A stretch of 64,000 nucleotides of DNA from assembly GCA_029978905.1 (NCBI GenBank), contig JAPOIM010000008.1, positions 1 through 64,000 of the forward strand. Reading direction: 5' to 3'. This document shows positions 1 through 64,000 of this stretch, one piece after another. The translations under genes were made by a program, and so were the position numbers. The number at the start of each line of letters is the position of its first letter. Positions within the stretch are counted from its first letter, which is position 1. Below the pieces are notes generated by a model. That model was given only the letters and a program-made list of their open reading frames with translations, did no database searches and had not been told where the DNA came from. The stretch comes from Planctomycetota bacterium. GTDB lineage: Bacteria; Planctomycetota; Planctomycetia; Pirellulales; UBA1268.

Positions 1-735
1 CGAATGCTCGCGAGAAAACTCACGAGAGTCGAACGGGAGATCGCTCCCCCTCGAATCATCGCCCAGCCAAGCAATCAGCGCTGCAAAACCCTGATTCCCT
101 GACAAAGACACCATTCGAGGTGTAACGTATTTTTTCTCGTTCTTGAGCCTTGGGAGAACGCCGCCGAGCTTGCCTAGGCATAGCCCAGACTTCTCAACGG
201 CATTCACTACAAGATGCCAGTTACCACAACCGAATTGTCAAAGAACAACACGAGCCGACACCACAAGGGCCGCATCACCACCTGAGCCCTCGGCACGGAA
301 TCCGCACCTCAGACCCAGAAGCAGCAACGTCGTTGCCCTCAGGGAGCCGGCTCGCGACTTCTGTCATGGACAGAGGTTTAACTCGAAGTCAGACAGGAAA
401 CAAGTCCCCTGTCAGGGATTCGAACCAAGCCTCAACCCACGGCAGCCGCCACGAGCCATCACTAGGGAACCGGAATCGTCCTTCGCGTTTCCGGCCTTGC
501 GATGGGTGAAAGTTAGCGACGCCGGATGAGGCCGTCAAGCGGCTGATCCGACAACGCTGAGAAATCAAGTTTTCGGCCCATTTCCGAACCTTCTTGAGGC
601 GTTTTTTCGTGAGGTCACCTGGCACCGTTCAAGAAAACTCTGCCGGTGATGCCGCGTTCTCGGCCTCTTTCGGCGAGGTATAACCATGGAGCGGCGGAAC
701 GATGACGAGAGCCAGGGGAGCGCTGGAGGCAGCCC

Positions 736-2055
736 GTGCGACGACGTGACGTGGACCAGGCAATGACTTTGCCCTGTTATTTGCGGCCTTTGCTGTGGCT
801 GAGTTCAGTCGCGGCGGTGCTCTTTGCCCCTCTAGAGCACGTTTGCCTCGCTCAGCCAGTCCCTGCGGATGCGGTCCCCGTGGTCGTCAGCGATGTGACG
901 CGGATGGAACTCTCCCGCGGCCAATCCTTCGTGGGCACGGTCTACCCCTTCCGCGAAAGTGACGTCGGCAGCGCTGTCGACGGACGGCTTGTGAGCCTTC
1001 CCATCGAAGACGGACAGCAACTGCAACGGGGGGACACACTCGCCGAACTGCTGCGTGGTCTTCTCGAAATCGAGCGAGCCGGCGCGCTCGCCGAACTCGA
1101 CCAGAGGCGTCAGGAACTCGCGGAACTTGAAGCCGGAAGCCGCCCGGAAGAAGTCGAGCAAGCGACCGCAGAAGCCGAGGCACTCCAGGCGACGCTCGTT
1201 TACGCTGAAAGCCGCCTGAACCGGCTGGAAAAACTCTTCGAGCGGGGCACCGCCACGACCGACGAGCTGCAGGACGGCCAGACCGAACTGCGGCGGATCA
1301 AGGCCCAACTTCGCGCCAAACAGGCCGCCCAGACCATGGTGGAAGCAGGTCCTCGCAAAGAAACCATCGCCCAGGCCGCGGCCGCCGTGGCTGTGCAGGA
1401 TGCTGTGGTTCAACGCATCGACGATCAACTCACCAAACACACGATTCGCGCTCCTTTCGACGGCTGGGTCGTGGAGCGTTACACGGAAGAGGGCGAGTGG
1501 GTGACTCGCGGCGGCCTCGTGGCGCGTGTCGCCGAGCTCGACCGAGTGAAAGTCGTGGTGCAGCTGCCCGAGCTCTACGTCGCGTCTCTCCGGCCCGGCA
1601 CGGACGTGCGACTGGAGTTTGACGCCGCCCCGTTGCAGCCGTGGATTGGAAAAGTCGAGCAAATCGTTCCGCAGGCCGACCTTCGCAGCCGCTCCTTCCC
1701 CGTGCAGGTCGTGCTGGAAAATCGCATCGTCGACGACCAACCGACCCTTCGCGGAGGCATGCTGGCGAGGGCCTGGCTGCCAGTGGGAGCCCGTGGCGAG
1801 GTCACCGTTGTTCCCAAGGATGCTCTCGTGCTCGGCACGGGCATGCCCTTGGTGTATGTCGTGGATGCCATAGGCTCCGCCAACGGGGCCAGCACTGGCA
1901 CTGTTCGCCCTGTCCCGGTCACCCTCGGTGCCACCGTGGCTGGAAGCGTGGAAGTCAGCGGAGCCGTGGAGCCGGGGCAGTTGGTGGTCACACGCGGCAA
2001 CGAAAGGCTGAAGCCCGGCGCTGCAGTCAAGTTCTCGGGAACCCAAGCACCATGA
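736..2055 (+). CDS. RND/HlyD-family efflux periplasmic adaptor subunit (an alternative ATG start lies at 763)
   Basis: Signal peptide, coiled-coil hairpin (LDQRRQELAELEAGSRPEEVEQA), barrel-sandwich motif (HTIRAPFDGWVVERYTEEGEWV); directly upstream of and overlapping an RND permease. Confidence 0.9.
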   Translation: MRRRDVDQAMTLPCYLRPLLWLSSVAAVLFAPLEHVCLAQPVPADAVPVVVSDVTRMELSRGQSFVGTVYPFRESDVGSAVDGRLVSLPIEDGQQLQRGDTLAELLRGLLEIERAGALAELDQRRQELAELEAGSRPEEVEQATAEAEALQATLVYAESRLNRLEKLFERGTATTDELQDGQTELRRIKAQLRAKQAAQTMVEAGPRKETIAQAAAAVAVQDAVVQRIDDQLTKHTIRAPFDGWVVERYTEEGEWVTRGGLVARVAELDRVKVVVQLPELYVASLRPGTDVRLEFDAAPLQPWIGKVEQIVPQADLRSRSFPVQVVLENRIVDDQPTLRGGMLARAWLPVGARGEVTVVPKDALVLGTGMPLVYVVDAIGSANGASTGTVRPVPVTLGATVAGSVEVSGAVEPGQLVVTRGNERLKPGAAVKFSGTQAP

Positions 2056-5000
2056 ACCTGATTCAGGCATGCGTCTCCAATCCGGTGAAGGTGGCCGTTG
2101 GCGTGTTGCTCACGTCTCTCTTCGGCATGCTCGCGCTGATCACCATGCCGATTCAGCTCACACCTGAGGTGCAGATCCCGACGATCTCGGTTGAGGCCCG
2201 TTGGCGAGGCGCGAGCCCACAGGAGATCGAGCGCGAGATCGTGCAGCCGCTGGAAGAGCAGCTGCGAAGCGTGGAAGGACTCGCCAAGCTCTCCAGCACC
2301 TGCAGCGATTCGGTTGGCGAGGTCACGCTCGAGTTTGGCATCGGCGTCGACATGGATCAGGTGCTGGTGAAGACCAACACCCGTGTCCAGCAGGTCCGCG
2401 ACTGGCCCATCGATGCCGATCGCCCTGTGATCAAGACCTCGAACTCCAACGACCGGCCGATCGCCTGGTTGATGCTCGGACAAGCCCCCCCCGACCCCGA
2501 CGCCATCGCCAAAGCGTCTGCCGAGCACCCGGAGCTGGCCAGCGACCTCAACCGCGTGCTCACAGGCCGAACCCCTGACCTGCAACTCTTCCGCCTCAAC
2601 AAACTCGCTGAGTCCCATCCCGAACTCGCCCACCTGGTTCCACCGCCAATCGACATCGAAGCGATGCGACGGATGGCCGAAGACGAGATTGAAAGCCGTC
2701 TTGAGCGCGTCGAAGGGGTGTCGAGTGCCGACCTTGTGGGCGGCCGCGACGACCAACTGCAGGTGATCGTCGACCCCCAAAAACTCGCCGCCAGACAGCT
2801 GACGATCGAAGACCTCCGCTCCGCCCTCGCCGGCCAAAACCAAGACACCTCAGGCGGTGATTTCTGGGAGGGGAAACGCCGGTACGTGGTGCGAACGCTG
2901 GGGCAGTTCCGCTCGCCAGAGCAGGTTGAGGCGGTGATCATCGCCCGCCGTGAGGGCCGGCCCGTGTATGTACGGGACGTGGCCTACGCCCGTCTTGGAA
3001 GCCGCAAACCCGATGGCATCGTCCGCCGCTTTGGTGCCAGCAACATTGCTATCCGGGTGACGCGCGACCAAAACGCGAACGTGCTCGAAACGATGGCGGA
3101 ACTACGGGAAGTCGCCCGGGACATCGATGAAGGCGTGCTGCGGAAACGAGGCCTGACCCTCACGCAGGTCTACGACGAAACCGATTACATCAATTCCGCC
3201 ATTGGCCTTGTGCGGAGCAACATCGTCATCGGCGGCTTCTTGACGATCAGCGTGCTGCTGCTGTTTCTCCGTAGCGTGCGGTCCACCCTGGTCGCCGCGG
3301 TGGCGATCCCGATCAGTGTGGTGGGCACCTTCCTCGCGCTCTCATTGTTTGGCCGCTCGCTCAACGTGATCAGCCTGGCCGGGATGGCGTTTGCCGTCGG
3401 CATGCTCGTCGACAACGCCGTGGTCGTGCTGGAAAACATCGTCACCAACTGGCACAAGGGGCTCGACTCCCGCACCGCGGCGATCCGAGGCGCAAGCGAA
3501 GTGTGGGGAGCGGTGCTCGCGAGCACACTCACGACTGTCGCAGTGTTCCTGCCGGTGCTCTTCGTCAAGCAGGAAGCCGGGCAGCTCTTCGGTGACATCG
3601 CGCTGGCCATCAGCGCCGCGGTGAGCCTCTCGCTGATCGTGTCGGTGCTTGTGGTGCCCACCGCCACCGCCTGGCTTCTCTCCGGCCGAAAACCAAAGCC
3701 TGCGTCGGAAGGTGACATGGCCAGCCGTTTCGGTGGCTTCCTGCTCGACAGACTGATTGGCACTTTGCGATTCCTCCTCGCCGGTCCCGTCAGGCAGGCT
3801 GCGGGGGCTGGGGCGATCGTGGCCCTAGCGGTCTGGGCCACATGGGCCCTCCTGCCGAAGGTGGAATACCTTCCGGAGGGGAACCGAAACCTGGTGTTTG
3901 GCATCCTCCTGCCGCCGCCTGGCTACAACCTCGATGAACTGCTGCGAATGGGCGACGTCGTAGAGGAGCGGCTGCTCCCCTACTGGGATGTTGATCCAGG
4001 CTCCCCGGAGGCCGCAGCACTCGACTACCCGATCCTGGGCGACCTTTTCTTTGTGGCCCGCGGCAAGAGCGTATTTCTCGGTTTGCGGGCACTCGATCCG
4101 CTGGCTGCCTCAAAACTGATCCCGCTGATTCGCTCGATCGCCGCAGATCTGCCTGGCACCTTTGCCATCGCCAAACAGTCGAGCCTGTTTGAGCAGGGCA
4201 TCGGCTCCGGACGTTCGATCGACGTCGAGATCACCGGGCCAAGCCTCGAGCACCTTGTCGGCCTGGGAGGCCAGGTGATGGGCCTCCTCGCGGAAGCCAC
4301 TCCAGGCAGTCAAAACCTGCCAAAGCCCTCGCTCGACCTCTCCAGCCCTGAAGTGCAACTCGTGCCGCGGCTTGAGCAGGCGGCCGACATGCAACTCGAT
4401 GCTCGACAGCTCGGCTACATGGTCGACTGCCTCGTCGACGGGGGCTATGCCACTGACTACTTCTTGGGTGCTGACCGCATCGACCTCGTGATCAAGGGCG
4501 AGGATCGCTTCGTCCAGCGCACACAGGACCTCCGCAGCCTGCCGGTGGTCACCCCCGGCGGTCAGCTTGTGCCGCTCGAGAGCGTGGCCGAGATCCGCGA
4601 GTACTCAAGCGGCCCCGAACAGATCCTGCATCGTGAACGCGAGCGAGCCATCACGGTGCAGGTCTCGCCTCCGGCCGACCTCCCACTGGAGTTGGCCCAG
4701 GACCGGATCCAGTCCATGGTCGTTCAGAAGCTGCGGGATTCCGGACAACTTGAGGGGGGCTATCAGATCAACCTCGGTGGCACCGCCGACAAACTCCGCG
4801 CCACGTGGGACTCGCTCTGGTTCAACCTCGCGCTCGCAGGCCTGATTACCTACCTGCTGATGGCGGCTCTGTTTGAAAGCTGGTTTTACCCTCTGGTGAT
4901 CATCGCCGCCGTGCCGCTCGGCAGCGTGGGCGGGCTGCTGGGGCTCGCCGCGATCAATCTCTTCGGGGCGTCGTTCGGCATCTCACAGCCACTCGACGTA

Positions 5001-5411
5001 CTCACCATGCTCGGCTTCGTGATCCTGATAGGCACGGTGGTCAACAACCCGATCCTGATCGTGTATCAGTCGCTGAACCTGATCCGCAACGAAGGCTACG
5101 GCCGCGAGGAGGCCATCCTAGAGGCCGTCCGCAGCCGGCTGCGGCCGATCTTCATGACCACGCTCACCACCGTGCTCGGCCTCTTTCCGCTGGTGCTCTT
5201 TCCGGGAGCCGGCAGCGAGCTCTACCGAGGGTTAGGCAGCGTGTTGCTCGGCGGTCTGCTGGTGTCGACGCTGGTCACCATCGTGCTGGTGCCACTGCTG
5301 CTCGGCCTCTGCTTCCGCGTGTTTGAAACCACGCAGCAGCCTGCCGCCGAAGCCGCCCCCCTGCCCCGTTCCGTGGCGGCCCCTGCGCCCGCGATCACCG
5401 CCGGCGTGTAG
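2052..5411 (+). CDS. Efflux RND transporter permease (AcrB/CzcA-like)
   Basis: ORF track starts at 1641, but ATG 2052 overlaps the adaptor stop (ATGA). RND features: GASPQEIEREIVQPLEEQL, GMAFAVGMLVDNAVVVLENI, LTTVLGLFPLVLFPGAGSELYRGLG. Confidence 0.92.
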   Translation: MNLIQACVSNPVKVAVGVLLTSLFGMLALITMPIQLTPEVQIPTISVEARWRGASPQEIEREIVQPLEEQLRSVEGLAKLSSTCSDSVGEVTLEFGIGVDMDQVLVKTNTRVQQVRDWPIDADRPVIKTSNSNDRPIAWLMLGQAPPDPDAIAKASAEHPELASDLNRVLTGRTPDLQLFRLNKLAESHPELAHLVPPPIDIEAMRRMAEDEIESRLERVEGVSSADLVGGRDDQLQVIVDPQKLAARQLTIEDLRSALAGQNQDTSGGDFWEGKRRYVVRTLGQFRSPEQVEAVIIARREGRPVYVRDVAYARLGSRKPDGIVRRFGASNIAIRVTRDQNANVLETMAELREVARDIDEGVLRKRGLTLTQVYDETDYINSAIGLVRSNIVIGGFLTISVLLLFLRSVRSTLVAAVAIPISVVGTFLALSLFGRSLNVISLAGMAFAVGMLVDNAVVVLENIVTNWHKGLDSRTAAIRGASEVWGAVLASTLTTVAVFLPVLFVKQEAGQLFGDIALAISAAVSLSLIVSVLVVPTATAWLLSGRKPKPASEGDMASRFGGFLLDRLIGTLRFLLAGPVRQAAGAGAIVALAVWATWALLPKVEYLPEGNRNLVFGILLPPPGYNLDELLRMGDVVEERLLPYWDVDPGSPEAAALDYPILGDLFFVARGKSVFLGLRALDPLAASKLIPLIRSIAADLPGTFAIAKQSSLFEQGIGSGRSIDVEITGPSLEHLVGLGGQVMGLLAEATPGSQNLPKPSLDLSSPEVQLVPRLEQAADMQLDARQLGYMVDCLVDGGYATDYFLGADRIDLVIKGEDRFVQRTQDLRSLPVVTPGGQLVPLESVAEIREYSSGPEQILHRERERAITVQVSPPADLPLELAQDRIQSMVVQKLRDSGQLEGGYQINLGGTADKLRATWDSLWFNLALAGLITYLLMAALFESWFYPLVIIAAVPLGSVGGLLGLAAINLFGASFGISQPLDVLTMLGFVILIGTVVNNPILIVYQSLNLIRNEGYGREEAILEAVRSRLRPIFMTTLTTVLGLFPLVLFPGAGSELYRGLGSVLLGGLLVSTLVTIVLVPLLLGLCFRVFETTQQPAAEAAPLPRSVAAPAPAITAGV

Positions 5412-5441
5412 CCACCTCACCTTTGGGCGAACAACGCAGGT

Positions 5442-6140
5442 TCATCGCGTCTTCGTGAGCAACGGCGACACGATTTCGGTCCAGAGGGCGTAGCCCGTGT
5501 CGTTGAGGTGCAGGCCGTCGTCGGCGAAGAGCTCAGGGCGAGGTTTGCCGTCGTTGCCAAGCATGGGCGTGACCACGTCGATGTAGGTCAGGCGTGGATC
5601 GCTCTGACACATCGCTCGCACAAGGCTGTTGGCCTGTTGCTGCGTACCATACTGCTCCCACCGCTTGAGGCTTGGCTTGATGGCGATGAAGTGAATCGTC
5701 GCCTCTGGAAGCTCGGCGTGGACCATGGCCACGAACGCTTTAAAGTCTGCAGCAACCTGCTCCGGCGACTTCTTGGCATTGATGTCGTTGTCGCCGGCGT
5801 AAAACAGGATCGTGCGTGGTTTGGAGGGCAGCACAATCCGCGCGGTGTAGCGATTCACATCGGCAATCTGCGAGCCGCCGAAACCTCGGTTCATCGCGGC
5901 GAGATCGGGAAACCAGCGATCCAGTTTCCAGAGCCGAATGCTCGACGACCCAACAAAGAGCACCCCGCCCTTCGCCGGTGGCGACTCCCGATCGCTCGCC
6001 TCAAACGCCGCGATCGTCTCTTCCCAGCGGTCTGCAACTGGCTCCGCAGCGAGGCCGAGAGACACCTGCGAGCTCGCGCCGAGCAAAGCAGTCGAGACGA
6101 TCACCGGAAACCAGCGACGACAAAAACGTGGATGCCTCAT
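5442..6140 (-). CDS. SGNH/GDSL-type esterase/lipase, secreted
   Basis: VLFVGSSSIRLW block, NRGFGGSQIADV, YAGDNDIN, DGLHLNDTGYALW catalytic blocks; N-terminal signal. Confidence 0.88.
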   Translation of the reverse strand: MRHPRFCRRWFPVIVSTALLGASSQVSLGLAAEPVADRWEETIAAFEASDRESPPAKGGVLFVGSSSIRLWKLDRWFPDLAAMNRGFGGSQIADVNRYTARIVLPSKPRTILFYAGDNDINAKKSPEQVAADFKAFVAMVHAELPEATIHFIAIKPSLKRWEQYGTQQQANSLVRAMCQSDPRLTYIDVVTPMLGNDGKPRPELFADDGLHLNDTGYALWTEIVSPLLTKTR

Positions 6141-6146
6141 CCGTGT

Positions 6147-8090
6147 TCATTCCTCCCAGACAAAGGTGCCGTAGCCGGTGTTGCGGTCGCGGATCGAAGG
6201 TGAACCTCGCCAGAGCACGTCCGCGGCGGGCCCGCTTGGCTCATCGACGTCGTGCAACAACCCCGCAGCGAGAAAGTCCGCTACCGGCTTCTCGCCTCGC
6301 ATGAAGTGATCCATCGGCAACTCGATCCGCATCGCGTAGCCTCCCGGCACTCGCGCGGCAGTGGCCGAACATCCCTCGATCGGCCGGCGCGTAAACACCG
6401 CTTCGATACCGCATCGGCCGTCAGCGTCAGGCGGCGTGGCTTTCACATGCACTGTCTGCCGGCCGAAGCGGGTGTCGTTGCGTCGCTCCGCGGCAGGCCG
6501 CGGGTCGATGAAGAACTCGATCCGATCCCCAGCCTCAATCCGCTCGTCGCGGACCCGCACATCGATCACGAAGCGGTCACCGTGATGGCCGGGGGCAAAC
6601 GAAAACGAGCCGTCTGCAAGGCCGTTCCAACTGCTCGCATCGCCAAGCACGAGCGCGTTGGCATCCGTCGCGTAGCTGTCTTCACGTGACGCCGTGGCGG
6701 GGAATCGCTCGGCAGCAAGATCGACCGTGTCCGCTACCGTGGGCCAGGCATGCCGCCGATCGATGATCACCGGGATCAGTCGCTCGGCTGAAAGGCTGTT
6801 GTCCCCGTTGGTGCGAAGGCTTGCGCGAAACACCGCCCCGGAGAGACGGGCAAAGTCGATCGTCTCACCAAAGCGGACGCGCACCGACTGCGTCGCCGTT
6901 TCGTCGGACGCTGTGGCAATCCGCACCTGCTCAGGGTCGACCGAGAGCCCCTTCAGCGGCAGTCCGTCGAAGTCGCCGGTCAGTTCCACCCTCTCCCCAA
7001 ACCGATTGCCAAAGCGGATGTGCAGATCACCTTCCACGAAGCCGGAGGCGTCGTCGACAAGAATCGGTGCGATCTCCACGACCGTGCCGGCGAGGAACGA
7101 ACGAAACCGCTGCGACTCCTCCTCGGTCACCACGTCAGGTGGAAGAATGCCATCGAGCATCAGGTTCACCACCTGCGGCCCATCCTGCTCCATCGTCAGC
7201 CAGGTCACATGGTCGAACTCACCGTAGGGCACGCCGCGGAGCTGCGACGAGCCGCCAGTGGTCGCCAGCGAGTAGTAGCTGCGGTCGCCATTACGGCGGT
7301 ACTGCACGTAGTGATGCACATGCCCCGCGAACACGGTGTGGGGCCGATCGGCGAGCATGGCCTCGACCTGCTTCCAGTTGGTGCTATCGGGGTTGCCTGC
7401 CGCAAGTTCCCGTTCGGCAATGCTCCACAGTGGCTTGTGCAGGAACACGAGCGTATGGCGAGCGTCGGCATGAGCCGCGAGATCGTCACGGATGAAGGCC
7501 AACTGTTCGTCCCCAATCCGCTGCAGTGGGTCTTCGCTGAGCAGACAGAGGAAGTGCACCCGCTTGTAGTCGAAGGAGTACCACGCAGCCCCAAACTTCT
7601 CTCGCCACATCTCTTGCAGCATGGGGTTGGTCACGTCGTGATTGCCCGCCACGAAGAAGAACTTCATGTCGAGCTGGTCGACGAAGCCGGTGAACTCGTC
7701 CCACTCGGCCAAGGCCCGCTGGCGATCCTCGGTGTAGCCCTCGATCAGATCGCCCACCGACATCACAAAGCTCGGCCGCAGCATGTTGAGCTTGGTGACC
7801 GCGTCCATCCAGATGCCGGGGCGATGGCCGCCGGTGCGGTCGGTCATAATCGCGATCTGGAACCGCTCGGGGTCGTCAAAGACTGGCTTGTCTGTCCACG
7901 GAGCAGGGCCCGCCATCTCCGGGAGCACCATCAGCGAGCCGTGCTGCTCGACGCGACCATCTTCATGATCGTGCTCATGCTCACCCTCATGGGCAGCCGC
8001 CGCGGCAGTCAGCACCACCAGATGGAGCAGCACAGAACACAGGCCAAGAGAGCCAACAGGGCGCCGGCAAACGAGCATCGAAAGCCTCAT
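6147..8090 (-). CDS. Secreted metallophosphoesterase with C-terminal carbohydrate-binding-like domain
   Basis: AIMTDRTGG, SVGDLIEGY, VAGNHDV, FAGHVHHY metallophosphoesterase motifs; start set to ATG at 8090 because the ORF-track start (8330) lies in a tRNA. Confidence 0.85.
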   Translation of the reverse strand: MRLSMLVCRRPVGSLGLCSVLLHLVVLTAAAAAHEGEHEHDHEDGRVEQHGSLMVLPEMAGPAPWTDKPVFDDPERFQIAIMTDRTGGHRPGIWMDAVTKLNMLRPSFVMSVGDLIEGYTEDRQRALAEWDEFTGFVDQLDMKFFFVAGNHDVTNPMLQEMWREKFGAAWYSFDYKRVHFLCLLSEDPLQRIGDEQLAFIRDDLAAHADARHTLVFLHKPLWSIAERELAAGNPDSTNWKQVEAMLADRPHTVFAGHVHHYVQYRRNGDRSYYSLATTGGSSQLRGVPYGEFDHVTWLTMEQDGPQVVNLMLDGILPPDVVTEEESQRFRSFLAGTVVEIAPILVDDASGFVEGDLHIRFGNRFGERVELTGDFDGLPLKGLSVDPEQVRIATASDETATQSVRVRFGETIDFARLSGAVFRASLRTNGDNSLSAERLIPVIIDRRHAWPTVADTVDLAAERFPATASREDSYATDANALVLGDASSWNGLADGSFSFAPGHHGDRFVIDVRVRDERIEAGDRIEFFIDPRPAAERRNDTRFGRQTVHVKATPPDADGRCGIEAVFTRRPIEGCSATAARVPGGYAMRIELPMDHFMRGEKPVADFLAAGLLHDVDEPSGPAADVLWRGSPSIRDRNTGYGTFVWEE

Positions 8091-8272
8091 GCAAGAATCG
8101 AGAACAGGACCCCCACCCACAAATCCAGACTGGCCGACATCGTACCGCGGGGATGTGAGGAACGTGTGCGAGGAGAACGCAGCATCGCCTCGATCGCCTC
8201 GTAGGCGGGCAAAATCGCGTCTTGGCGGCAGGCCGACGACAGGTTCCCGCCGAGAAACGCGGGAAAAAGAAG

Positions 8273-8344
8273 AGGCTCCGGTCGGAGTCGAACCGACGAT
8301 GGCGGATTTGCAATCCGCTGCCTTAGCCACTTGGCTACGGAGCC
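8273..8344 (-). tRNA. tRNA-Cys (anticodon GCA)
   Basis: Minus strand GGCTCCGTAGCCAAGTGGCTAAGGCAGCGGATTGCAAATCCGCCATCGTCGGTTCGACTCCGACCGGAGCCT: 7-bp acceptor stem GGCTCCG/CGGAGCC, T-loop GGTTCGACTCC, anticodon loop ATTGCAAAT. Confidence 0.95.
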
Positions 8345-8742
8345 TTGAGACCGGATACCTGCCAGCGCAGGCCGGACATGGTCACGCTAGGCCATCCCTG
8401 CCGATTACGTCAAGTTTGAGGATTCGCAAAGCCCTGCGGAGGTCATCCACCGACTTTCGCGCGACTCATCCTGACGGTTGGCTGAGGAACACCTGTCGTG
8501 GGGAATGTATCGGTTGCACGGCGGTCGCGGCTTGAGCCACGCCCATCCGGTTTCTGCTGCGAGTCGTCGCCAACGCCCAAAACCGCGTCTGCCGCCTTTC
8601 CGGCTCGCCTCGGCTCTCTGGCACGCGGCCCCCAGCAAGGCCGATTGGCACCTCCCGAAATTCCCCGTATAAACCGAGTCCCACCTTCGCCGCGGCCGGT
8701 TTTCACCGAGCAACCCGCGGCCCCATACCTGAGGAGCTCCGC

Positions 8743-10200
8743 ATGCCCCCCGTTGCTGACTGCGATATCGGCCTGGTTGGCCTGGCCGTGATGGGAGAAA
8801 ACCTCGCCCTCAACATCGCCAGCCGTGGTTTCAAGATCGCGGTCTACAACCGCACGCAAAGCGTCACCGACGCCTTCACTTCTTCCCGCGGCAATCAGCC
8901 CAACGTCGTGGGTTGCCACACGCTGGAAGACCTCGTGGCTTCGTTGAAGGCACCACGCAAAGTGATGCTGATGGTGAAGGCAGGCCCGGCCGTCGACGCC
9001 ATCATCGACCAACTCAAGGGCATGCTCTCGCCCGGTGACGTGATCATCGACGGCGGCAACACGCTCTACAGCGACACCGAGCGACGGACCGCTGATGTCG
9101 AGGCTGCAGGCCTGCAGTACATCGGCACCGGTGTGTCGGGGGGCGAAGAAGGGGCGCTCAAGGGCCCGAGCATGATGCCTGGCGGGTCGAAGTCGGCCTG
9201 GCCTCTCGTGCAACCGATCTTCCAGGCGATCGCGGCCAAGGTTGGCCCCAACGGCGACATTCCTTGCTGCGACTGGGTGGGCCCTCGCGGTGCTGGACAC
9301 TACGTGAAGATGGTGCACAACGGCATCGAGTACGGCGACATGCAGCTGATCTGCGAAGCCTACGCCCTGCTCAAGCATGGCGCTGGTCTCTCCAACGACC
9401 AGCTCGCTCACGTCTTTGACGAGTGGAACCAGGGCGAACTCGATAGTTACCTGATTGAGATCACTCGCGACATCTTCACCGCACTCGACCCCGATGGCGA
9501 TGGCCACCTCGTCGATACGATCCTCGACGCGGCTGGTGCCAAGGGGACCGGCAAGTGGATGAGCCAACTGGCCCTCGACCTCGGCGTGCCCAGCACTCTG
9601 GTGACCGAGGCGGTGTACGCTCGCTGCCTCTCGGCTCTCAAAGACCAGCGGGTGCGAGCCAGCAGCGTGCTGACAGGCCCCGAGCTGCCAACGCACGCCG
9701 ATCCGAAAACGTTTATCGAACAGGTCCGCCAAGCCCTCTACGCCTCCAAGATCGCCAGCTACGCCCAAGGCTTCGTGCAACTGGCGGCCGCAGCAGCCGA
9801 GCACAACTGGCCGCTCGACTACGGCTCGATCGCCATGCTGTGGCGAGGCGGGTGCATCATCCGAGCCCAGTTCTTGGAACGGATCGCGGAGGCGTATCGC
9901 GAGCAGCCGAACCTCGAAAATCTGATGCTCGCTCCCTACTTCACCGAGGCTCTCGCGAAGGCGCAAGACTCGTGGCGGCACGTGGTCGCCACAGCAGCCA
10001 CGATCGGCATCCCAGTGCCCGCCTTCATGACGGCCCTGGCCTACTACGACGGCTACCGTCACGCTCGCCTGCCAGCCAACCTGCTTCAGGCTCAGCGTGA
10101 CTACTTCGGTGCCCACACCTACAAGCGACTCGATAAGGAAGGCACCTTCCACAGCGAGTGGCTCGAAATCAGGCGACCGATCTCGGAGGTGGCGAAATGA
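8743..10200 (+). CDS. gnd: 6-phosphogluconate dehydrogenase, decarboxylating
   Basis: IGLVGLAVMGENLALNIASRGF; GTGVSGGEEGALKGPSMMPGG; VGPRGAGHYVKMVHNGIEYGDMQLI. Confidence 0.97.
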   Translation: MPPVADCDIGLVGLAVMGENLALNIASRGFKIAVYNRTQSVTDAFTSSRGNQPNVVGCHTLEDLVASLKAPRKVMLMVKAGPAVDAIIDQLKGMLSPGDVIIDGGNTLYSDTERRTADVEAAGLQYIGTGVSGGEEGALKGPSMMPGGSKSAWPLVQPIFQAIAAKVGPNGDIPCCDWVGPRGAGHYVKMVHNGIEYGDMQLICEAYALLKHGAGLSNDQLAHVFDEWNQGELDSYLIEITRDIFTALDPDGDGHLVDTILDAAGAKGTGKWMSQLALDLGVPSTLVTEAVYARCLSALKDQRVRASSVLTGPELPTHADPKTFIEQVRQALYASKIASYAQGFVQLAAAAAEHNWPLDYGSIAMLWRGGCIIRAQFLERIAEAYREQPNLENLMLAPYFTEALAKAQDSWRHVVATAATIGIPVPAFMTALAYYDGYRHARLPANLLQAQRDYFGAHTYKRLDKEGTFHSEWLEIRRPISEVAK

Positions 10201-10988
10201 GTGACGCATCCGCAGCATTCCTGGATGGGCTCTTCGGGCTCACTGGCAAGACCGCCGTGGTGATCGGGGGCACCGGTGTGCTCGGTGGAGCGATCGCTGA
10301 AGGTCTCGCCAAAGCGGGAGCCTTTGTCGTGGTCGCGGGGAGAGGTGCCGACCGGGGCGAGGCTCGCGTGGCAGCGATCCAAGCTGCAGGGGGCCAAGGC
10401 ACTTTCGTGAGCGTTGACGTCACCAGTCGCGAGAGCATCGAGGCTCTGCTGGCCAGCACGCTCCACGCCACCGGTCAGGCCGACATCCTGGTCAACTGCG
10501 CGGGCGTGAACGCCGCCGTGCCCTACCTCGAGATCGCCGACGAAGACTTTGAGAAGGTGCTCACCACCAATCTCACGAGCACCCATCTTGGCTGCCAGAT
10601 CTTCGGTGGCCACATGGCGGCCAACGGTGGTGGCGCCATCCTCAACATCGGGAGCGTGTCTGCCGACAAGCCACTCTCGAAGGTGTTCGCTTACTCTGCC
10701 TCGAAGGCCGCGGTGGTGAACTACACGAAGAACGTCGCTCGCGAACTGGCACCGAAGAACGTGCGAGTGAATGTGCTCTGCCCCGGCTTTTTCCCTGCCG
10801 AGCAAAACCGCAAGGTGCTCTCCCCCGATCGCGTTGCCACGATCATGAGCCAAACGCCGATGAATCGCTTCGGCGAGCCGGCCGAACTCGTGGGAGCCGC
10901 GATCCTCATGGTCTCTTCGGTCGGAGGCAGCTTCATGACCGGCTCCGAGGTGTATGTCGACGGCGGGTTTACGGGAATGAGGCTCTAG
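10197..10988 (+). CDS. SDR-family oxidoreductase (sugar dehydrogenase/mannonate oxidoreductase-like)
   Basis: GGTGVLGGAIAEGLAKAGA NAD-binding motif, YSASKAAV catalytic motif; ATG overlaps gnd stop (ATGA at 10197-10200). Confidence 0.88.
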   Translation: MSDASAAFLDGLFGLTGKTAVVIGGTGVLGGAIAEGLAKAGAFVVVAGRGADRGEARVAAIQAAGGQGTFVSVDVTSRESIEALLASTLHATGQADILVNCAGVNAAVPYLEIADEDFEKVLTTNLTSTHLGCQIFGGHMAANGGGAILNIGSVSADKPLSKVFAYSASKAAVVNYTKNVARELAPKNVRVNVLCPGFFPAEQNRKVLSPDRVATIMSQTPMNRFGEPAELVGAAILMVSSVGGSFMTGSEVYVDGGFTGMRL

Positions 10989-11121
10989 CTTTACCGGTGG
11001 CAGGGCCATCCCTGGCCCCTGCCACCTTGGGCGACGCAGTACCCGCCGAGGGGTGCCTGCTTCGCCAACCGCCGCATCCTGCGGCGAGTGACCACCCCCT
11101 CCGCTCACCAGCATCATCATC

Positions 11122-12579
11122 ATGTCGCACACGATCGTGATCTTCGGCGCGTCTGGTGACCTCACCAGCCGCAAACTCGTCCCTGCGATTTACAACCTGA
11201 TGCGGTGCGGGAAACTGCCGCCAGAGACCCGCATCGTGGGCATGTCGCGGACGCCCATGAGCGACGCGGAGTGGCGCAGCCTGCTGGAAGCATCGACGAA
11301 GAAGTTCATTCCCGAAGCCCGCTTCGATGCGGAAACCTGGGCCGCCTTCGCCGCGGGCATCTTCTATCAGCCGGGTGACATTGGGGTCGACGAAGACTTT
11401 GCTCGCTTGAAGGAGCGGCTCAAAGCGATCGAAGGGGACCTTCCCGCCACGCGGGTCTACTACCTTGCCACCGCACCAAGTTTTTACGAGCCGGCAGTGG
11501 AAGCCCTTGGACGCCACGGGATGGCCGAAGAATCGGTTGGCCCACGGCGGATCGTGGTCGAAAAACCCTTTGGCACCAACCTCGAAACATCCAAAAAGCT
11601 CAACGCCTGCCTGCACGGCGTGTTTCACGAGAGCCAGGTGTTTCGCATCGACCACTACCTCGGCAAAGAGTCGGTCCAAAACCTGCTGGCGCTGCGGTTT
11701 GCCAACACCATCTTCGAACCGGTCTGGGACCGCCGGTACATCGATCACGTGCAGATCACGGTGGCCGAAGAGGTCGCCGTGGGGCGCCGTGGTGACTATT
11801 ACGACGCCGCGGGCGTACTTCGCGACATGTTTCAAAACCATCTGCTGCAACTGCTGATGGTGACGGCGATGGAGGCACCGGCGAAGTACCGAGCCGACAC
11901 CGTTCGCAACGAGAAGGTCAAAGTGCTCGACGCGATCCGCGTGCTTGATCCGAGCGAGGTGCTCGACGCGAGCGTCCGCGGGCAGTATGTCGGCTACCGC
12001 CACGAGCCCGGCGTGGCCGAACACAGCCAGACCGCAACCTTTGGCGGCATCCGCCTTGAGATCAACAACTGGCGGTGGCAGGGTGTGCCCTTCTACCTGC
12101 GGAGCGGCAAGCAGATGAGCTGCCGCACGACGCAGATCGTGATCAGTTTTCGGCAGCCGCCGCTTCAACTCTTTGGCGGCGGCATCCCCGGCCACACTGA
12201 AGGCAACCGGCTGGTGATCCAGATCCAGCCCGCCGAAGGCATCCAGCTGCACTTCCACACGAAGGTGCCGGGGGCTGGCATGCGGCTGCGGATGACGGAT
12301 CTCGACTTCAGCTACTCAGAAGAGTTTCGCGACCGGCTTCCGGAGGCGTACGAACCCTTGCTGCTCGATGTGATGCAGGGTGACGCGAGCCTTTTCGCAC
12401 GGTCTGACGAAGTGGAAAAGAGTTGGCAGATCATCGACCCGTTTATCGCGGCCTGGCGTGACCCCGCAGCTCCTCGGATCGATCTCTACGAACCGGGCGA
12501 ATGGGGCCCCGCCTCCAGCTACCGCTGGATGGAGGAGCAAGGTCGCAGCTGGTTCGACATCTGCCCTATTCTCTCGTGA
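11122..12579 (+). CDS. zwf: Glucose-6-phosphate 1-dehydrogenase
   Basis: FGASGDLTSRKLVPAIYNL; RIDHYLGKESVQNLLALRFAN signature. Confidence 0.97.
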   Translation: MSHTIVIFGASGDLTSRKLVPAIYNLMRCGKLPPETRIVGMSRTPMSDAEWRSLLEASTKKFIPEARFDAETWAAFAAGIFYQPGDIGVDEDFARLKERLKAIEGDLPATRVYYLATAPSFYEPAVEALGRHGMAEESVGPRRIVVEKPFGTNLETSKKLNACLHGVFHESQVFRIDHYLGKESVQNLLALRFANTIFEPVWDRRYIDHVQITVAEEVAVGRRGDYYDAAGVLRDMFQNHLLQLLMVTAMEAPAKYRADTVRNEKVKVLDAIRVLDPSEVLDASVRGQYVGYRHEPGVAEHSQTATFGGIRLEINNWRWQGVPFYLRSGKQMSCRTTQIVISFRQPPLQLFGGGIPGHTEGNRLVIQIQPAEGIQLHFHTKVPGAGMRLRMTDLDFSYSEEFRDRLPEAYEPLLLDVMQGDASLFARSDEVEKSWQIIDPFIAAWRDPAAPRIDLYEPGEWGPASSYRWMEEQGRSWFDICPILS

Positions 12580-13637
12580 TGCCAACCCTCCTCCCGACAC
12601 TCTCGATCGGCTCTCTCACGCTCGACACTCCGATCGTGCAGGCGGCCCTCTCGGGCTACAGCGACCGTGCGATGCGGGTGCTCGCGAGACGCCACGGGGC
12701 GGCCTACACGCTCGGAGAAGTGCTCCTCGACAAGTTCGTCGTGGAAGCGGGGGCGAGCCTCCGCAATCGCAACCGCATCTCGGTGGATCCAGAGGAGCAT
12801 CCCGTCGGTGGCCAGTTGATGGGGGCGGATCCCGCGCAGTTTCCTCCCGCAGCCCTGAAACTCGTCGAGGCTGGCTTCGATGTGATCGACATCAACTTCG
12901 GCTGCCCCGTGAAGAAAGTGCTCGGTAAATGCCGTGGGGGCTTTCTCCTTGGTGTGCCGGAGACAGCGCTCGAAATCGTGCGACGCGTCCGCGACGCAGT
13001 GCCTGCAGCGATTCCCGTCACGCTCAAGATGCGGCGGGGCATCGATGCGTCGCCCGAGAGCACCGATAAGTTCTGGAAAATCTTCGACGGAGCCTTCGCC
13101 GCGGGCGTCGCCGCGATCACGGTCCACGGCCGCAGTGTGCAACAGCGCTACGTCGGCCCGAGTTCGTGGGACTTTCTGCGTGAAGTGAAGCAGGCCGCCG
13201 GCACCAAAACGGTGCTCGGCTCCGGTGACCTCTTCTCCGCATCAGCCTGTGTGGCAATGCTGCATGAGACGGGCGTCGATGGCGTGAGCATCGCTCGCGG
13301 GGCAATTGGCAACCCGTGGATTTTCGAGGGCGTTCGCCGACTGCTTGCCGGCCTGCCACTTCCCGCACCACCGAGCCTCTTCGAACAGGCCGACATGCTC
13401 CGCGAGCACTACGCCTTGGCAGAGGAACTGCACGGCGAAGTGCTCGCCTGCCGCGTGATGCGCAAGTTCGCGATCAAATACGCGCGGCTGCATCCCGAGC
13501 ACCTCTCCGTTCGCGACGCGTTTGTGCAGGTCAAGCAGCGAAGCGATTGGATGACGACGCTGGCCACGCACTACGCCGAAGACCTGCCAGGCCGCGTCCC
13601 GGACGACGACATCGACGAAACCGCCAACTGCTTCTAG
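12579..13637 (+). CDS. tRNA-dihydrouridine synthase (Dus family)
   Basis: DINFGCPVKKV; KMRRGID; TVHGRSVQQRYVG; RGAIGNPWIF; start trimmed to ATG 12579 (TGATG overlap with zwf). Confidence 0.92.
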   Translation: MPTLLPTLSIGSLTLDTPIVQAALSGYSDRAMRVLARRHGAAYTLGEVLLDKFVVEAGASLRNRNRISVDPEEHPVGGQLMGADPAQFPPAALKLVEAGFDVIDINFGCPVKKVLGKCRGGFLLGVPETALEIVRRVRDAVPAAIPVTLKMRRGIDASPESTDKFWKIFDGAFAAGVAAITVHGRSVQQRYVGPSSWDFLREVKQAAGTKTVLGSGDLFSASACVAMLHETGVDGVSIARGAIGNPWIFEGVRRLLAGLPLPAPPSLFEQADMLREHYALAEELHGEVLACRVMRKFAIKYARLHPEHLSVRDAFVQVKQRSDWMTTLATHYAEDLPGRVPDDDIDETANCF

Positions 13638-13651
13638 GGCCGCAGTTCGAC

Positions 13652-13707
13652 AGCAGACGCCCGCCGCAACGCGGTCTGCCACGCCACCCACGCGCGGGCT
13701 GTTCGCC
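13652..13707 (-). other. Weak short attC-like / terminator-like inverted repeat downstream of the GNAT-fusion gene
   Basis: Minus strand GGCGAACAGCCCGCGCG...GCGTTGCGGCGGGCGTCTGCT: GCCCGC/GCGGGC arms between an RYYYAAC-like GGCGAAC and GTCTGCT; lies between convergent genes. Confidence 0.3.
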
Positions 13708-13735
13708 GTCCAACCGCATGCCTTCGTGCAAGCGA

Positions 13736-14623
13736 TTAGTAGTTGAACACATCCCGCATGGCGTATGTCTTGCCTGCGGCTTTGTTCAGGGCGTCAAGAA
13801 CCTTGTTCTTCGTATTGGGGGTGAGCCATCGGCCCTTGCAGGCGCGAGCCACCATCTTGTGCGTGATCTGCTGCGTCGAGGCCGCGACAAGGTCATGTCG
13901 GGTGAGATTGCCCGCCGCCATGAGGCGCGCGATCGGCTGTTCACCGAGATTGCGCTCCGTAGTGGCATGCTGTTCTTCGTTCATTTCCGGATGTGCACGA
14001 CCGCCATCACTGGATGGCGACGAACCCCTTTCGATTTCAAAAACCTGCGTCGACCGCTGCTCTGGTGCAACGCATTGCTCGACGACGGTGTTGTGCTGGG
14101 CCCCGAAAGCCGGCAGGTAGAACGCGAGGCCACCGCGAAGGTCCTGCAGCGACTGCATGCTGTCAGCACGAATAAAGAATACCTCTTGCGGCATCCCGGC
14201 GAAGCCATGCGTGATGCCGTAGTCAGCCGATGGAACGAATCCAAAACGCGTGTAAAAGCCGGGATGGCCAGCGACGACGCTAAACGGAGTGTTTCTCGAC
14301 ACCAACCGACGAAGGCCGGCCTCGACAAGTTGGGAGCCGATTCCTTTTCGCTGGAACGCGGGCAACACAGACAGCGGCCCAAGCCCTATGCCATGTATCG
14401 TTCGATGCGCGCATTCAATCGAGACCGGCGAGAACAGAATGTGCCCAACGACTTGGGTGCCGTGAATGGCCACAAGCGACAGCGTTTGATCTGTGGCTGC
14501 CCGCACGGCATCAATCAGGTCTGCCTCGCCATTGTGCCCAAACTCGGAGTTCGCAAAAGCCTCAATCGTGACCTTCCGAATCCCGCCACGATCGCTTGGT
14601 GTCTCGTCACGGAGAGTAATCAT
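13736..14623 (-). CDS. GNAT-family N-acetyltransferase fused in frame to a small C-terminal DNA-binding-like domain
   Basis: GNAT core (GLGPLSVLPAFQRKGIGSQLVEAGL, VVAGHPGFYTRFGFVPS, LAFYLPAFGA) ends near residue 172; the C-terminal 82 aa start with an internal Met at 13984 (MNEEQHATTERNLGEQPIARLM...TYAMRDVFNY). Confidence 0.75.
   Translation of the reverse strand: MITLRDETPSDRGGIRKVTIEAFANSEFGHNGEADLIDAVRAATDQTLSLVAIHGTQVVGHILFSPVSIECAHRTIHGIGLGPLSVLPAFQRKGIGSQLVEAGLRRLVSRNTPFSVVAGHPGFYTRFGFVPSADYGITHGFAGMPQEVFFIRADSMQSLQDLRGGLAFYLPAFGAQHNTVVEQCVAPEQRSTQVFEIERGSSPSSDGGRAHPEMNEEQHATTERNLGEQPIARLMAAGNLTRHDLVAASTQQITHKMVARACKGRWLTPNTKNKVLDALNKAAGKTYAMRDVFNY
13993..14083 (-). other. Putative decayed attC site embedded in the GNAT-fusion ORF
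   Basis: Minus strand GTCGAGCAATGCGTTGCACCAGAGCAGCGGTCGACG...CGTCGCCATCCAGTGATGGCGGTCGTGCAC: attC-like left arm, partly complementary right arm, length about 91 bp like the neighbours. Confidence 0.4.
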
Positions 14624-14886
14624 GGCACCCTGTCGGCTTCTTGATCGTCATCATTGCTTTCTACAGCAAACACCTCACGATACCCGGGATTCCTCCGGGG
14701 AGCTTCGCCGAGATCCACGTTTCGGCCGTCCTCCCGAGCGGCGATCTCGCGTCACACGTCGTCGGGTGTGCTGAAATTCATGGCAAGAACCCTTTCGGTG
14801 CCATGCTCGCCCGGCCCTGCACTCAGCAAGCCCATGGAGCCGTTTCGGCCCAGTGCTTGGCTGCTCGAAATCCGGCAACGCAGCAC

Positions 14887-14908
14887 GAGTGGCACCACGA
14901 AGCCACTC
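14887..14908. repeat. Hairpin downstream of the lipoprotein gene (7-bp stem GAGTGGC/GCCACTC, 8-nt loop)
   Basis: Direct reading: gagtggc-accacgaa-gccactc. Confidence 0.55.
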
Positions 14909-14935
14909 TCGAACAAGTCCCACGCCCGCACCCAA

Positions 14936-15400
14936 TCACTCCGGCATCGACGTATTGCGATAGGCAACGATCGACCGCTCGCGATCAAGGCCAACCACAG
15001 TTCCCGATGTGCGGTACCACTCGGTGATTCCTTCTCGTTCAATCGACCCGGGCATGCCTTTCAACCATTCTGGTGAGGGTCCGTCCGTCTTCTCTGCACC
15101 CACGGGAACCCAATCATTCATCTCCGCTTTCGGAACCGAAGCGATCAATCGGATATCCCAGTCAGACGGAGCGGGAACCAAGCCACCACCGTTATTCTGG
15201 TACGCGATGTCGTAATCGAGTTTCTCGTACGTGCGCCTGAACGTGACATAGTTCTCGATGAATCGAACGCGGTCGCCGATGTTCGCGCGTGCAGAACTCG
15301 TTTCTGCGACCGACGCCGGTCCGGGTTGGGACTTGGAGCAACCCGCCAACGCAAGGCCCATGAACAGTGGAACGAGAACTTTTGCTGCAGTACCACTCAT
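14936..15400 (-). CDS. Hypothetical lipoprotein (cassette-like gene)
   Basis: Start trimmed to ATG 15400; lipobox-like LFMGLALAGCSKS; no recognised family. Confidence 0.6.
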   Translation of the reverse strand: MSGTAAKVLVPLFMGLALAGCSKSQPGPASVAETSSARANIGDRVRFIENYVTFRRTYEKLDYDIAYQNNGGGLVPAPSDWDIRLIASVPKAEMNDWVPVGAEKTDGPSPEWLKGMPGSIEREGITEWYRTSGTVVGLDRERSIVAYRNTSMPE

Positions 15401-15421
15401 GGCAACCAGTCTCTTCGAGCG

Positions 15422-15508
15422 ACAGAACGCTACACATCCCCGGCCGGCCACCAGCGACATGAACTTCAAAGAACGCACCCGACGGCCGCTCCGGTACATG
15501 TGTTGAGA
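15422..15508 (-). other. Putative attC recombination site
   Basis: Minus strand TCTCAACACATGTACCGGAGCGGCCGTCGGG...GCTGGTGGCCGGCCGGGGATGTGTAGCGTTCTGT: outer boxes TCTCAAC and GTTCTGT, arms ACACAT/ATGTGT and CCGG/CCGG, 87 bp. Confidence 0.6.
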
Positions 15509-15524
15509 GCCCGCGAACCGGGCG

Positions 15525-15935
15525 TTACGGACCATATACGAACAAATGTTTCGCCCAGTTCAGTGTGTTGAGTGCGGTTGGTATCAGAACGAAAAGCCAT
15601 GGAACGGCAAGGACCAGAACGACCCAGACAACTGCCGCAGCGTAATTGTCGTGAGAGGACCTTCGACGCGGCGACAGACATCCCACTGCCAGAACGGCGG
15701 TCCACGTCGCAATGATCAAAACCATCAAGTGCGTTTCGTCTGAATGTTTGCCTCCGTTCAACGGCAGCAGATACGACGCGGAAGCATTTTTCATCATTCT
15801 GCCAGCAAGCGATGCGAGAACGAGGTACGCATCCGCGAGCAATGTGGCGTACGCGACAACAATGAAAGGTGAAGATCTCGCCACCTGTCGCGGTTCGTTG
15901 TCGCTGCTCCTTTGTGAATCATCATCTGGTGTCAT
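15525..15935 (-). CDS. Hypothetical multi-pass membrane protein (cassette-like gene)
   Basis: About 3 hydrophobic segments (FIVVAYATLLADAYLVLASLAG; MVLIIATWTAVLAVGCL; AAAVVWVVLVLAVPWLFVLIP); start trimmed to ATG 15935. Confidence 0.6.
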   Translation of the reverse strand: MTPDDDSQRSSDNEPRQVARSSPFIVVAYATLLADAYLVLASLAGRMMKNASASYLLPLNGGKHSDETHLMVLIIATWTAVLAVGCLSPRRRSSHDNYAAAVVWVVLVLAVPWLFVLIPTALNTLNWAKHLFVYGP

Positions 15936-16021
15936 GGGGACCGCCGAGTGAACGTGCAATCCAGTGAGGCCGTTGAGTCTGAGACTATTAATTGAGGTTA
16001 TACAAACCGTTTCACAGTTGC

Positions 16022-16110
16022 AGGCAACCGATTGCAATCAGCGGCTCGCGACCTTGGACTTTCCATCGGGACCGATTTTATCGCGAGTCCGCTGCATTGC
16101 TTGGTTCTAC
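16022..16110 (-). other. attC recombination site (best example in the array)
   Basis: Minus strand GTAGAAC-CAA-GCAAT(G)CAGCGG(A)CTCGCGA-...-TCGCGAGCCGCTGATTGC-AATCG-GTTGCCT: 5+6+7 bp of pairing interrupted only by two single unpaired bases on one arm; starts 3 bp after the upstream stop codon. Confidence 0.75.
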
Positions 16111-16113
16111 GGT

Positions 16114-16314
16114 CTACCTATCCCGCGGACGCTTGAAAATCAGCACCGCATCTTTTGTGTTTCCGTACACCTGATTGGTGTCAAAGGCGGCAACGAGCTC
16201 CCAGCCGTCTCGGCCTACATCGTTCATCATTTGGTCAAGTTTTGTCACATCCAATTTGCCGCCCAAGAACCAGCCCTCAGCGGCAAGCTTGATCGTTCGG
16301 TATTCCCAAGTCAT
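16114..16314 (-). CDS. DUF4177-like small protein (cassette-like gene)
   Basis: MTWEYRTIKLAAEGWFLGG...LDQMMNDVGRDGWELVAAFDTNQVYGNTKDAVLIFKRPR: short protein with the 'GWELV' and 'lifKRp' pattern of DUF4177. Confidence 0.75.
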   Translation of the reverse strand: MTWEYRTIKLAAEGWFLGGKLDVTKLDQMMNDVGRDGWELVAAFDTNQVYGNTKDAVLIFKRPRDR

Positions 16315-16500
16315 CGCTGCACTCCTAGCAGAACACTGTTTAGGCAGGTCCGCGTAAGGGCCGGTCGTTCAGCATTCTGGCAGCATAAGACACCGCCGAC
16401 GTTTCCTGCGATAGCGGCGTAAGCCTTTTCATGCCAACACCTTGCGTCGACAAGCGACCTGGCGAGTGGGTTCTTCTGCGGACCGGCATAAGCACCTCGC

Positions 16501-16895
16501 TCAGAGCCCGTCCATCGGGCTGCGGACACCTGCTGGGCCACGGTTGAGCACGTGCGTGTAAATCATGGTCGTCTTCACGTCGCGGTGACCGAGCAACTCC
16601 TGCAAGGTGCGAATGTCGTAGGCGGCTTCGATGAGATGCGTGGCGAACGAATGCCGATAGGTGTGACAGAGGCCCGTTTGGTTCGCCCCGCCCCCAAGAC
16701 CGCCCGACGAACCGCCCGTTGCACGAGCGAGGCCATCAGCCACGTGTCGCCTGAGAGGCCGGTCAGCACAGTCTTGACCTCGTCGCGCGTCATCACCGCC
16801 GGCAGGCGAGTTGGCGTGCGGGCACGGCTCACATCTCCAAGCTCACCCAGATCCCGTGCGAGCACTTGGTGGCACAGAAAGAGAATCGTTGACGC
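16501..16895 (-). pseudogene. intI: Integron integrase (IntI-type tyrosine recombinase) pseudogene: 5'-truncated, internally deleted, frameshifted
   Basis: Fragment 1: [56 protein letters not shown] then [19 protein letters not shown]; fragment 2 in another frame: [54 protein letters not shown]. Confidence 0.85.
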
Positions 16896-18161
16896 TTAAC
16901 CTCCCATCGCTGCCCGAAGTTCCGCGAGCACGGTCGCGTCGGCTTCACTCTCAACACGTTCGGCGAGCCGCTCGCGAGCCCAGGGGGCTCGCACGTTTTT
17001 CTTGATCCAGCAACCAAGCGCCCACGCGGCGGCACCACGGACGACTGGCTCAGGATCGACAAGGGCGGCCGCAAGGGCATCGGCCGCCGCAGGGTCGGGT
17101 GCGTTGCCCAGCGCGATCGCAGCCGAACGCGCGAGCCCATGCCTCTTCGCCCGCAGGATCGGCGAACCGCGAAAGCGACTGCGAAACGTCGCCTGATCAA
17201 GCGTGAGCAACTCGGCAAGCGGCAGCGTTGCGTGGTCGTCGCGAGGCAGAAACGCGGGCTCTTTAACGACAGGAGCATGCCTGTTCCACGGGCACACGTC
17301 TTGGCAGATGTCGCAGCCGAAAACCCAGGTGCCCATCCCCTCGCGAAGGTCCGCCCGCACCGCCCCGCGATCTTCGATCGTGAGCGTGGCGATGCACTTC
17401 GACGCATCGAGCACCCGCGGCTCGGGAAACGCATTCGTCGGGCAGGCCTCGAGACACGCAGTGCACGTGCCGCAGTGGTCGACCTCCAACGGAATATCCG
17501 CAGGAAGCTCGATCGTGGTCAGCAGGGCTGAGAGAAAGAAGAAACTGCCCGCCTGCGGACTGATCAGCATCGTGTTCTTTCCGATCCAACCCAAGCCAGC
17601 CAGCCAACCGAAGTCGCGTTCAGCAAGCGGGGCCGAATCGACCACCCCGCGATTCTGCGAATCGGGCACTCGCTCCGCGAGCCAGGCCGCGAGGGTGTTG
17701 AGCCGGCTGCGGAGCAGGTCGTGGTAGTCATCGCCGACCGCGTAGCAAGCCACCCTTCCCTGCCCGGGGTCAGCACCGTCGCCCCGCTCCGTCGGTGAGC
17801 CTGGCACACGCTTCGCCGGCGAGCAGGCATTCGTGGCATAGTCGGTGGCCAGCATCACGATGGTCCGCGCGTGGGCCAGAACGTGTTGCGGATCCGCCCG
17901 CAGCGATTCATGCCGCGAGAGCCAGTCCACCATAGGCCCCGCAAAGCCCTGCCGCAGCCACGCCCCGAAGGCCTCGTGGTGCGGAGGACGCGTCACGGCC
18001 GTGATCCCAACCCGAGCAAATCCTAGCTCGCGAGCGCGCTCCCTGAGGTCTTGGGCGATCTCGGCAGGCGAGGAAATCTCCCGGAGATGGGCAGGTGGCG
18101 CACTCGGCGGAGGAGTCGAAGCCGCCCTTTGAGGAAACTGATCTGGACGCTCGCGTGTCAC
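16896..18161 (-). CDS. queG: Epoxyqueuosine reductase
   Basis: ARELGFARVGIT, GWIGKNTMLISPQAGSFFFLS, CGTCTACLEACPTNAF and CDICQDVCPWN 4Fe-4S motifs, C-terminal HEAT-like repeat. Confidence 0.95.
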   Translation of the reverse strand: MTRERPDQFPQRAASTPPPSAPPAHLREISSPAEIAQDLRERARELGFARVGITAVTRPPHHEAFGAWLRQGFAGPMVDWLSRHESLRADPQHVLAHARTIVMLATDYATNACSPAKRVPGSPTERGDGADPGQGRVACYAVGDDYHDLLRSRLNTLAAWLAERVPDSQNRGVVDSAPLAERDFGWLAGLGWIGKNTMLISPQAGSFFFLSALLTTIELPADIPLEVDHCGTCTACLEACPTNAFPEPRVLDASKCIATLTIEDRGAVRADLREGMGTWVFGCDICQDVCPWNRHAPVVKEPAFLPRDDHATLPLAELLTLDQATFRSRFRGSPILRAKRHGLARSAAIALGNAPDPAAADALAAALVDPEPVVRGAAAWALGCWIKKNVRAPWARERLAERVESEADATVLAELRAAMGG

Positions 18162-18220
18162 TCGCTATTTTCCCGGCCTTATTCGTTCCGCCAGCCGCCC
18201 CACGGCAGGAGAAGTCTTCC

Positions 18221-19000
18221 ATGGTGCCATCGTCGACCAAACCCGTTCTGTCGCTGTGGCTGTTCCGCGGAACGCGTTCGCCATGGCTCCTCTCGGCCGC
18301 GATTCTCGCGGTGACCGCAACGGGCTGCCAGACACCACAGACCAATCCCTACGCAACGACGGTCGCTCCGCCTGCCACCGGCATGGCCGGCCAAGCCTCA
18401 CCGTACGGCTACAACGCTGCGGTTCCTCAGGGAGCAGCCTACCCCAGCGGGGCGCCGATGCCCGGCCCCACGATGCCGGCGGCCACGACAATGGGCCAGA
18501 CGCCCCCGCCGGCGACCACGCCGCCCCCTGCCCTCCCACCCGGCACACAGGTTCCTCCCGCCACAGGTGCCCAGCCCCCAGCCAGTTCCTGGACTTGGGC
18601 ACAGACGAGCAACACGCCCCCACCTCAGCAGTGGCAGCAGGCGGGCACGCAACCGCCCGCCACCATGACACAACAGGGCCAGCAGCTCGCGGCTCCCTAC
18701 CAGCAGCAGGCCGCGGCTCAAGCGCAGCAGTACTCAGCCCAGGCGCAGCAAGCGACCAACAACACCATCAACGGCTACCAGAACCAACTCAACACCCAGT
18801 GGCAGCAGGCGAACCAACAGGTTCAAAACGGCCTCCAGCCGGCGGCCACGCAGCCACCGATGACGGCCCCGCCGACACAACCGGTCGTACAGCAGTCGCA
18901 GTACCCACCGCAGACATCCACCAACGCCTGGTGGCCCTTCAGCGACCCGAGTCAGTTCCCTCCGGCTCGTGCGACCCCCACCGCTCCAGCGAGTTACTAG
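18221..19000 (+). CDS. Pro/Gln/Thr-rich low-complexity lipoprotein
   Basis: ILAVTATGCQTPQTN lipobox; extended PP/QQ-rich tail; start trimmed to ATG 18221. Confidence 0.65.
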   Translation: MVPSSTKPVLSLWLFRGTRSPWLLSAAILAVTATGCQTPQTNPYATTVAPPATGMAGQASPYGYNAAVPQGAAYPSGAPMPGPTMPAATTMGQTPPPATTPPPALPPGTQVPPATGAQPPASSWTWAQTSNTPPPQQWQQAGTQPPATMTQQGQQLAAPYQQQAAAQAQQYSAQAQQATNNTINGYQNQLNTQWQQANQQVQNGLQPAATQPPMTAPPTQPVVQQSQYPPQTSTNAWWPFSDPSQFPPARATPTAPASY

Positions 19001-19018
19001 AGCCACAACACGATCGCG

Positions 19019-20857
19019 TTAGGACCGCCCTTCCAGGTGCACGAGCACGAGGGCGAGATCGGCGGGCGTGATTCCGCTCACACGACCGGCTTGGCCCAGC
19101 GTCCGCGGCCGCACCGTGGCAAGTTTCTCGCGTGCCTCCGCCCGCAGATGCCGCACGCGTGCGTAATCAAAGCCGTCGGGGATCGGCCTCTCAGCGTGGC
19201 CGCGTTGCCGTTCGATCCGCTGTCGCTCCAGGGCGAGATACCCTTCGTAGCGAACGTCGGTCATGATCTGCGCGACGACCTCGTCCGCCACCGTCGCCAG
19301 TTCTGGCACGACCGCCACGCAGTCTGCCCACTGCATCTCCGGCCGCCTCAGCCGCTCGAGCAAAAGCACGCCCTCCATGCGATGCGCCGCGAGGACCGCC
19401 CGCGTGGCTTCGATGGCTGCCTGCTTGTCGGCCAGCCGCTGCACGCGGTGGGCCTCCGCAAGCCCCAACCTTGCCGCGTGGGGAGTCAGCCGCCGGTCGG
19501 CGTTGTCGTGCCGCAAGGCGAGGCGATGTTCGGCACGGCTGGTAAACATGCGGTAGGGCTCGTCGACACCACGCGTCACCAGATCGTCGATCAGCACCCC
19601 CAGATATGACTCCTCACGTGACAGCACGAGCGGATCGCGACCAGCCACCGCACACGCCGCATTTGCTCCGGCCATAAGCCCCTGGGCAGCAGCCTCCTCG
19701 TAGCCCGTCGTCCCGTTCACCTGCCCGGCCATGAAGAGCCCCGCCACGCGCTTTGTTTCCAGCGAGAGCGAGAGCTGGTTGGGTGGGCAGTAGTCATATT
19801 CGACGGCATAGCCGTAGCGCATGATCTCCGCACGCTCGAGGCCCGGAATCAGCTTGACCATCGCCTCCTGCACATCGCGCGGCAGGCTCGTGGAGATGCC
19901 GTTGACGTAGATCTCCTGAGTGCGGCGTCCCTCCGGCTCCAGGAAGAGCTGGTGGCTGTCGCGGTCGGCGAAGCGGACAATCTTGTCTTCGATGCTCGGA
20001 CAGTAGCGTGGCCCTCGCGATGCAATCTGCCCCGAGTACATCGGCGAGCGATGGAGATTCTCCCTGATGACCGCATGCACTTCGGGGGTGGTGCGGGTGA
20101 TCCAGCAGACAAGCTGCTCGCTGTGGATCGCATCGGTGAGAAAGGAGAAGGGCTGCGGCTGCGGATCACCTGGCTGGACTTCCAGCGACGCGGTATCAAT
20201 CGTCGACGCAGCCAGTCGGCAGGGCGTGCCCGTTTTAAATCGCTCCACCTCAAAGCCAAGCCGCCCAAGCGCGCCGCTGATGCCTGACGACGTCCCCTCG
20301 CCCGCGCGGCCACCGGCCGTCTTCGCCTCACCGGTGTGCATCACGGCCTGGAGGAAGGTGCCGGTGGTCAGCACCACCGCCGACGCTCGATACTCGGCAT
20401 CGCCACGCACGCGAACACCCACCACACGCCACGCGGCGGCACCCGCGGCCGACGCCCCCGTGGGCTCGACAATCAGGTCATCCACCTGTTCCTGCTTGAG
20501 CGAAACGCCCGGCGTGGCCTCTAGTTCTTCTTTGACCCACGACTGGTAGTGCCGCTTGTCGGCCTGTGCCCGGGGCCCATGCATGGCCGGGCCCTTGGAA
20601 CGGTTGAGTACGCGAAACTGGATCCCCGCCGCATCGATCGCTCGCCCCATCAGCCCACCGAGGGCGTCGACCTCGCGAACGAGCTGGGCCTTCCCCACAC
20701 CCCCGATCGCCGGGTTGCAGCTCATCTGACCGACCGTGTCGAGGTTGGCCGAGAGCAGGGCCGTCTTCGCGCCAAGCCTGGCGGCAGCCGCAGCCGCCTC
20801 GGCGCCGGCATGACCGCCGCCAACAACAACGACATCGTAGTGGTACACATTTCGCAC
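19019..20857 (-). CDS. mnmG: tRNA uridine-5-carboxymethylaminomethyl(34) synthesis enzyme
   Basis: [65 protein letters not shown]. Confidence 0.96.
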
Positions 20858-20997
20858 GAGTGGGCCTCCGACGAGTGGAGTCTATCACCAAAAATCGTTC
20901 CTCTTTGCCGGAGGATCGCCCATAGAGAACGGGCGAGTTTTCCGTACACTCAGGCACTCACACGGCCCCCGATTTCCCTCCCAGCCCCTCGAGGCCG

Positions 20998-21753
20998 ATG
21001 GACGACCTCACTTCATCGAACGACTGGCCGGCCGGCCGTGTGCTCGTCGTGATGGCCACCTACAACGAGCGAGACAATGTCTGCCCGTTGATGGAGGCAA
21101 TCCTGCAGGCTGACCCACGGGTTCAGGTGCTCGTGGTCGACGACGACTCACCGGATGGCACCGGCCAACTGGCTCTCGACACCGCCGCCCGGCTCCCTCG
21201 GGCCCACGTGCTGGTGCGGCGCGGCCGAAAAGGGCTCGGCTCGGCGATTCTCGAAGGCTTTCATCTCGCTGAGGCTCGCGGCTTTGAGGTGGTGTTCAAC
21301 ATGGATGCCGACTTCAGCCACGACCCTCTCGACCTGCCTCGTCTGATGGCAGCGCTCGAACCGATCGGGGGAAAACCGGCCGACCTGGTGATTGGATCCC
21401 GTCGCGTGCTCGGTGGCAGCGTGGTGGGCTGGCCCTGGTCGCGGCATGTGTCGAGCAGGCTCGTCGGCTGGTTCACGAAGTTCGTCCTCCGCGTGCCGGT
21501 TCGAGACGGCTCAAGCGGCTACCGCGGCCTGCGGCTGTCGATCCTCCCCAAACTCTCGCCGCGACCGATGTGCACCGGCTACGCCTTCCATGAGGATCTC
21601 GTCTGGCGTGTGCACCGCGCCGGCGGGCGGATCATGGAAGTGCCGATCTGCTTTACCGACCGCACTCGTGGGCGAAGCAAAGCCAACCTGGCCGCCGTTC
21701 TCGAGGGCATCCGCGACCTGTTCCGGCTGGCCTGGTGGAATCTTCGCGACTGA
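20998..21753 (+). CDS. Polyprenol monophosphomannose synthase-like family 2 glycosyltransferase
   Basis: VVMATYNERDNVCPL; VVDDDSPDGTG; MDADFSHDP; DGSSGYRG. Confidence 0.9.
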   Translation: MDDLTSSNDWPAGRVLVVMATYNERDNVCPLMEAILQADPRVQVLVVDDDSPDGTGQLALDTAARLPRAHVLVRRGRKGLGSAILEGFHLAEARGFEVVFNMDADFSHDPLDLPRLMAALEPIGGKPADLVIGSRRVLGGSVVGWPWSRHVSSRLVGWFTKFVLRVPVRDGSSGYRGLRLSILPKLSPRPMCTGYAFHEDLVWRVHRAGGRIMEVPICFTDRTRGRSKANLAAVLEGIRDLFRLAWWNLRD

Positions 21754-21761
21754 GCAGGGTG

Positions 21762-22892
21762 TCAGGTCAATCGATACCAGACAACCACAAACACAATCAT
21801 CCCGATGTAGGTCAGCGGGAACGCCATCCGAGAGATGCGGTCGATAGTCATCGCCCGCGCAATCGACCCTCGTTTCACCAATCCTGCCACAATCAGACTC
21901 TGCGGGATCGCCAACGACATCGTCACGAAAGAGATGAGCAGGATGGTATCCGTGAGCGTGAGATAGCTCATCCGCGGCATGTTGTCGATCACGACAAACT
22001 GATAGGCCACGATGGTCAAGACACCGACAAAGGCCACGTTGAGCCGATCAGCGAGCGAATCGATGTCGAGCCAAAAAATCGACCAGATCATCGACACGAT
22101 CACGAGCAGCGGAAACAGCATCTGCCACACCAGCTGCCAACTCCGCCGCTCAAGATTGATGGTGACCACCATCTTGGAAATCTGGCGATCCTTCGTGGCT
22201 TCGTTGATGTAGGTCTCGTCCGTGGCGAACTCGATCCCAGTGAGCGTCCAACCGGCGACGTTCACGTCTTTATTCCGTTTCACAAAGTCGTCCGTCGCGT
22301 TGGCATAGAGCTCGTTCACCCTTAAGACAACGTTGGACGATGTGTCTCCAAAAGGCACGAGTTCGGCACGCAGTCGCTGACGATCAAACGGGTAGTCCCG
22401 TAAGTCCATCGGGGTTTCAAGCACCGCACTGTGCTGATCGAGATAACGCACGTGTCCGTTCGGGTAGACCTCGATCTTGATCGCATTAGGGTCTGGTGGC
22501 CCGACTTCATTCACCAGCAGCAGTTGCGGCCACCATCCAGTGAAGATTTCTGCAAACTGAAAGTCTCCTTGGAAGATCTTCATCTCCACCCCCTCCGCTT
22601 CCGCATCGAAGGCGAGGCGTGGATCATCCCATTCCGCAAACACCATGATTTCTGCGGTGAACGACTCATTCACGTCGTCGATATCGACGACGTCCAGGAT
22701 CATCACGGCCGCGTCCACGACCGTGGGCTGCGCGGGTGGATTGGGCATCCCAGCCTCAAGCGCCATTGCGCCGCGAGCGCCCCCCAAAGCGATGGCGGCC
22801 CACGCCAGCCCGAACATCAGGAGAGACTTGGTTCTCGCGCAGGCAAGAACACCAGGGCAACGTGAAGCGTTCGACGGGATGACAGCATGCAT
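21762..22892 (-). CDS. Pentameric ligand-gated ion channel homologue (GLIC/ELIC-like, Pro-loop family)
   Basis: RDYPFDRQRLRAEL Pro-loop motif; RRSWQLVWQMLFPLLVIVSMIWSIFWLD TM1; four C-terminal TM segments; start trimmed to ATG 22892. Confidence 0.85.
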   Translation of the reverse strand: MHAVIPSNASRCPGVLACARTKSLLMFGLAWAAIALGGARGAMALEAGMPNPPAQPTVVDAAVMILDVVDIDDVNESFTAEIMVFAEWDDPRLAFDAEAEGVEMKIFQGDFQFAEIFTGWWPQLLLVNEVGPPDPNAIKIEVYPNGHVRYLDQHSAVLETPMDLRDYPFDRQRLRAELVPFGDTSSNVVLRVNELYANATDDFVKRNKDVNVAGWTLTGIEFATDETYINEATKDRQISKMVVTINLERRSWQLVWQMLFPLLVIVSMIWSIFWLDIDSLADRLNVAFVGVLTIVAYQFVVIDNMPRMSYLTLTDTILLISFVTMSLAIPQSLIVAGLVKRGSIARAMTIDRISRMAFPLTYIGMIVFVVVWYRLT

Positions 22893-23074
22893 GGGCAGGC
22901 GAGGCTCCTTCCGAGAACGAGGGACGCGTTGAAGCACCTTCCCCTCTCGTCGGTTCAGCGACTGGGTTGGGGGCATGATCGTGGGGCAAACATGATCCTT
23001 GCATCTGGATAGCGACCTCAACGCCAATGTGTCAACGTTCGCGGGCGAGGCAAACACCGTGTCCCCCTGGCTGC

Positions 23075-24835
23075 TCACGCCGCGACGGCACGGCGTGGGG
23101 GCGGCTGGAGGTTAAACAGGCTGAACAGTTCCTCCTGCGTGAAGCCCTTCACCAACCGCTGGCTGTCGAGGGCGATTCCCTCTGCGCTCGAGAGGATCAT
23201 TTCTGAGAGGTCGCGTTTGCCAGCAAGCACACGATCGATGCGTTCCTCAATCGTTCCGGTTGCCAAGAAGCGTGTCACCGTTACGCCCCCCGTGCCTCCG
23301 ATGCGGTGTGCACGGTTGATTGCCTGATCTTCAATCGCCGGATTCCACCAACGATCAAAGAGAAAGACGTATTCCGAGAACTGGAGGTTCAACCCGACCG
23401 CCCCTGCCCCGTAGGAGAGCATCAGCACGGAGTGTTCCGGTCGTTCGCGAAACCGCTTGATGGCTTCATCGCGGGCGGTCGTGGGCATGCCACCGTGGTA
23501 TTCAAGAGGGCCAAACCGGGCTAACCGCTTGGACAGTTTGCCGAGGGTGTCGACCCACTGGCTAAAGACCAGCGCCTTGCGACCACTCGCGGCCACCTCC
23601 TCCAGCTCTGCTTCGAGTCGATCCACCTTCGAACTGACATGGGTGGCTGGATCAAAGTTACAGATCTGCTTGAGCCGGAGCACCAGTTCAAACACATGCT
23701 GGATCGTGGCTCCTGGCCCCATCTCGGAGAGCCGGAACACGCCTTCCTCCTCAGCCAGGCGGTAGGTCTCGCGCTGCTCGGCAGAGAGTTCGATCGTGGC
23801 ATCGCGATCGATCCGCGGCGGCAGGTCTTCGAGCACCTTGTCTTTGGTGCGCCGCAGCACATGATCGGAGATCGCCTCCCCCAGGGCTCTCGGCGGCATC
23901 CCATCGTGCACGAGGCCGGGAGAGACGAACTCAAACAGTCCCACCAGGTCGGCAGAAGAGTTTTCGACCGGCGTGCCAGTCAGGGCCCAGCTCCGCCGCC
24001 GCCGGAGGCTGCGGACCGCCTCGCTCGTGCGGCTGCCTCGGTTTTTAATCCGCTGCGCCTCATCCAGCACGACCAGATCGTAGGAAAGCTTCAGTTCCTC
24101 AACGAGCGCTTCATCGCGGACCAGCACTTCGTAGTTGGCGAGCGTGACGGGAACATCCTCAAGCTTCCATTGCCACCGCCGCCGGGCGGGCTCTCCTTCG
24201 ATCACGGCCACGACAAGTTCCGGGGCCCATTCCGACAACTCTCGTTTCCAGTTGGACACCAGGCCCTTTGGACACACCACCAGCACCCGACGGGCCTCAC
24301 CTCCATGGAGCAGCAGGCGAATGGTGGAGATCGCCTGCATCGATTTTCCCAGCCCCATCTCATCGGCCAGCACCGCCGCATGGCGAGGAGCCAGAAACGC
24401 CATCCCCTCATACTGAAAGGGATAGGGGTCGTGCGGAAAAACAAGTTCGCTCGTCTCGAGAATGGTCTCGAGATCTGGCTGAAGCAGATAGAAGATGCGT
24501 TCCGAGAGTTTCACGACGTCTCCCGGGGGCTTGATCCGCACCCGAGGTCGCATGGTGGTGGCGGCCGGCTCCGTCTCTCCCGCACCGGTCTCTCGATCGC
24601 GTTGCGGCTCGGCCGACGGCCGACGGGCAGGCAGCGGCGCCGCAGCTGCACGGAACGGGTAGCTCCTCACCGTGACCCGCGGCAGCCCCATCGGCAACGA
24701 CATGCTGCGGATGTCGATCGGCTCAGGCCTGAGACAGACCGGCACAGGCTCGGGCAACGATAGACCGCCCCACGAGAGCACCTGCAGTGCTTCGCGAGGA
24801 GGTGCGGACGACAAAGGTGGAGGGAGCTGAACCAT
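23075..24835 (-). CDS. SNF2-family DEAD/DEAH-box helicase
   Basis: LADEMGLGKSMQAI, DEAQRIKN, LTGTPVENS, GLNLQFSEYVFLFDRWWNPAIEDQAINRAHRIG; start trimmed to ATG 24835. Confidence 0.93.
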   Translation of the reverse strand: MVQLPPPLSSAPPREALQVLSWGGLSLPEPVPVCLRPEPIDIRSMSLPMGLPRVTVRSYPFRAAAAPLPARRPSAEPQRDRETGAGETEPAATTMRPRVRIKPPGDVVKLSERIFYLLQPDLETILETSELVFPHDPYPFQYEGMAFLAPRHAAVLADEMGLGKSMQAISTIRLLLHGGEARRVLVVCPKGLVSNWKRELSEWAPELVVAVIEGEPARRRWQWKLEDVPVTLANYEVLVRDEALVEELKLSYDLVVLDEAQRIKNRGSRTSEAVRSLRRRRSWALTGTPVENSSADLVGLFEFVSPGLVHDGMPPRALGEAISDHVLRRTKDKVLEDLPPRIDRDATIELSAEQRETYRLAEEEGVFRLSEMGPGATIQHVFELVLRLKQICNFDPATHVSSKVDRLEAELEEVAASGRKALVFSQWVDTLGKLSKRLARFGPLEYHGGMPTTARDEAIKRFRERPEHSVLMLSYGAGAVGLNLQFSEYVFLFDRWWNPAIEDQAINRAHRIGGTGGVTVTRFLATGTIEERIDRVLAGKRDLSEMILSSAEGIALDSQRLVKGFTQEELFSLFNLQPPPRRAVAA

Positions 24836-24884
24836 TCGTGAGACGCTGCAGAAAGATGGACGGGGCGTGCGCGACAGGGATGTG

Positions 24885-25313
24885 TCACCCGTGCCGCTGG
24901 GCTTCGGCGATGGCCTCGCGAATCCGCTCAAACGGCTCGCGAAGATCGATCTCGGGAAGCAGGCCGTGAAACCGCTCCCGCAACGATTCGTCGGGATCTA
25001 CCACCGCGACCGGCAGGTCGGTCTCATCCTGCAGCGGCATCATCTGTTGACTCTCGACGAGGACGATCCTGGGTTTCACCCCAGCCGCCTGCACGAGTGA
25101 GCCGCCGATGCGGCGAGCGTGGAGCTCACTCTGGAGCGTGGGCCCATAGAGAATCTCCTGGGCCCGCGACACCCGCACAGGTGCCGTGCAGTGAAACTCC
25201 AGCGGCCGCCCCAACTCATCGACGAGGAGGTATCCGCCAAAAACGCCATGTGATGCCGACGCGACGGTTGTGAGGAAACCGATCGCCCCTTTCCCCTCAT
25301 CCGGCTGCTGCAT
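24885..25313 (-). CDS. Conserved-looking hypothetical protein upstream of the SNF2 helicase
   Basis: MQQPDEGKGAIGFLTTVASASHGVFGGYLLVDELGRPLEFHCTAPV...; ends 49 bp before the SNF2 start. Confidence 0.65.
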   Translation of the reverse strand: MQQPDEGKGAIGFLTTVASASHGVFGGYLLVDELGRPLEFHCTAPVRVSRAQEILYGPTLQSELHARRIGGSLVQAAGVKPRIVLVESQQMMPLQDETDLPVAVVDPDESLRERFHGLLPEIDLREPFERIREAIAEAQRHG

Positions 25314-25630
25314 GCCCGCCCTCCATGGCTTGCCAAAATCCGACGATCCGAATGATCTCGGAAACGCATCTCTGCGTGTCATGCATCGGGTGCCCGGCGA
25401 GGCGACTTGAACGGTCGTGCCAGCGGTCGCTGCGACTCGCCCGTTCGGCCGGCACGTCGGCAAAGTGGGCAAAAAAATCCGACCATGACGAAAAAACTCA
25501 AAATCCGGACGGCCCCGGCGGGTGAACAGCCGCCTGCAGCCGGCTACACTTGAGGCATCGGTCGGACACAGTGGAACGGTCCCCGTTCCTGACGACCGGC
25601 TGCAGATCGTGCCGCCGAAGGGCAAACCGC

Positions 25631-26092
25631 ATGGCTGACCATCACCCGATTTACACCACGCAGGTCGATATCTCGTCGGGCAGTGTGTCGCCGGAACCCG
25701 CCCCAGCTGCGGCGAGCGACGATCAAACCGCCCTGCTGAGGGAGATGGTGATCCTGCAGAAGAAGACGTGCGAACTGCTTGGTGATTTGCTGACGCAGGT
25801 GTCACAGCAGCAACGCCAGCGTGCCGCGGAACTCAAGGCCTGGAAGGCGTCGCATCCGGAGTTGGCTGCATCGTGCCGCAAGGCGGCCGAAGCGCTTTCG
25901 GCAGTGCACACGCAGTTTTTAGCAACGGTCGCAGAAGAAGCTGCCGAAAACGCAGAAGTGTTTACCGATAGCGACTACGCCTTGAGCGACTTCATTGACC
26001 GGCACGGCCCTCGGATCGCCCACTTCAACGGCGTCATGCAACTCTTTTCGCAGCTTGGATCTCCACCGAGCGCTGGAAAGGGCAGCGACTGA
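25631..26092 (+). CDS. Hypothetical helical/coiled-coil protein
   Basis: MADHHPIYTTQVDI...LLREMVILQKKTCELLGDLLTQVSQQQRQRAAELKAWKASHPEL; upstream of the AMP-binding gene. Confidence 0.65.
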   Translation: MADHHPIYTTQVDISSGSVSPEPAPAAASDDQTALLREMVILQKKTCELLGDLLTQVSQQQRQRAAELKAWKASHPELAASCRKAAEALSAVHTQFLATVAEEAAENAEVFTDSDYALSDFIDRHGPRIAHFNGVMQLFSQLGSPPSAGKGSD

Positions 26093-26260
26093 TCCATCGC
26101 ACTCGCCTCCGTGCCTCGCATTCCATTGCAGAGGATGCCTCCAGCAGGCAGGGCACACCAGCAGGCTCGTCGCTGAGAGGTGCCCTTCCTGCCCGTCACT
26201 TTCCATCGATTGAAATCGAACCGTTTCTCCCACCAGTTTTCTTCTAGGAGTTCTTGCCAG

Positions 26261-27379
26261 ATGGCCGCGACCGATAAGCCGGTGTTTGAGGTGGCTGATG
26301 ACGCTTCCGTCAAAGCTGCTCGCGAAAAGCTCGATGCTCACACCGTGGAGATGATGGCCTGGCATTTCCATCCCTCGACTGGCTGCCCGTTCTGGTTGGA
26401 GTATGCCCAGTCGCTCTCGTTTGACCCGATCAAAGACGTCCACTGCTTTGATGACCTGAAAAAGTTTCCGCCTTTTCAAGACGAGTGGCTCCGCGGCGGC
26501 CCGGTGCGCCGTTGGGCGCCCAAGGGCCTCGAAGGCCAGCCCCTCTACGTCTTTGAAACCGGGGGTACGACGGGGATTCCGAAGTCACGCGTCAACTCCC
26601 GTGACTTCCGCACCGACTATGAGATGTTTAGCGAGACCCTTCCCGAGGAATATTTCCCCAAGGGGGCCAACTGGCTGATGCTCGGGCCGTCAGGCCCTCG
26701 TCGACTGCGGCTGGCGATCGAACATCTCGCGCAGTACCGCGGCGGCATCTGCTTTTGCGTCGACCTCGATCCGCGATGGGTGGTGAAGCTCATCAAGAAG
26801 GGTTGGATGGAGCATCTTGAGGCCTACAAGCAGCACTGCATTGATCAGGCCATCACGATCCTCGAAGCAGGCCACGACATCCGCTGCATGTTCACCACGC
26901 CGAAACTCCTCGAGTCGCTTGCGCTTGGTCTTGAGAAGAAAGGCACCACGATTCACAAGGCGGGGATCACCGGCATCTTCTCGGGCGGAACGGAGTTCAC
27001 CCCACAGTGGACCCGATTCGCCACCGAAGAACTGCTCGACGGGGCCTTCATGACCCCCACCTACGGCAACACCCTGATGGGGCTCGCGGCCAGCCGTCCG
27101 GTCACCCCGGCCGATGGCTACACGATCGCCTACTACGCCCCACAGCCCCGGGCGGTGATCGAGCTGGTCGACTTTGATGACCCCAACACGGTCGTGCCCT
27201 ACGGCGGCACTGGCCGCGTGAAGCTCACAACGCTCACGAAAGAAACCTTCGTCCCCGGTTTTCTCGAGCGAGATGAAGGCGAACGAGAACTGCCCTACGC
27301 CAAGTATCCGTGGGACGGCGTGAGTGGCGTTCGCCCCTTCCACGAACTCGCGTCCGCCACGACTGTTGGCGTGTACTAG
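26261..27379 (+). CDS. AMP-binding/LuxE-like acyl-activating enzyme
   Basis: YVFETGGTTGIPKSR ATP/AMP-binding motif; start trimmed to ATG at 26261 (MAATDKPVFEV). Confidence 0.75.
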   Translation: MAATDKPVFEVADDASVKAAREKLDAHTVEMMAWHFHPSTGCPFWLEYAQSLSFDPIKDVHCFDDLKKFPPFQDEWLRGGPVRRWAPKGLEGQPLYVFETGGTTGIPKSRVNSRDFRTDYEMFSETLPEEYFPKGANWLMLGPSGPRRLRLAIEHLAQYRGGICFCVDLDPRWVVKLIKKGWMEHLEAYKQHCIDQAITILEAGHDIRCMFTTPKLLESLALGLEKKGTTIHKAGITGIFSGGTEFTPQWTRFATEELLDGAFMTPTYGNTLMGLAASRPVTPADGYTIAYYAPQPRAVIELVDFDDPNTVVPYGGTGRVKLTTLTKETFVPGFLERDEGERELPYAKYPWDGVSGVRPFHELASATTVGVY

Positions 27380-27402
27380 TCGACATTTCCTAGGAGCTCA
27401 GC

Positions 27403-28869
27403 ATGCACCTCCAAGCCTTCCGTTTTGGCAAGCCGTACGAATCGCTCGAGCGACAAACACTGGTTCACTTCCTGACGGGTGAAACCGTCGCGGAAGTCAG
27501 CCAAATTGGCGGCGCGATGGTCGGCCGCGATCTGGCGAAATCCGCCAAGGCGGCTCGCGCAGCACTCCTGGCCATGGATCCAGAAGAGGTCGTCGAGCGG
27601 CTCCAGACCGCAGGCAATCTCTATGCGCTTGGCACAGTCGAAGTGGGGGGTGTGCCGCAGTCTCCTGAGGATTTCGTGCGACACCAGTCGGCAACCACGG
27701 GTCTGCCGGAGAGCCTCTGCAAAGCCAACATGCAGAAGAACCTCTTCGTGCTCTCCAACATGGATCGCATGCTCGATGCGCTCTCGCGAGGCCTCTCGCC
27801 CGAGATCCTCTGGAGAGGCTACGGCAAGGAGCATCGCGACGTCATTGTGAGTTACCAGGCGCAGTCTCCCGTGCTTGGCCTCGTGCTGCCCTCCAACTCA
27901 CCAGGCGTCCACACCCTGTGGCTCCCGGTGATCGCGCTCGGGGTGGGCCTCGTGCTCAAGCCGGGCAGTCAGGAGCCTTGGACCCCCTACCGCATGGCAG
28001 CAGCCATGATCGAAGCCGGGATTCCTTCGGAGGCCATCGGTCTCTACCCAGGGCCAACGGATGTGGGGGCAGCGATCCTCAATGGCAGTGGTCGCAGCAT
28101 GATCTTCGGCAGCGCGAAGACCGTGGCCCAGTACGCGGGTGACCCGCGGGTGCAGGTGCATGGACCTGGGTTCTCAAAGATCATCCTCGGCGACGACTGC
28201 GTGGATGACTGGGAGAAATATCTCGATGTGATGGTCGAGAGCGTGGCGGCCAACAGTGGCCGTGGCTGCATTAACACCTCTGCGATTTACGCCAGTCGGC
28301 ACACCCGAGAGATTGCCGCGGCCATCGCTGAGCGGATTGGCCCCACTGAGGTCAAGCCACCCGATGATCCCGAAGCAACACTCGCCGCGTTCACCGTGCC
28401 TGGTGTCGCCAAGGCCGTCTGGGAACAGATCGAGGCCGGTATCGCGGCAGATGGCGTGACCCATGCCACCGCCGACTACGGGCCACGGTTCGTCGAAGGG
28501 GAACGCTGCGGCTGGCTGCGTCCCACCGTCGTGCACTGCAGCTCACCCGACCCGGAGATCGCCCAGGCGGAATACATGTTCCCCTTCGTCAACGTGGTGG
28601 AGTGCCCTCAGGCATCGATGCTCGAGCGGATCGGGCCAACGCTTGTAGCCACTGCACTCACCGACGACGCGGCGTTCCAGCAGCAGCTGATCGACTGCAC
28701 GCACGTCGACCGGTTGAACTTCGGTCCTGTACCCACGACGAAGCTCGACTGGCTGCAACCCCACGAGGGCAACATCATCGACTTCCTGTACCGATCGCGG
28801 GCACTCCAGATTGCTGGCGATGGCGCACAACCTGGGCTGGTCAGGGCGGCCCGTGCGGCCACAACGTAA
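27403..28869 (+). CDS. Aldehyde dehydrogenase / acyl-CoA reductase-like protein
   Basis: LGLVLPSNSPGVHTLWLPVIALGVGLVLKPGSQEPWTP; catalytic-Cys region NSGRGCINTSAIYA. Confidence 0.8.
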   Translation: MHLQAFRFGKPYESLERQTLVHFLTGETVAEVSQIGGAMVGRDLAKSAKAARAALLAMDPEEVVERLQTAGNLYALGTVEVGGVPQSPEDFVRHQSATTGLPESLCKANMQKNLFVLSNMDRMLDALSRGLSPEILWRGYGKEHRDVIVSYQAQSPVLGLVLPSNSPGVHTLWLPVIALGVGLVLKPGSQEPWTPYRMAAAMIEAGIPSEAIGLYPGPTDVGAAILNGSGRSMIFGSAKTVAQYAGDPRVQVHGPGFSKIILGDDCVDDWEKYLDVMVESVAANSGRGCINTSAIYASRHTREIAAAIAERIGPTEVKPPDDPEATLAAFTVPGVAKAVWEQIEAGIAADGVTHATADYGPRFVEGERCGWLRPTVVHCSSPDPEIAQAEYMFPFVNVVECPQASMLERIGPTLVATALTDDAAFQQQLIDCTHVDRLNFGPVPTTKLDWLQPHEGNIIDFLYRSRALQIAGDGAQPGLVRAARAATT

Positions 28870-28887
28870 GTTGAGGCTGCGTTAGGG

Positions 28888-30060
28888 ATGACCACGTCCG
28901 CCACCCACTGCCCGCACAGTTTTGAGTTCCAAGCCGCGACCAGGTTGGTCGTGGGCAGCGGGTCGCTCGCGCGAGTTGGCGATCTCGCTCGCGGTCTGGG
29001 TGGCACTCGTGTGTTGCTCGTGAGTGATCCCGGGCTCGTCGCTACCGGCTTTCCTGCCCGTGCGGAAGAACTGCTCGCCTCGGCGGGGCTTGCATGCCAT
29101 CTCTTCCAAGAGTTTGGTGAAAACCCCTCCACCGCCCACGTGGCTGCTGGCTTGGAGGCTGCTCAGGAGTGCCGCCCCGACTTGATCGTGGCACTCGGCG
29201 GCGGCAGCTCGATGGACTGCGCGAAGGGAATCAACTTCGTGTACTCCTTCGGCGGATCGATGCACGACTACCATGGCCGCGAGCGAGTCGGCCGCGAGCG
29301 GGGCCCGATGCTTCCGTCGATCGCCGTACCCACCACGGCAGGCACGGGCAGTGAAACGCAGTCGTTCGCGCTCATCTCCGACGCAGAGACGGGAGCCAAG
29401 ATGGCTTGCGGGGATCCACGGGCAGCGTTCCGCGTGGCCATTCTTGATGTGGAGCTCACGCTCACCCAACCCGATCGCGTGACCGCCCTCACCGGGATCG
29501 ACGCGGTGTCGCACGCGGTGGAAAGCTTTGTCAGCCGTGCCGCGACCCCCGCGTCTCGCCTGTTCGCTCGGGAAGCGTGGCGGCTGCTGGCGACCAACCT
29601 GCCTCGCGTGTTTGCCAACGGCCGCGACGTGGAAGCCCGCTCCGCTGTCCAGTTGGGCGCCGCGTGGGCAGGCGTGGCGATCGAGAACGCGATGCTTGGC
29701 GGCGCCCATGCGATGGCCAATCCTCTGACGCAGCTGCACGGAATTCCTCACGGCCAAGCGGTGGGCCTGGTACTCCCGCATGTCGTGCGTTTTAACGCCC
29801 CCCAATGCGAGGACGACTACGCCGATCTCTGCCGGGACCTCCCCACCATGGCTGCCATCCCTGGCTCCGTTCGGCTCGCGGACTGGCTTCAGTATCTGCT
29901 TCGCCAAGCGGGCATGTCTGCGTCGCTGGCCGATCTTGGGCTTGCCGATGCCGACACCGCCGCGCTCGCGGCGATCGCCACCCAGCAGTGGACAGGCTCC
30001 TTTAATCCCCGGCCCTTTTCGGCAACTGACTTCGAAACGCTTTACGAGGCATCGCGATGA
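28888..30060 (+). CDS. Iron-containing alcohol dehydrogenase
   Basis: VALGGGSSMDCAKGINF; PTTAGTGSETQSFALIS; GIDAVSHAVESF; GGAHAMANPLTQLHGIPHGQAVGLVLPHV. Confidence 0.92.
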   Translation: MTTSATHCPHSFEFQAATRLVVGSGSLARVGDLARGLGGTRVLLVSDPGLVATGFPARAEELLASAGLACHLFQEFGENPSTAHVAAGLEAAQECRPDLIVALGGGSSMDCAKGINFVYSFGGSMHDYHGRERVGRERGPMLPSIAVPTTAGTGSETQSFALISDAETGAKMACGDPRAAFRVAILDVELTLTQPDRVTALTGIDAVSHAVESFVSRAATPASRLFAREAWRLLATNLPRVFANGRDVEARSAVQLGAAWAGVAIENAMLGGAHAMANPLTQLHGIPHGQAVGLVLPHVVRFNAPQCEDDYADLCRDLPTMAAIPGSVRLADWLQYLLRQAGMSASLADLGLADADTAALAAIATQQWTGSFNPRPFSATDFETLYEASR

Positions 30061-31340
30061 CCGCAGGCCACGCGTCTGTTCTGATCCCGTCCCGCGGCCA
30101 CAGGCTCGAGGAGCGGTCTGAAGTGCATGGCACGCTGGTGGGTGGCGTGCTGGTGCTGTGGGGCGTCGCCTGCCTGCTCGCGGCGGGCTCCATCGCCGCT
30201 GCGGGCGAACTCGCCGAAGCCTCAGGCGACGCCTGGAGGATGTTTCGCGGCACTGCCGAAAGCACCGGCCGCTCACAGGCCGTGCTTCCCCTGCCGCTTC
30301 AACCACGCTGGCAGAAGCAGATCTCTACGATTGGCTTCGATGCCACGCCAGTGATCGCTGATGGCGTGATCTACCTTGGCGACTTGGACGGCAGTTTTTG
30401 GGCGATCAACCTGGCCGATGGCAGTGAACGCTGGAAGATTTCCGGCAGCCTGGGATACACGTCCTCCGCCGCGGTCTGCGACGACGTGGTGGTGGTTGGC
30501 GATATCGACGGCATGGTCCGCGGCCTCTCCGTCGCAGATGGCTCGACCCTCTGGACCTACGAGTCGGCGGGCGAAATCTCAGGCGGCCCCACAGTGCTGC
30601 CAGCGGAAAGTGACCTGCCGCTCCGGGTGCTCGTGGGCAGTCAGGATGCCACGCTGCTATGCCTCGCCGCAGCGGACGGCCGCGTGCTCTGGAGCCACAC
30701 GATCGCCGACCAGATCCGCTGCTCGCCGACCGTGGCCGCAGGCCGCGTCTTCCTCGCGGGCTGCGATGGCAAGTTGCATGTGATTAGCACCGCCGACGGA
30801 TCGGCCCTGGGTGAGGTGGCGATCGATGGCCCGACCGGTACCACACCGGCTGCGGCAGACGACCATGTCTACTTCGGGACTGAAGGCGGCAGTTTTTTTG
30901 CGATCGACGTCGCCGAGCCGGATGTCGCCTGGCAGATGAGGCCCGCCGCTGGCGGGCAGGCCTATCGCTCGAGTGCCGCGATCGGCGCCTCGACAAAGGG
31001 ACCGCTCGCGATCGTGGGTTCACGCAGCCGCGTGATGGAGGCCTTTGGCCTGAGCGATGGCAATCGCGTCTGGCGACAACGGCTGCAAGGGCGGATCGAT
31101 GGCTCGCCCGTCATCGTGCAGGCCACCTCTCCTTCCTCAAAAACGCCCTTCGAAGTCGCCCTCGTTGGCGATGCCGCAGGGGGCATTTCCGCCCTCCGAA
31201 CCGAAGACGGCGAAGTGGCGTGGGAGTTTGATGCGGGAAGTGGATTCGTAGCCTCACCAGCAATCGCCGCGGGAGCCCTGGTGATGGCGACCGACGACGG
31301 CACCCTCTGGTGCTTCGCGGGTGAGCCCACCGCTCCCTGA
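30057..31340 (+). CDS. Secreted PQQ-like beta-propeller repeat protein
   Basis: Repeated GVIYLGDLDGSFWAINLADGSERWK-type blades; ATG overlaps the Fe-ADH stop (ATGA). Confidence 0.85.
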   Translation: MTAGHASVLIPSRGHRLEERSEVHGTLVGGVLVLWGVACLLAAGSIAAAGELAEASGDAWRMFRGTAESTGRSQAVLPLPLQPRWQKQISTIGFDATPVIADGVIYLGDLDGSFWAINLADGSERWKISGSLGYTSSAAVCDDVVVVGDIDGMVRGLSVADGSTLWTYESAGEISGGPTVLPAESDLPLRVLVGSQDATLLCLAAADGRVLWSHTIADQIRCSPTVAAGRVFLAGCDGKLHVISTADGSALGEVAIDGPTGTTPAAADDHVYFGTEGGSFFAIDVAEPDVAWQMRPAAGGQAYRSSAAIGASTKGPLAIVGSRSRVMEAFGLSDGNRVWRQRLQGRIDGSPVIVQATSPSSKTPFEVALVGDAAGGISALRTEDGEVAWEFDAGSGFVASPAIAAGALVMATDDGTLWCFAGEPTAP

Positions 31341-31552
31341 CAGCCTCTTCTGTGCGGTGTGCCGAGGGATGCGAAAATGGGCAAGCCCGGCGGCACTTTG
31401 GGAAGACGCAACCGCCCCTCCAACTGTCATCGGCGGTTTTTCTCGATTTTTCCCCCATCACCGCCGATTCAATCGGAAAAACCGGTGTGGCGCGAACTCT
31501 TTCGCGGCCGCTGCGTACTATCTGGATGCCCCCCGTTCGAGGTTCTTCTCCA

Positions 31553-32035
31553 ATGGCAAAGAAAAAAACTTCGCGGGCACGGCAAACACCGAAGAACGCC
31601 GCTGAGGACAACACCATGGCACGCAAAGATGCGATTCTCAACTTAAAGGCGATCCTCGTCCGCCGACGAGATGCGCTTCGCAGCGCACTGGCTGGTGACC
31701 TTTCCCTGCTGAAGGAACTTCGCAGCGGCGAGCCGGGCGATGTGATGGATGCCGCCCTCGACTCCGCACAAGATGAAATCAGTTCGCAGTTGGCCGAGGT
31801 GGAAAGCCGCGAACTGGCCTCCATCGAGCATGCCCTCGAGCGGATGCGGGATGGCGACTACGGCCTGTGCGAGGTCTGCGGGGGCAAAATCCCCATGGCA
31901 CGGCTCAACGCTCTCCCGTACGCCACGATCTGCATCGACTGCCAGCGAGAAATCGAGCGGACGGGTATGTCTGCAGCATCGCTTCGTGAGGAAGCCGAGA
32001 TGGTGTCGGACGAGGAAGAAGTCGACGTCTCCTGA
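31553..32035 (+). CDS. TraR/DksA-family zinc-finger regulator
   Basis: RMRDGDYGLCEVCGGKIPMARLNALPYATICIDCQREIE zinc finger; basic N-terminus; start trimmed to ATG 31553. Confidence 0.88.
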   Translation: MAKKKTSRARQTPKNAAEDNTMARKDAILNLKAILVRRRDALRSALAGDLSLLKELRSGEPGDVMDAALDSAQDEISSQLAEVESRELASIEHALERMRDGDYGLCEVCGGKIPMARLNALPYATICIDCQREIERTGMSAASLREEAEMVSDEEEVDVS

Positions 32036-32119
32036 GCGTTCGCTGCCTTCCCGCCCGACCATCGACCGCTACGTGGGGTATGCTCAAAAAAGAGCATCCT
32101 TCACGAGAGACGTGTCGTC

Positions 32120-33322
32120 ATGGTCGCACTCACCAGCCTGCCTCGACGTTTGCTCATTGCCGCTTGTCAGGGCATGCTGACGTGCCTCATTCTGGCTCTC
32201 GCTGTGGCCCAGCCCGGAGTTGCTGATGAGCCTCTCAGGCCCGTTCCCATCGATGGGCCCTTGGGGCCGATCGACCCCTTCGCCGACCGTGACCTGAGTG
32301 AGTCCCAGCGGGACCAGCTCTATGCCGAAGTTGCCCGCGAAGCCGACGAACTTGAGCGACAAAGCCGGTTGCTGCGAAAAGTCACAGCACTGATCACACC
32401 GACGGTGGTCCACATCGACACCAAGAAGCCGTCGTCGTCCGACTCCGTGGGCGAGGCCTCAGAAGACGAATCAGGCTCGGGCGTGATCACGAGCGTTGGC
32501 GGCCAAACCGTCGTACTCACGAATCGGCATGTGATCCACGGTGCCGCACTCGACGACATTCGCATCCGCCTTGAGAACGGTCGCGAGTTTCGGCCAACGC
32601 GGGTGTGGACCGATCCAGCCACCGACATTGGCGTGATGGTGATCCCAAGCGATCGCCTGCAACTCGCCCGGATGGCAAGCGAAGACCGGCTTGAGATTGG
32701 CGACACCGTGCTGGCGATCGGCAGCCCGTTTGGCCTCGCCCATTCCGTGACGCTGGGCATTGTGTCGGCGAAGGGTCGCCGCGACCTCGACCTCGGCGAA
32801 GGGAGTGTTCGCTTTCAAGACTTCATCCAGACCGACGCGGCGATCAACCCCGGCAACAGCGGAGGCCCTCTCGTCAATCTTCGTGGCGAGGTGGTGGGGC
32901 TGAACACGGCGATTGCCAGCAACTCCGGCGGCAGCGAAGGCATCGGCTTTGCGATCCCCGTGCCCATGCTGATGTTTGTCGCCGAGCAGCTCGTGCAGCA
33001 CGGCACTGTTTCCCGCGCTTACCTGGGCGTGACCCTCGACCGCCGCTTCTCGCAGCGGACCGCCGACCGCCTCTCCCTGGTGAGGCCCATGGGAGCGCGC
33101 GTCTCGGGCGTCACGAAGGGAGGCCCCGCGGAAAAAGCCGGCATCCAGATTGACGATGTGATCCTCGAATACGACGGCGTGCCGATCGAAGATGACGACC
33201 ACCTCGTGAGCCTTGTCAGCGTGACGCCGGCCGACCACACCGTCGCACTCCGCATCTACCGAGACCGACGTTCGCAAACGATGAACGTCGCTGTTGGCGC
33301 TCGCGAAGCCTTCGATCGCTAA
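32120..33322 (+). CDS. Trypsin-like serine protease with PDZ domain (HtrA/DegP-like)
   Basis: LTNRHVIHGA (His), ATDIGVMVI (Asp), NPGNSGGPLVNLRGEVVG (Ser); C-terminal PDZ. Confidence 0.93.
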   Translation: MVALTSLPRRLLIAACQGMLTCLILALAVAQPGVADEPLRPVPIDGPLGPIDPFADRDLSESQRDQLYAEVAREADELERQSRLLRKVTALITPTVVHIDTKKPSSSDSVGEASEDESGSGVITSVGGQTVVLTNRHVIHGAALDDIRIRLENGREFRPTRVWTDPATDIGVMVIPSDRLQLARMASEDRLEIGDTVLAIGSPFGLAHSVTLGIVSAKGRRDLDLGEGSVRFQDFIQTDAAINPGNSGGPLVNLRGEVVGLNTAIASNSGGSEGIGFAIPVPMLMFVAEQLVQHGTVSRAYLGVTLDRRFSQRTADRLSLVRPMGARVSGVTKGGPAEKAGIQIDDVILEYDGVPIEDDDHLVSLVSVTPADHTVALRIYRDRRSQTMNVAVGAREAFDR

Positions 33323-33354
33323 GCGACGTTCCCTGCATGGCTCTCAGCGCTGGT

Positions 33355-34437
33355 TCACAGGGCCGTGCAGCGGGCGGCCTGGTCGAGGCCCCGTAACACG
33401 CAGTCGCGCACGGCCCCAACATCGACTTCCACGAGCAGGTCAACGTTTCGTTGCCAGCGGTTCACCGGTCGTCGATCGACCACGAGCATTCCTGTCGTCA
33501 GCTCACCGCTGGTCTCCACGTCGGCCCCCACGGTCGTTCGCTCAAACAGCTCTGGATGCAAGAGCGAGACGAGGGTCACCACATCGTGCAGACAGATTCC
33601 CTCCGTGCCGAGGAGTTGGCGGTGCGAGCGGAACGCGTAGGGCAACATCCGATGCAGCATCACGCCCGCTCGCGACGACTCGTCAGGCATCTGTTCGAGC
33701 ATGTCGAATCCGAGCACCACTTGCGAAGTGGTCTCCAGCGGAACGAGGGTCTTCGTCAGCGGCTCGCGGATCACATGCCGAGCGGCACCAGGGTTGGCAA
33801 AGAAGTTGTAGTCCGAAACGGGTGTGGTGCTGCCGCGACCAAAAGCCGTGCCCCCTGACACCACGACTTCACCGACCAACTCGGCCACTGAGGGCTCGCG
33901 GGCGATCAGCCGTGAGAGATTGGTCAGCGGCCCGAGGGCAAGAATCGTCACCTCGCCGGGATGTGCCCGAACCGTTTCCAGAATCACCTTCTCCGCAGGA
34001 TGCCCGCCATGCAGACGCGCCAAGGGGAGATCCGCGCCCCCCAAGCCATCCCCACCATGCACGCTCGGCCCTCGCTCGGGCAGGAGCACGTCATTGGAGG
34101 CCACACCGATCCGAGGAAGACGGGGCGGATCGAGGAGGCTGACGATCGTGCGTGCATTCGACGTGGCCTGAACCGGGTCGACATTGCCCCCGGTCGCCGT
34201 CACCGCCAGCACGTCGAGACGGGGATCAAACAGCGCAATCGCCAATGCCACGGCATCGTCGATCCCTGGATCAACGTCAAGTATCACCTTCCGCGGCACG
34301 GGGCTGCTCTCAGATAAGGCATCATGGCCGACGATTTCGGGAGGGGCTGGCCACACGGCCCCTTTTGACCAATCCTCGGCAACCAAGGTGATTAGAATCA
34401 AGCCGAAGTCCGACAGCAGGTTTTGCCCGCGTGGCAA
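33355..34437 (-). CDS. Nucleoside hydrolase (IunH/URH-like)
   Basis: VILDVDPGIDDAVALAIAL signature; ALGPLTNLS. Confidence 0.92.
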   Translation of the reverse strand: MPRGQNLLSDFGLILITLVAEDWSKGAVWPAPPEIVGHDALSESSPVPRKVILDVDPGIDDAVALAIALFDPRLDVLAVTATGGNVDPVQATSNARTIVSLLDPPRLPRIGVASNDVLLPERGPSVHGGDGLGGADLPLARLHGGHPAEKVILETVRAHPGEVTILALGPLTNLSRLIAREPSVAELVGEVVVSGGTAFGRGSTTPVSDYNFFANPGAARHVIREPLTKTLVPLETTSQVVLGFDMLEQMPDESSRAGVMLHRMLPYAFRSHRQLLGTEGICLHDVVTLVSLLHPELFERTTVGADVETSGELTTGMLVVDRRPVNRWQRNVDLLVEVDVGAVRDCVLRGLDQAARCTAL

Positions 34438-34469
34438 GCCCCCTGCTCTCCCGCACCGCCTGAGACACC

Positions 34470-35579
34470 ATGACCGACTTCTCCTCCCAGATTCAGTCCG
34501 CGCTCGATGAGGTCACCGCCGGTGGACAGGTGTCACGAGCGGCGATGCGTTCGCTCGTGGAAGGCATCCTCGACGGCCTGGCGACCGACGAAGGGGCGCA
34601 GACGGGCCTGGCCTCCCTGCTGGTCGCCCTCTCCCAGCGGGGCGAAGCCGCGGCGGAAATCGCCGGCGCTGCCGACGCGCTGCGAGCCCACATGACGCCG
34701 CTCCCCGCCCCTGCTGACATGCTGCTGGCGGACACCTGCGGCACCGGGGGAGACGGGTCGAGCTCTTTCAATATTTCCACCGCCACGGCGTTTGTGGTGG
34801 CCGGTGCCGGACAACCGGTCGCCAAGCATGGCAACCGCTCGATTTCCAGCCGGACAGGATCAGCGGACGTGCTCGAGGTGCTCGGGGTCACCATCGATCT
34901 CACTCCGGCCGCCAACGCCCGCTGCCTGGAGAAGACTGGCATCTGTTACTGCCACGCCCCCTGCTACCACCCCGCCATGGCCCGCGTGGCGCCGCTGCGG
35001 AAGCGTGTCGGCAAACCGACGGTCTTCAACATGATTGGCCCGTTGTGTAACCCAGCCTCGGCTGCCGTGCAGGTGATCGGGGTTGGGCGTGAGTCGAAAC
35101 GCCAACCCCTGGCTGAGGCGGCGGCTCTCCTTGGCCTCAAGCGTGGTCTGATCGTCAGCGGCCGCATCGAGGGAACGGCCAGCCGCTGCCTCGACGAGAT
35201 CAGCCTGTTTGGTCCAACCGACGTGATCGATGTCTGCGACGGCAAAGCGACGATGACTCGCTGGACCCCAGAGGACTTCGGCATCGGCACTCGTCCTGCA
35301 TGTGATGAACAAGAACTGATCGTCGATGGGCCCGCCGAGAGTGGTGAGGCGATCCGAGAGGTCCTTGCGGGAGGACGCGGGCCTCGTCGCGAAATCGTGC
35401 TGCTCAACGCCGCCGCCGTGCTCTGGGCAGCAGGCCGGGCCGCCTCGCTGCCCGAGGCGCGAGAACTTGCTGAACGCGCGATCGATTCAGGTGATGCGGC
35501 CGTGGTGCTCGGACGCCTCGCCGCCTGCTCACGAGCAGAAAAGGAGAGTGCCCATGCAGTTGCCGGTCATCCAACCTGA
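34470..35579 (+). CDS. trpD: Anthranilate phosphoribosyltransferase
   Basis: [59 protein letters not shown]. Confidence 0.95.
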
Positions 35580-37776
35580 AGAGTCGCTTCCGGTTCTCAC
35601 GGGAAGTGCGGCCCCCGCAGCCCCCTGCTGTGCTCGTCATGAAGCGGGCTCCCTGGGGTGGACCTGTCCGATGCACCCGGAGGTCGTGAGCCCCACCGCG
35701 GGCACCTGCCCGATCTGTGGCATGGCGCTCGAGCCCATCGGCGGCAACGACGACCACGGAGGAGATGACTTTCGGCGCCGTCTCTCCAGGACTGTGGTGC
35801 CCGCTGGCGTGGTATTTGCGGTGAGCATGCTGCCGATGCTGGCTGGGATGCTGCCTACCGAGGGGCTGCCACCGTGGATCACGTCCCTCCAGCAGGCCAC
35901 CTGGACCGCCTGGCTGGAGCTGGCCCTGACCAGTTGGGTGGTCTTCTACGGTGGGTGGCCAATCCTCACCGGAGGCGTGCAGGCCATTCGCCGCGGAAGG
36001 GCCACGATGTTTTCGCTGATCACCATCGGCGTTCTCACCGCGTGGGGCTACAGCGTGCTCGCCACAGTCGCTCCGGGGATCTTCCCCGATGCCATCCGCG
36101 GCCACCACAACACCGTGGGGAGGTTCTTCGAATCCGCGGCCATGATTGTTGTACTCGTGCTTGCGGGTCAGTTGTTGGAGAGCAAGGCCCGACGCGGCAC
36201 CACCGCGGCGATCCGCGCCCTGCTCGATCTCTCCCCACCCGAGGCTCTCCGGCTCGACCCTGGCGACACCTCCCGCAGCGAAACCGTGCCCCTGGCCGCG
36301 GTCAGAGCGGGAGATTTGCTGAGGGTGCGTCCGGGTGAGCGGATTCCAGTCGATGGCCACGTCGTCGAGGGCAGCAGTGAGTGCGATGAGTCGCTGCTGA
36401 CGGGTGAGCCCATGCCCGTGGCAAAACAGGCCGGCGACCGTGTGCTCGGTGGCTCGCTCAACGGCGCGGGAGCCGTGGTCATGCGAGCGGATGTGGCCAG
36501 TGCGGGATCGCTCGTGGCTCGCATCACGCGACTCGTCCGCGAAGCCCATGCTGCCCGGGCGCCGATCGAGCAGCTGGCCGATCGCATCTCCGCCCGCGTC
36601 GTGCCTGCCGTCGTGGCGGTGGCTGGGATCACCTTCGTGGCCTGGCTGCTGCTCGGAGGTGAGCAGGGGCTCGCGATGGGGATCGTGTCTGCGGTGAGTG
36701 TGCTTGTGATCGCGTGCCCTTGTGGACTTGGCTTGGCCACACCGCTCTCGATGACCGTCGCCATTGGTCGCGGCGCCAAGTCGGGGATCCTCGCCCGCTC
36801 GTCGGCAGCGATGCAGGCCCTTGCCATGGCCGACACGCTGATCTTCGACAAAACGGGCACGCTGACGCGTGGCCGGCCGCAGCTCGTGGCATCTGGAGTG
36901 ATGGGCGCACCCAATGACCAGGGCGACCGCATCCTGGCGTTGGCAGCCGCCGTGGAAGCGGGCAGCGAACACACGCTGTCACAGGCGTTCACGCAGGCAG
37001 CCGAGCAGCATGGCCTCACACTCGCTCCAGCAGAAGGCGTGCGAGCAGTGGTGGGCCGCGGGGTCACCGGCACCGTCGAAGGCCGCCAGGTCGACGTTGG
37101 CAATCTTGGCTTCGTGCAGGAACGCGCAGGGCACTTCAGCGAACCCGCCGAGGCCGACGTTGCCCGACAACGTGGGGCGACAGTCGTTTACGCCGCCATC
37201 GACGGCCAGGCAGCCGCCTGGTTCACGCTCGAAGACAGGCCGCGTGAGGAAGCGGCACGCGTTGTCTCCCAAGTCCGCGATCGTGGACTCCATCCAGCCT
37301 TGCTCTCCGGCGACACCCAGGCCGCGGCAAACGCTCTCGGCACCGGGGTGGGCATCAGCGATGTCCTCGGCAGCTGCACGCCCTCGGACAAACTCCGTGA
37401 CATCCATCGCCGGCATCAGGCCGGAAGCCGGATCGCCTTCGTTGGGGATGGGATCAACGATGCCCCCGCACTCGCAGCCGCCGACGTGGGGATCGCCGTC
37501 GGATCCGCCGCCGACGTGGCGATCGAAACCGCCGACATCACCCTGCTTTCTGGCGGCCTCACCCGGCTTCCAGAAGCGATCGACCTTGCCCGGCAGACGA
37601 TGCGGAATGTCCGCGAAAACCTTGCCCTTTCGCTCGTGTACAACATGCTGGCGATTCCGATCGCCGCTGGGCTGCTGTACCCCATCACCGGCATGCTGAT
37701 GAGCCCGATGCTCGCAGCAGCTGCCATGACGGCCAGCAGCCTCTCGGTGATCGGCAACGCGATGCGACTGCGATAA
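35554..37776 (+). CDS. Copper-type heavy-metal P1B ATPase with N-terminal CPMHPEV metal-binding domain
   Basis: [63 protein letters not shown]; start trimmed to ATG 35554. Confidence 0.95.
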
Positions 37777-37782
37777 ACCGCG

Positions 37783-38370
37783 CTACTTCGGCGGTGCGTC
37801 CTGAGGCGTAACCTCGTCGTCGGCAAGTTCATGCTTCACGAGCAGCGCACCATACGCCGTGATCGCCTTGTCAAGCGATACACGAAGTTGGTCCACGCTT
37901 TCTTGAAGAGCCGCGATGTCCTCTGGAGATGTACGGGCTTTGCTCTCCGCGATGGCGTGGTGATGCTTGGCCTCGGCGATCTGCTTTTCGATGGCACCGA
38001 TCGCCGCCAACGACTCCTTGTCATCGGCGCTTTCAAAGATCTCACGCATGCCTTCAAGGTGTTGCTGCGCGAGGTCGATGTGGTGGTTGATGGCACTTCC
38101 ACTTAACCGCGCTACGTGTGGCGACACCGACGTCGTGCGGCGGATGTAGCCGTGGTAGTGGCTGGCGTGTGCATGGGCTGCATTCATGTGGGAGCCGCCG
38201 CTCCTCGCATAGAACGTCAGATCACCGCGGGCCTTCGCCCCGGCATCCCGCTGCGCCCACGCAACCTCGGGCGTCACCAGCGTCGCCATCAGGAGCAAAC
38301 AGCCCGCAAGAACCGATGTGAAGGGCGTGTGAATCACGGCCGAAACCTCCCCTGAGTGCGCGGACAACAA
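37783..38370 (-). CDS. His-rich exported hypothetical protein
   Basis: Signal peptide ...TPEVAWA; His clusters HMNAAHAHASHYHGY, AINHHIDLAQQH, AKHHHA. Confidence 0.65.
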   Translation of the reverse strand: MLSAHSGEVSAVIHTPFTSVLAGCLLLMATLVTPEVAWAQRDAGAKARGDLTFYARSGGSHMNAAHAHASHYHGYIRRTTSVSPHVARLSGSAINHHIDLAQQHLEGMREIFESADDKESLAAIGAIEKQIAEAKHHHAIAESKARTSPEDIAALQESVDQLRVSLDKAITAYGALLVKHELADDEVTPQDAPPK

Positions 38371-38414
38371 AACCTGTCCAAACTCTAGGAGGCTCGACAG
38401 GTGTTTTCAACGCG

Positions 38415-39248
38415 TCAGGCAGATGCGTCGATGCCGACCAGTGGCACGACAAGCCCGTCGTACGCGAGTTCAACACCAGGCGGGAGCGTGGCAGCGACCT
38501 CCGCATGTCGGATGTCGTGCGACATGTGCACCAGCAGCGTCCGTCGGGCGTTGACGCGCCGTGCCACCCCGAGCGCCTCGCTGAGCGAGAAGTGCGTGGG
38601 ATGACGACTGGAGCGGAGACAGTCGAGGACCAGCACGTCGAGACCTTCCAGCCGCGGCCACGTCTCCTCAGGAATCTCGTTGGTGTCGGTGCAGTAGGCG
38701 AGGTTGCCAAAACGGAACCCAAGCACGTCGAAGGTCCCGTGCTGCAGCCGCAGCGGCGTGACCGCGATCCCAAGCAGAGAGAACGGGTCAGTTGAGATCC
38801 GGTTGAAGGTCACTTTTGGCAGCCCACCCCCGGGCGAGGCGGGAGCCACAAACGCGTAGTCGAAAGCTTGCAGGATTCGCCGCTCAACCCGCTCCTCGCA
38901 GTAGACCGACACCGGCTTGCCTGTGTGAAAGCAGATTGGCCGCAGATCGTCCATGCCATACACATGATCGACATGATCGTGCGTGTAGAGCACGGCATCG
39001 ATGGAACCGATGCGCTCCCGGAGGAGCTGCTCTCGCAGGTCGGGCGTGGTGTCGATTAAGAGCGTGCCCCCAGGAAGCCCCAGGGCAACGCTCGTCCGTG
39101 TACGGCCGTCGCGCGGGTCACTGCTCTGGCAAGTCGCACAGCTGCATCCCACCATCGGCACGCCCACGCTCGTACCCGTCCCAAGGAAGACCAGGCTTCC
39201 GTGGAGGTCACGAAACGGGGTGGACGACGAAACAGCGGTCACGTGCAA
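38415..39248 (-). CDS. MBL-fold metallohydrolase (PhnP-like)
   Basis: LGTGTSVGVPMVGCSCATC; YTHDHVDHVYGMDDLR. Confidence 0.9.
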   Translation of the reverse strand: MHVTAVSSSTPFRDLHGSLVFLGTGTSVGVPMVGCSCATCQSSDPRDGRTRTSVALGLPGGTLLIDTTPDLREQLLRERIGSIDAVLYTHDHVDHVYGMDDLRPICFHTGKPVSVYCEERVERRILQAFDYAFVAPASPGGGLPKVTFNRISTDPFSLLGIAVTPLRLQHGTFDVLGFRFGNLAYCTDTNEIPEETWPRLEGLDVLVLDCLRSSRHPTHFSLSEALGVARRVNARRTLLVHMSHDIRHAEVAATLPPGVELAYDGLVVPLVGIDASA

Positions 39249-39346
39249 CCTATAGGAGGGACAAGAAGAACAGGCACCAAACGACGGGAACGCCGAACGG
39301 AGGCCGTTATCGTATCCCCAGCAGGTCCCCCCATGCTACGCGCGGC

Positions 39347-39832
39347 TTACCAGGGCTTCTGCGACCACGGAGTCGTGGACCATGGTGTCGCTCCGCTTGC
39401 GGGAATGCCACCGGCACCCGAACTGAAGGGATTGGGCCCTGGCCCAAGTGGATAGGGCTGCCCTCCACCGTAGACCGTGGTCTGCGAGCCAGTCCCCGAC
39501 CGCACAGGCACGCCAATCGAGAGGTTGCTGAAGTAGCGGCTCGGTGCATGGCCGCTCGTGGCCCGCCCCGTCCTCGCAGCAAGACCGTTGCTGTAGAGGG
39601 TGACGTTGCCGTAGTTCATGCCGACCACGCCATTGTTGAAGAACTCATGGCCACCGATTTGCCTCGACACCAGCCCGTTGTTGTAGAAGGTGTTGGGCCC
39701 CACGCCGATGCTGCTCCCTCCCCAGTTGCCAGAGCCAAAGCCGTTGGCCGCAGCCGACCCTGCCGTCGCCGCGAGCACACATGCGGCGAGAAGCCCTCCC
39801 ACGCTCAGCCGTGGCACTGCACCTTCCAGCAT
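39347..39832 (-). CDS. Secreted short-repeat hypothetical protein
   Basis: Signal peptide ...GSAAANG; NTFYNNGLVSRQIGG / HEFFNNGVVGMNYGN / VTLYSNGLAARTG repeats; start trimmed to ATG 39832. Confidence 0.6.
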   Translation of the reverse strand: MLEGAVPRLSVGGLLAACVLAATAGSAAANGFGSGNWGGSSIGVGPNTFYNNGLVSRQIGGHEFFNNGVVGMNYGNVTLYSNGLAARTGRATSGHAPSRYFSNLSIGVPVRSGTGSQTTVYGGGQPYPLGPGPNPFSSGAGGIPASGATPWSTTPWSQKPW

Positions 39833-40069
39833 TGTGTTGTTCCTTTGGGAGCCAAGACCGATCGCGCACACACCGCCGCTTCAACCTTACCCTCGCGTAT
39901 CGGCTGCTGCAGGCCACCACGACCGCTCGTGGCCTCACGCCGCTACACACCCCGCACAGTCGACATTTCCGCTTTCCTCGACCGGCAAAGTCCGCACAAT
40001 CACACTCGGAAACCGCCCGCCTGTCGGCGACCGCCGCCCTTCTCGCCCCCAGCCCACGGAGCCCTTGCC

Positions 40070-41509
40070 ATGCCACTCCACCGATCCTCCGCTCGCTCCG
40101 CACCATCGCCTCGATCTGCATCGCGCCCCGCATCCGATGGGCCACGGGCCACCTTCCCCACGACCTTCCCACCGGAGTTTCTCCTCAATGAGGAACTGCC
40201 ACGGGACCACTTCCCCCCCCGCGGCGGACAACCGCACGTGCTCCATCAGGCGATCGCCGAAGAACTGCTGCTCGACGGCAACGCCAAGCAAAACCTCGCC
40301 ACCTTCTGCCAGACGTGGGAGGCCCCTGAGGTCCATCAGTTAATGGATCTCGCGATCGATAAAAACCTGATCGACAAAGACGAGTACCCACAGACGGCGG
40401 AACTCGAGAGCCGCTGCGTGCGGATGCTCGCCGACCTTTGGAACGCTCCGGGTGAGGCAATTGGCTGCTCGACCGTCGGCTCCAGCGAAGCGGCCATGCT
40501 CGGTGGGATGGCAGCGAAGTGGCGGTGGCGCGATCGACAAAGGGCGGCAGGGAAGCCCACCGACCGCCCCAACATGGTCTGTGGTGCCGTCCAGATCTGC
40601 TGGCATAAGTTTGCGAAGTACTGGGATATCGAGTTGCGTGAAGTGGGGATGCGAGAGAATCGACTCTGCCTCGATCCTGCCGATGTGCTGGAGCGGGTTG
40701 ATGAGAACACGATCTTTGTCGTGCCCACGATGGGCGTGACCTACCACGGCTTGTATGAAGACGTCTCTGGAATCGCAGCGGCCCTCGACGCGTACGAGGC
40801 AAAGACCGGCGTCGACATTCCGATTCACGTCGATGCGGCCAGCGGCGGTTTCCTCGCCCCCTTCACCGCACCCGACGCCGCCGCTTGGGACTTCCGCCTC
40901 CCCCGCGTGAAGAGCATCAACGCCTCCGGACACAAGTTCGGGCTGGCCCCCCTAGGAGTCGGTTGGGTGATGTGGCGAGAGCCGCAGGACCTGCCCGACG
41001 ACCTGGTGTTCCATGTCAGCTACCTCGGTGGCGACATGCCCACCTTCCAGATCAACTTCTCGCGTCCCGCGGGACAGGTGATCGCGCAGTACTACGATTT
41101 TGTGCGGCTCGGTAGAGAGGGGTATGCCGCGATCCACGGTCAGGCCCACGCCGTCGCCCAAGAGTGCGCCGCCACCATCGCCGAAGAAGACTGCTTCCGT
41201 GTGGTACACGACGGCGATCCGACCAAGGGCATCCCGGCCGTTGTCTGGACGCTCGCCGACGGCGTCACCCCGGGCTTCACACTCTACGACCTTGCTGACC
41301 GACTGCGGATGCGCGGTTGGCAGGTGCCCGCCTACCCGTTCACCGGCGAACTCGCCGAGCAGGCGTTTCAGCGGATCCTCGTTCGACGCGACTTCAATCG
41401 CGAGATGGCGGACCTGCTGATGCGTGACCTCAAAGCCGCAGTCGAACATCTCCGGGCGCACCCAAGCACGACGAACACGGCCGCTCGTCGTGGCTACACC
41501 CACACCTAG
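40070..41509 (+). CDS. gadB: Glutamate decarboxylase (PLP-dependent)
   Basis: GCSTVGSSEAAMLGGMAAKWRWR; PIHVDAASGGFLAPF; SINASGHKFGLAPLGVGWVMWR; start trimmed to ATG 40070. Confidence 0.93.
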   Translation: MPLHRSSARSAPSPRSASRPASDGPRATFPTTFPPEFLLNEELPRDHFPPRGGQPHVLHQAIAEELLLDGNAKQNLATFCQTWEAPEVHQLMDLAIDKNLIDKDEYPQTAELESRCVRMLADLWNAPGEAIGCSTVGSSEAAMLGGMAAKWRWRDRQRAAGKPTDRPNMVCGAVQICWHKFAKYWDIELREVGMRENRLCLDPADVLERVDENTIFVVPTMGVTYHGLYEDVSGIAAALDAYEAKTGVDIPIHVDAASGGFLAPFTAPDAAAWDFRLPRVKSINASGHKFGLAPLGVGWVMWREPQDLPDDLVFHVSYLGGDMPTFQINFSRPAGQVIAQYYDFVRLGREGYAAIHGQAHAVAQECAATIAEEDCFRVVHDGDPTKGIPAVVWTLADGVTPGFTLYDLADRLRMRGWQVPAYPFTGELAEQAFQRILVRRDFNREMADLLMRDLKAAVEHLRAHPSTTNTAARRGYTHT

Positions 41510-41515
41510 GCTGCG

Positions 41516-42802
41516 CTATGTCTCGCGGACACCTTCTGCAGGAGCGTCCGAGGCGTCGCTGACGTCGCGTGACTCCTCATCCGCAGGCTCAAGGGCATGC
41601 TCGATGGCGCGGCGGACAAACAACGGTGCTGCAATTTGCGCCTCGGAGAGCAGGATGTAGTCCTCCGAGACGGCGTGAATCCGTCGCGCGAGATCAGGGT
41701 CGAAGCACCTCAGCACGAGACGCAGCGGGCGATTCGCTCGCCGGCGTTGAACGGTCTCTTGGGCCATCAGGCCGATCTCGAGATTGAGCGCATCGTTGGA
41801 GGTCGATGCCACGAGCGCTCGCGCCCGATCGATTCCCGCCCGCACAAGCGAGATGGGACGGGTCGCATCGCTCGCAATCAGCGGACACCGCAGATGCAGT
41901 TCACGATGCTGGTCGTCGCAGGCCGCAGGATCCACCGCGACCACCGGGATCCCTCGCCGCTGAAGATCGCGGGCCACCGCCACCCCCACCTGGCCAAGCC
42001 CACAGACCACCACATGCCCCCGCAGTCTGGCCGCGAGAAACTCGTTGCGGAGTTGCATCGCCATGCCTGAGACCACGAAGTTGGTCAGCAGCGAGGCGAT
42101 GATCGCCACCAGCACGATGCCGCTAAACATCAGCAGAATGCCAAAGAGTTTCACCAGGGGTGTGGCTTCCTGCAGGTTGAAGTCACCAAACCCAACCGTC
42201 GTGACCACCGACGTGGTGAAGTACGCAGAGTCGACCCAACTCAGCCCCATCGACTGCCGAAACACCACGATCGCCGCGAGATAGATCACCAACAGAATCG
42301 CGGGGATCAGGAGAAACTCCGGTCGAATCGTGCGACGAGGAACGTCAATCCGAGAGGGCCGCCGGCCCCGCGGCTCTGCCTCGGTGGTGGCTGCCATGGC
42401 CGCCTCCACGAAGGCGCCTGCCGCAAAGTCGGCCGGAGCCATGGCCACCGCCACTCCGAAATCCGCCTCAAGCCGGCGGGCGAATCTCGTGTCGGAATGC
42501 CGCATCACGACGGGGATCTCACTCGCCTCGCCGCGGATCTCGAGGGCCGCTTCGAGATTGGATACGTCGTTTGACGACGTCAACAACACCGCCGCTGCCG
42601 TGGGCACACCGGCCTCCCGCCGCGTTGAGGCGAGGCAGAAGTCCCCCTCCACCAAACGCACGCCGAGCGTTTTCGCCCGCTCGATGCGATCGGGCGAGGT
42701 CTGTTCGTCGGAGATCACGGTGACCTGGCGACCCGACTCACGCAAAGACTCAACCACGGTGAGTCCAAACCGCCCCAGGCCACAGACAACAAAGTGGTGC
42801 AT
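41516..42802 (-). CDS. Potassium channel protein with two RCK/TrkA-N-like domains flanking the pore
   Basis: N-terminal VVCGLGRFGLTVVE, pore TTSVVTTVGFGDF, C-terminal VVVCGLGQVGVAVARDL. Confidence 0.88.
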   Translation of the reverse strand: MHHFVVCGLGRFGLTVVESLRESGRQVTVISDEQTSPDRIERAKTLGVRLVEGDFCLASTRREAGVPTAAAVLLTSSNDVSNLEAALEIRGEASEIPVVMRHSDTRFARRLEADFGVAVAMAPADFAAGAFVEAAMAATTEAEPRGRRPSRIDVPRRTIRPEFLLIPAILLVIYLAAIVVFRQSMGLSWVDSAYFTTSVVTTVGFGDFNLQEATPLVKLFGILLMFSGIVLVAIIASLLTNFVVSGMAMQLRNEFLAARLRGHVVVCGLGQVGVAVARDLQRRGIPVVAVDPAACDDQHRELHLRCPLIASDATRPISLVRAGIDRARALVASTSNDALNLEIGLMAQETVQRRRANRPLRLVLRCFDPDLARRIHAVSEDYILLSEAQIAAPLFVRRAIEHALEPADEESRDVSDASDAPAEGVRET

Positions 42803-42873
42803 CCCGGTACTCTACCCTAGGAAGCAACCGCTCGACGCATCACCGACTCCCCTTCCCTGCCCGAACCGCATCA

Positions 42874-43878
42874 ATGCCGACCCCACACGACTCTTCACAC
42901 CTTCAAGATTCTGTCGCGCACCACATGCGAGCCGACTTTGCCCGGCTGGGCCCCAACCAAACCGTCCGTGAGGCGATCCGCACGGCCCGCGCCGCCCCGC
43001 CTGAGGGACGGATCATCTACTTTTATGTCCTCGACGAGGAGGATCGGCTCGTGGGCGTGGTGCCCACCCGGCGACTGCTGCTGTCAGAGGACGCGATTCT
43101 GATTCGCGACATCATGGTGCAGCGGGTGGTGGCGATCCCAAGTTCGGCAACGGTGCTCGATGCCTGTGAGTTCTTCCTGCTGCATCGACTTCTCGCTTTC
43201 CCTGTGGTCGATGCCGAGCGGGGCATGCTGGGGGTGGTGGACGTCGACCTCTACACGAACGAACTCGCGGACCTCGACCGCCGGGAGGATCTCGACGATC
43301 TGTTTCAGCTGATCGGCGTGCACTACCAAGAGACGCAGTCGCGGTCGGCCGTGGCCTCGTTTGCGAGCCGTTTTCCCTGGTTGATCGCGAACATTGCCGG
43401 TGGGATCGTGGCAGCGTTTCTTTCCGGGCTGTTTCAAGCCGAACTTGAGCAGGCGGTGGCCCTGGCCATGTTTATCCCTGTGGTGCTCGCCCTGGCCGAG
43501 AGCGTGAGCATTCAGTCGGTGAGCATCGCCCTCCAGCGGCTCCATGGCAGACGCCCCACCGTCGCGGGGCTCTTGCGAGACATCCGCAACGAATCCGCCA
43601 CGGGCTTTCTCCTGGGAGGGGCGAGCGCCTCGACAGTGGCCGTCGTCGCCCTGACCTGGCTCGGGCAGGGGCCCGTCGTGCTGGCCCTGCTTGGGGGGAT
43701 CACTGGTGGCGTCGTCGCCGCGGCGATCATCGGCGTCTCGATCCCCAATGGCCTGCGGCTGCTGTCCCGAGAACCGCAGGTCGCCGCCGGCCCAATCTCC
43801 CTCGCCGCGACCGACATGGTCACGCTTACGGTCTACCTCTGCCTCGCTCGCTGGCTGCTGAGCGTGCCAACACCCTAG
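42874..43878 (+). CDS. MgtE-like magnesium transporter with CBS domains, short N-terminus
   Basis: CBS pair (IYFYVLDEEDRLVGVVPTRRLL; RLLAFPVVDAERGMLGVVDVD) followed by MgtE-type membrane domain. Confidence 0.88.
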   Translation: MPTPHDSSHLQDSVAHHMRADFARLGPNQTVREAIRTARAAPPEGRIIYFYVLDEEDRLVGVVPTRRLLLSEDAILIRDIMVQRVVAIPSSATVLDACEFFLLHRLLAFPVVDAERGMLGVVDVDLYTNELADLDRREDLDDLFQLIGVHYQETQSRSAVASFASRFPWLIANIAGGIVAAFLSGLFQAELEQAVALAMFIPVVLALAESVSIQSVSIALQRLHGRRPTVAGLLRDIRNESATGFLLGGASASTVAVVALTWLGQGPVVLALLGGITGGVVAAAIIGVSIPNGLRLLSREPQVAAGPISLAATDMVTLTVYLCLARWLLSVPTP

Positions 43879-44097
43879 ATTTCCAGGGTTCCCCAGCCAC
43901 ATCGCAGCACCCCGCTGAGAAAACTCCCGTGTTTTCCCAGCGTTTCTCCGCCGACGCTCGCCTTGACCCCCGCGCCGCTTCCCCGCGAGAATCCAAGTTC
44001 CTCGCCAGATTTCGGCCGTGTAGCGGGTTCCCTCCGCGTACACCGCCTTCCCCACCCCGCCAGTCCTTTCCCGGGCTGGCGGAAACGATAGGAATCC

Positions 44098-47844
<3,747 letters not shown>

Positions 47845-47936
47845 ACGCGTGCACGTTCCGCCAACCCTGTTCGCTGCCGTGCCCGTCGCGGCGGGCAGTT
47901 TCGCGGCGTGCCCCATGCGTGGGTGATGTTCGACTC

Positions 47937-49235
47937 ATGCTCGACCTGCTCTACATCCTTCTCGCCCTCGTGGCTCTGCCGTGGGTGGCCTGGCGACGGA
48001 TGGCGGGGCGACGCCCGGTGGCGGCCGTCTGGCAGCGGCTGAGCGGCAGCATCTCCCTCCCGGCTCCACTTCCCGGGAGCCATCGGATCTGGCTGCATGG
48101 CGTGAGCGTGGGTGAGGTCGCCCTGCTCTCGTCGCTTGCCACCAGGCTGCGAAGCCTCGCCGAGGCCGAAGGCCGCCAGGTGGAGTGCGTGATCTCGAGT
48201 TCCACCACGACCGGCCTTGAGGTTGCTCGTTCACGCTTTCCCCCCGAGCTCGTCTTTCCCTGCCCACTCGATTTTAGTTGGGCGGTTCGCCGAGTCGTGA
48301 CCCGCGTGCAGCCTGACATGCTCGTGCTCGGCGAGCTCGAACTCTGGCCGCAGCTCCTGGCGATCACCGCCCGCCGAGGCATCCCCATCGCCGTAGTCAA
48401 TGCCCGCATGAGTGAGCGGAGCTTTCGTGGCTACCAGCGGATCGCCCCCATCGCCCGCCGCATGCTTCAGCGTCTCACGGTCGTGATCGCCCGCAGCGAA
48501 GAGGATGCCTCCCGGTTTCGCAAACTGGGCGCGCCGGTGGTCGTTGTGGCCGGTTCCATGAAATACGACGGAGCCCGTGGTGATCGCTCGTCAGCCGAGG
48601 TGCAGCGACTTGCGGCCCTCGCGGGCCTTGCCGCAGACGACGTCGTGTTCCTCGCAGGCAGCACCCAGCATCCCGAAGAGGCGCTGGCGATTGAAACCTT
48701 TCAGAAACTCTCTGCGACGCATCCGGCGTTGCGGCTGATTCTTGTCCCACGGCATGTCGAACGCGCCGCCGCGATCGCAGATCTCCTGGAGGCGTCTGGG
48801 CTCGCTTGGCAACGGCGGAGCCGGCTGGACCGCGACGGGCTGCAGCCAGGCTACCGCGTGCTCCTCGTCGACGCCACGGGTGAACTGGCCGCGTGGTGGG
48901 GCACCGCCAGCATCGCGTTTGTCGGCGGGAGTCTCGACGGAAAACGGGGTGGCCAAAACATGCTGGAGCCGTCGGCCTACGGTGCCGCGGTGGCGTTCGG
49001 GCCGCACACCCGCAACTTTCACACAGAAGTCGCCGGCCTGCTTGCCGCCGAGGCCGTTCGCGTGGTCCACGACCAGCAGCAACTGACCGACTTCGTGGGC
49101 TGGGCGTTGGAGCATCCAGACGAGCGGGAGGCGATGGGCGCCCGTGCAGCGGCGGTCGTCGCCACAGGTCGCGGCGCCACGGACCTCACGATTCGCCGGC
49201 TCCTCGCTGTCTTGCCGCAGATGCCCGCCACCTGA
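47937..49235 (+). CDS. waaA: 3-deoxy-D-manno-octulosonic acid transferase
   Basis: [58 protein letters not shown]; start trimmed to ATG 47937. Confidence 0.93.
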
Positions 49236-49338
49236 CAGCCCCCGGTTGCCGACCCCGCACATCTCCCGATACGCTGTGCACTTCGACGGCTGCACCGGCA
49301 GCTGCGGGATTTTTTCGTTTTCGAGCGAGGCACGAGAC

Positions 49339-50499
49339 GTGGCACGAGGCAAGTTTCTGTTCACGAGCGAGTCGGTCAGCATGGGTCACCCGGACAAGCT
49401 GTCTGACCAGATTTCCGACGGGGTTCTCGACGCCTATCTCGCCCAGGACCCGCTCAGCCGCGTTGCCTGCGAAACCCTGGTGACCACAGGCCTCGCGGTC
49501 GTCGCTGGCGAAATCACCTCCCGCGGCACCATTGACTACCAGCAGGTGGTTCGCGATGTGATCCGCAGCACCGGCTACACAGACGCCGAGATGGGCATCG
49601 CAGCCGACACCTGCAGCGTGCTCGTTGCCGTGGGCAAGCAGAGCCCTGACATCGCCATGGGTGTCGATGAGAACAACACCGCGGGCAAAGACATCGGCGC
49701 CGGCGACCAAGGATTGATGTTCGGCTACGCCTGCAACGACACGCCCGAACTGATGCCTCTGCCGATCGCGCTCTCGCATCGGATCCTCAACCGGCTGACC
49801 GAAGCCCGTCAGCACGCAGAGGTCGACTGGCTGCGTCCCGACTCGAAGAGTCAGGTCACCATCGAGTTCCAAGACAACAAGCCTGTGCGTGTCGACACGG
49901 TCGTGGTCTCCACCCAACACGCTCCGAGCGTGAGCAACGACGAGATTCGGCGGTTTGTGACTGAGAATGTGATCAAGCCGGTACTCCCCACCGACATCGA
50001 CATCTCCAACATCACCTACCACATCAACCCAACCGGCCGCTTTGTGGTGGGTGGTCCTCACGGTGATGCTGGCCTCACCGGCCGCAAGATCATCGTCGAC
50101 ACCTACGGTGGCTGGGGCCGTCACGGTGGCGGAGCCTTCTCCGGCAAGGACCCCACGAAGGTCGACCGCAGTGCCGCCTACATGGCTCGCTACATTGCCA
50201 AGAACATTGTGGCCTCAGGCTTGGCCGATCGCTGCGAGGTTCAGCTCGCCTACGCAATCGGCGTCAGCGAGCCGGTGAGCGTGCACGTGGAGACCGATGG
50301 CACCGGAAAGATCGACGACGAACGGCTCTGCAGCCTGATTCGCGAGGTCTTCCCGCTCTCACCTCGCGGCATCATTGACCACCTTGACCTCCGCCGTCCG
50401 ATCTATCGTCGCACCGCCTTCGGCGGGCACTTTGGTCGCGACGAGTTCCCGTGGGAAAAGACCGACAAGGCCGAGGCGCTCGCCGCTGCCGCCAAGTAG
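49339..50499 (+). CDS. metK: S-adenosylmethionine synthetase (GTG start)
   Basis: [57 protein letters not shown]. Confidence 0.97.
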
Positions 50500-50554
50500 G
50501 CTCCCCTCGTTGTTGTTGCCAGGCTTCCGTTTCACCACGAAAGGCATCGCGGTG

Positions 50555-51535
50555 ATGCCCGCAGATGTCGTTGTCGCATCCAAGATGAACTCGGCGATGA
50601 GCCGCCGGTTGAAAAACCGCGGCTCTGCCGAGTTGCTCTCTGCCGACATGCGGTTGGTGGCCGGCACCGTCCTGCTTTCAGCCATGCCCGTCGCCGGCCT
50701 CGTGGTCGCGAGCCGGCGGGCGGCTGGTGGTGTGACCACCACACTCTCCGCCGGCGGGATGGCAGCCACGGTGCTCTCGTTGCTCGTGTGCATGGCACTC
50801 TGCGACTGGCTGATGCGGCCCGTGGGGGCCGCCCTCAGCCCCCCAACACAGCAGGCACGCCTGCCCCGCGCGACTGAGTGGCTCACGTGGCTCCTTCCAA
50901 GGCTTGGTCTCTGGGCCTGCCTGTGGGGAGTGAGTGGGGGCGGCATTGGCCGTGGCACCACTCTCCTGGCACTCTCAGGCGCCGTCGCCGGGCTCGTGCT
51001 TCCTTGGCGAGGTCGGCTCCTCGCGTGGCGTGCCCCCCCCGAGCAAACGCCCTCTTCTGCCGAAGGCGAACGAGCTGCGGCCGCCACCGAGGTTGAGCTG
51101 CCAGGCGTTGCCCCACCTGCCTCGGAGCAGGCCACGAAATCCCCTTTCGTCGAAGCCTCGCCAGCACTGGAAACATTTGCAGAGGGAGACGGTTTCCTTC
51201 AGCAGCAGATTCGACGTCGCACCCCCGCAGGGGGCGAATGCATCAAAGGCACCGTGCTCGTGTCGTTCCGCACCGGAGACCGTGTCGCGGTTGCTCACGT
51301 GGGCTTCTGCCCTCCCTTTCAGGAAACGCCAACCGTCCAGCTGTCGACGGCCTACGACGAGATGGATGCGGCCGTCGCGCCTGGCGAGATTCTGCCGTGG
51401 GGGATTCGCGTCGAATGCCGGCTGGAGGAAGCGGCCGAAGATCCCTTCGACATTCCAATCGACTATGTTGCCACGGCAACGGCGTCTCCCACCGCGCACC
51501 CTCGAGCATTCCTCCCCGACTCTTCCACACCTTGA
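50555..51535 (+). CDS. Hypothetical membrane protein
   Basis: Several N-terminal hydrophobic segments and a soluble C-terminal domain; start trimmed to ATG 50555. Confidence 0.6.
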   Translation: MPADVVVASKMNSAMSRRLKNRGSAELLSADMRLVAGTVLLSAMPVAGLVVASRRAAGGVTTTLSAGGMAATVLSLLVCMALCDWLMRPVGAALSPPTQQARLPRATEWLTWLLPRLGLWACLWGVSGGGIGRGTTLLALSGAVAGLVLPWRGRLLAWRAPPEQTPSSAEGERAAAATEVELPGVAPPASEQATKSPFVEASPALETFAEGDGFLQQQIRRRTPAGGECIKGTVLVSFRTGDRVAVAHVGFCPPFQETPTVQLSTAYDEMDAAVAPGEILPWGIRVECRLEEAAEDPFDIPIDYVATATASPTAHPRAFLPDSSTP

Positions 51536-51543
51536 GGCTATTC

Positions 51544-51657
51544 ATGGCACGCTGGCCCGATCACCTCTGGACAACGGTCTTTACCTACGCCGTGATCTTC
51601 GTGGGGTTCCCGGTGCTCGCCTTCCTCCTCTGGTGGTGGGTCAGACAGGGAAGCTAG
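51544..51657 (+). CDS. Small single-pass membrane protein (37 aa)
   Basis: MARWPDHLWTTVFTYAVIFVGFPVLAFLLWWWVRQGS, 8 bp after the preceding gene. Confidence 0.5.
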   Translation: MARWPDHLWTTVFTYAVIFVGFPVLAFLLWWWVRQGS

Positions 51658-51687
51658 CCCACCAGCCCTTGCTCGAGAGATGGCACC

Positions 51688-53118
51688 ATGAGCGATTCAA
51701 CGCACCTCACCGACATGCTTCGTCAACAGCTCCAGCACCTCGGCCAGCTTCCGCTGCTCGACCACCTGTCTCGACTTCCCGGCGACGCCCAAGCGGAGCT
51801 CACTCGGCAGTTGCTGCACATCGACTGGGCCCAGGTGGATGGCATGCGGAAACTAGCGGCCTCAGACTCGCCAGAAGCGGCCCTTGCGGTTGATCCCGCG
51901 TGGCTGCAGGCCGCCCACACCCCTGCTGGCCCGCGTTTGCGTTCCGGCGGCCTCAGCCCTGTTGGCCCGCTGAGCCCCCTCGATGCCACGAAGCGTGGCG
52001 AAGCCCTCCTGGCTCAGGGAGGAGCGGGGGCAATTCTCGTCGCCGGTGGCCAGGCATCACGCCTGCGATGCGACGGCCCCAAGGGGATCTACCGCGTCGG
52101 CCCCGTCTCGCAGGCAAGCCTGTTTGAACTGCTGCTGGGCCGCATCCGGGCGATCGCCGCACACGCCGGCCGACCAATCCCGCTCGCCATCATGACCAGC
52201 TCAGCCACCGATCAGGCCACGCGTGAATACCTCGCGGAGCATCAGTTCTTCGGGCTGCCTGAAAACGAGGTCCTGATTTTCCAGCAGGCCGACCTGCCGG
52301 CACTTTCGATCGCCTCGCTCGACCTCTTGCTCGATGCCGCAGATCATGTGGCCGTGGCCCCCGACGGCCATGGCGGGCTGCTCTCGGCCCTGGTGGCAGC
52401 GGGCGGGCTCGCGTGGTTTGCTGAACGGGGCGTGCAGCACGTCGCGTCGTTTCAGGTCGACAATCCGCTCGCGATGCCGCTCGATCCAGAGTTTCTCGGA
52501 TACCACCTGCTCGCCAACGCGGAGTTTTCCACGCAGGTCGTGGAAAAGCAGCTCCCCAAGGAGCGGGTGGGCGTCGTCGCCGAACACCACGGCCAGCACC
52601 GAGTGATCGAATACAGCGACCTCTCTGACGAGCTCGCCGAGGCTCGCGACCCCGACGGCAAACTCCGGTTGCGTGCCGGCAGCATCGCGGTGCACGCCTT
52701 TGCCCTCGCCTTCCTGCAGCGAGCAGCTAAGAAGCCCGACAGCCTGCCACTCCATCTCGCTCGCAAGGCAGTGCCCTGCCTCGACGCCTCCGGCCAACTC
52801 CATCGCCCCAGTGCACCCAACGCCTTGAAGTTTGAGCGATTTATCTTCGACCTCATGCCGCAGGCCGATGGCGTGCTCACGGTTGAAATCGATCCCGCCG
52901 AAGGGTTTGCTCCGTTGAAGAACCCACCAGGGGCGGATGCCGACGCGCCAGAGCATGTGCAGGCCGCGATGAACACGCTCGCGCGACGTCGCTGCGCTGC
53001 CGCCGGCATCCTGGTAGACCCGGGGATCCTGGTGGAACTGAACCCCAACACGCTCACCAACGACGATCTCTGCAGGGCCGTCCCCTCCGGCCACATCACC
53101 GCCTCGCGAGTGATTTAG
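51688..53118 (+). CDS. UTP-hexose/HexNAc-1-phosphate uridylyltransferase family (UDPGP type 1)
   Basis: GAILVAGGQASRLRCDGPKGIYRVGPVS; HVASFQVDNPLAMPLDPEFLGYH. Confidence 0.9.
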   Translation: MSDSTHLTDMLRQQLQHLGQLPLLDHLSRLPGDAQAELTRQLLHIDWAQVDGMRKLAASDSPEAALAVDPAWLQAAHTPAGPRLRSGGLSPVGPLSPLDATKRGEALLAQGGAGAILVAGGQASRLRCDGPKGIYRVGPVSQASLFELLLGRIRAIAAHAGRPIPLAIMTSSATDQATREYLAEHQFFGLPENEVLIFQQADLPALSIASLDLLLDAADHVAVAPDGHGGLLSALVAAGGLAWFAERGVQHVASFQVDNPLAMPLDPEFLGYHLLANAEFSTQVVEKQLPKERVGVVAEHHGQHRVIEYSDLSDELAEARDPDGKLRLRAGSIAVHAFALAFLQRAAKKPDSLPLHLARKAVPCLDASGQLHRPSAPNALKFERFIFDLMPQADGVLTVEIDPAEGFAPLKNPPGADADAPEHVQAAMNTLARRRCAAAGILVDPGILVELNPNTLTNDDLCRAVPSGHITASRVI

Positions 53119-53128
53119 CCCGCAGCGA

Positions 53129-54199
53129 TCACAGGAGCTTCGCTTTGCGGAGCAGCACAACCAGTGTGACGACGATCGTCGTCGACAGTCCCCAGAAGAA
53201 CTTGTATCCGTGAACCCAGTTGAGTTCGGGGATGGTTTCAAAGTTCATGCCGTAGACGCCGCAGAGAAACGTCAGCGGGAGGAACACCGTACTCACTACC
53301 ACCAGGCGATTCATCACCACGTTGGTGCGAAGCGTGACCATCGTGAGTGACAGGTTCATGGAACTCTCGAGGATCCCCAGATTGCTCGTAATGTCTGAGA
53401 GCAGTCGCTCCAGGGTGGCCACCATCCCGCTGAGAAACCCAAGCGTCGCGTCACTTATAAAAAGCGACTTCCGGGCGACAAGTTCTTCGAGCACGCGTCG
53501 CGTGGGCATCGCGTGCTTGCGAAGCGTGAGTAGCTGATTGCTGGCGTCCGCAAGTTCGAGCAGGGTTGCTTCATCAGAATGTTTGAGCAGTTTCTTTCTC
53601 ATGACCTCAACATTCGCTTCTAACCTGTTCTGCAACCGCAGGTACTGATCCACCTGCTCGTTGAAGATCTCGTAGATCAAGAAGCTGGCCGAAGTCGCAT
53701 GCATCCGGAAGTCTGCGAGGTAGGCACGTCGCACCTCCTGCAGCACCGCCGAATCGCCCCGATGCACGGTGACGAGAAACCCTCCCCCAACGAGCAGCTG
53801 CAACCGCTGCCCTAAGAAGCCGTCGGCGTCTTCGATCAGCCCCACGAGGCAGATCTGCAGGCCTTTGTCGCTCCGCCTCAGTTCTGACACGGGGGCGTCA
53901 CAACACCCTTCCTCGGTGAGAACCGCAGGATCGAATTCCGCGAGCGCCTCGCTGGGCACCAACCCCTGCAACACGCGCGGATCGGCCTGGACAGCGTCCA
54001 CATCGATCCAAACAAACACGTTGCCCTCAATGGCGTGGGAGACGTCGTCGAGGGCGATTTGGCCGTGGCTCCGGTCGCGGAAGTCCAGATACTCTGCCTG
54101 AACGCCCAGGATCGAGGAGGGGACTTCCTGCCGTGTCGATGGGGTTTGCTGGTCGTGCTCGTGCGGCACCGAGGCGGCAAGGCGCTTTGAGGGACACAT
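53129..54199 (-). CDS. CorA-like magnesium/cobalt transporter
   Basis: C-terminal VFLPLTFLCGVYGMNFETIPEL (GMN motif) and two TM segments; start trimmed to ATG 54199. Confidence 0.9.
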   Translation of the reverse strand: MCPSKRLAASVPHEHDQQTPSTRQEVPSSILGVQAEYLDFRDRSHGQIALDDVSHAIEGNVFVWIDVDAVQADPRVLQGLVPSEALAEFDPAVLTEEGCCDAPVSELRRSDKGLQICLVGLIEDADGFLGQRLQLLVGGGFLVTVHRGDSAVLQEVRRAYLADFRMHATSASFLIYEIFNEQVDQYLRLQNRLEANVEVMRKKLLKHSDEATLLELADASNQLLTLRKHAMPTRRVLEELVARKSLFISDATLGFLSGMVATLERLLSDITSNLGILESSMNLSLTMVTLRTNVVMNRLVVVSTVFLPLTFLCGVYGMNFETIPELNWVHGYKFFWGLSTTIVVTLVVLLRKAKLL

Positions 54200-54309
54200 G
54201 AAGAAACCTCCCTGAAAACCGAGGGGATCTGTACCATCCATGTTTCGCGGCCCCAAGGGCACTTGGAGACCCGCGCTCAGTCGCCACCCAGGGAAGGGAG
54301 AAACGCAAC

Positions 54310-55392
54310 ATGCTGCATGCGATCGTGATGGCCGGGGGTTCCGGTACTCGTTTTTGGCCGGCCAGCCGGGCCCACCTCCCCAAGCAGCTGCTGCCACTCG
54401 CGGGTGACCACACCCTGCTCGAAGACACGGTCGCCCGGCTCCAGGGGCTCGTTCCTGCCGAACGCACGCTCGTGGTGACCTCCGAGAGGCTGGAAAACGT
54501 CGTGCGGCAGCAACTGCCCGACGTGCCTGAGGCGGGCATTGTCGGTGAGCCCTGCAAGCGAGACACCGCGCCCTGTGTGGCGCTCGCGGCCCTGTTGGTC
54601 AGCCGTCACGACCCCGACGCCACGATGGCGGTGATGCCCTCCGACCACGTGATCCGCCCGGAGCAGGCCTTCCGCGACGCCATCGAGCAGGCCGCAGCGA
54701 TCGTGGACCACAACCCGCAGCGGCTCGTGACCTTTGGCATTCCTCCCACCTACCCCGCGGAGAGTTTTGGGTACATCGAGCGGGGAGACGCCTTGGCCGA
54801 GACGCACGGCTCAGCGCGAGGGTTTTCCGTCCGGCGTTTTCGGGAAAAGCCACCGGCGAGCGTGGCTCAGGAGTACCTCGACGCGGGAACCTTCCTCTGG
54901 AACGCGGGTATTTTTGTGTGGAAGGCCGCCACCATTTTGGAAGCGATGCGAGCGCGTCAGCCAGAGTGCATGAGCCATCTCGATGCCATCGTGCAAAGCT
55001 GGGACACCCCCGACCGGCGGCGCGTGTTTGCCGAAGAGTTTGCCGCCATTAAGGGCATCTCTATCGACTACGCGGTGCTTGAGCACGCGACCGACGTGGC
55101 CGTGCTCGAGGCACCGTTCACGTGGGACGATCTCGGTGGATGGTCTGCCGTCGCCCGTCAGCGAGGGAGCGATGCCGAAGGCAATACGATTGCCGGAAAG
55201 CACCTCGGCATCACCACCACCAACTCCGTGGTGCAGGCCTCGGGCGACCACCTGGTGGTCACGATTGGGCTTGAGAATATTCTGGTAGTGCACACCCCCG
55301 ACGCCACGTTGGTGGCAGACCGCTCCCGCGAGGAAGCCGTCCGTCAGGTGGTCACCGAACTCGAGTCGCGAGGCTGGAATGACTATCTCTAG
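54310..55392 (+). CDS. Mannose-1-phosphate guanylyltransferase
   Basis: AIVMAGGSGTRFWPASRAHLPKQLLPL; FREKPPASVAQEYL; WNAGIFVW; FTWDDLGGWSA. Confidence 0.95.
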   Translation: MLHAIVMAGGSGTRFWPASRAHLPKQLLPLAGDHTLLEDTVARLQGLVPAERTLVVTSERLENVVRQQLPDVPEAGIVGEPCKRDTAPCVALAALLVSRHDPDATMAVMPSDHVIRPEQAFRDAIEQAAAIVDHNPQRLVTFGIPPTYPAESFGYIERGDALAETHGSARGFSVRRFREKPPASVAQEYLDAGTFLWNAGIFVWKAATILEAMRARQPECMSHLDAIVQSWDTPDRRRVFAEEFAAIKGISIDYAVLEHATDVAVLEAPFTWDDLGGWSAVARQRGSDAEGNTIAGKHLGITTTNSVVQASGDHLVVTIGLENILVVHTPDATLVADRSREEAVRQVVTELESRGWNDYL

Positions 55393-56428
55393 GATCTGGG
55401 TGCCTCTCCTCACCGCGGTGCTGATGGCCACCTCGCTCCACGCCAGCGGGTGCTATGCAGAGGAGACGGTCGCCGCGTCTCCCCAACAACCAACCGTCGA
55501 CGGCTGGGAATTTTGGCTCAGGGAAATTCGCGAAGGACGCGACGCCCTCGAATGGTCCGACCATCGCGTGGCCCACGACTGGCGTCTGCAGGCACACAGC
55601 GACACCATTCGCTGGCGGCTGCTGAATGAGGCTGACGAAGTCGTGGTTCAAGGCACGCGTGCCGACTGCGAAACCACCTACGAGAGGCTGCAGGCGGCCG
55701 GCACGATCCCCACGGTTCGTGGCCCGACCGTGATCGTGCTCCACGGACTCGGCCAGAGCCGGCATTCGATGCAGCCGTTGGTGTCGCACCTCCGCACAAC
55801 CCTCGATGCGACGGTGCTTTCTGTTGGGTATGCAAGCCCTCAGGCGGGCCTCGAAACGCATGCCGAAACGCTCAACAATGTGATCGCGGCGATGCCCGAC
55901 GCCACCACGCTCTCTTTCGTGGGCCACAGCCTCGGCAACCTCGTGGTCCGGCGGTGGATGTCGACGGCTCCAGCAGCCACGCTCGACAGGGTGCAACGCA
56001 TGGTGATGCTTGGCCCGCCCAATCAAGGGTCGCAACTGGCTCGCCTCGCTTCACGCGTTTGGTTTCTGGCAATGCTCTCCGACGGCCCCACGCGGGAGCT
56101 TGGCGCTGGCTGGGACCAGATCGCCAGCCAACTCGCCATCCCCACGTGCGACTTTGCCATCGTGGCAGGAGGAACCGGCACCGAGCAAGGCATGAGCATG
56201 CTCCTGGCCGGTGATGACGACGCGATCGTCACTGTGGAGGAAACCCGCCTCGAAGGTGCCTCCGACTTTCTGCTGCTGCCCGTGCACCACGCCGAAATGA
56301 TGCGGAGCAAGGCAGTCCAACGAGCCGCCCTGTGCTTTTTACGAGACGGCCACTTTCCGCGTGAACCTGCCCCCCCCTTGGCTCTTCCTGTGTCGCAAGG
56401 GGCCACACTCCCAGAAGGTCAGCCCTGA
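55379..56428 (+). CDS. Exported alpha/beta hydrolase (lipase-like)
   Basis: VIVLHGLGQSRHSM; LSFVGHSLGNLVVRRW nucleophile elbow; 14-nt overlap with the upstream gene. Confidence 0.85.
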   Translation: MTISRIWVPLLTAVLMATSLHASGCYAEETVAASPQQPTVDGWEFWLREIREGRDALEWSDHRVAHDWRLQAHSDTIRWRLLNEADEVVVQGTRADCETTYERLQAAGTIPTVRGPTVIVLHGLGQSRHSMQPLVSHLRTTLDATVLSVGYASPQAGLETHAETLNNVIAAMPDATTLSFVGHSLGNLVVRRWMSTAPAATLDRVQRMVMLGPPNQGSQLARLASRVWFLAMLSDGPTRELGAGWDQIASQLAIPTCDFAIVAGGTGTEQGMSMLLAGDDDAIVTVEETRLEGASDFLLLPVHHAEMMRSKAVQRAALCFLRDGHFPREPAPPLALPVSQGATLPEGQP

Positions 56429-56952
56429 TGCACGCGGAGGAGCCGACACGCGTGGGGGAAGTGCCCGCGATCGGACGCATCGCGGCCGTCGACTACGGAC
56501 GACGACGGATGGGCCTCGCAGTCTGCGACCGTGAGCGGATCCTGGCGAGTCCTCTGCTCGTTCGGCAACCGGGCAAGAACCTCGACGTGGAAGCCACGTT
56601 CTTTCGCAAACTGGTGGGTGACGAAGAACTGGTGGGCTTCGTGGTCGGGCTCCCGCTGCATGCGGACGGCCGCGAGAGCGACATGTCGCGCGAGACGCGT
56701 CGGTTTGCCGAGTGGCTCGCGACCACAACGGGCCTCCCCGTGGCCCTCCAAGACGAGCGCTACACATCCGCCGCCGCCGCCGGGCGCCTGGCCGGGGTGG
56801 GCCTCTCGCGAGGCTCGAAGAAGGCTCGCTCCGATGCGGTGGCCGCCCAGATCATGCTTGAGACCTGGCTTTCGCGGCGCAGCCTCAGCGAGCACACTCC
56901 GTCGCCTGCGGAGCCCATCGCCGCGGCCCCTCCCCACGAGCCACGTTCGTGA
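56428..56952 (+). CDS. ruvX: Holliday junction resolvase-like protein RuvX/YqgF
   Basis: RIAAVDYGRRRMGLAVCD; VGLPLHADGRES; DERYTSAAA. Confidence 0.88.
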   Translation: MHAEEPTRVGEVPAIGRIAAVDYGRRRMGLAVCDRERILASPLLVRQPGKNLDVEATFFRKLVGDEELVGFVVGLPLHADGRESDMSRETRRFAEWLATTTGLPVALQDERYTSAAAAGRLAGVGLSRGSKKARSDAVAAQIMLETWLSRRSLSEHTPSPAEPIAAAPPHEPRS

Positions 56953-57824
56953 CGCACTCCCCCCCCAACACTCCGACGCCTCCCCTGCCCCAACGACGGC
57001 TGGTTGTGGGATGCGGTGCGCTTGGCATGCGTGTGGCCCGCCGCTGGCTTGAGGCCGGGGATCGCGTCTGGGGAACCACGCGTGACCGGCCGGAAACGCT
57101 CGCAGCGGCTGGACTCGAGCCCATCGTGGCAACCCTCGGGAGCGGGCCACTGCCGCCGTTGCCCGAGGTCGACACCGTCTTCTGGGCAGTGGGCTTCGAC
57201 CGCAGAAACGGCCTCAGCCCGCACGACCTGCATGTCAACGGCCTCACGCACCTGCTCGACGCCCTCCCCGCACCGCGACGGGTGATCCTCTCGAGCTCCA
57301 CGGGCGTGTGGAGCGGTGGAGATGGCGAAGTCGTCCATGAGCAGACGCCCGCCAATCCAAGCCGGCCCTCAGCTGAGGCTCTCCTTGCTGCGGAAGCCGT
57401 GCTCCAGGCTCATCCTGCCGGGCCGGGGGTGGCACTCCGTTTTGCAGGGCTCTACGGCCCCGAGCGACTGCCTCGCTTAGACGACCTCGCCGCCGGCCAC
57501 GAACTTGCGGTCGATCCGGAAAGCTGGCTCAACCTGATCCACCTCGACGACGCAGCGACCGTCGTCTGCTGCGTGGCCGACGCCGAGAGGGTGGCCCCTC
57601 TGTACGTCGTCTCAGACGGCACCCCGCTCCGGCGAGGCGAGTGGTATGCCCGACTGGCCTCACTCAGCGGGTCCCCAACGCCACGATTTGTGCCACCAAG
57701 CCCCACAGGCCGAGGAGGCAACAAAAAGGCCGACGCGTCCCTGCTCTTCAGCCAGATCCGGCCGCCGCTTGAGCATCCAAACGCCCTCGAGGCGCTCACG
57801 GACCTCATGCGGTCTCACTCCTAG
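56949..57824 (+). CDS. NAD(P)-binding epimerase/dehydratase-like protein (YeeZ-like, GTG start)
   Basis: RLVVGCGALGMRVARRWLEAGDRVWGTTR; VILSSSTGVW; SWLNLIHLDDAA. Confidence 0.82.
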   Translation: MTHSPPNTPTPPLPQRRLVVGCGALGMRVARRWLEAGDRVWGTTRDRPETLAAAGLEPIVATLGSGPLPPLPEVDTVFWAVGFDRRNGLSPHDLHVNGLTHLLDALPAPRRVILSSSTGVWSGGDGEVVHEQTPANPSRPSAEALLAAEAVLQAHPAGPGVALRFAGLYGPERLPRLDDLAAGHELAVDPESWLNLIHLDDAATVVCCVADAERVAPLYVVSDGTPLRRGEWYARLASLSGSPTPRFVPPSPTGRGGNKKADASLLFSQIRPPLEHPNALEALTDLMRSHS

Positions 57825-57949
57825 CGCGAGACCGCACCGCAGGCGTTCGCTCAAGAGAAGTCTCCTCGACTCTCACCTCTCGCCGACTGACGCGAGGCGA
57901 AAGTCTCCTCGCATCATTGCCCGCCCTATGCCGCGATGGCCAAACGGCC

Positions 57950-60115
57950 TCACGGCGTCTGCACGGCTGCCGACGCATCCTGGCTCGCGGTCGCTGCAGC
58001 AGGCTGCAGACGAGCGAGGCTCGCCAAGCCTTCCTTCAGGGCCTGCAGATAGTCCGTGGTCACCTGCATCGCTTCGTTGAAGTAGAAGTCTTGCTTGACG
58101 ACCGGACGGCGAAGATTGTCGCCTTCTTCGAGTTTCTTTTCCTCGTCGTCCGCTGCTTTGAAGTCATTCCAGTGCTTCACAAACTCACTCTCGACGAGTG
58201 AGATTTCCTTCTCCTGCTTCCGCAGCTTGTACTTCTCGATGTCACGCACCACCTTGGCAAACTCCTCGTCGGACGCCACCCGTGCTGCCGAACGCTCGCG
58301 AAGCACATCCACGAGTTCGTCGCTGACTCGGCCAGTGGACTCAAACGACGCCCGAGGCACCCGGTCAAACGCCAACGCGTAATCAAGGTCAGACTCGCCA
58401 ACCTCCAGGTGCGTGGTGATGCTCGGCAGTTCAACATCGCTCTTCACGCCCTCGTTTTGTGTGCTGTCACCAGAGGGCCGATAGAACTGCTGCATGGTGA
58501 TCTTGATCGCCCCGAGTGACGGGGCGTTCGGCAGTCGCTGAAAGAGCTGCCGTCCAAGATCGAGCAGACTCTGCACCGTCCCCTTGCCGTGCGTGGCCTC
58601 ATCACCGATGACCAAACCGCGGCGGTAGTCCTGGATCGCTCCGGCGAGAATCTCACTCGCACTCGCACTGAACTTGTTGATCAGCACCACCAGCGGGCCA
58701 TCCCACTCCACGCCAGCCTCCATGTCGTCGTACTGCTGCACGCGGTCGTCGGCATCCTTCACCTGCACCACCGGGCCGGTGTCGATGAACAAGCCCGTAA
58801 GGGAGATCGACTCGGGAAGCGATCCGCCACCGTTGTCACGGAGGTCGAGCACCACACAGTCAACATTCTGCTGCTTAAAGTCTTGGATCAAGCGGCGGCA
58901 GTCGCGGGTCGTGCTCTTGTAATCCGCCTGCCCAGAACGGGCCCCAGCCATGTCCATGTAGAAACTCGGCAAGTTGATCACGCCAATGCGCCAGGGCGTG
59001 CCGTCCGGCTTCTTCCCCTGTTCGATCACTTCCCCGCGAGCTTCGGAATCCTTGAGCTCGATACGATCGCGGACGATGTCCAGGATTTTGGGAGCTGTCT
59101 GGCCAACCGGGATCACCTTGAGCCGAACGGTGGTGCCCCGCTTTCCGCGGATCAGTTTCACCACCTCATTGAGGTTCATGTCGACGACGTCGACAAGTTC
59201 TCCCTCGGTGCCCTGGCCCACCGCCACAACCCGGTCCTTCTTCTGCAACCGGCCATCGCGCTCCGCCGCACCACCAGCGACGATCTCCGCGACCGTGGTG
59301 TAGCCGTCTTCGCTTCGCAGGCTCGCGCCAATGCCATCGAGCTCCAGCTTCATGCTGATGTTGAAGTTCTCGAGCGTGCCCGGACTCATGTAGGTCGTAT
59401 GGGGGTCGAGGCTCGCGGTGAGACTCGTCAGAAAGGTCTCCAGAAGCTCGTCGGCCGTCATCTTCTGCATCCGCTTCGCGAAACTGCGATACCGGCGAAG
59501 CAGCTTGTCCTGCGATTCCTGCAGCGGCGTTTTTTCCATCTTCTGCACGAGCAGGTCGTACTTGATCCGCCGCCGCCATCGAGCCTCGGCCTCCTCTTCC
59601 GTGGCCGACCAGTCGACGTCGTCGCGATCGATCACAATCGTTTCGGGCACGGTGAAATCCAAATCGGATTGAATCAGCTTCTCAATCAGCGGAAGCCGCT
59701 GATCGACGCGGGTCATAAAGCGGCGATAGACGTCGTAGGCAAAGTCGACATTCCCCCGTCGGACAAGATCGTCGAGCTGGTTCTTCCGTTCGCCAAACTC
59801 GGCGATGTCCGACTGCATGAAGTACATCTTCATGGGGTCGAGCGCGCCGATGAACATGTCGAACCAGCGACCGGCGATTTCGTCGTCGATCTGACGACGG
59901 GTCAGGTGCTCGCGTTCGAGGTAGCTCCGCACCGCCAAGGTGATCTGGCGATCGTTCGCACCCGGCTCGAGGTCCTCCCCCTCTTGGGCCAGGGCAACGA
60001 GAGGGCTGCCGATGCTGAGCGTGAGGGCCAGCGTCCAGACGGCGAGCGCGACGCCAAGAACTCTGCGAGACCGGGTTTGGTGAAGAAAACGCCCTGACTC
60101 CGGGAAGGAGCCCAT
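57950..60115 (-). CDS. Carboxy-terminal processing protease (Prc/Tsp-like)
   Basis: N-terminal DUF3340-like region, PDZ, VLDLRDNGGGSLPESISLTGLFI, VVLINKFSASASEILAGAIQDY, GKGTVQ; start trimmed to ATG 60115. Confidence 0.93.
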   Translation of the reverse strand: MGSFPESGRFLHQTRSRRVLGVALAVWTLALTLSIGSPLVALAQEGEDLEPGANDRQITLAVRSYLEREHLTRRQIDDEIAGRWFDMFIGALDPMKMYFMQSDIAEFGERKNQLDDLVRRGNVDFAYDVYRRFMTRVDQRLPLIEKLIQSDLDFTVPETIVIDRDDVDWSATEEEAEARWRRRIKYDLLVQKMEKTPLQESQDKLLRRYRSFAKRMQKMTADELLETFLTSLTASLDPHTTYMSPGTLENFNISMKLELDGIGASLRSEDGYTTVAEIVAGGAAERDGRLQKKDRVVAVGQGTEGELVDVVDMNLNEVVKLIRGKRGTTVRLKVIPVGQTAPKILDIVRDRIELKDSEARGEVIEQGKKPDGTPWRIGVINLPSFYMDMAGARSGQADYKSTTRDCRRLIQDFKQQNVDCVVLDLRDNGGGSLPESISLTGLFIDTGPVVQVKDADDRVQQYDDMEAGVEWDGPLVVLINKFSASASEILAGAIQDYRRGLVIGDEATHGKGTVQSLLDLGRQLFQRLPNAPSLGAIKITMQQFYRPSGDSTQNEGVKSDVELPSITTHLEVGESDLDYALAFDRVPRASFESTGRVSDELVDVLRERSAARVASDEEFAKVVRDIEKYKLRKQEKEISLVESEFVKHWNDFKAADDEEKKLEEGDNLRRPVVKQDFYFNEAMQVTTDYLQALKEGLASLARLQPAAATASQDASAAVQTP

Positions 60116-60604
60116 TTCACCGATTGTCCGCTGTGCCACGCCTGACCTCCTCAATGCTGTCTGGTCGTCTCGGAGCCTATCCCACCCACCGCCATCCTTC
60201 TGCACGCCGCCGCCCAGGCCACTCGCACGGCCCTCAGGACGCGGCGAGACAACCTTTTGGGGAACGGGGTGAGAGGGATATGCAGCCGGACGATGTCCGT
60301 CTCCCGGTATTGTGGCGACTTTCTGCAGCGGTGACGAGGTCGAAACAGGGAGCTGTCGCGGGCCCGGCGTTTGCGTGAAACAAATCCCTTGCCGCTTCGT
60401 CAACAAATCGACACACCACCAGCACCCCCTCATCCAAGGGGACGCCCTCAAGACGCCGTGCGGACACCTGAGATTGTTCCCTTTCCTGCCCGGGTTTTTT
60501 ATACTTCGTCGTGAAATGACCGAGCAGTTCCTGCTTGGGCGTTGCCCACCCCGTCACGGCATCCCTCCCGCCTGCCGTGAGACACGCTTCCTGAGGTCGC
60601 GATC

Positions 60605-61651
60605 GTGTCGACTGCTTCTCCAGCTGCCGAAACACCGTCTGCTCCGTGCAGCCGCGCGGCCCTGGTGATGCGAATCGCAGGAAAGCCCGGGCCCACCTTT
60701 GTCCTCGACCCGTCGAGAGAAAACATTCTCGGGCGATCCGGTGACATCGCTCTCGCCGATCGGCTCGCGAGTCGGCGTCACGCGTCGATTTGCCACCGCG
60801 AAGGACAGTGGGTGCTCGCCGACCTCGAGAGCCGCAACGGAACCTGGCTCTCCGGACGCGCGATTCGCAGTGAGCCGCTGGCCGATGGTGCCGTCGTCCG
60901 GATTGGAATGACCGAGCTCACCTTCCAAATTTTGAGTTCCGAGCAGCCAAAACCTGATGCCTCCACCCGCAGCGTGATCCGCTCAGGACCGGTTGGTCAG
61001 CTGCAAGGGGAGGCGATGCGGCGTTCGCAAGCAGTCGACTCGGAAGACGGTCGTCGCGGGGCGATGCTTTACCAAGCGAGCCTGCGGTTGCTTGCCTCTC
61101 GGTCCTCCCAGCAGTTGATCTGCGCCATGCTCGAGCTAGTGATCGAGCACACCGCTGCCTCCAGCGTCGGCTGGTTCCAACTCGGCCCAGATGCGAACCT
61201 CAAGGCCGTGTGCATCGTGCCTCCCGGCGGACAACTCGCCTCCGCGCTCACTGCCCCCTCAATCCGGGCCACGATCGATCAACTCGTTTCTCGGGATGGG
61301 CATGCGGTTTGGCTTCAGCCCAACCCTGCCGCCGGCGTGCACTCGGAGATCGCCTGCATTCCCCTGCTCGATGGCGAACGGCCGCATGCGGCCGTGGTGG
61401 CCATGACTCCACCAGGCCGACTGCGCGACAGCGATTTTGAACTGCTCGTGGGCTTGGCCACCCTTGCCGCCGCTGCCTGGGACGGCCAGACGGGTTGCGA
61501 CCGTGCTGACGTTCTCGCTGACGACCCACCACGCAGCGGTGCCCTTTCGCAGCAGAAGCCGTTTCTCGGAAGCGATTCAGATGCCGATCTTTCCGGGTTG
61601 AGCACCATCGAACTCACCCCACCCCGCGACGCCCACAACGAGATGCGTTGA
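60605..61651 (+). CDS. FHA-domain protein with C-terminal GAF-like domain
   Basis: ILGRSGDIALADRLASRRHASICHREGQWVLADLESRNGTWLSG FHA core. Confidence 0.85.
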   Translation: MSTASPAAETPSAPCSRAALVMRIAGKPGPTFVLDPSRENILGRSGDIALADRLASRRHASICHREGQWVLADLESRNGTWLSGRAIRSEPLADGAVVRIGMTELTFQILSSEQPKPDASTRSVIRSGPVGQLQGEAMRRSQAVDSEDGRRGAMLYQASLRLLASRSSQQLICAMLELVIEHTAASSVGWFQLGPDANLKAVCIVPPGGQLASALTAPSIRATIDQLVSRDGHAVWLQPNPAAGVHSEIACIPLLDGERPHAAVVAMTPPGRLRDSDFELLVGLATLAAAAWDGQTGCDRADVLADDPPRSGALSQQKPFLGSDSDADLSGLSTIELTPPRDAHNEMR

Positions 61652-61728
61652 CGATCGGCGCGGCGGCGCGTCCAATCTCGGTGTGGTTCGGCGTTCGGCC
61701 CTTTTCTCTCGTGAGCGACCCGCCTGTT

Positions 61729-63060
61729 ATGTCCATCCCGCACACACGCGTCGTTGATCGCCGTTTGCCGATCGCCGCAGCCCCCGGTTTCGATCTGGTC
61801 GCGCGGCATATGCTCGCAGCCCTCGCGGTCGCCTGCGTCGTCGCGGGGCCTTCCTTGAGCCAAGAGCTTCCCAACCGAAACGACGCGTCACCACGCAACT
61901 GGCCTCGACTCCGCGGCCGGTCGGGCGCCGGCATCGGCGGCAATCTGCCTCTTGCAGGATCCCTTGAGGAAGGCGACTGGACGTGGACCGTGGACCTCCC
62001 CGGCAGTGGTCATGCCTCGCCGGTGGTCCATGAGGGGCGGGTCTACCTGATCTCAGCCGATACCGAGTCCGCCACCCGCATTCTCAGCTCCCATACGCTC
62101 CACGATGGTCAGCTCCGCTGGAGAGTGGACCGGGAAGCCACCCTCGACCACCACCACGTTCAAAACAGCCTCTCGTCGAGTTCCCCAGTGGTCGACACCG
62201 CCGCCGTCTACTGGAGTTGGGCATCTGGCGAACGCCTCTGGGTGGAGGCCCTCGACCACGAGGGACACCGGCTGTGGCAGGTGTCACCCGGGCCGTATGT
62301 GGCCGAACATGGCTACGCAGCTTCGCCGGCCGTCTGGGAACAGGTGCTGATCGTGCCGATGGACCAAGACGGTCCGAGTTCGGTCGTGGGTCTGGACGTC
62401 CGCTCGGGCCGTCAACTCTGGCGGCTCCCTCGTCAAACCGCTCGCACGTCGTACGCCACGCCGCTGGTCCTTGAGGGAGAATCGCCCGTCGCCATCCTCT
62501 CCAGCATGTCCCATGGCCTGACGGCGATCGACCCTCGCGACGGCCAGGTGCTCTGGGAACGCGTCTGCTTCCCCAGGCGAACCGTCTCTTCTCCGATCTC
62601 CGTGGGGAACCTGCTCGTGGCCACCTGCGGCGAGGGAGGAGGCAACAATCTCCTCGTCGCCGTACGGCAGGATCAGATCGAGGATGGCCAGCCCGCCATT
62701 GCCTACGAACTGGATCGAAGCGTCGCCCCGTATGTGCCCACGCCACTGGCCACAAGTGAAAGACTCTACCTCTGGGGAGACCGCGGCGTGGTCACGTGCG
62801 TCGATCCAGCCAGTGGCGAGACGCGGTGGCGCGGACGTGTGGGGGGCAACTTTTCCAGTTCGCCCATCGCAATTGGCAGCACCGTCCTCAACGTTTCCAG
62901 CGATGGCGAAGTGGTGATGCTCGCCGACGCCGACCATTTCGAGGTGGTGGCCCGGAGATCGCTCGGGGAGCCCAGCCGCGCGACGCCCGCCGTCGCCGGG
63001 GGCCGCGTGCTCTTCCGCAGCGAACGAAAGCTCTTCGCGGCAAATCTCGCCCGTCCCTAG
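61729..63060 (+). CDS. PQQ-like beta-propeller repeat protein
   Basis: WPRLRGRSGAGIGG N-terminal motif and repeated propeller blades; start trimmed to ATG 61729. Confidence 0.85.
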   Translation: MSIPHTRVVDRRLPIAAAPGFDLVARHMLAALAVACVVAGPSLSQELPNRNDASPRNWPRLRGRSGAGIGGNLPLAGSLEEGDWTWTVDLPGSGHASPVVHEGRVYLISADTESATRILSSHTLHDGQLRWRVDREATLDHHHVQNSLSSSSPVVDTAAVYWSWASGERLWVEALDHEGHRLWQVSPGPYVAEHGYAASPAVWEQVLIVPMDQDGPSSVVGLDVRSGRQLWRLPRQTARTSYATPLVLEGESPVAILSSMSHGLTAIDPRDGQVLWERVCFPRRTVSSPISVGNLLVATCGEGGGNNLLVAVRQDQIEDGQPAIAYELDRSVAPYVPTPLATSERLYLWGDRGVVTCVDPASGETRWRGRVGGNFSSSPIAIGSTVLNVSSDGEVVMLADADHFEVVARRSLGEPSRATPAVAGGRVLFRSERKLFAANLARP

Positions 63061-63100
63061 GTTTCTGCCAACGGATCGCCCCAGCGACGACGATTGCCCG

Positions 63101-64000
63101 CTACCTGTTCTTGAGCCGCGAGGTCAGAAGGGCCACCACGCACAGCACGCCGACCGCGGTGGCGAATGGCAGGGTGCGGGAGTCGTGGAGCGAGAAGAGG
63201 ACCGATCCCATGAAGGGACCGAGGATTCTTCCCAGCGAGGCAAACGCCTGATTGACCCCCAGCACCTCGCCCTGGTTGGACGGGTCGGCATGTTTGGAGA
63301 GCAGGGCCGAGACCGACGGATTCACAAAGGCAAACCCCGTCACCGCCACGGCCGCGGCGAGGTAGAGCCAACTGGGAAGCGACAGTCCACCCATCGCACC
63401 GGCGTCGCCATGGCTGGCACCCCAGGCGACCGCGCCGATTCCAGCCAAGCCGACCATCATCATCACGACCCCAGCCGCGAGAAGACGCGTTTCAGGCAGC
63501 CGCGACGCGAGCGGTCGATAGCCCCCGCCGGCAAACATCAGTACTGCCCCAATAAACGCAAACACCAAGAAGTTTTGATCGTCGGTCATCGCAAACGCCT
63601 GCTCGGTGAGCCGGGCGAGCGTGGCCTCGAAGTTGGCGAAGGCGAAGATCGAGAGGAAGTAGGTCAGGACCAACAGGCCCACCTGTGGCATCCGCAAAAC
63701 CGAGAGCATGCGCCCGGGACCGAAAAAGCCCTTGGCTTTGCCACCACCTGGACGGCGTGTCTCGCGAAACACGGTCGCGGCGAGGCAGAGTGCCACCAGC
63801 GACAACAGCGACGCGAGCGCCCCCACGCCCCAAGGCTGCTGATCGAAGACGGCGAGGCCGAAGTAGGCGATCAATGGCCCGAGCGTAAAGCCGGCACCGA
63901 AAGCGATCCCGATCAGGGCCATCCCGCGAGCCCGCTTTTCCGGCGGCGTGCAGTCTGCAATCACCGCCGCCGCGGTCCCGACGCTCGCACCCGCGATGCC
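63101..64000 (-). CDS. MFS transporter (5' end truncated by window edge)
   Basis: IADCTPPEKRARGMALIGIAFGAGFTLGPLIAYFG; multiple TM segments; frame open through 64000. Confidence 0.9.
   Translation of the reverse strand, partial: GIAGASVGTAAAVIADCTPPEKRARGMALIGIAFGAGFTLGPLIAYFGLAVFDQQPWGVGALASLLSLVALCLAATVFRETRRPGGGKAKGFFGPGRMLSVLRMPQVGLLVLTYFLSIFAFANFEATLARLTEQAFAMTDDQNFLVFAFIGAVLMFAGGGYRPLASRLPETRLLAAGVVMMMVGLAGIGAVAWGASHGDAGAMGGLSLPSWLYLAAAVAVTGFAFVNPSVSALLSKHADPSNQGEVLGVNQAFASLGRILGPFMGSVLFSLHDSRTLPFATAVGVLCVVALLTSRLKNR

Follow-up and report, generated by a model that had tools for sequence, protein, structure and literature searches.

What is the origin of the gene cluster that separates dus from queG in the genome of this uncultured planctomycete? 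The window analysed here, a 64-kb stretch of DNA, lies on contig C223 of assembly G000 (4.26 Mb, 234 contigs, 94% complete). Two housekeeping genes delimit the cluster: dus, coding for a tRNA dihydrouridine synthase (12,591–13,637, plus strand; Pfam Dus, E = 7e-56), and an intact queG, coding for an epoxyqueuosine reductase (16,896–18,161, minus strand; TIGR00276, 341 bits). Both belong to a zwf-dus-queG order that is conserved across the family. The interval between the dus end at 13,637 and the queG end at 16,896 measures 3,258 bp, and all its open reading frames (ORFs) are on the minus strand: a remnant of an IntI-type integrase, a DUF4177 gene, genes for a membrane protein and a lipoprotein-like protein, and a fusion that includes a GNAT domain. 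The initial annotation had described such a minus-strand block between two housekeeping genes and had interpreted it as a cassette array. In integrons, IntI inserts cassettes at attI by recombining folded single-stranded attC sites. An attC model, an IntI-type profile match, an attI-like sequence and a comparison of the locus among relatives support the interpretation as an array, and we consider that the locus is very probably a degraded sedentary chromosomal integron lying between queG and dus.

The GC content of the 3,258-bp block is 58.3%, against a window mean of 63.7%, and is about the lowest for that size in the window. The lowest-GC kilobase of the window is located at 15,347–16,346 (53.9%), in agreement with the lower GC noticed earlier around 15.5–16.2 kb. 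The first cassette carries the DUF4177 gene (16,114–16,314, minus strand; Pfam DUF4177, E = 2.6e-13), a relative of which, in the genome G236 of another family, sits between two attC sites in an attC array. There are two further cassette candidates: the small membrane protein gene (15,525–15,953, minus strand; no Pfam match over the cut-off) and the lipoprotein-like gene of 154 aa (14,936–15,400, minus strand; no Pfam or PHROG match), each with one weak relative (25% for the latter) in the 247 genomes of the order. These three genes are present as initially annotated, on the minus strand, the first with the support of Pfam. The common GNAT domain aside, the cassette genes are absent from nearly all of the 247 genomes; at the locus they have one orientation, and in relatives they are missing from it.

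The inter-gene regions were evaluated with a covariance model. A scripted scan of integron loci of the family for the attC motif (AAC, then paired arms carrying two fixed bulges, then GTT) revealed many sites of about 88 bp, and the model, R1, comprises 34 attC sites from other genomes of the same family, the window being excluded. In the R1 structure 96% of cells are paired and 14 of 19 pairs are changed on both sides; covariation is 0.51 compared with 0.12 in shuffles, and the model collapses once the partners are slid. R1 matches the 64-kb window three times at E<10, each time on the minus strand. These matches correspond to the attC-like repeats previously named at 13,993–14,083, 15,422–15,508 and 16,022–16,110, so that an independent model scores all three and their coordinates were right. 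Site 1 (16,023–16,110, minus strand) reaches 77.5 bits (E = 7.8e-19) and site 2 (15,422–15,508, minus strand) 22.0 bits (E = 0.0011 in 64 kb). Site 3 (13,993–14,083, minus strand), between the GNAT domain and a small protein, scores 15.2 bits (E = 0.079 in 64 kb, 0.004 in the interval), with about 7 of its 19 pairs broken. Genome-wide, site 2 is the second-best R1 match, and sites 1 and 2 are the only ones among the matches listed at E≤1 (150 of 3,898 candidates scored at first). In control loci picked regardless of integrons (434 kb), the best R1 score is 14.3 bits, below all three sites, and on this ground chance hairpins were rejected as an explanation. The attC sites in the integron-bearing loci of relatives mostly score 45–95 bits, and sites 2 and 3 are far lower.

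Site 1 keeps full arm pairing, the two bulged bases that the model leaves unpaired on one arm, the R and L boxes and the hairpin, and is 90% identical to attC sites of the array of G018, a genome of the same genus. Its DNA fold departs from that of shuffled sequences (z = −4.2); sites 2 and 3 (z = −1.4 and −2.0) are not outstanding by folding alone. On the basis of the R1 scores, set against those of the controls and of the relatives' sites, site 1 is an intact attC, site 2 is a decayed attC and site 3 is a probable attC relic. The three attC sites originally proposed therefore amount to one unmistakable attC and two decayed ones, the last of them only probable. By these scores, the at least two attC sites that IntegronFinder 2 uses as its default for a CALIN (a cluster of attC sites without integrase) are provided by sites 1 and 2, site 3 being marginal. 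A search of the window with Rfam at gathering thresholds returned a single tRNA and nothing else, and a repeat search among the inter-gene regions detected weak similarity only, as divergence among the sites is too great. No attC was found between the lipoprotein-like and GNAT genes. The 312 bp there (14,624–14,935, minus strand) hold no recognizable gene, the overlapping ORF being without Pfam match, and no attC match was listed in them with filters off; this stretch is probably either the decayed end of a cassette or the place of a lost attC.

Low GC content and genes with few relatives would fit any foreign DNA, for example an ordinary horizontally acquired block brought in by an unrelated mechanism, with hairpins between its genes by chance. 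The likelihood of such an origin is negligible, as the attC and IntI results refute it: a 77.5-bit attC plus two more sites lie at gene boundaries on one strand, unequalled in the controls, and homology extends to IntI and attI.

The integrase remnant had been recognized as IntI-type from the outset, and this proved correct. Its ORF extends over 16,504–16,892 (minus strand). The pseudogene consists of a fragment with residues 69–125 (16,722–16,892, minus strand), identified by a TIGR02249 match and by alignment to locus L068, and of a 3′ part with residues about 229–315 (16,504–16,763, minus strand; TIGR02249, E = 4e-29). Within the 3′ part, the TIGR02249 match covers residues 254–315 (16,504–16,689, minus strand) and is collinear with the first fragment. 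The C-terminal fragment scores 102 bits with TIGR02249, compared with 62–63 bits for XerC/XerD, and shows 93% amino acid identity to the G018 IntI over residues 261–315. Alignment to the full-length IntI of G018 (L068) allowed three lesions to be mapped. Residues 1–68 are lost, and the fragment starts right after the queG stop, which abuts it; about 100 codons (about 340 bp) are deleted at the short repeat GCYTCGCTC, with removal of the IntI-specific region; and there is a frameshift near residue 261. The locus thus lacks a full-length integrase with the IntI-specific extra region and retains only the two intI pieces. No other IntI, intact or not, was found in the G000 assembly, where the remaining TIGR02249 matches are weaker and correspond to other tyrosine recombinases. 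The earlier statement that the array lost its integrase holds in that no functional IntI is left, but a pseudogene of the integrase persists, with an attI-like sequence after it.

This attI-like sequence (16,320–16,360, minus strand), which adjoins intI and was assigned by homology, has a putative insertion point at G/TTCTGC and lies inside a stretch that shares 87% identity with the G018 intI-attI junction; the identity runs past the attI-like junction up to the start of the first cassette. The sequence CCTAAACA.TGTTC is common to the locus and to the G018 junction, and the junction as a whole is 83–87% identical to the two G018 copies. As read from the sequence, GTTCTGC on the attI side mirrors the attC R″ box GTAGAAC at 6 of 7 positions, and the boundaries of the DUF4177 cassette agree with this.

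One intact attC without a functional IntI beside it could also be part of a CALIN that arose when an IntI located elsewhere inserted cassettes off-target; the neighbouring recombinase fragment would then be there by coincidence. Clusters of this kind are common, and among the origins proposed for them is such off-target insertion (PMC8618304). In the present case this is very improbable: the recombinase fragments are of IntI type, they are arranged and oriented as in the G018 integron, the attI-like sequence comes after them, and no other IntI was found in G000. The array might alternatively still be alive, with site 1 mobilized in trans by an integrase from a nearby cell or from a portion of the genome that is missing from the assembly. 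The arm pairing and both bulged bases kept at site 1 speak for this, as do the incomplete, fragmented assembly (94% in 234 contigs) and the intact IntI held by congeners. Sites 2 and 3 are decayed, however, and neither another attC nor an intact IntI was found in G000, so that we regard a live array as distinctly unlikely and retain the degraded integron as the explanation of the locus.

The last gene of the cluster is an ORF of 295 aa (13,736–14,623, minus strand) with a GNAT acetyltransferase domain (14,090–14,623, minus strand; Pfam Acetyltransf_9, E = 1e-10) and, as its C-terminal part, a small protein of 82 aa (13,736–13,984, minus strand; no significant Pfam match). It was originally annotated as a GNAT/DNA-binding fusion. 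Two parts do occupy one ORF, probably joined through the attC relic, but DNA binding has no significant domain match behind it. The GNAT domain is common in the order, and its relatives stop near residue 175, at about the start of site 3. The ORF reads through site 3, so that a GNAT gene has probably merged, through the attC relic, with the small gene lying downstream of it. The 82-aa part is 62% identical to a free-standing 89-aa gene that in G242 lies beside a GCV_H gene and not in any array; the small gene may therefore not be a cassette. An expressed chimera, in which two neighbouring cassettes were fused via a decaying attC that now serves as a peptide linker, is unlikely. In the single sequence at hand, an open frame across 90 bp is no evidence of selection. 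If it were true, integron decay would have created a new domain architecture.

The initial annotation had proposed comparing the dus-queG interval in related genomes, and had named conservation of the same genes at this locus across the order, with no recombination-site structure, as an outcome against its interpretation. The comparison gave the opposite result. The two genes are convergent, and in 15 of the 19 relatives compared they are separated by a clean, empty junction of −67 to 229 bp with no array, the genes of the cluster being absent from the relatives' gap. In G017, of the same genus, dus and queG overlap by 4 bp; there the integron either was never present or was cleanly lost. Longer GC-rich gaps without attC match occur in G037 (2.6 kb), G030 (0.9 kb) and G050 (0.4 kb). 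The G037 gap (L092:7140–9781) contains ORFs, and this convergent junction therefore takes other insertions too.

The locus-specific integron is shared by one congener only, G018, and is absent in G017. The dus-queG gap of G018 is 1.5 kb long and has 54% GC; it contains a single gene, as well as a degenerate attC (17.9 bits with R1) that starts 4 bp from the queG stop. The gap gene, located after this attC (L067:9183–10445), codes for a 420-aa protein without Pfam match and is probably a stranded cassette. Elsewhere, G018 contains a full-length and a truncated copy of intI; in both cases a piece of the queG 3′ end lies before the gene and a long attC array after it. The full-length copy encodes the nearest full-length IntI to that of the window, and the queG fragment is immediately upstream of it. 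The G000 locus is collinear with this full-length integron, with 83–87% identical DNA, from the queG tail through intI to attI. The queG fragments beside intI, together with the remains at both gaps, show that a queG-attached integron existed in the genus, and G000 and G018 retain different ruins of it at the home locus.

Both G018 copies lie at ends of contig 6 (L068:1–1660 and L069:17133–19044), where intI adjoins an IS91-type transposase gene (Zn_Tnp_IS91) or its shared 308-bp end. The IS91-like element (L069:17860–19050) has many, mostly fragmentary copies in the family, contig 222 of G000 included, and is nearly absent from the other families of the order. The queG fragments at intI are 82–83% identical in nucleotides to the queG of the window, compared with 72–78% to G018's own queG, hinting that a unit of queG tail and integron may have moved within or between genomes. 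In most family integrons examined (L068, L069, L071–L074, L076–L078, L080 and L086), intI has the same direction as the cassettes. It is divergent from them in L081, L082 and L083, whose IntI is 49–50% identical to that of G018.

From the lesions, sites, synteny and relatives observed here, we infer the past activity of the integron, the order of its decay and the entry of all the genes as cassettes. In its active stage, IntI would have recombined attI, just downstream of intI, with the folded single-stranded attC of circular cassettes, building up an array transcribed in the direction of intI. The integrase was destroyed by the N-terminal deletion reaching the queG stop, by the loss of about 100 internal codons at a short direct repeat and by the frameshift. 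After this loss the array would have been frozen, its cassettes immobile by this platform and the attC structure free to decay. The outcome is graded: one attC structurally intact, one damaged, one barely recognizable and one, between the lipoprotein-like and GNAT genes, missing. The GNAT gene would have merged with the small gene downstream through an attC relic. This graded state of the sites fits decay after intI breakage.

An inactivated chromosomal integron is a known phenomenon, new here at the dus-queG locus; an early survey found about one-third of intI genes to be pseudogenes (PMC2426708). The locus leaves the general understanding of integrons unchanged and is a real but ordinary genomic relic. 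By comparison with empty sites and with intact integrons of relatives, it documents the death of a chromosomal integron in a planctomycete family that has been little studied, and it shows that queG served as an integron anchor in this family. The integrons downstream of ilvD in Xanthomonas are alike in having intI anchored at one housekeeping gene, inactivated, with a short frozen array; most have been inactivated by frameshifts, stops or large deletions (PMC12444791). The present locus differs from them in its planctomycete host, in the queG/dus anchor, in the common direction of intI and cassettes and in the smaller number of surviving attC sites. Integrons have been recorded in Planctomycetota, and the literature also offers a covariance model for Planctomycetes attC sites (PMC8618304, PMC8352920); the model applied here, R1, draws on 34 sites from the bacterial family to which the window belongs. 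Compared with pseudo-integrons and CALINs in general, the locus keeps recognizable intI fragments and an attI-like sequence, and the origin of the cluster is therefore directly readable.
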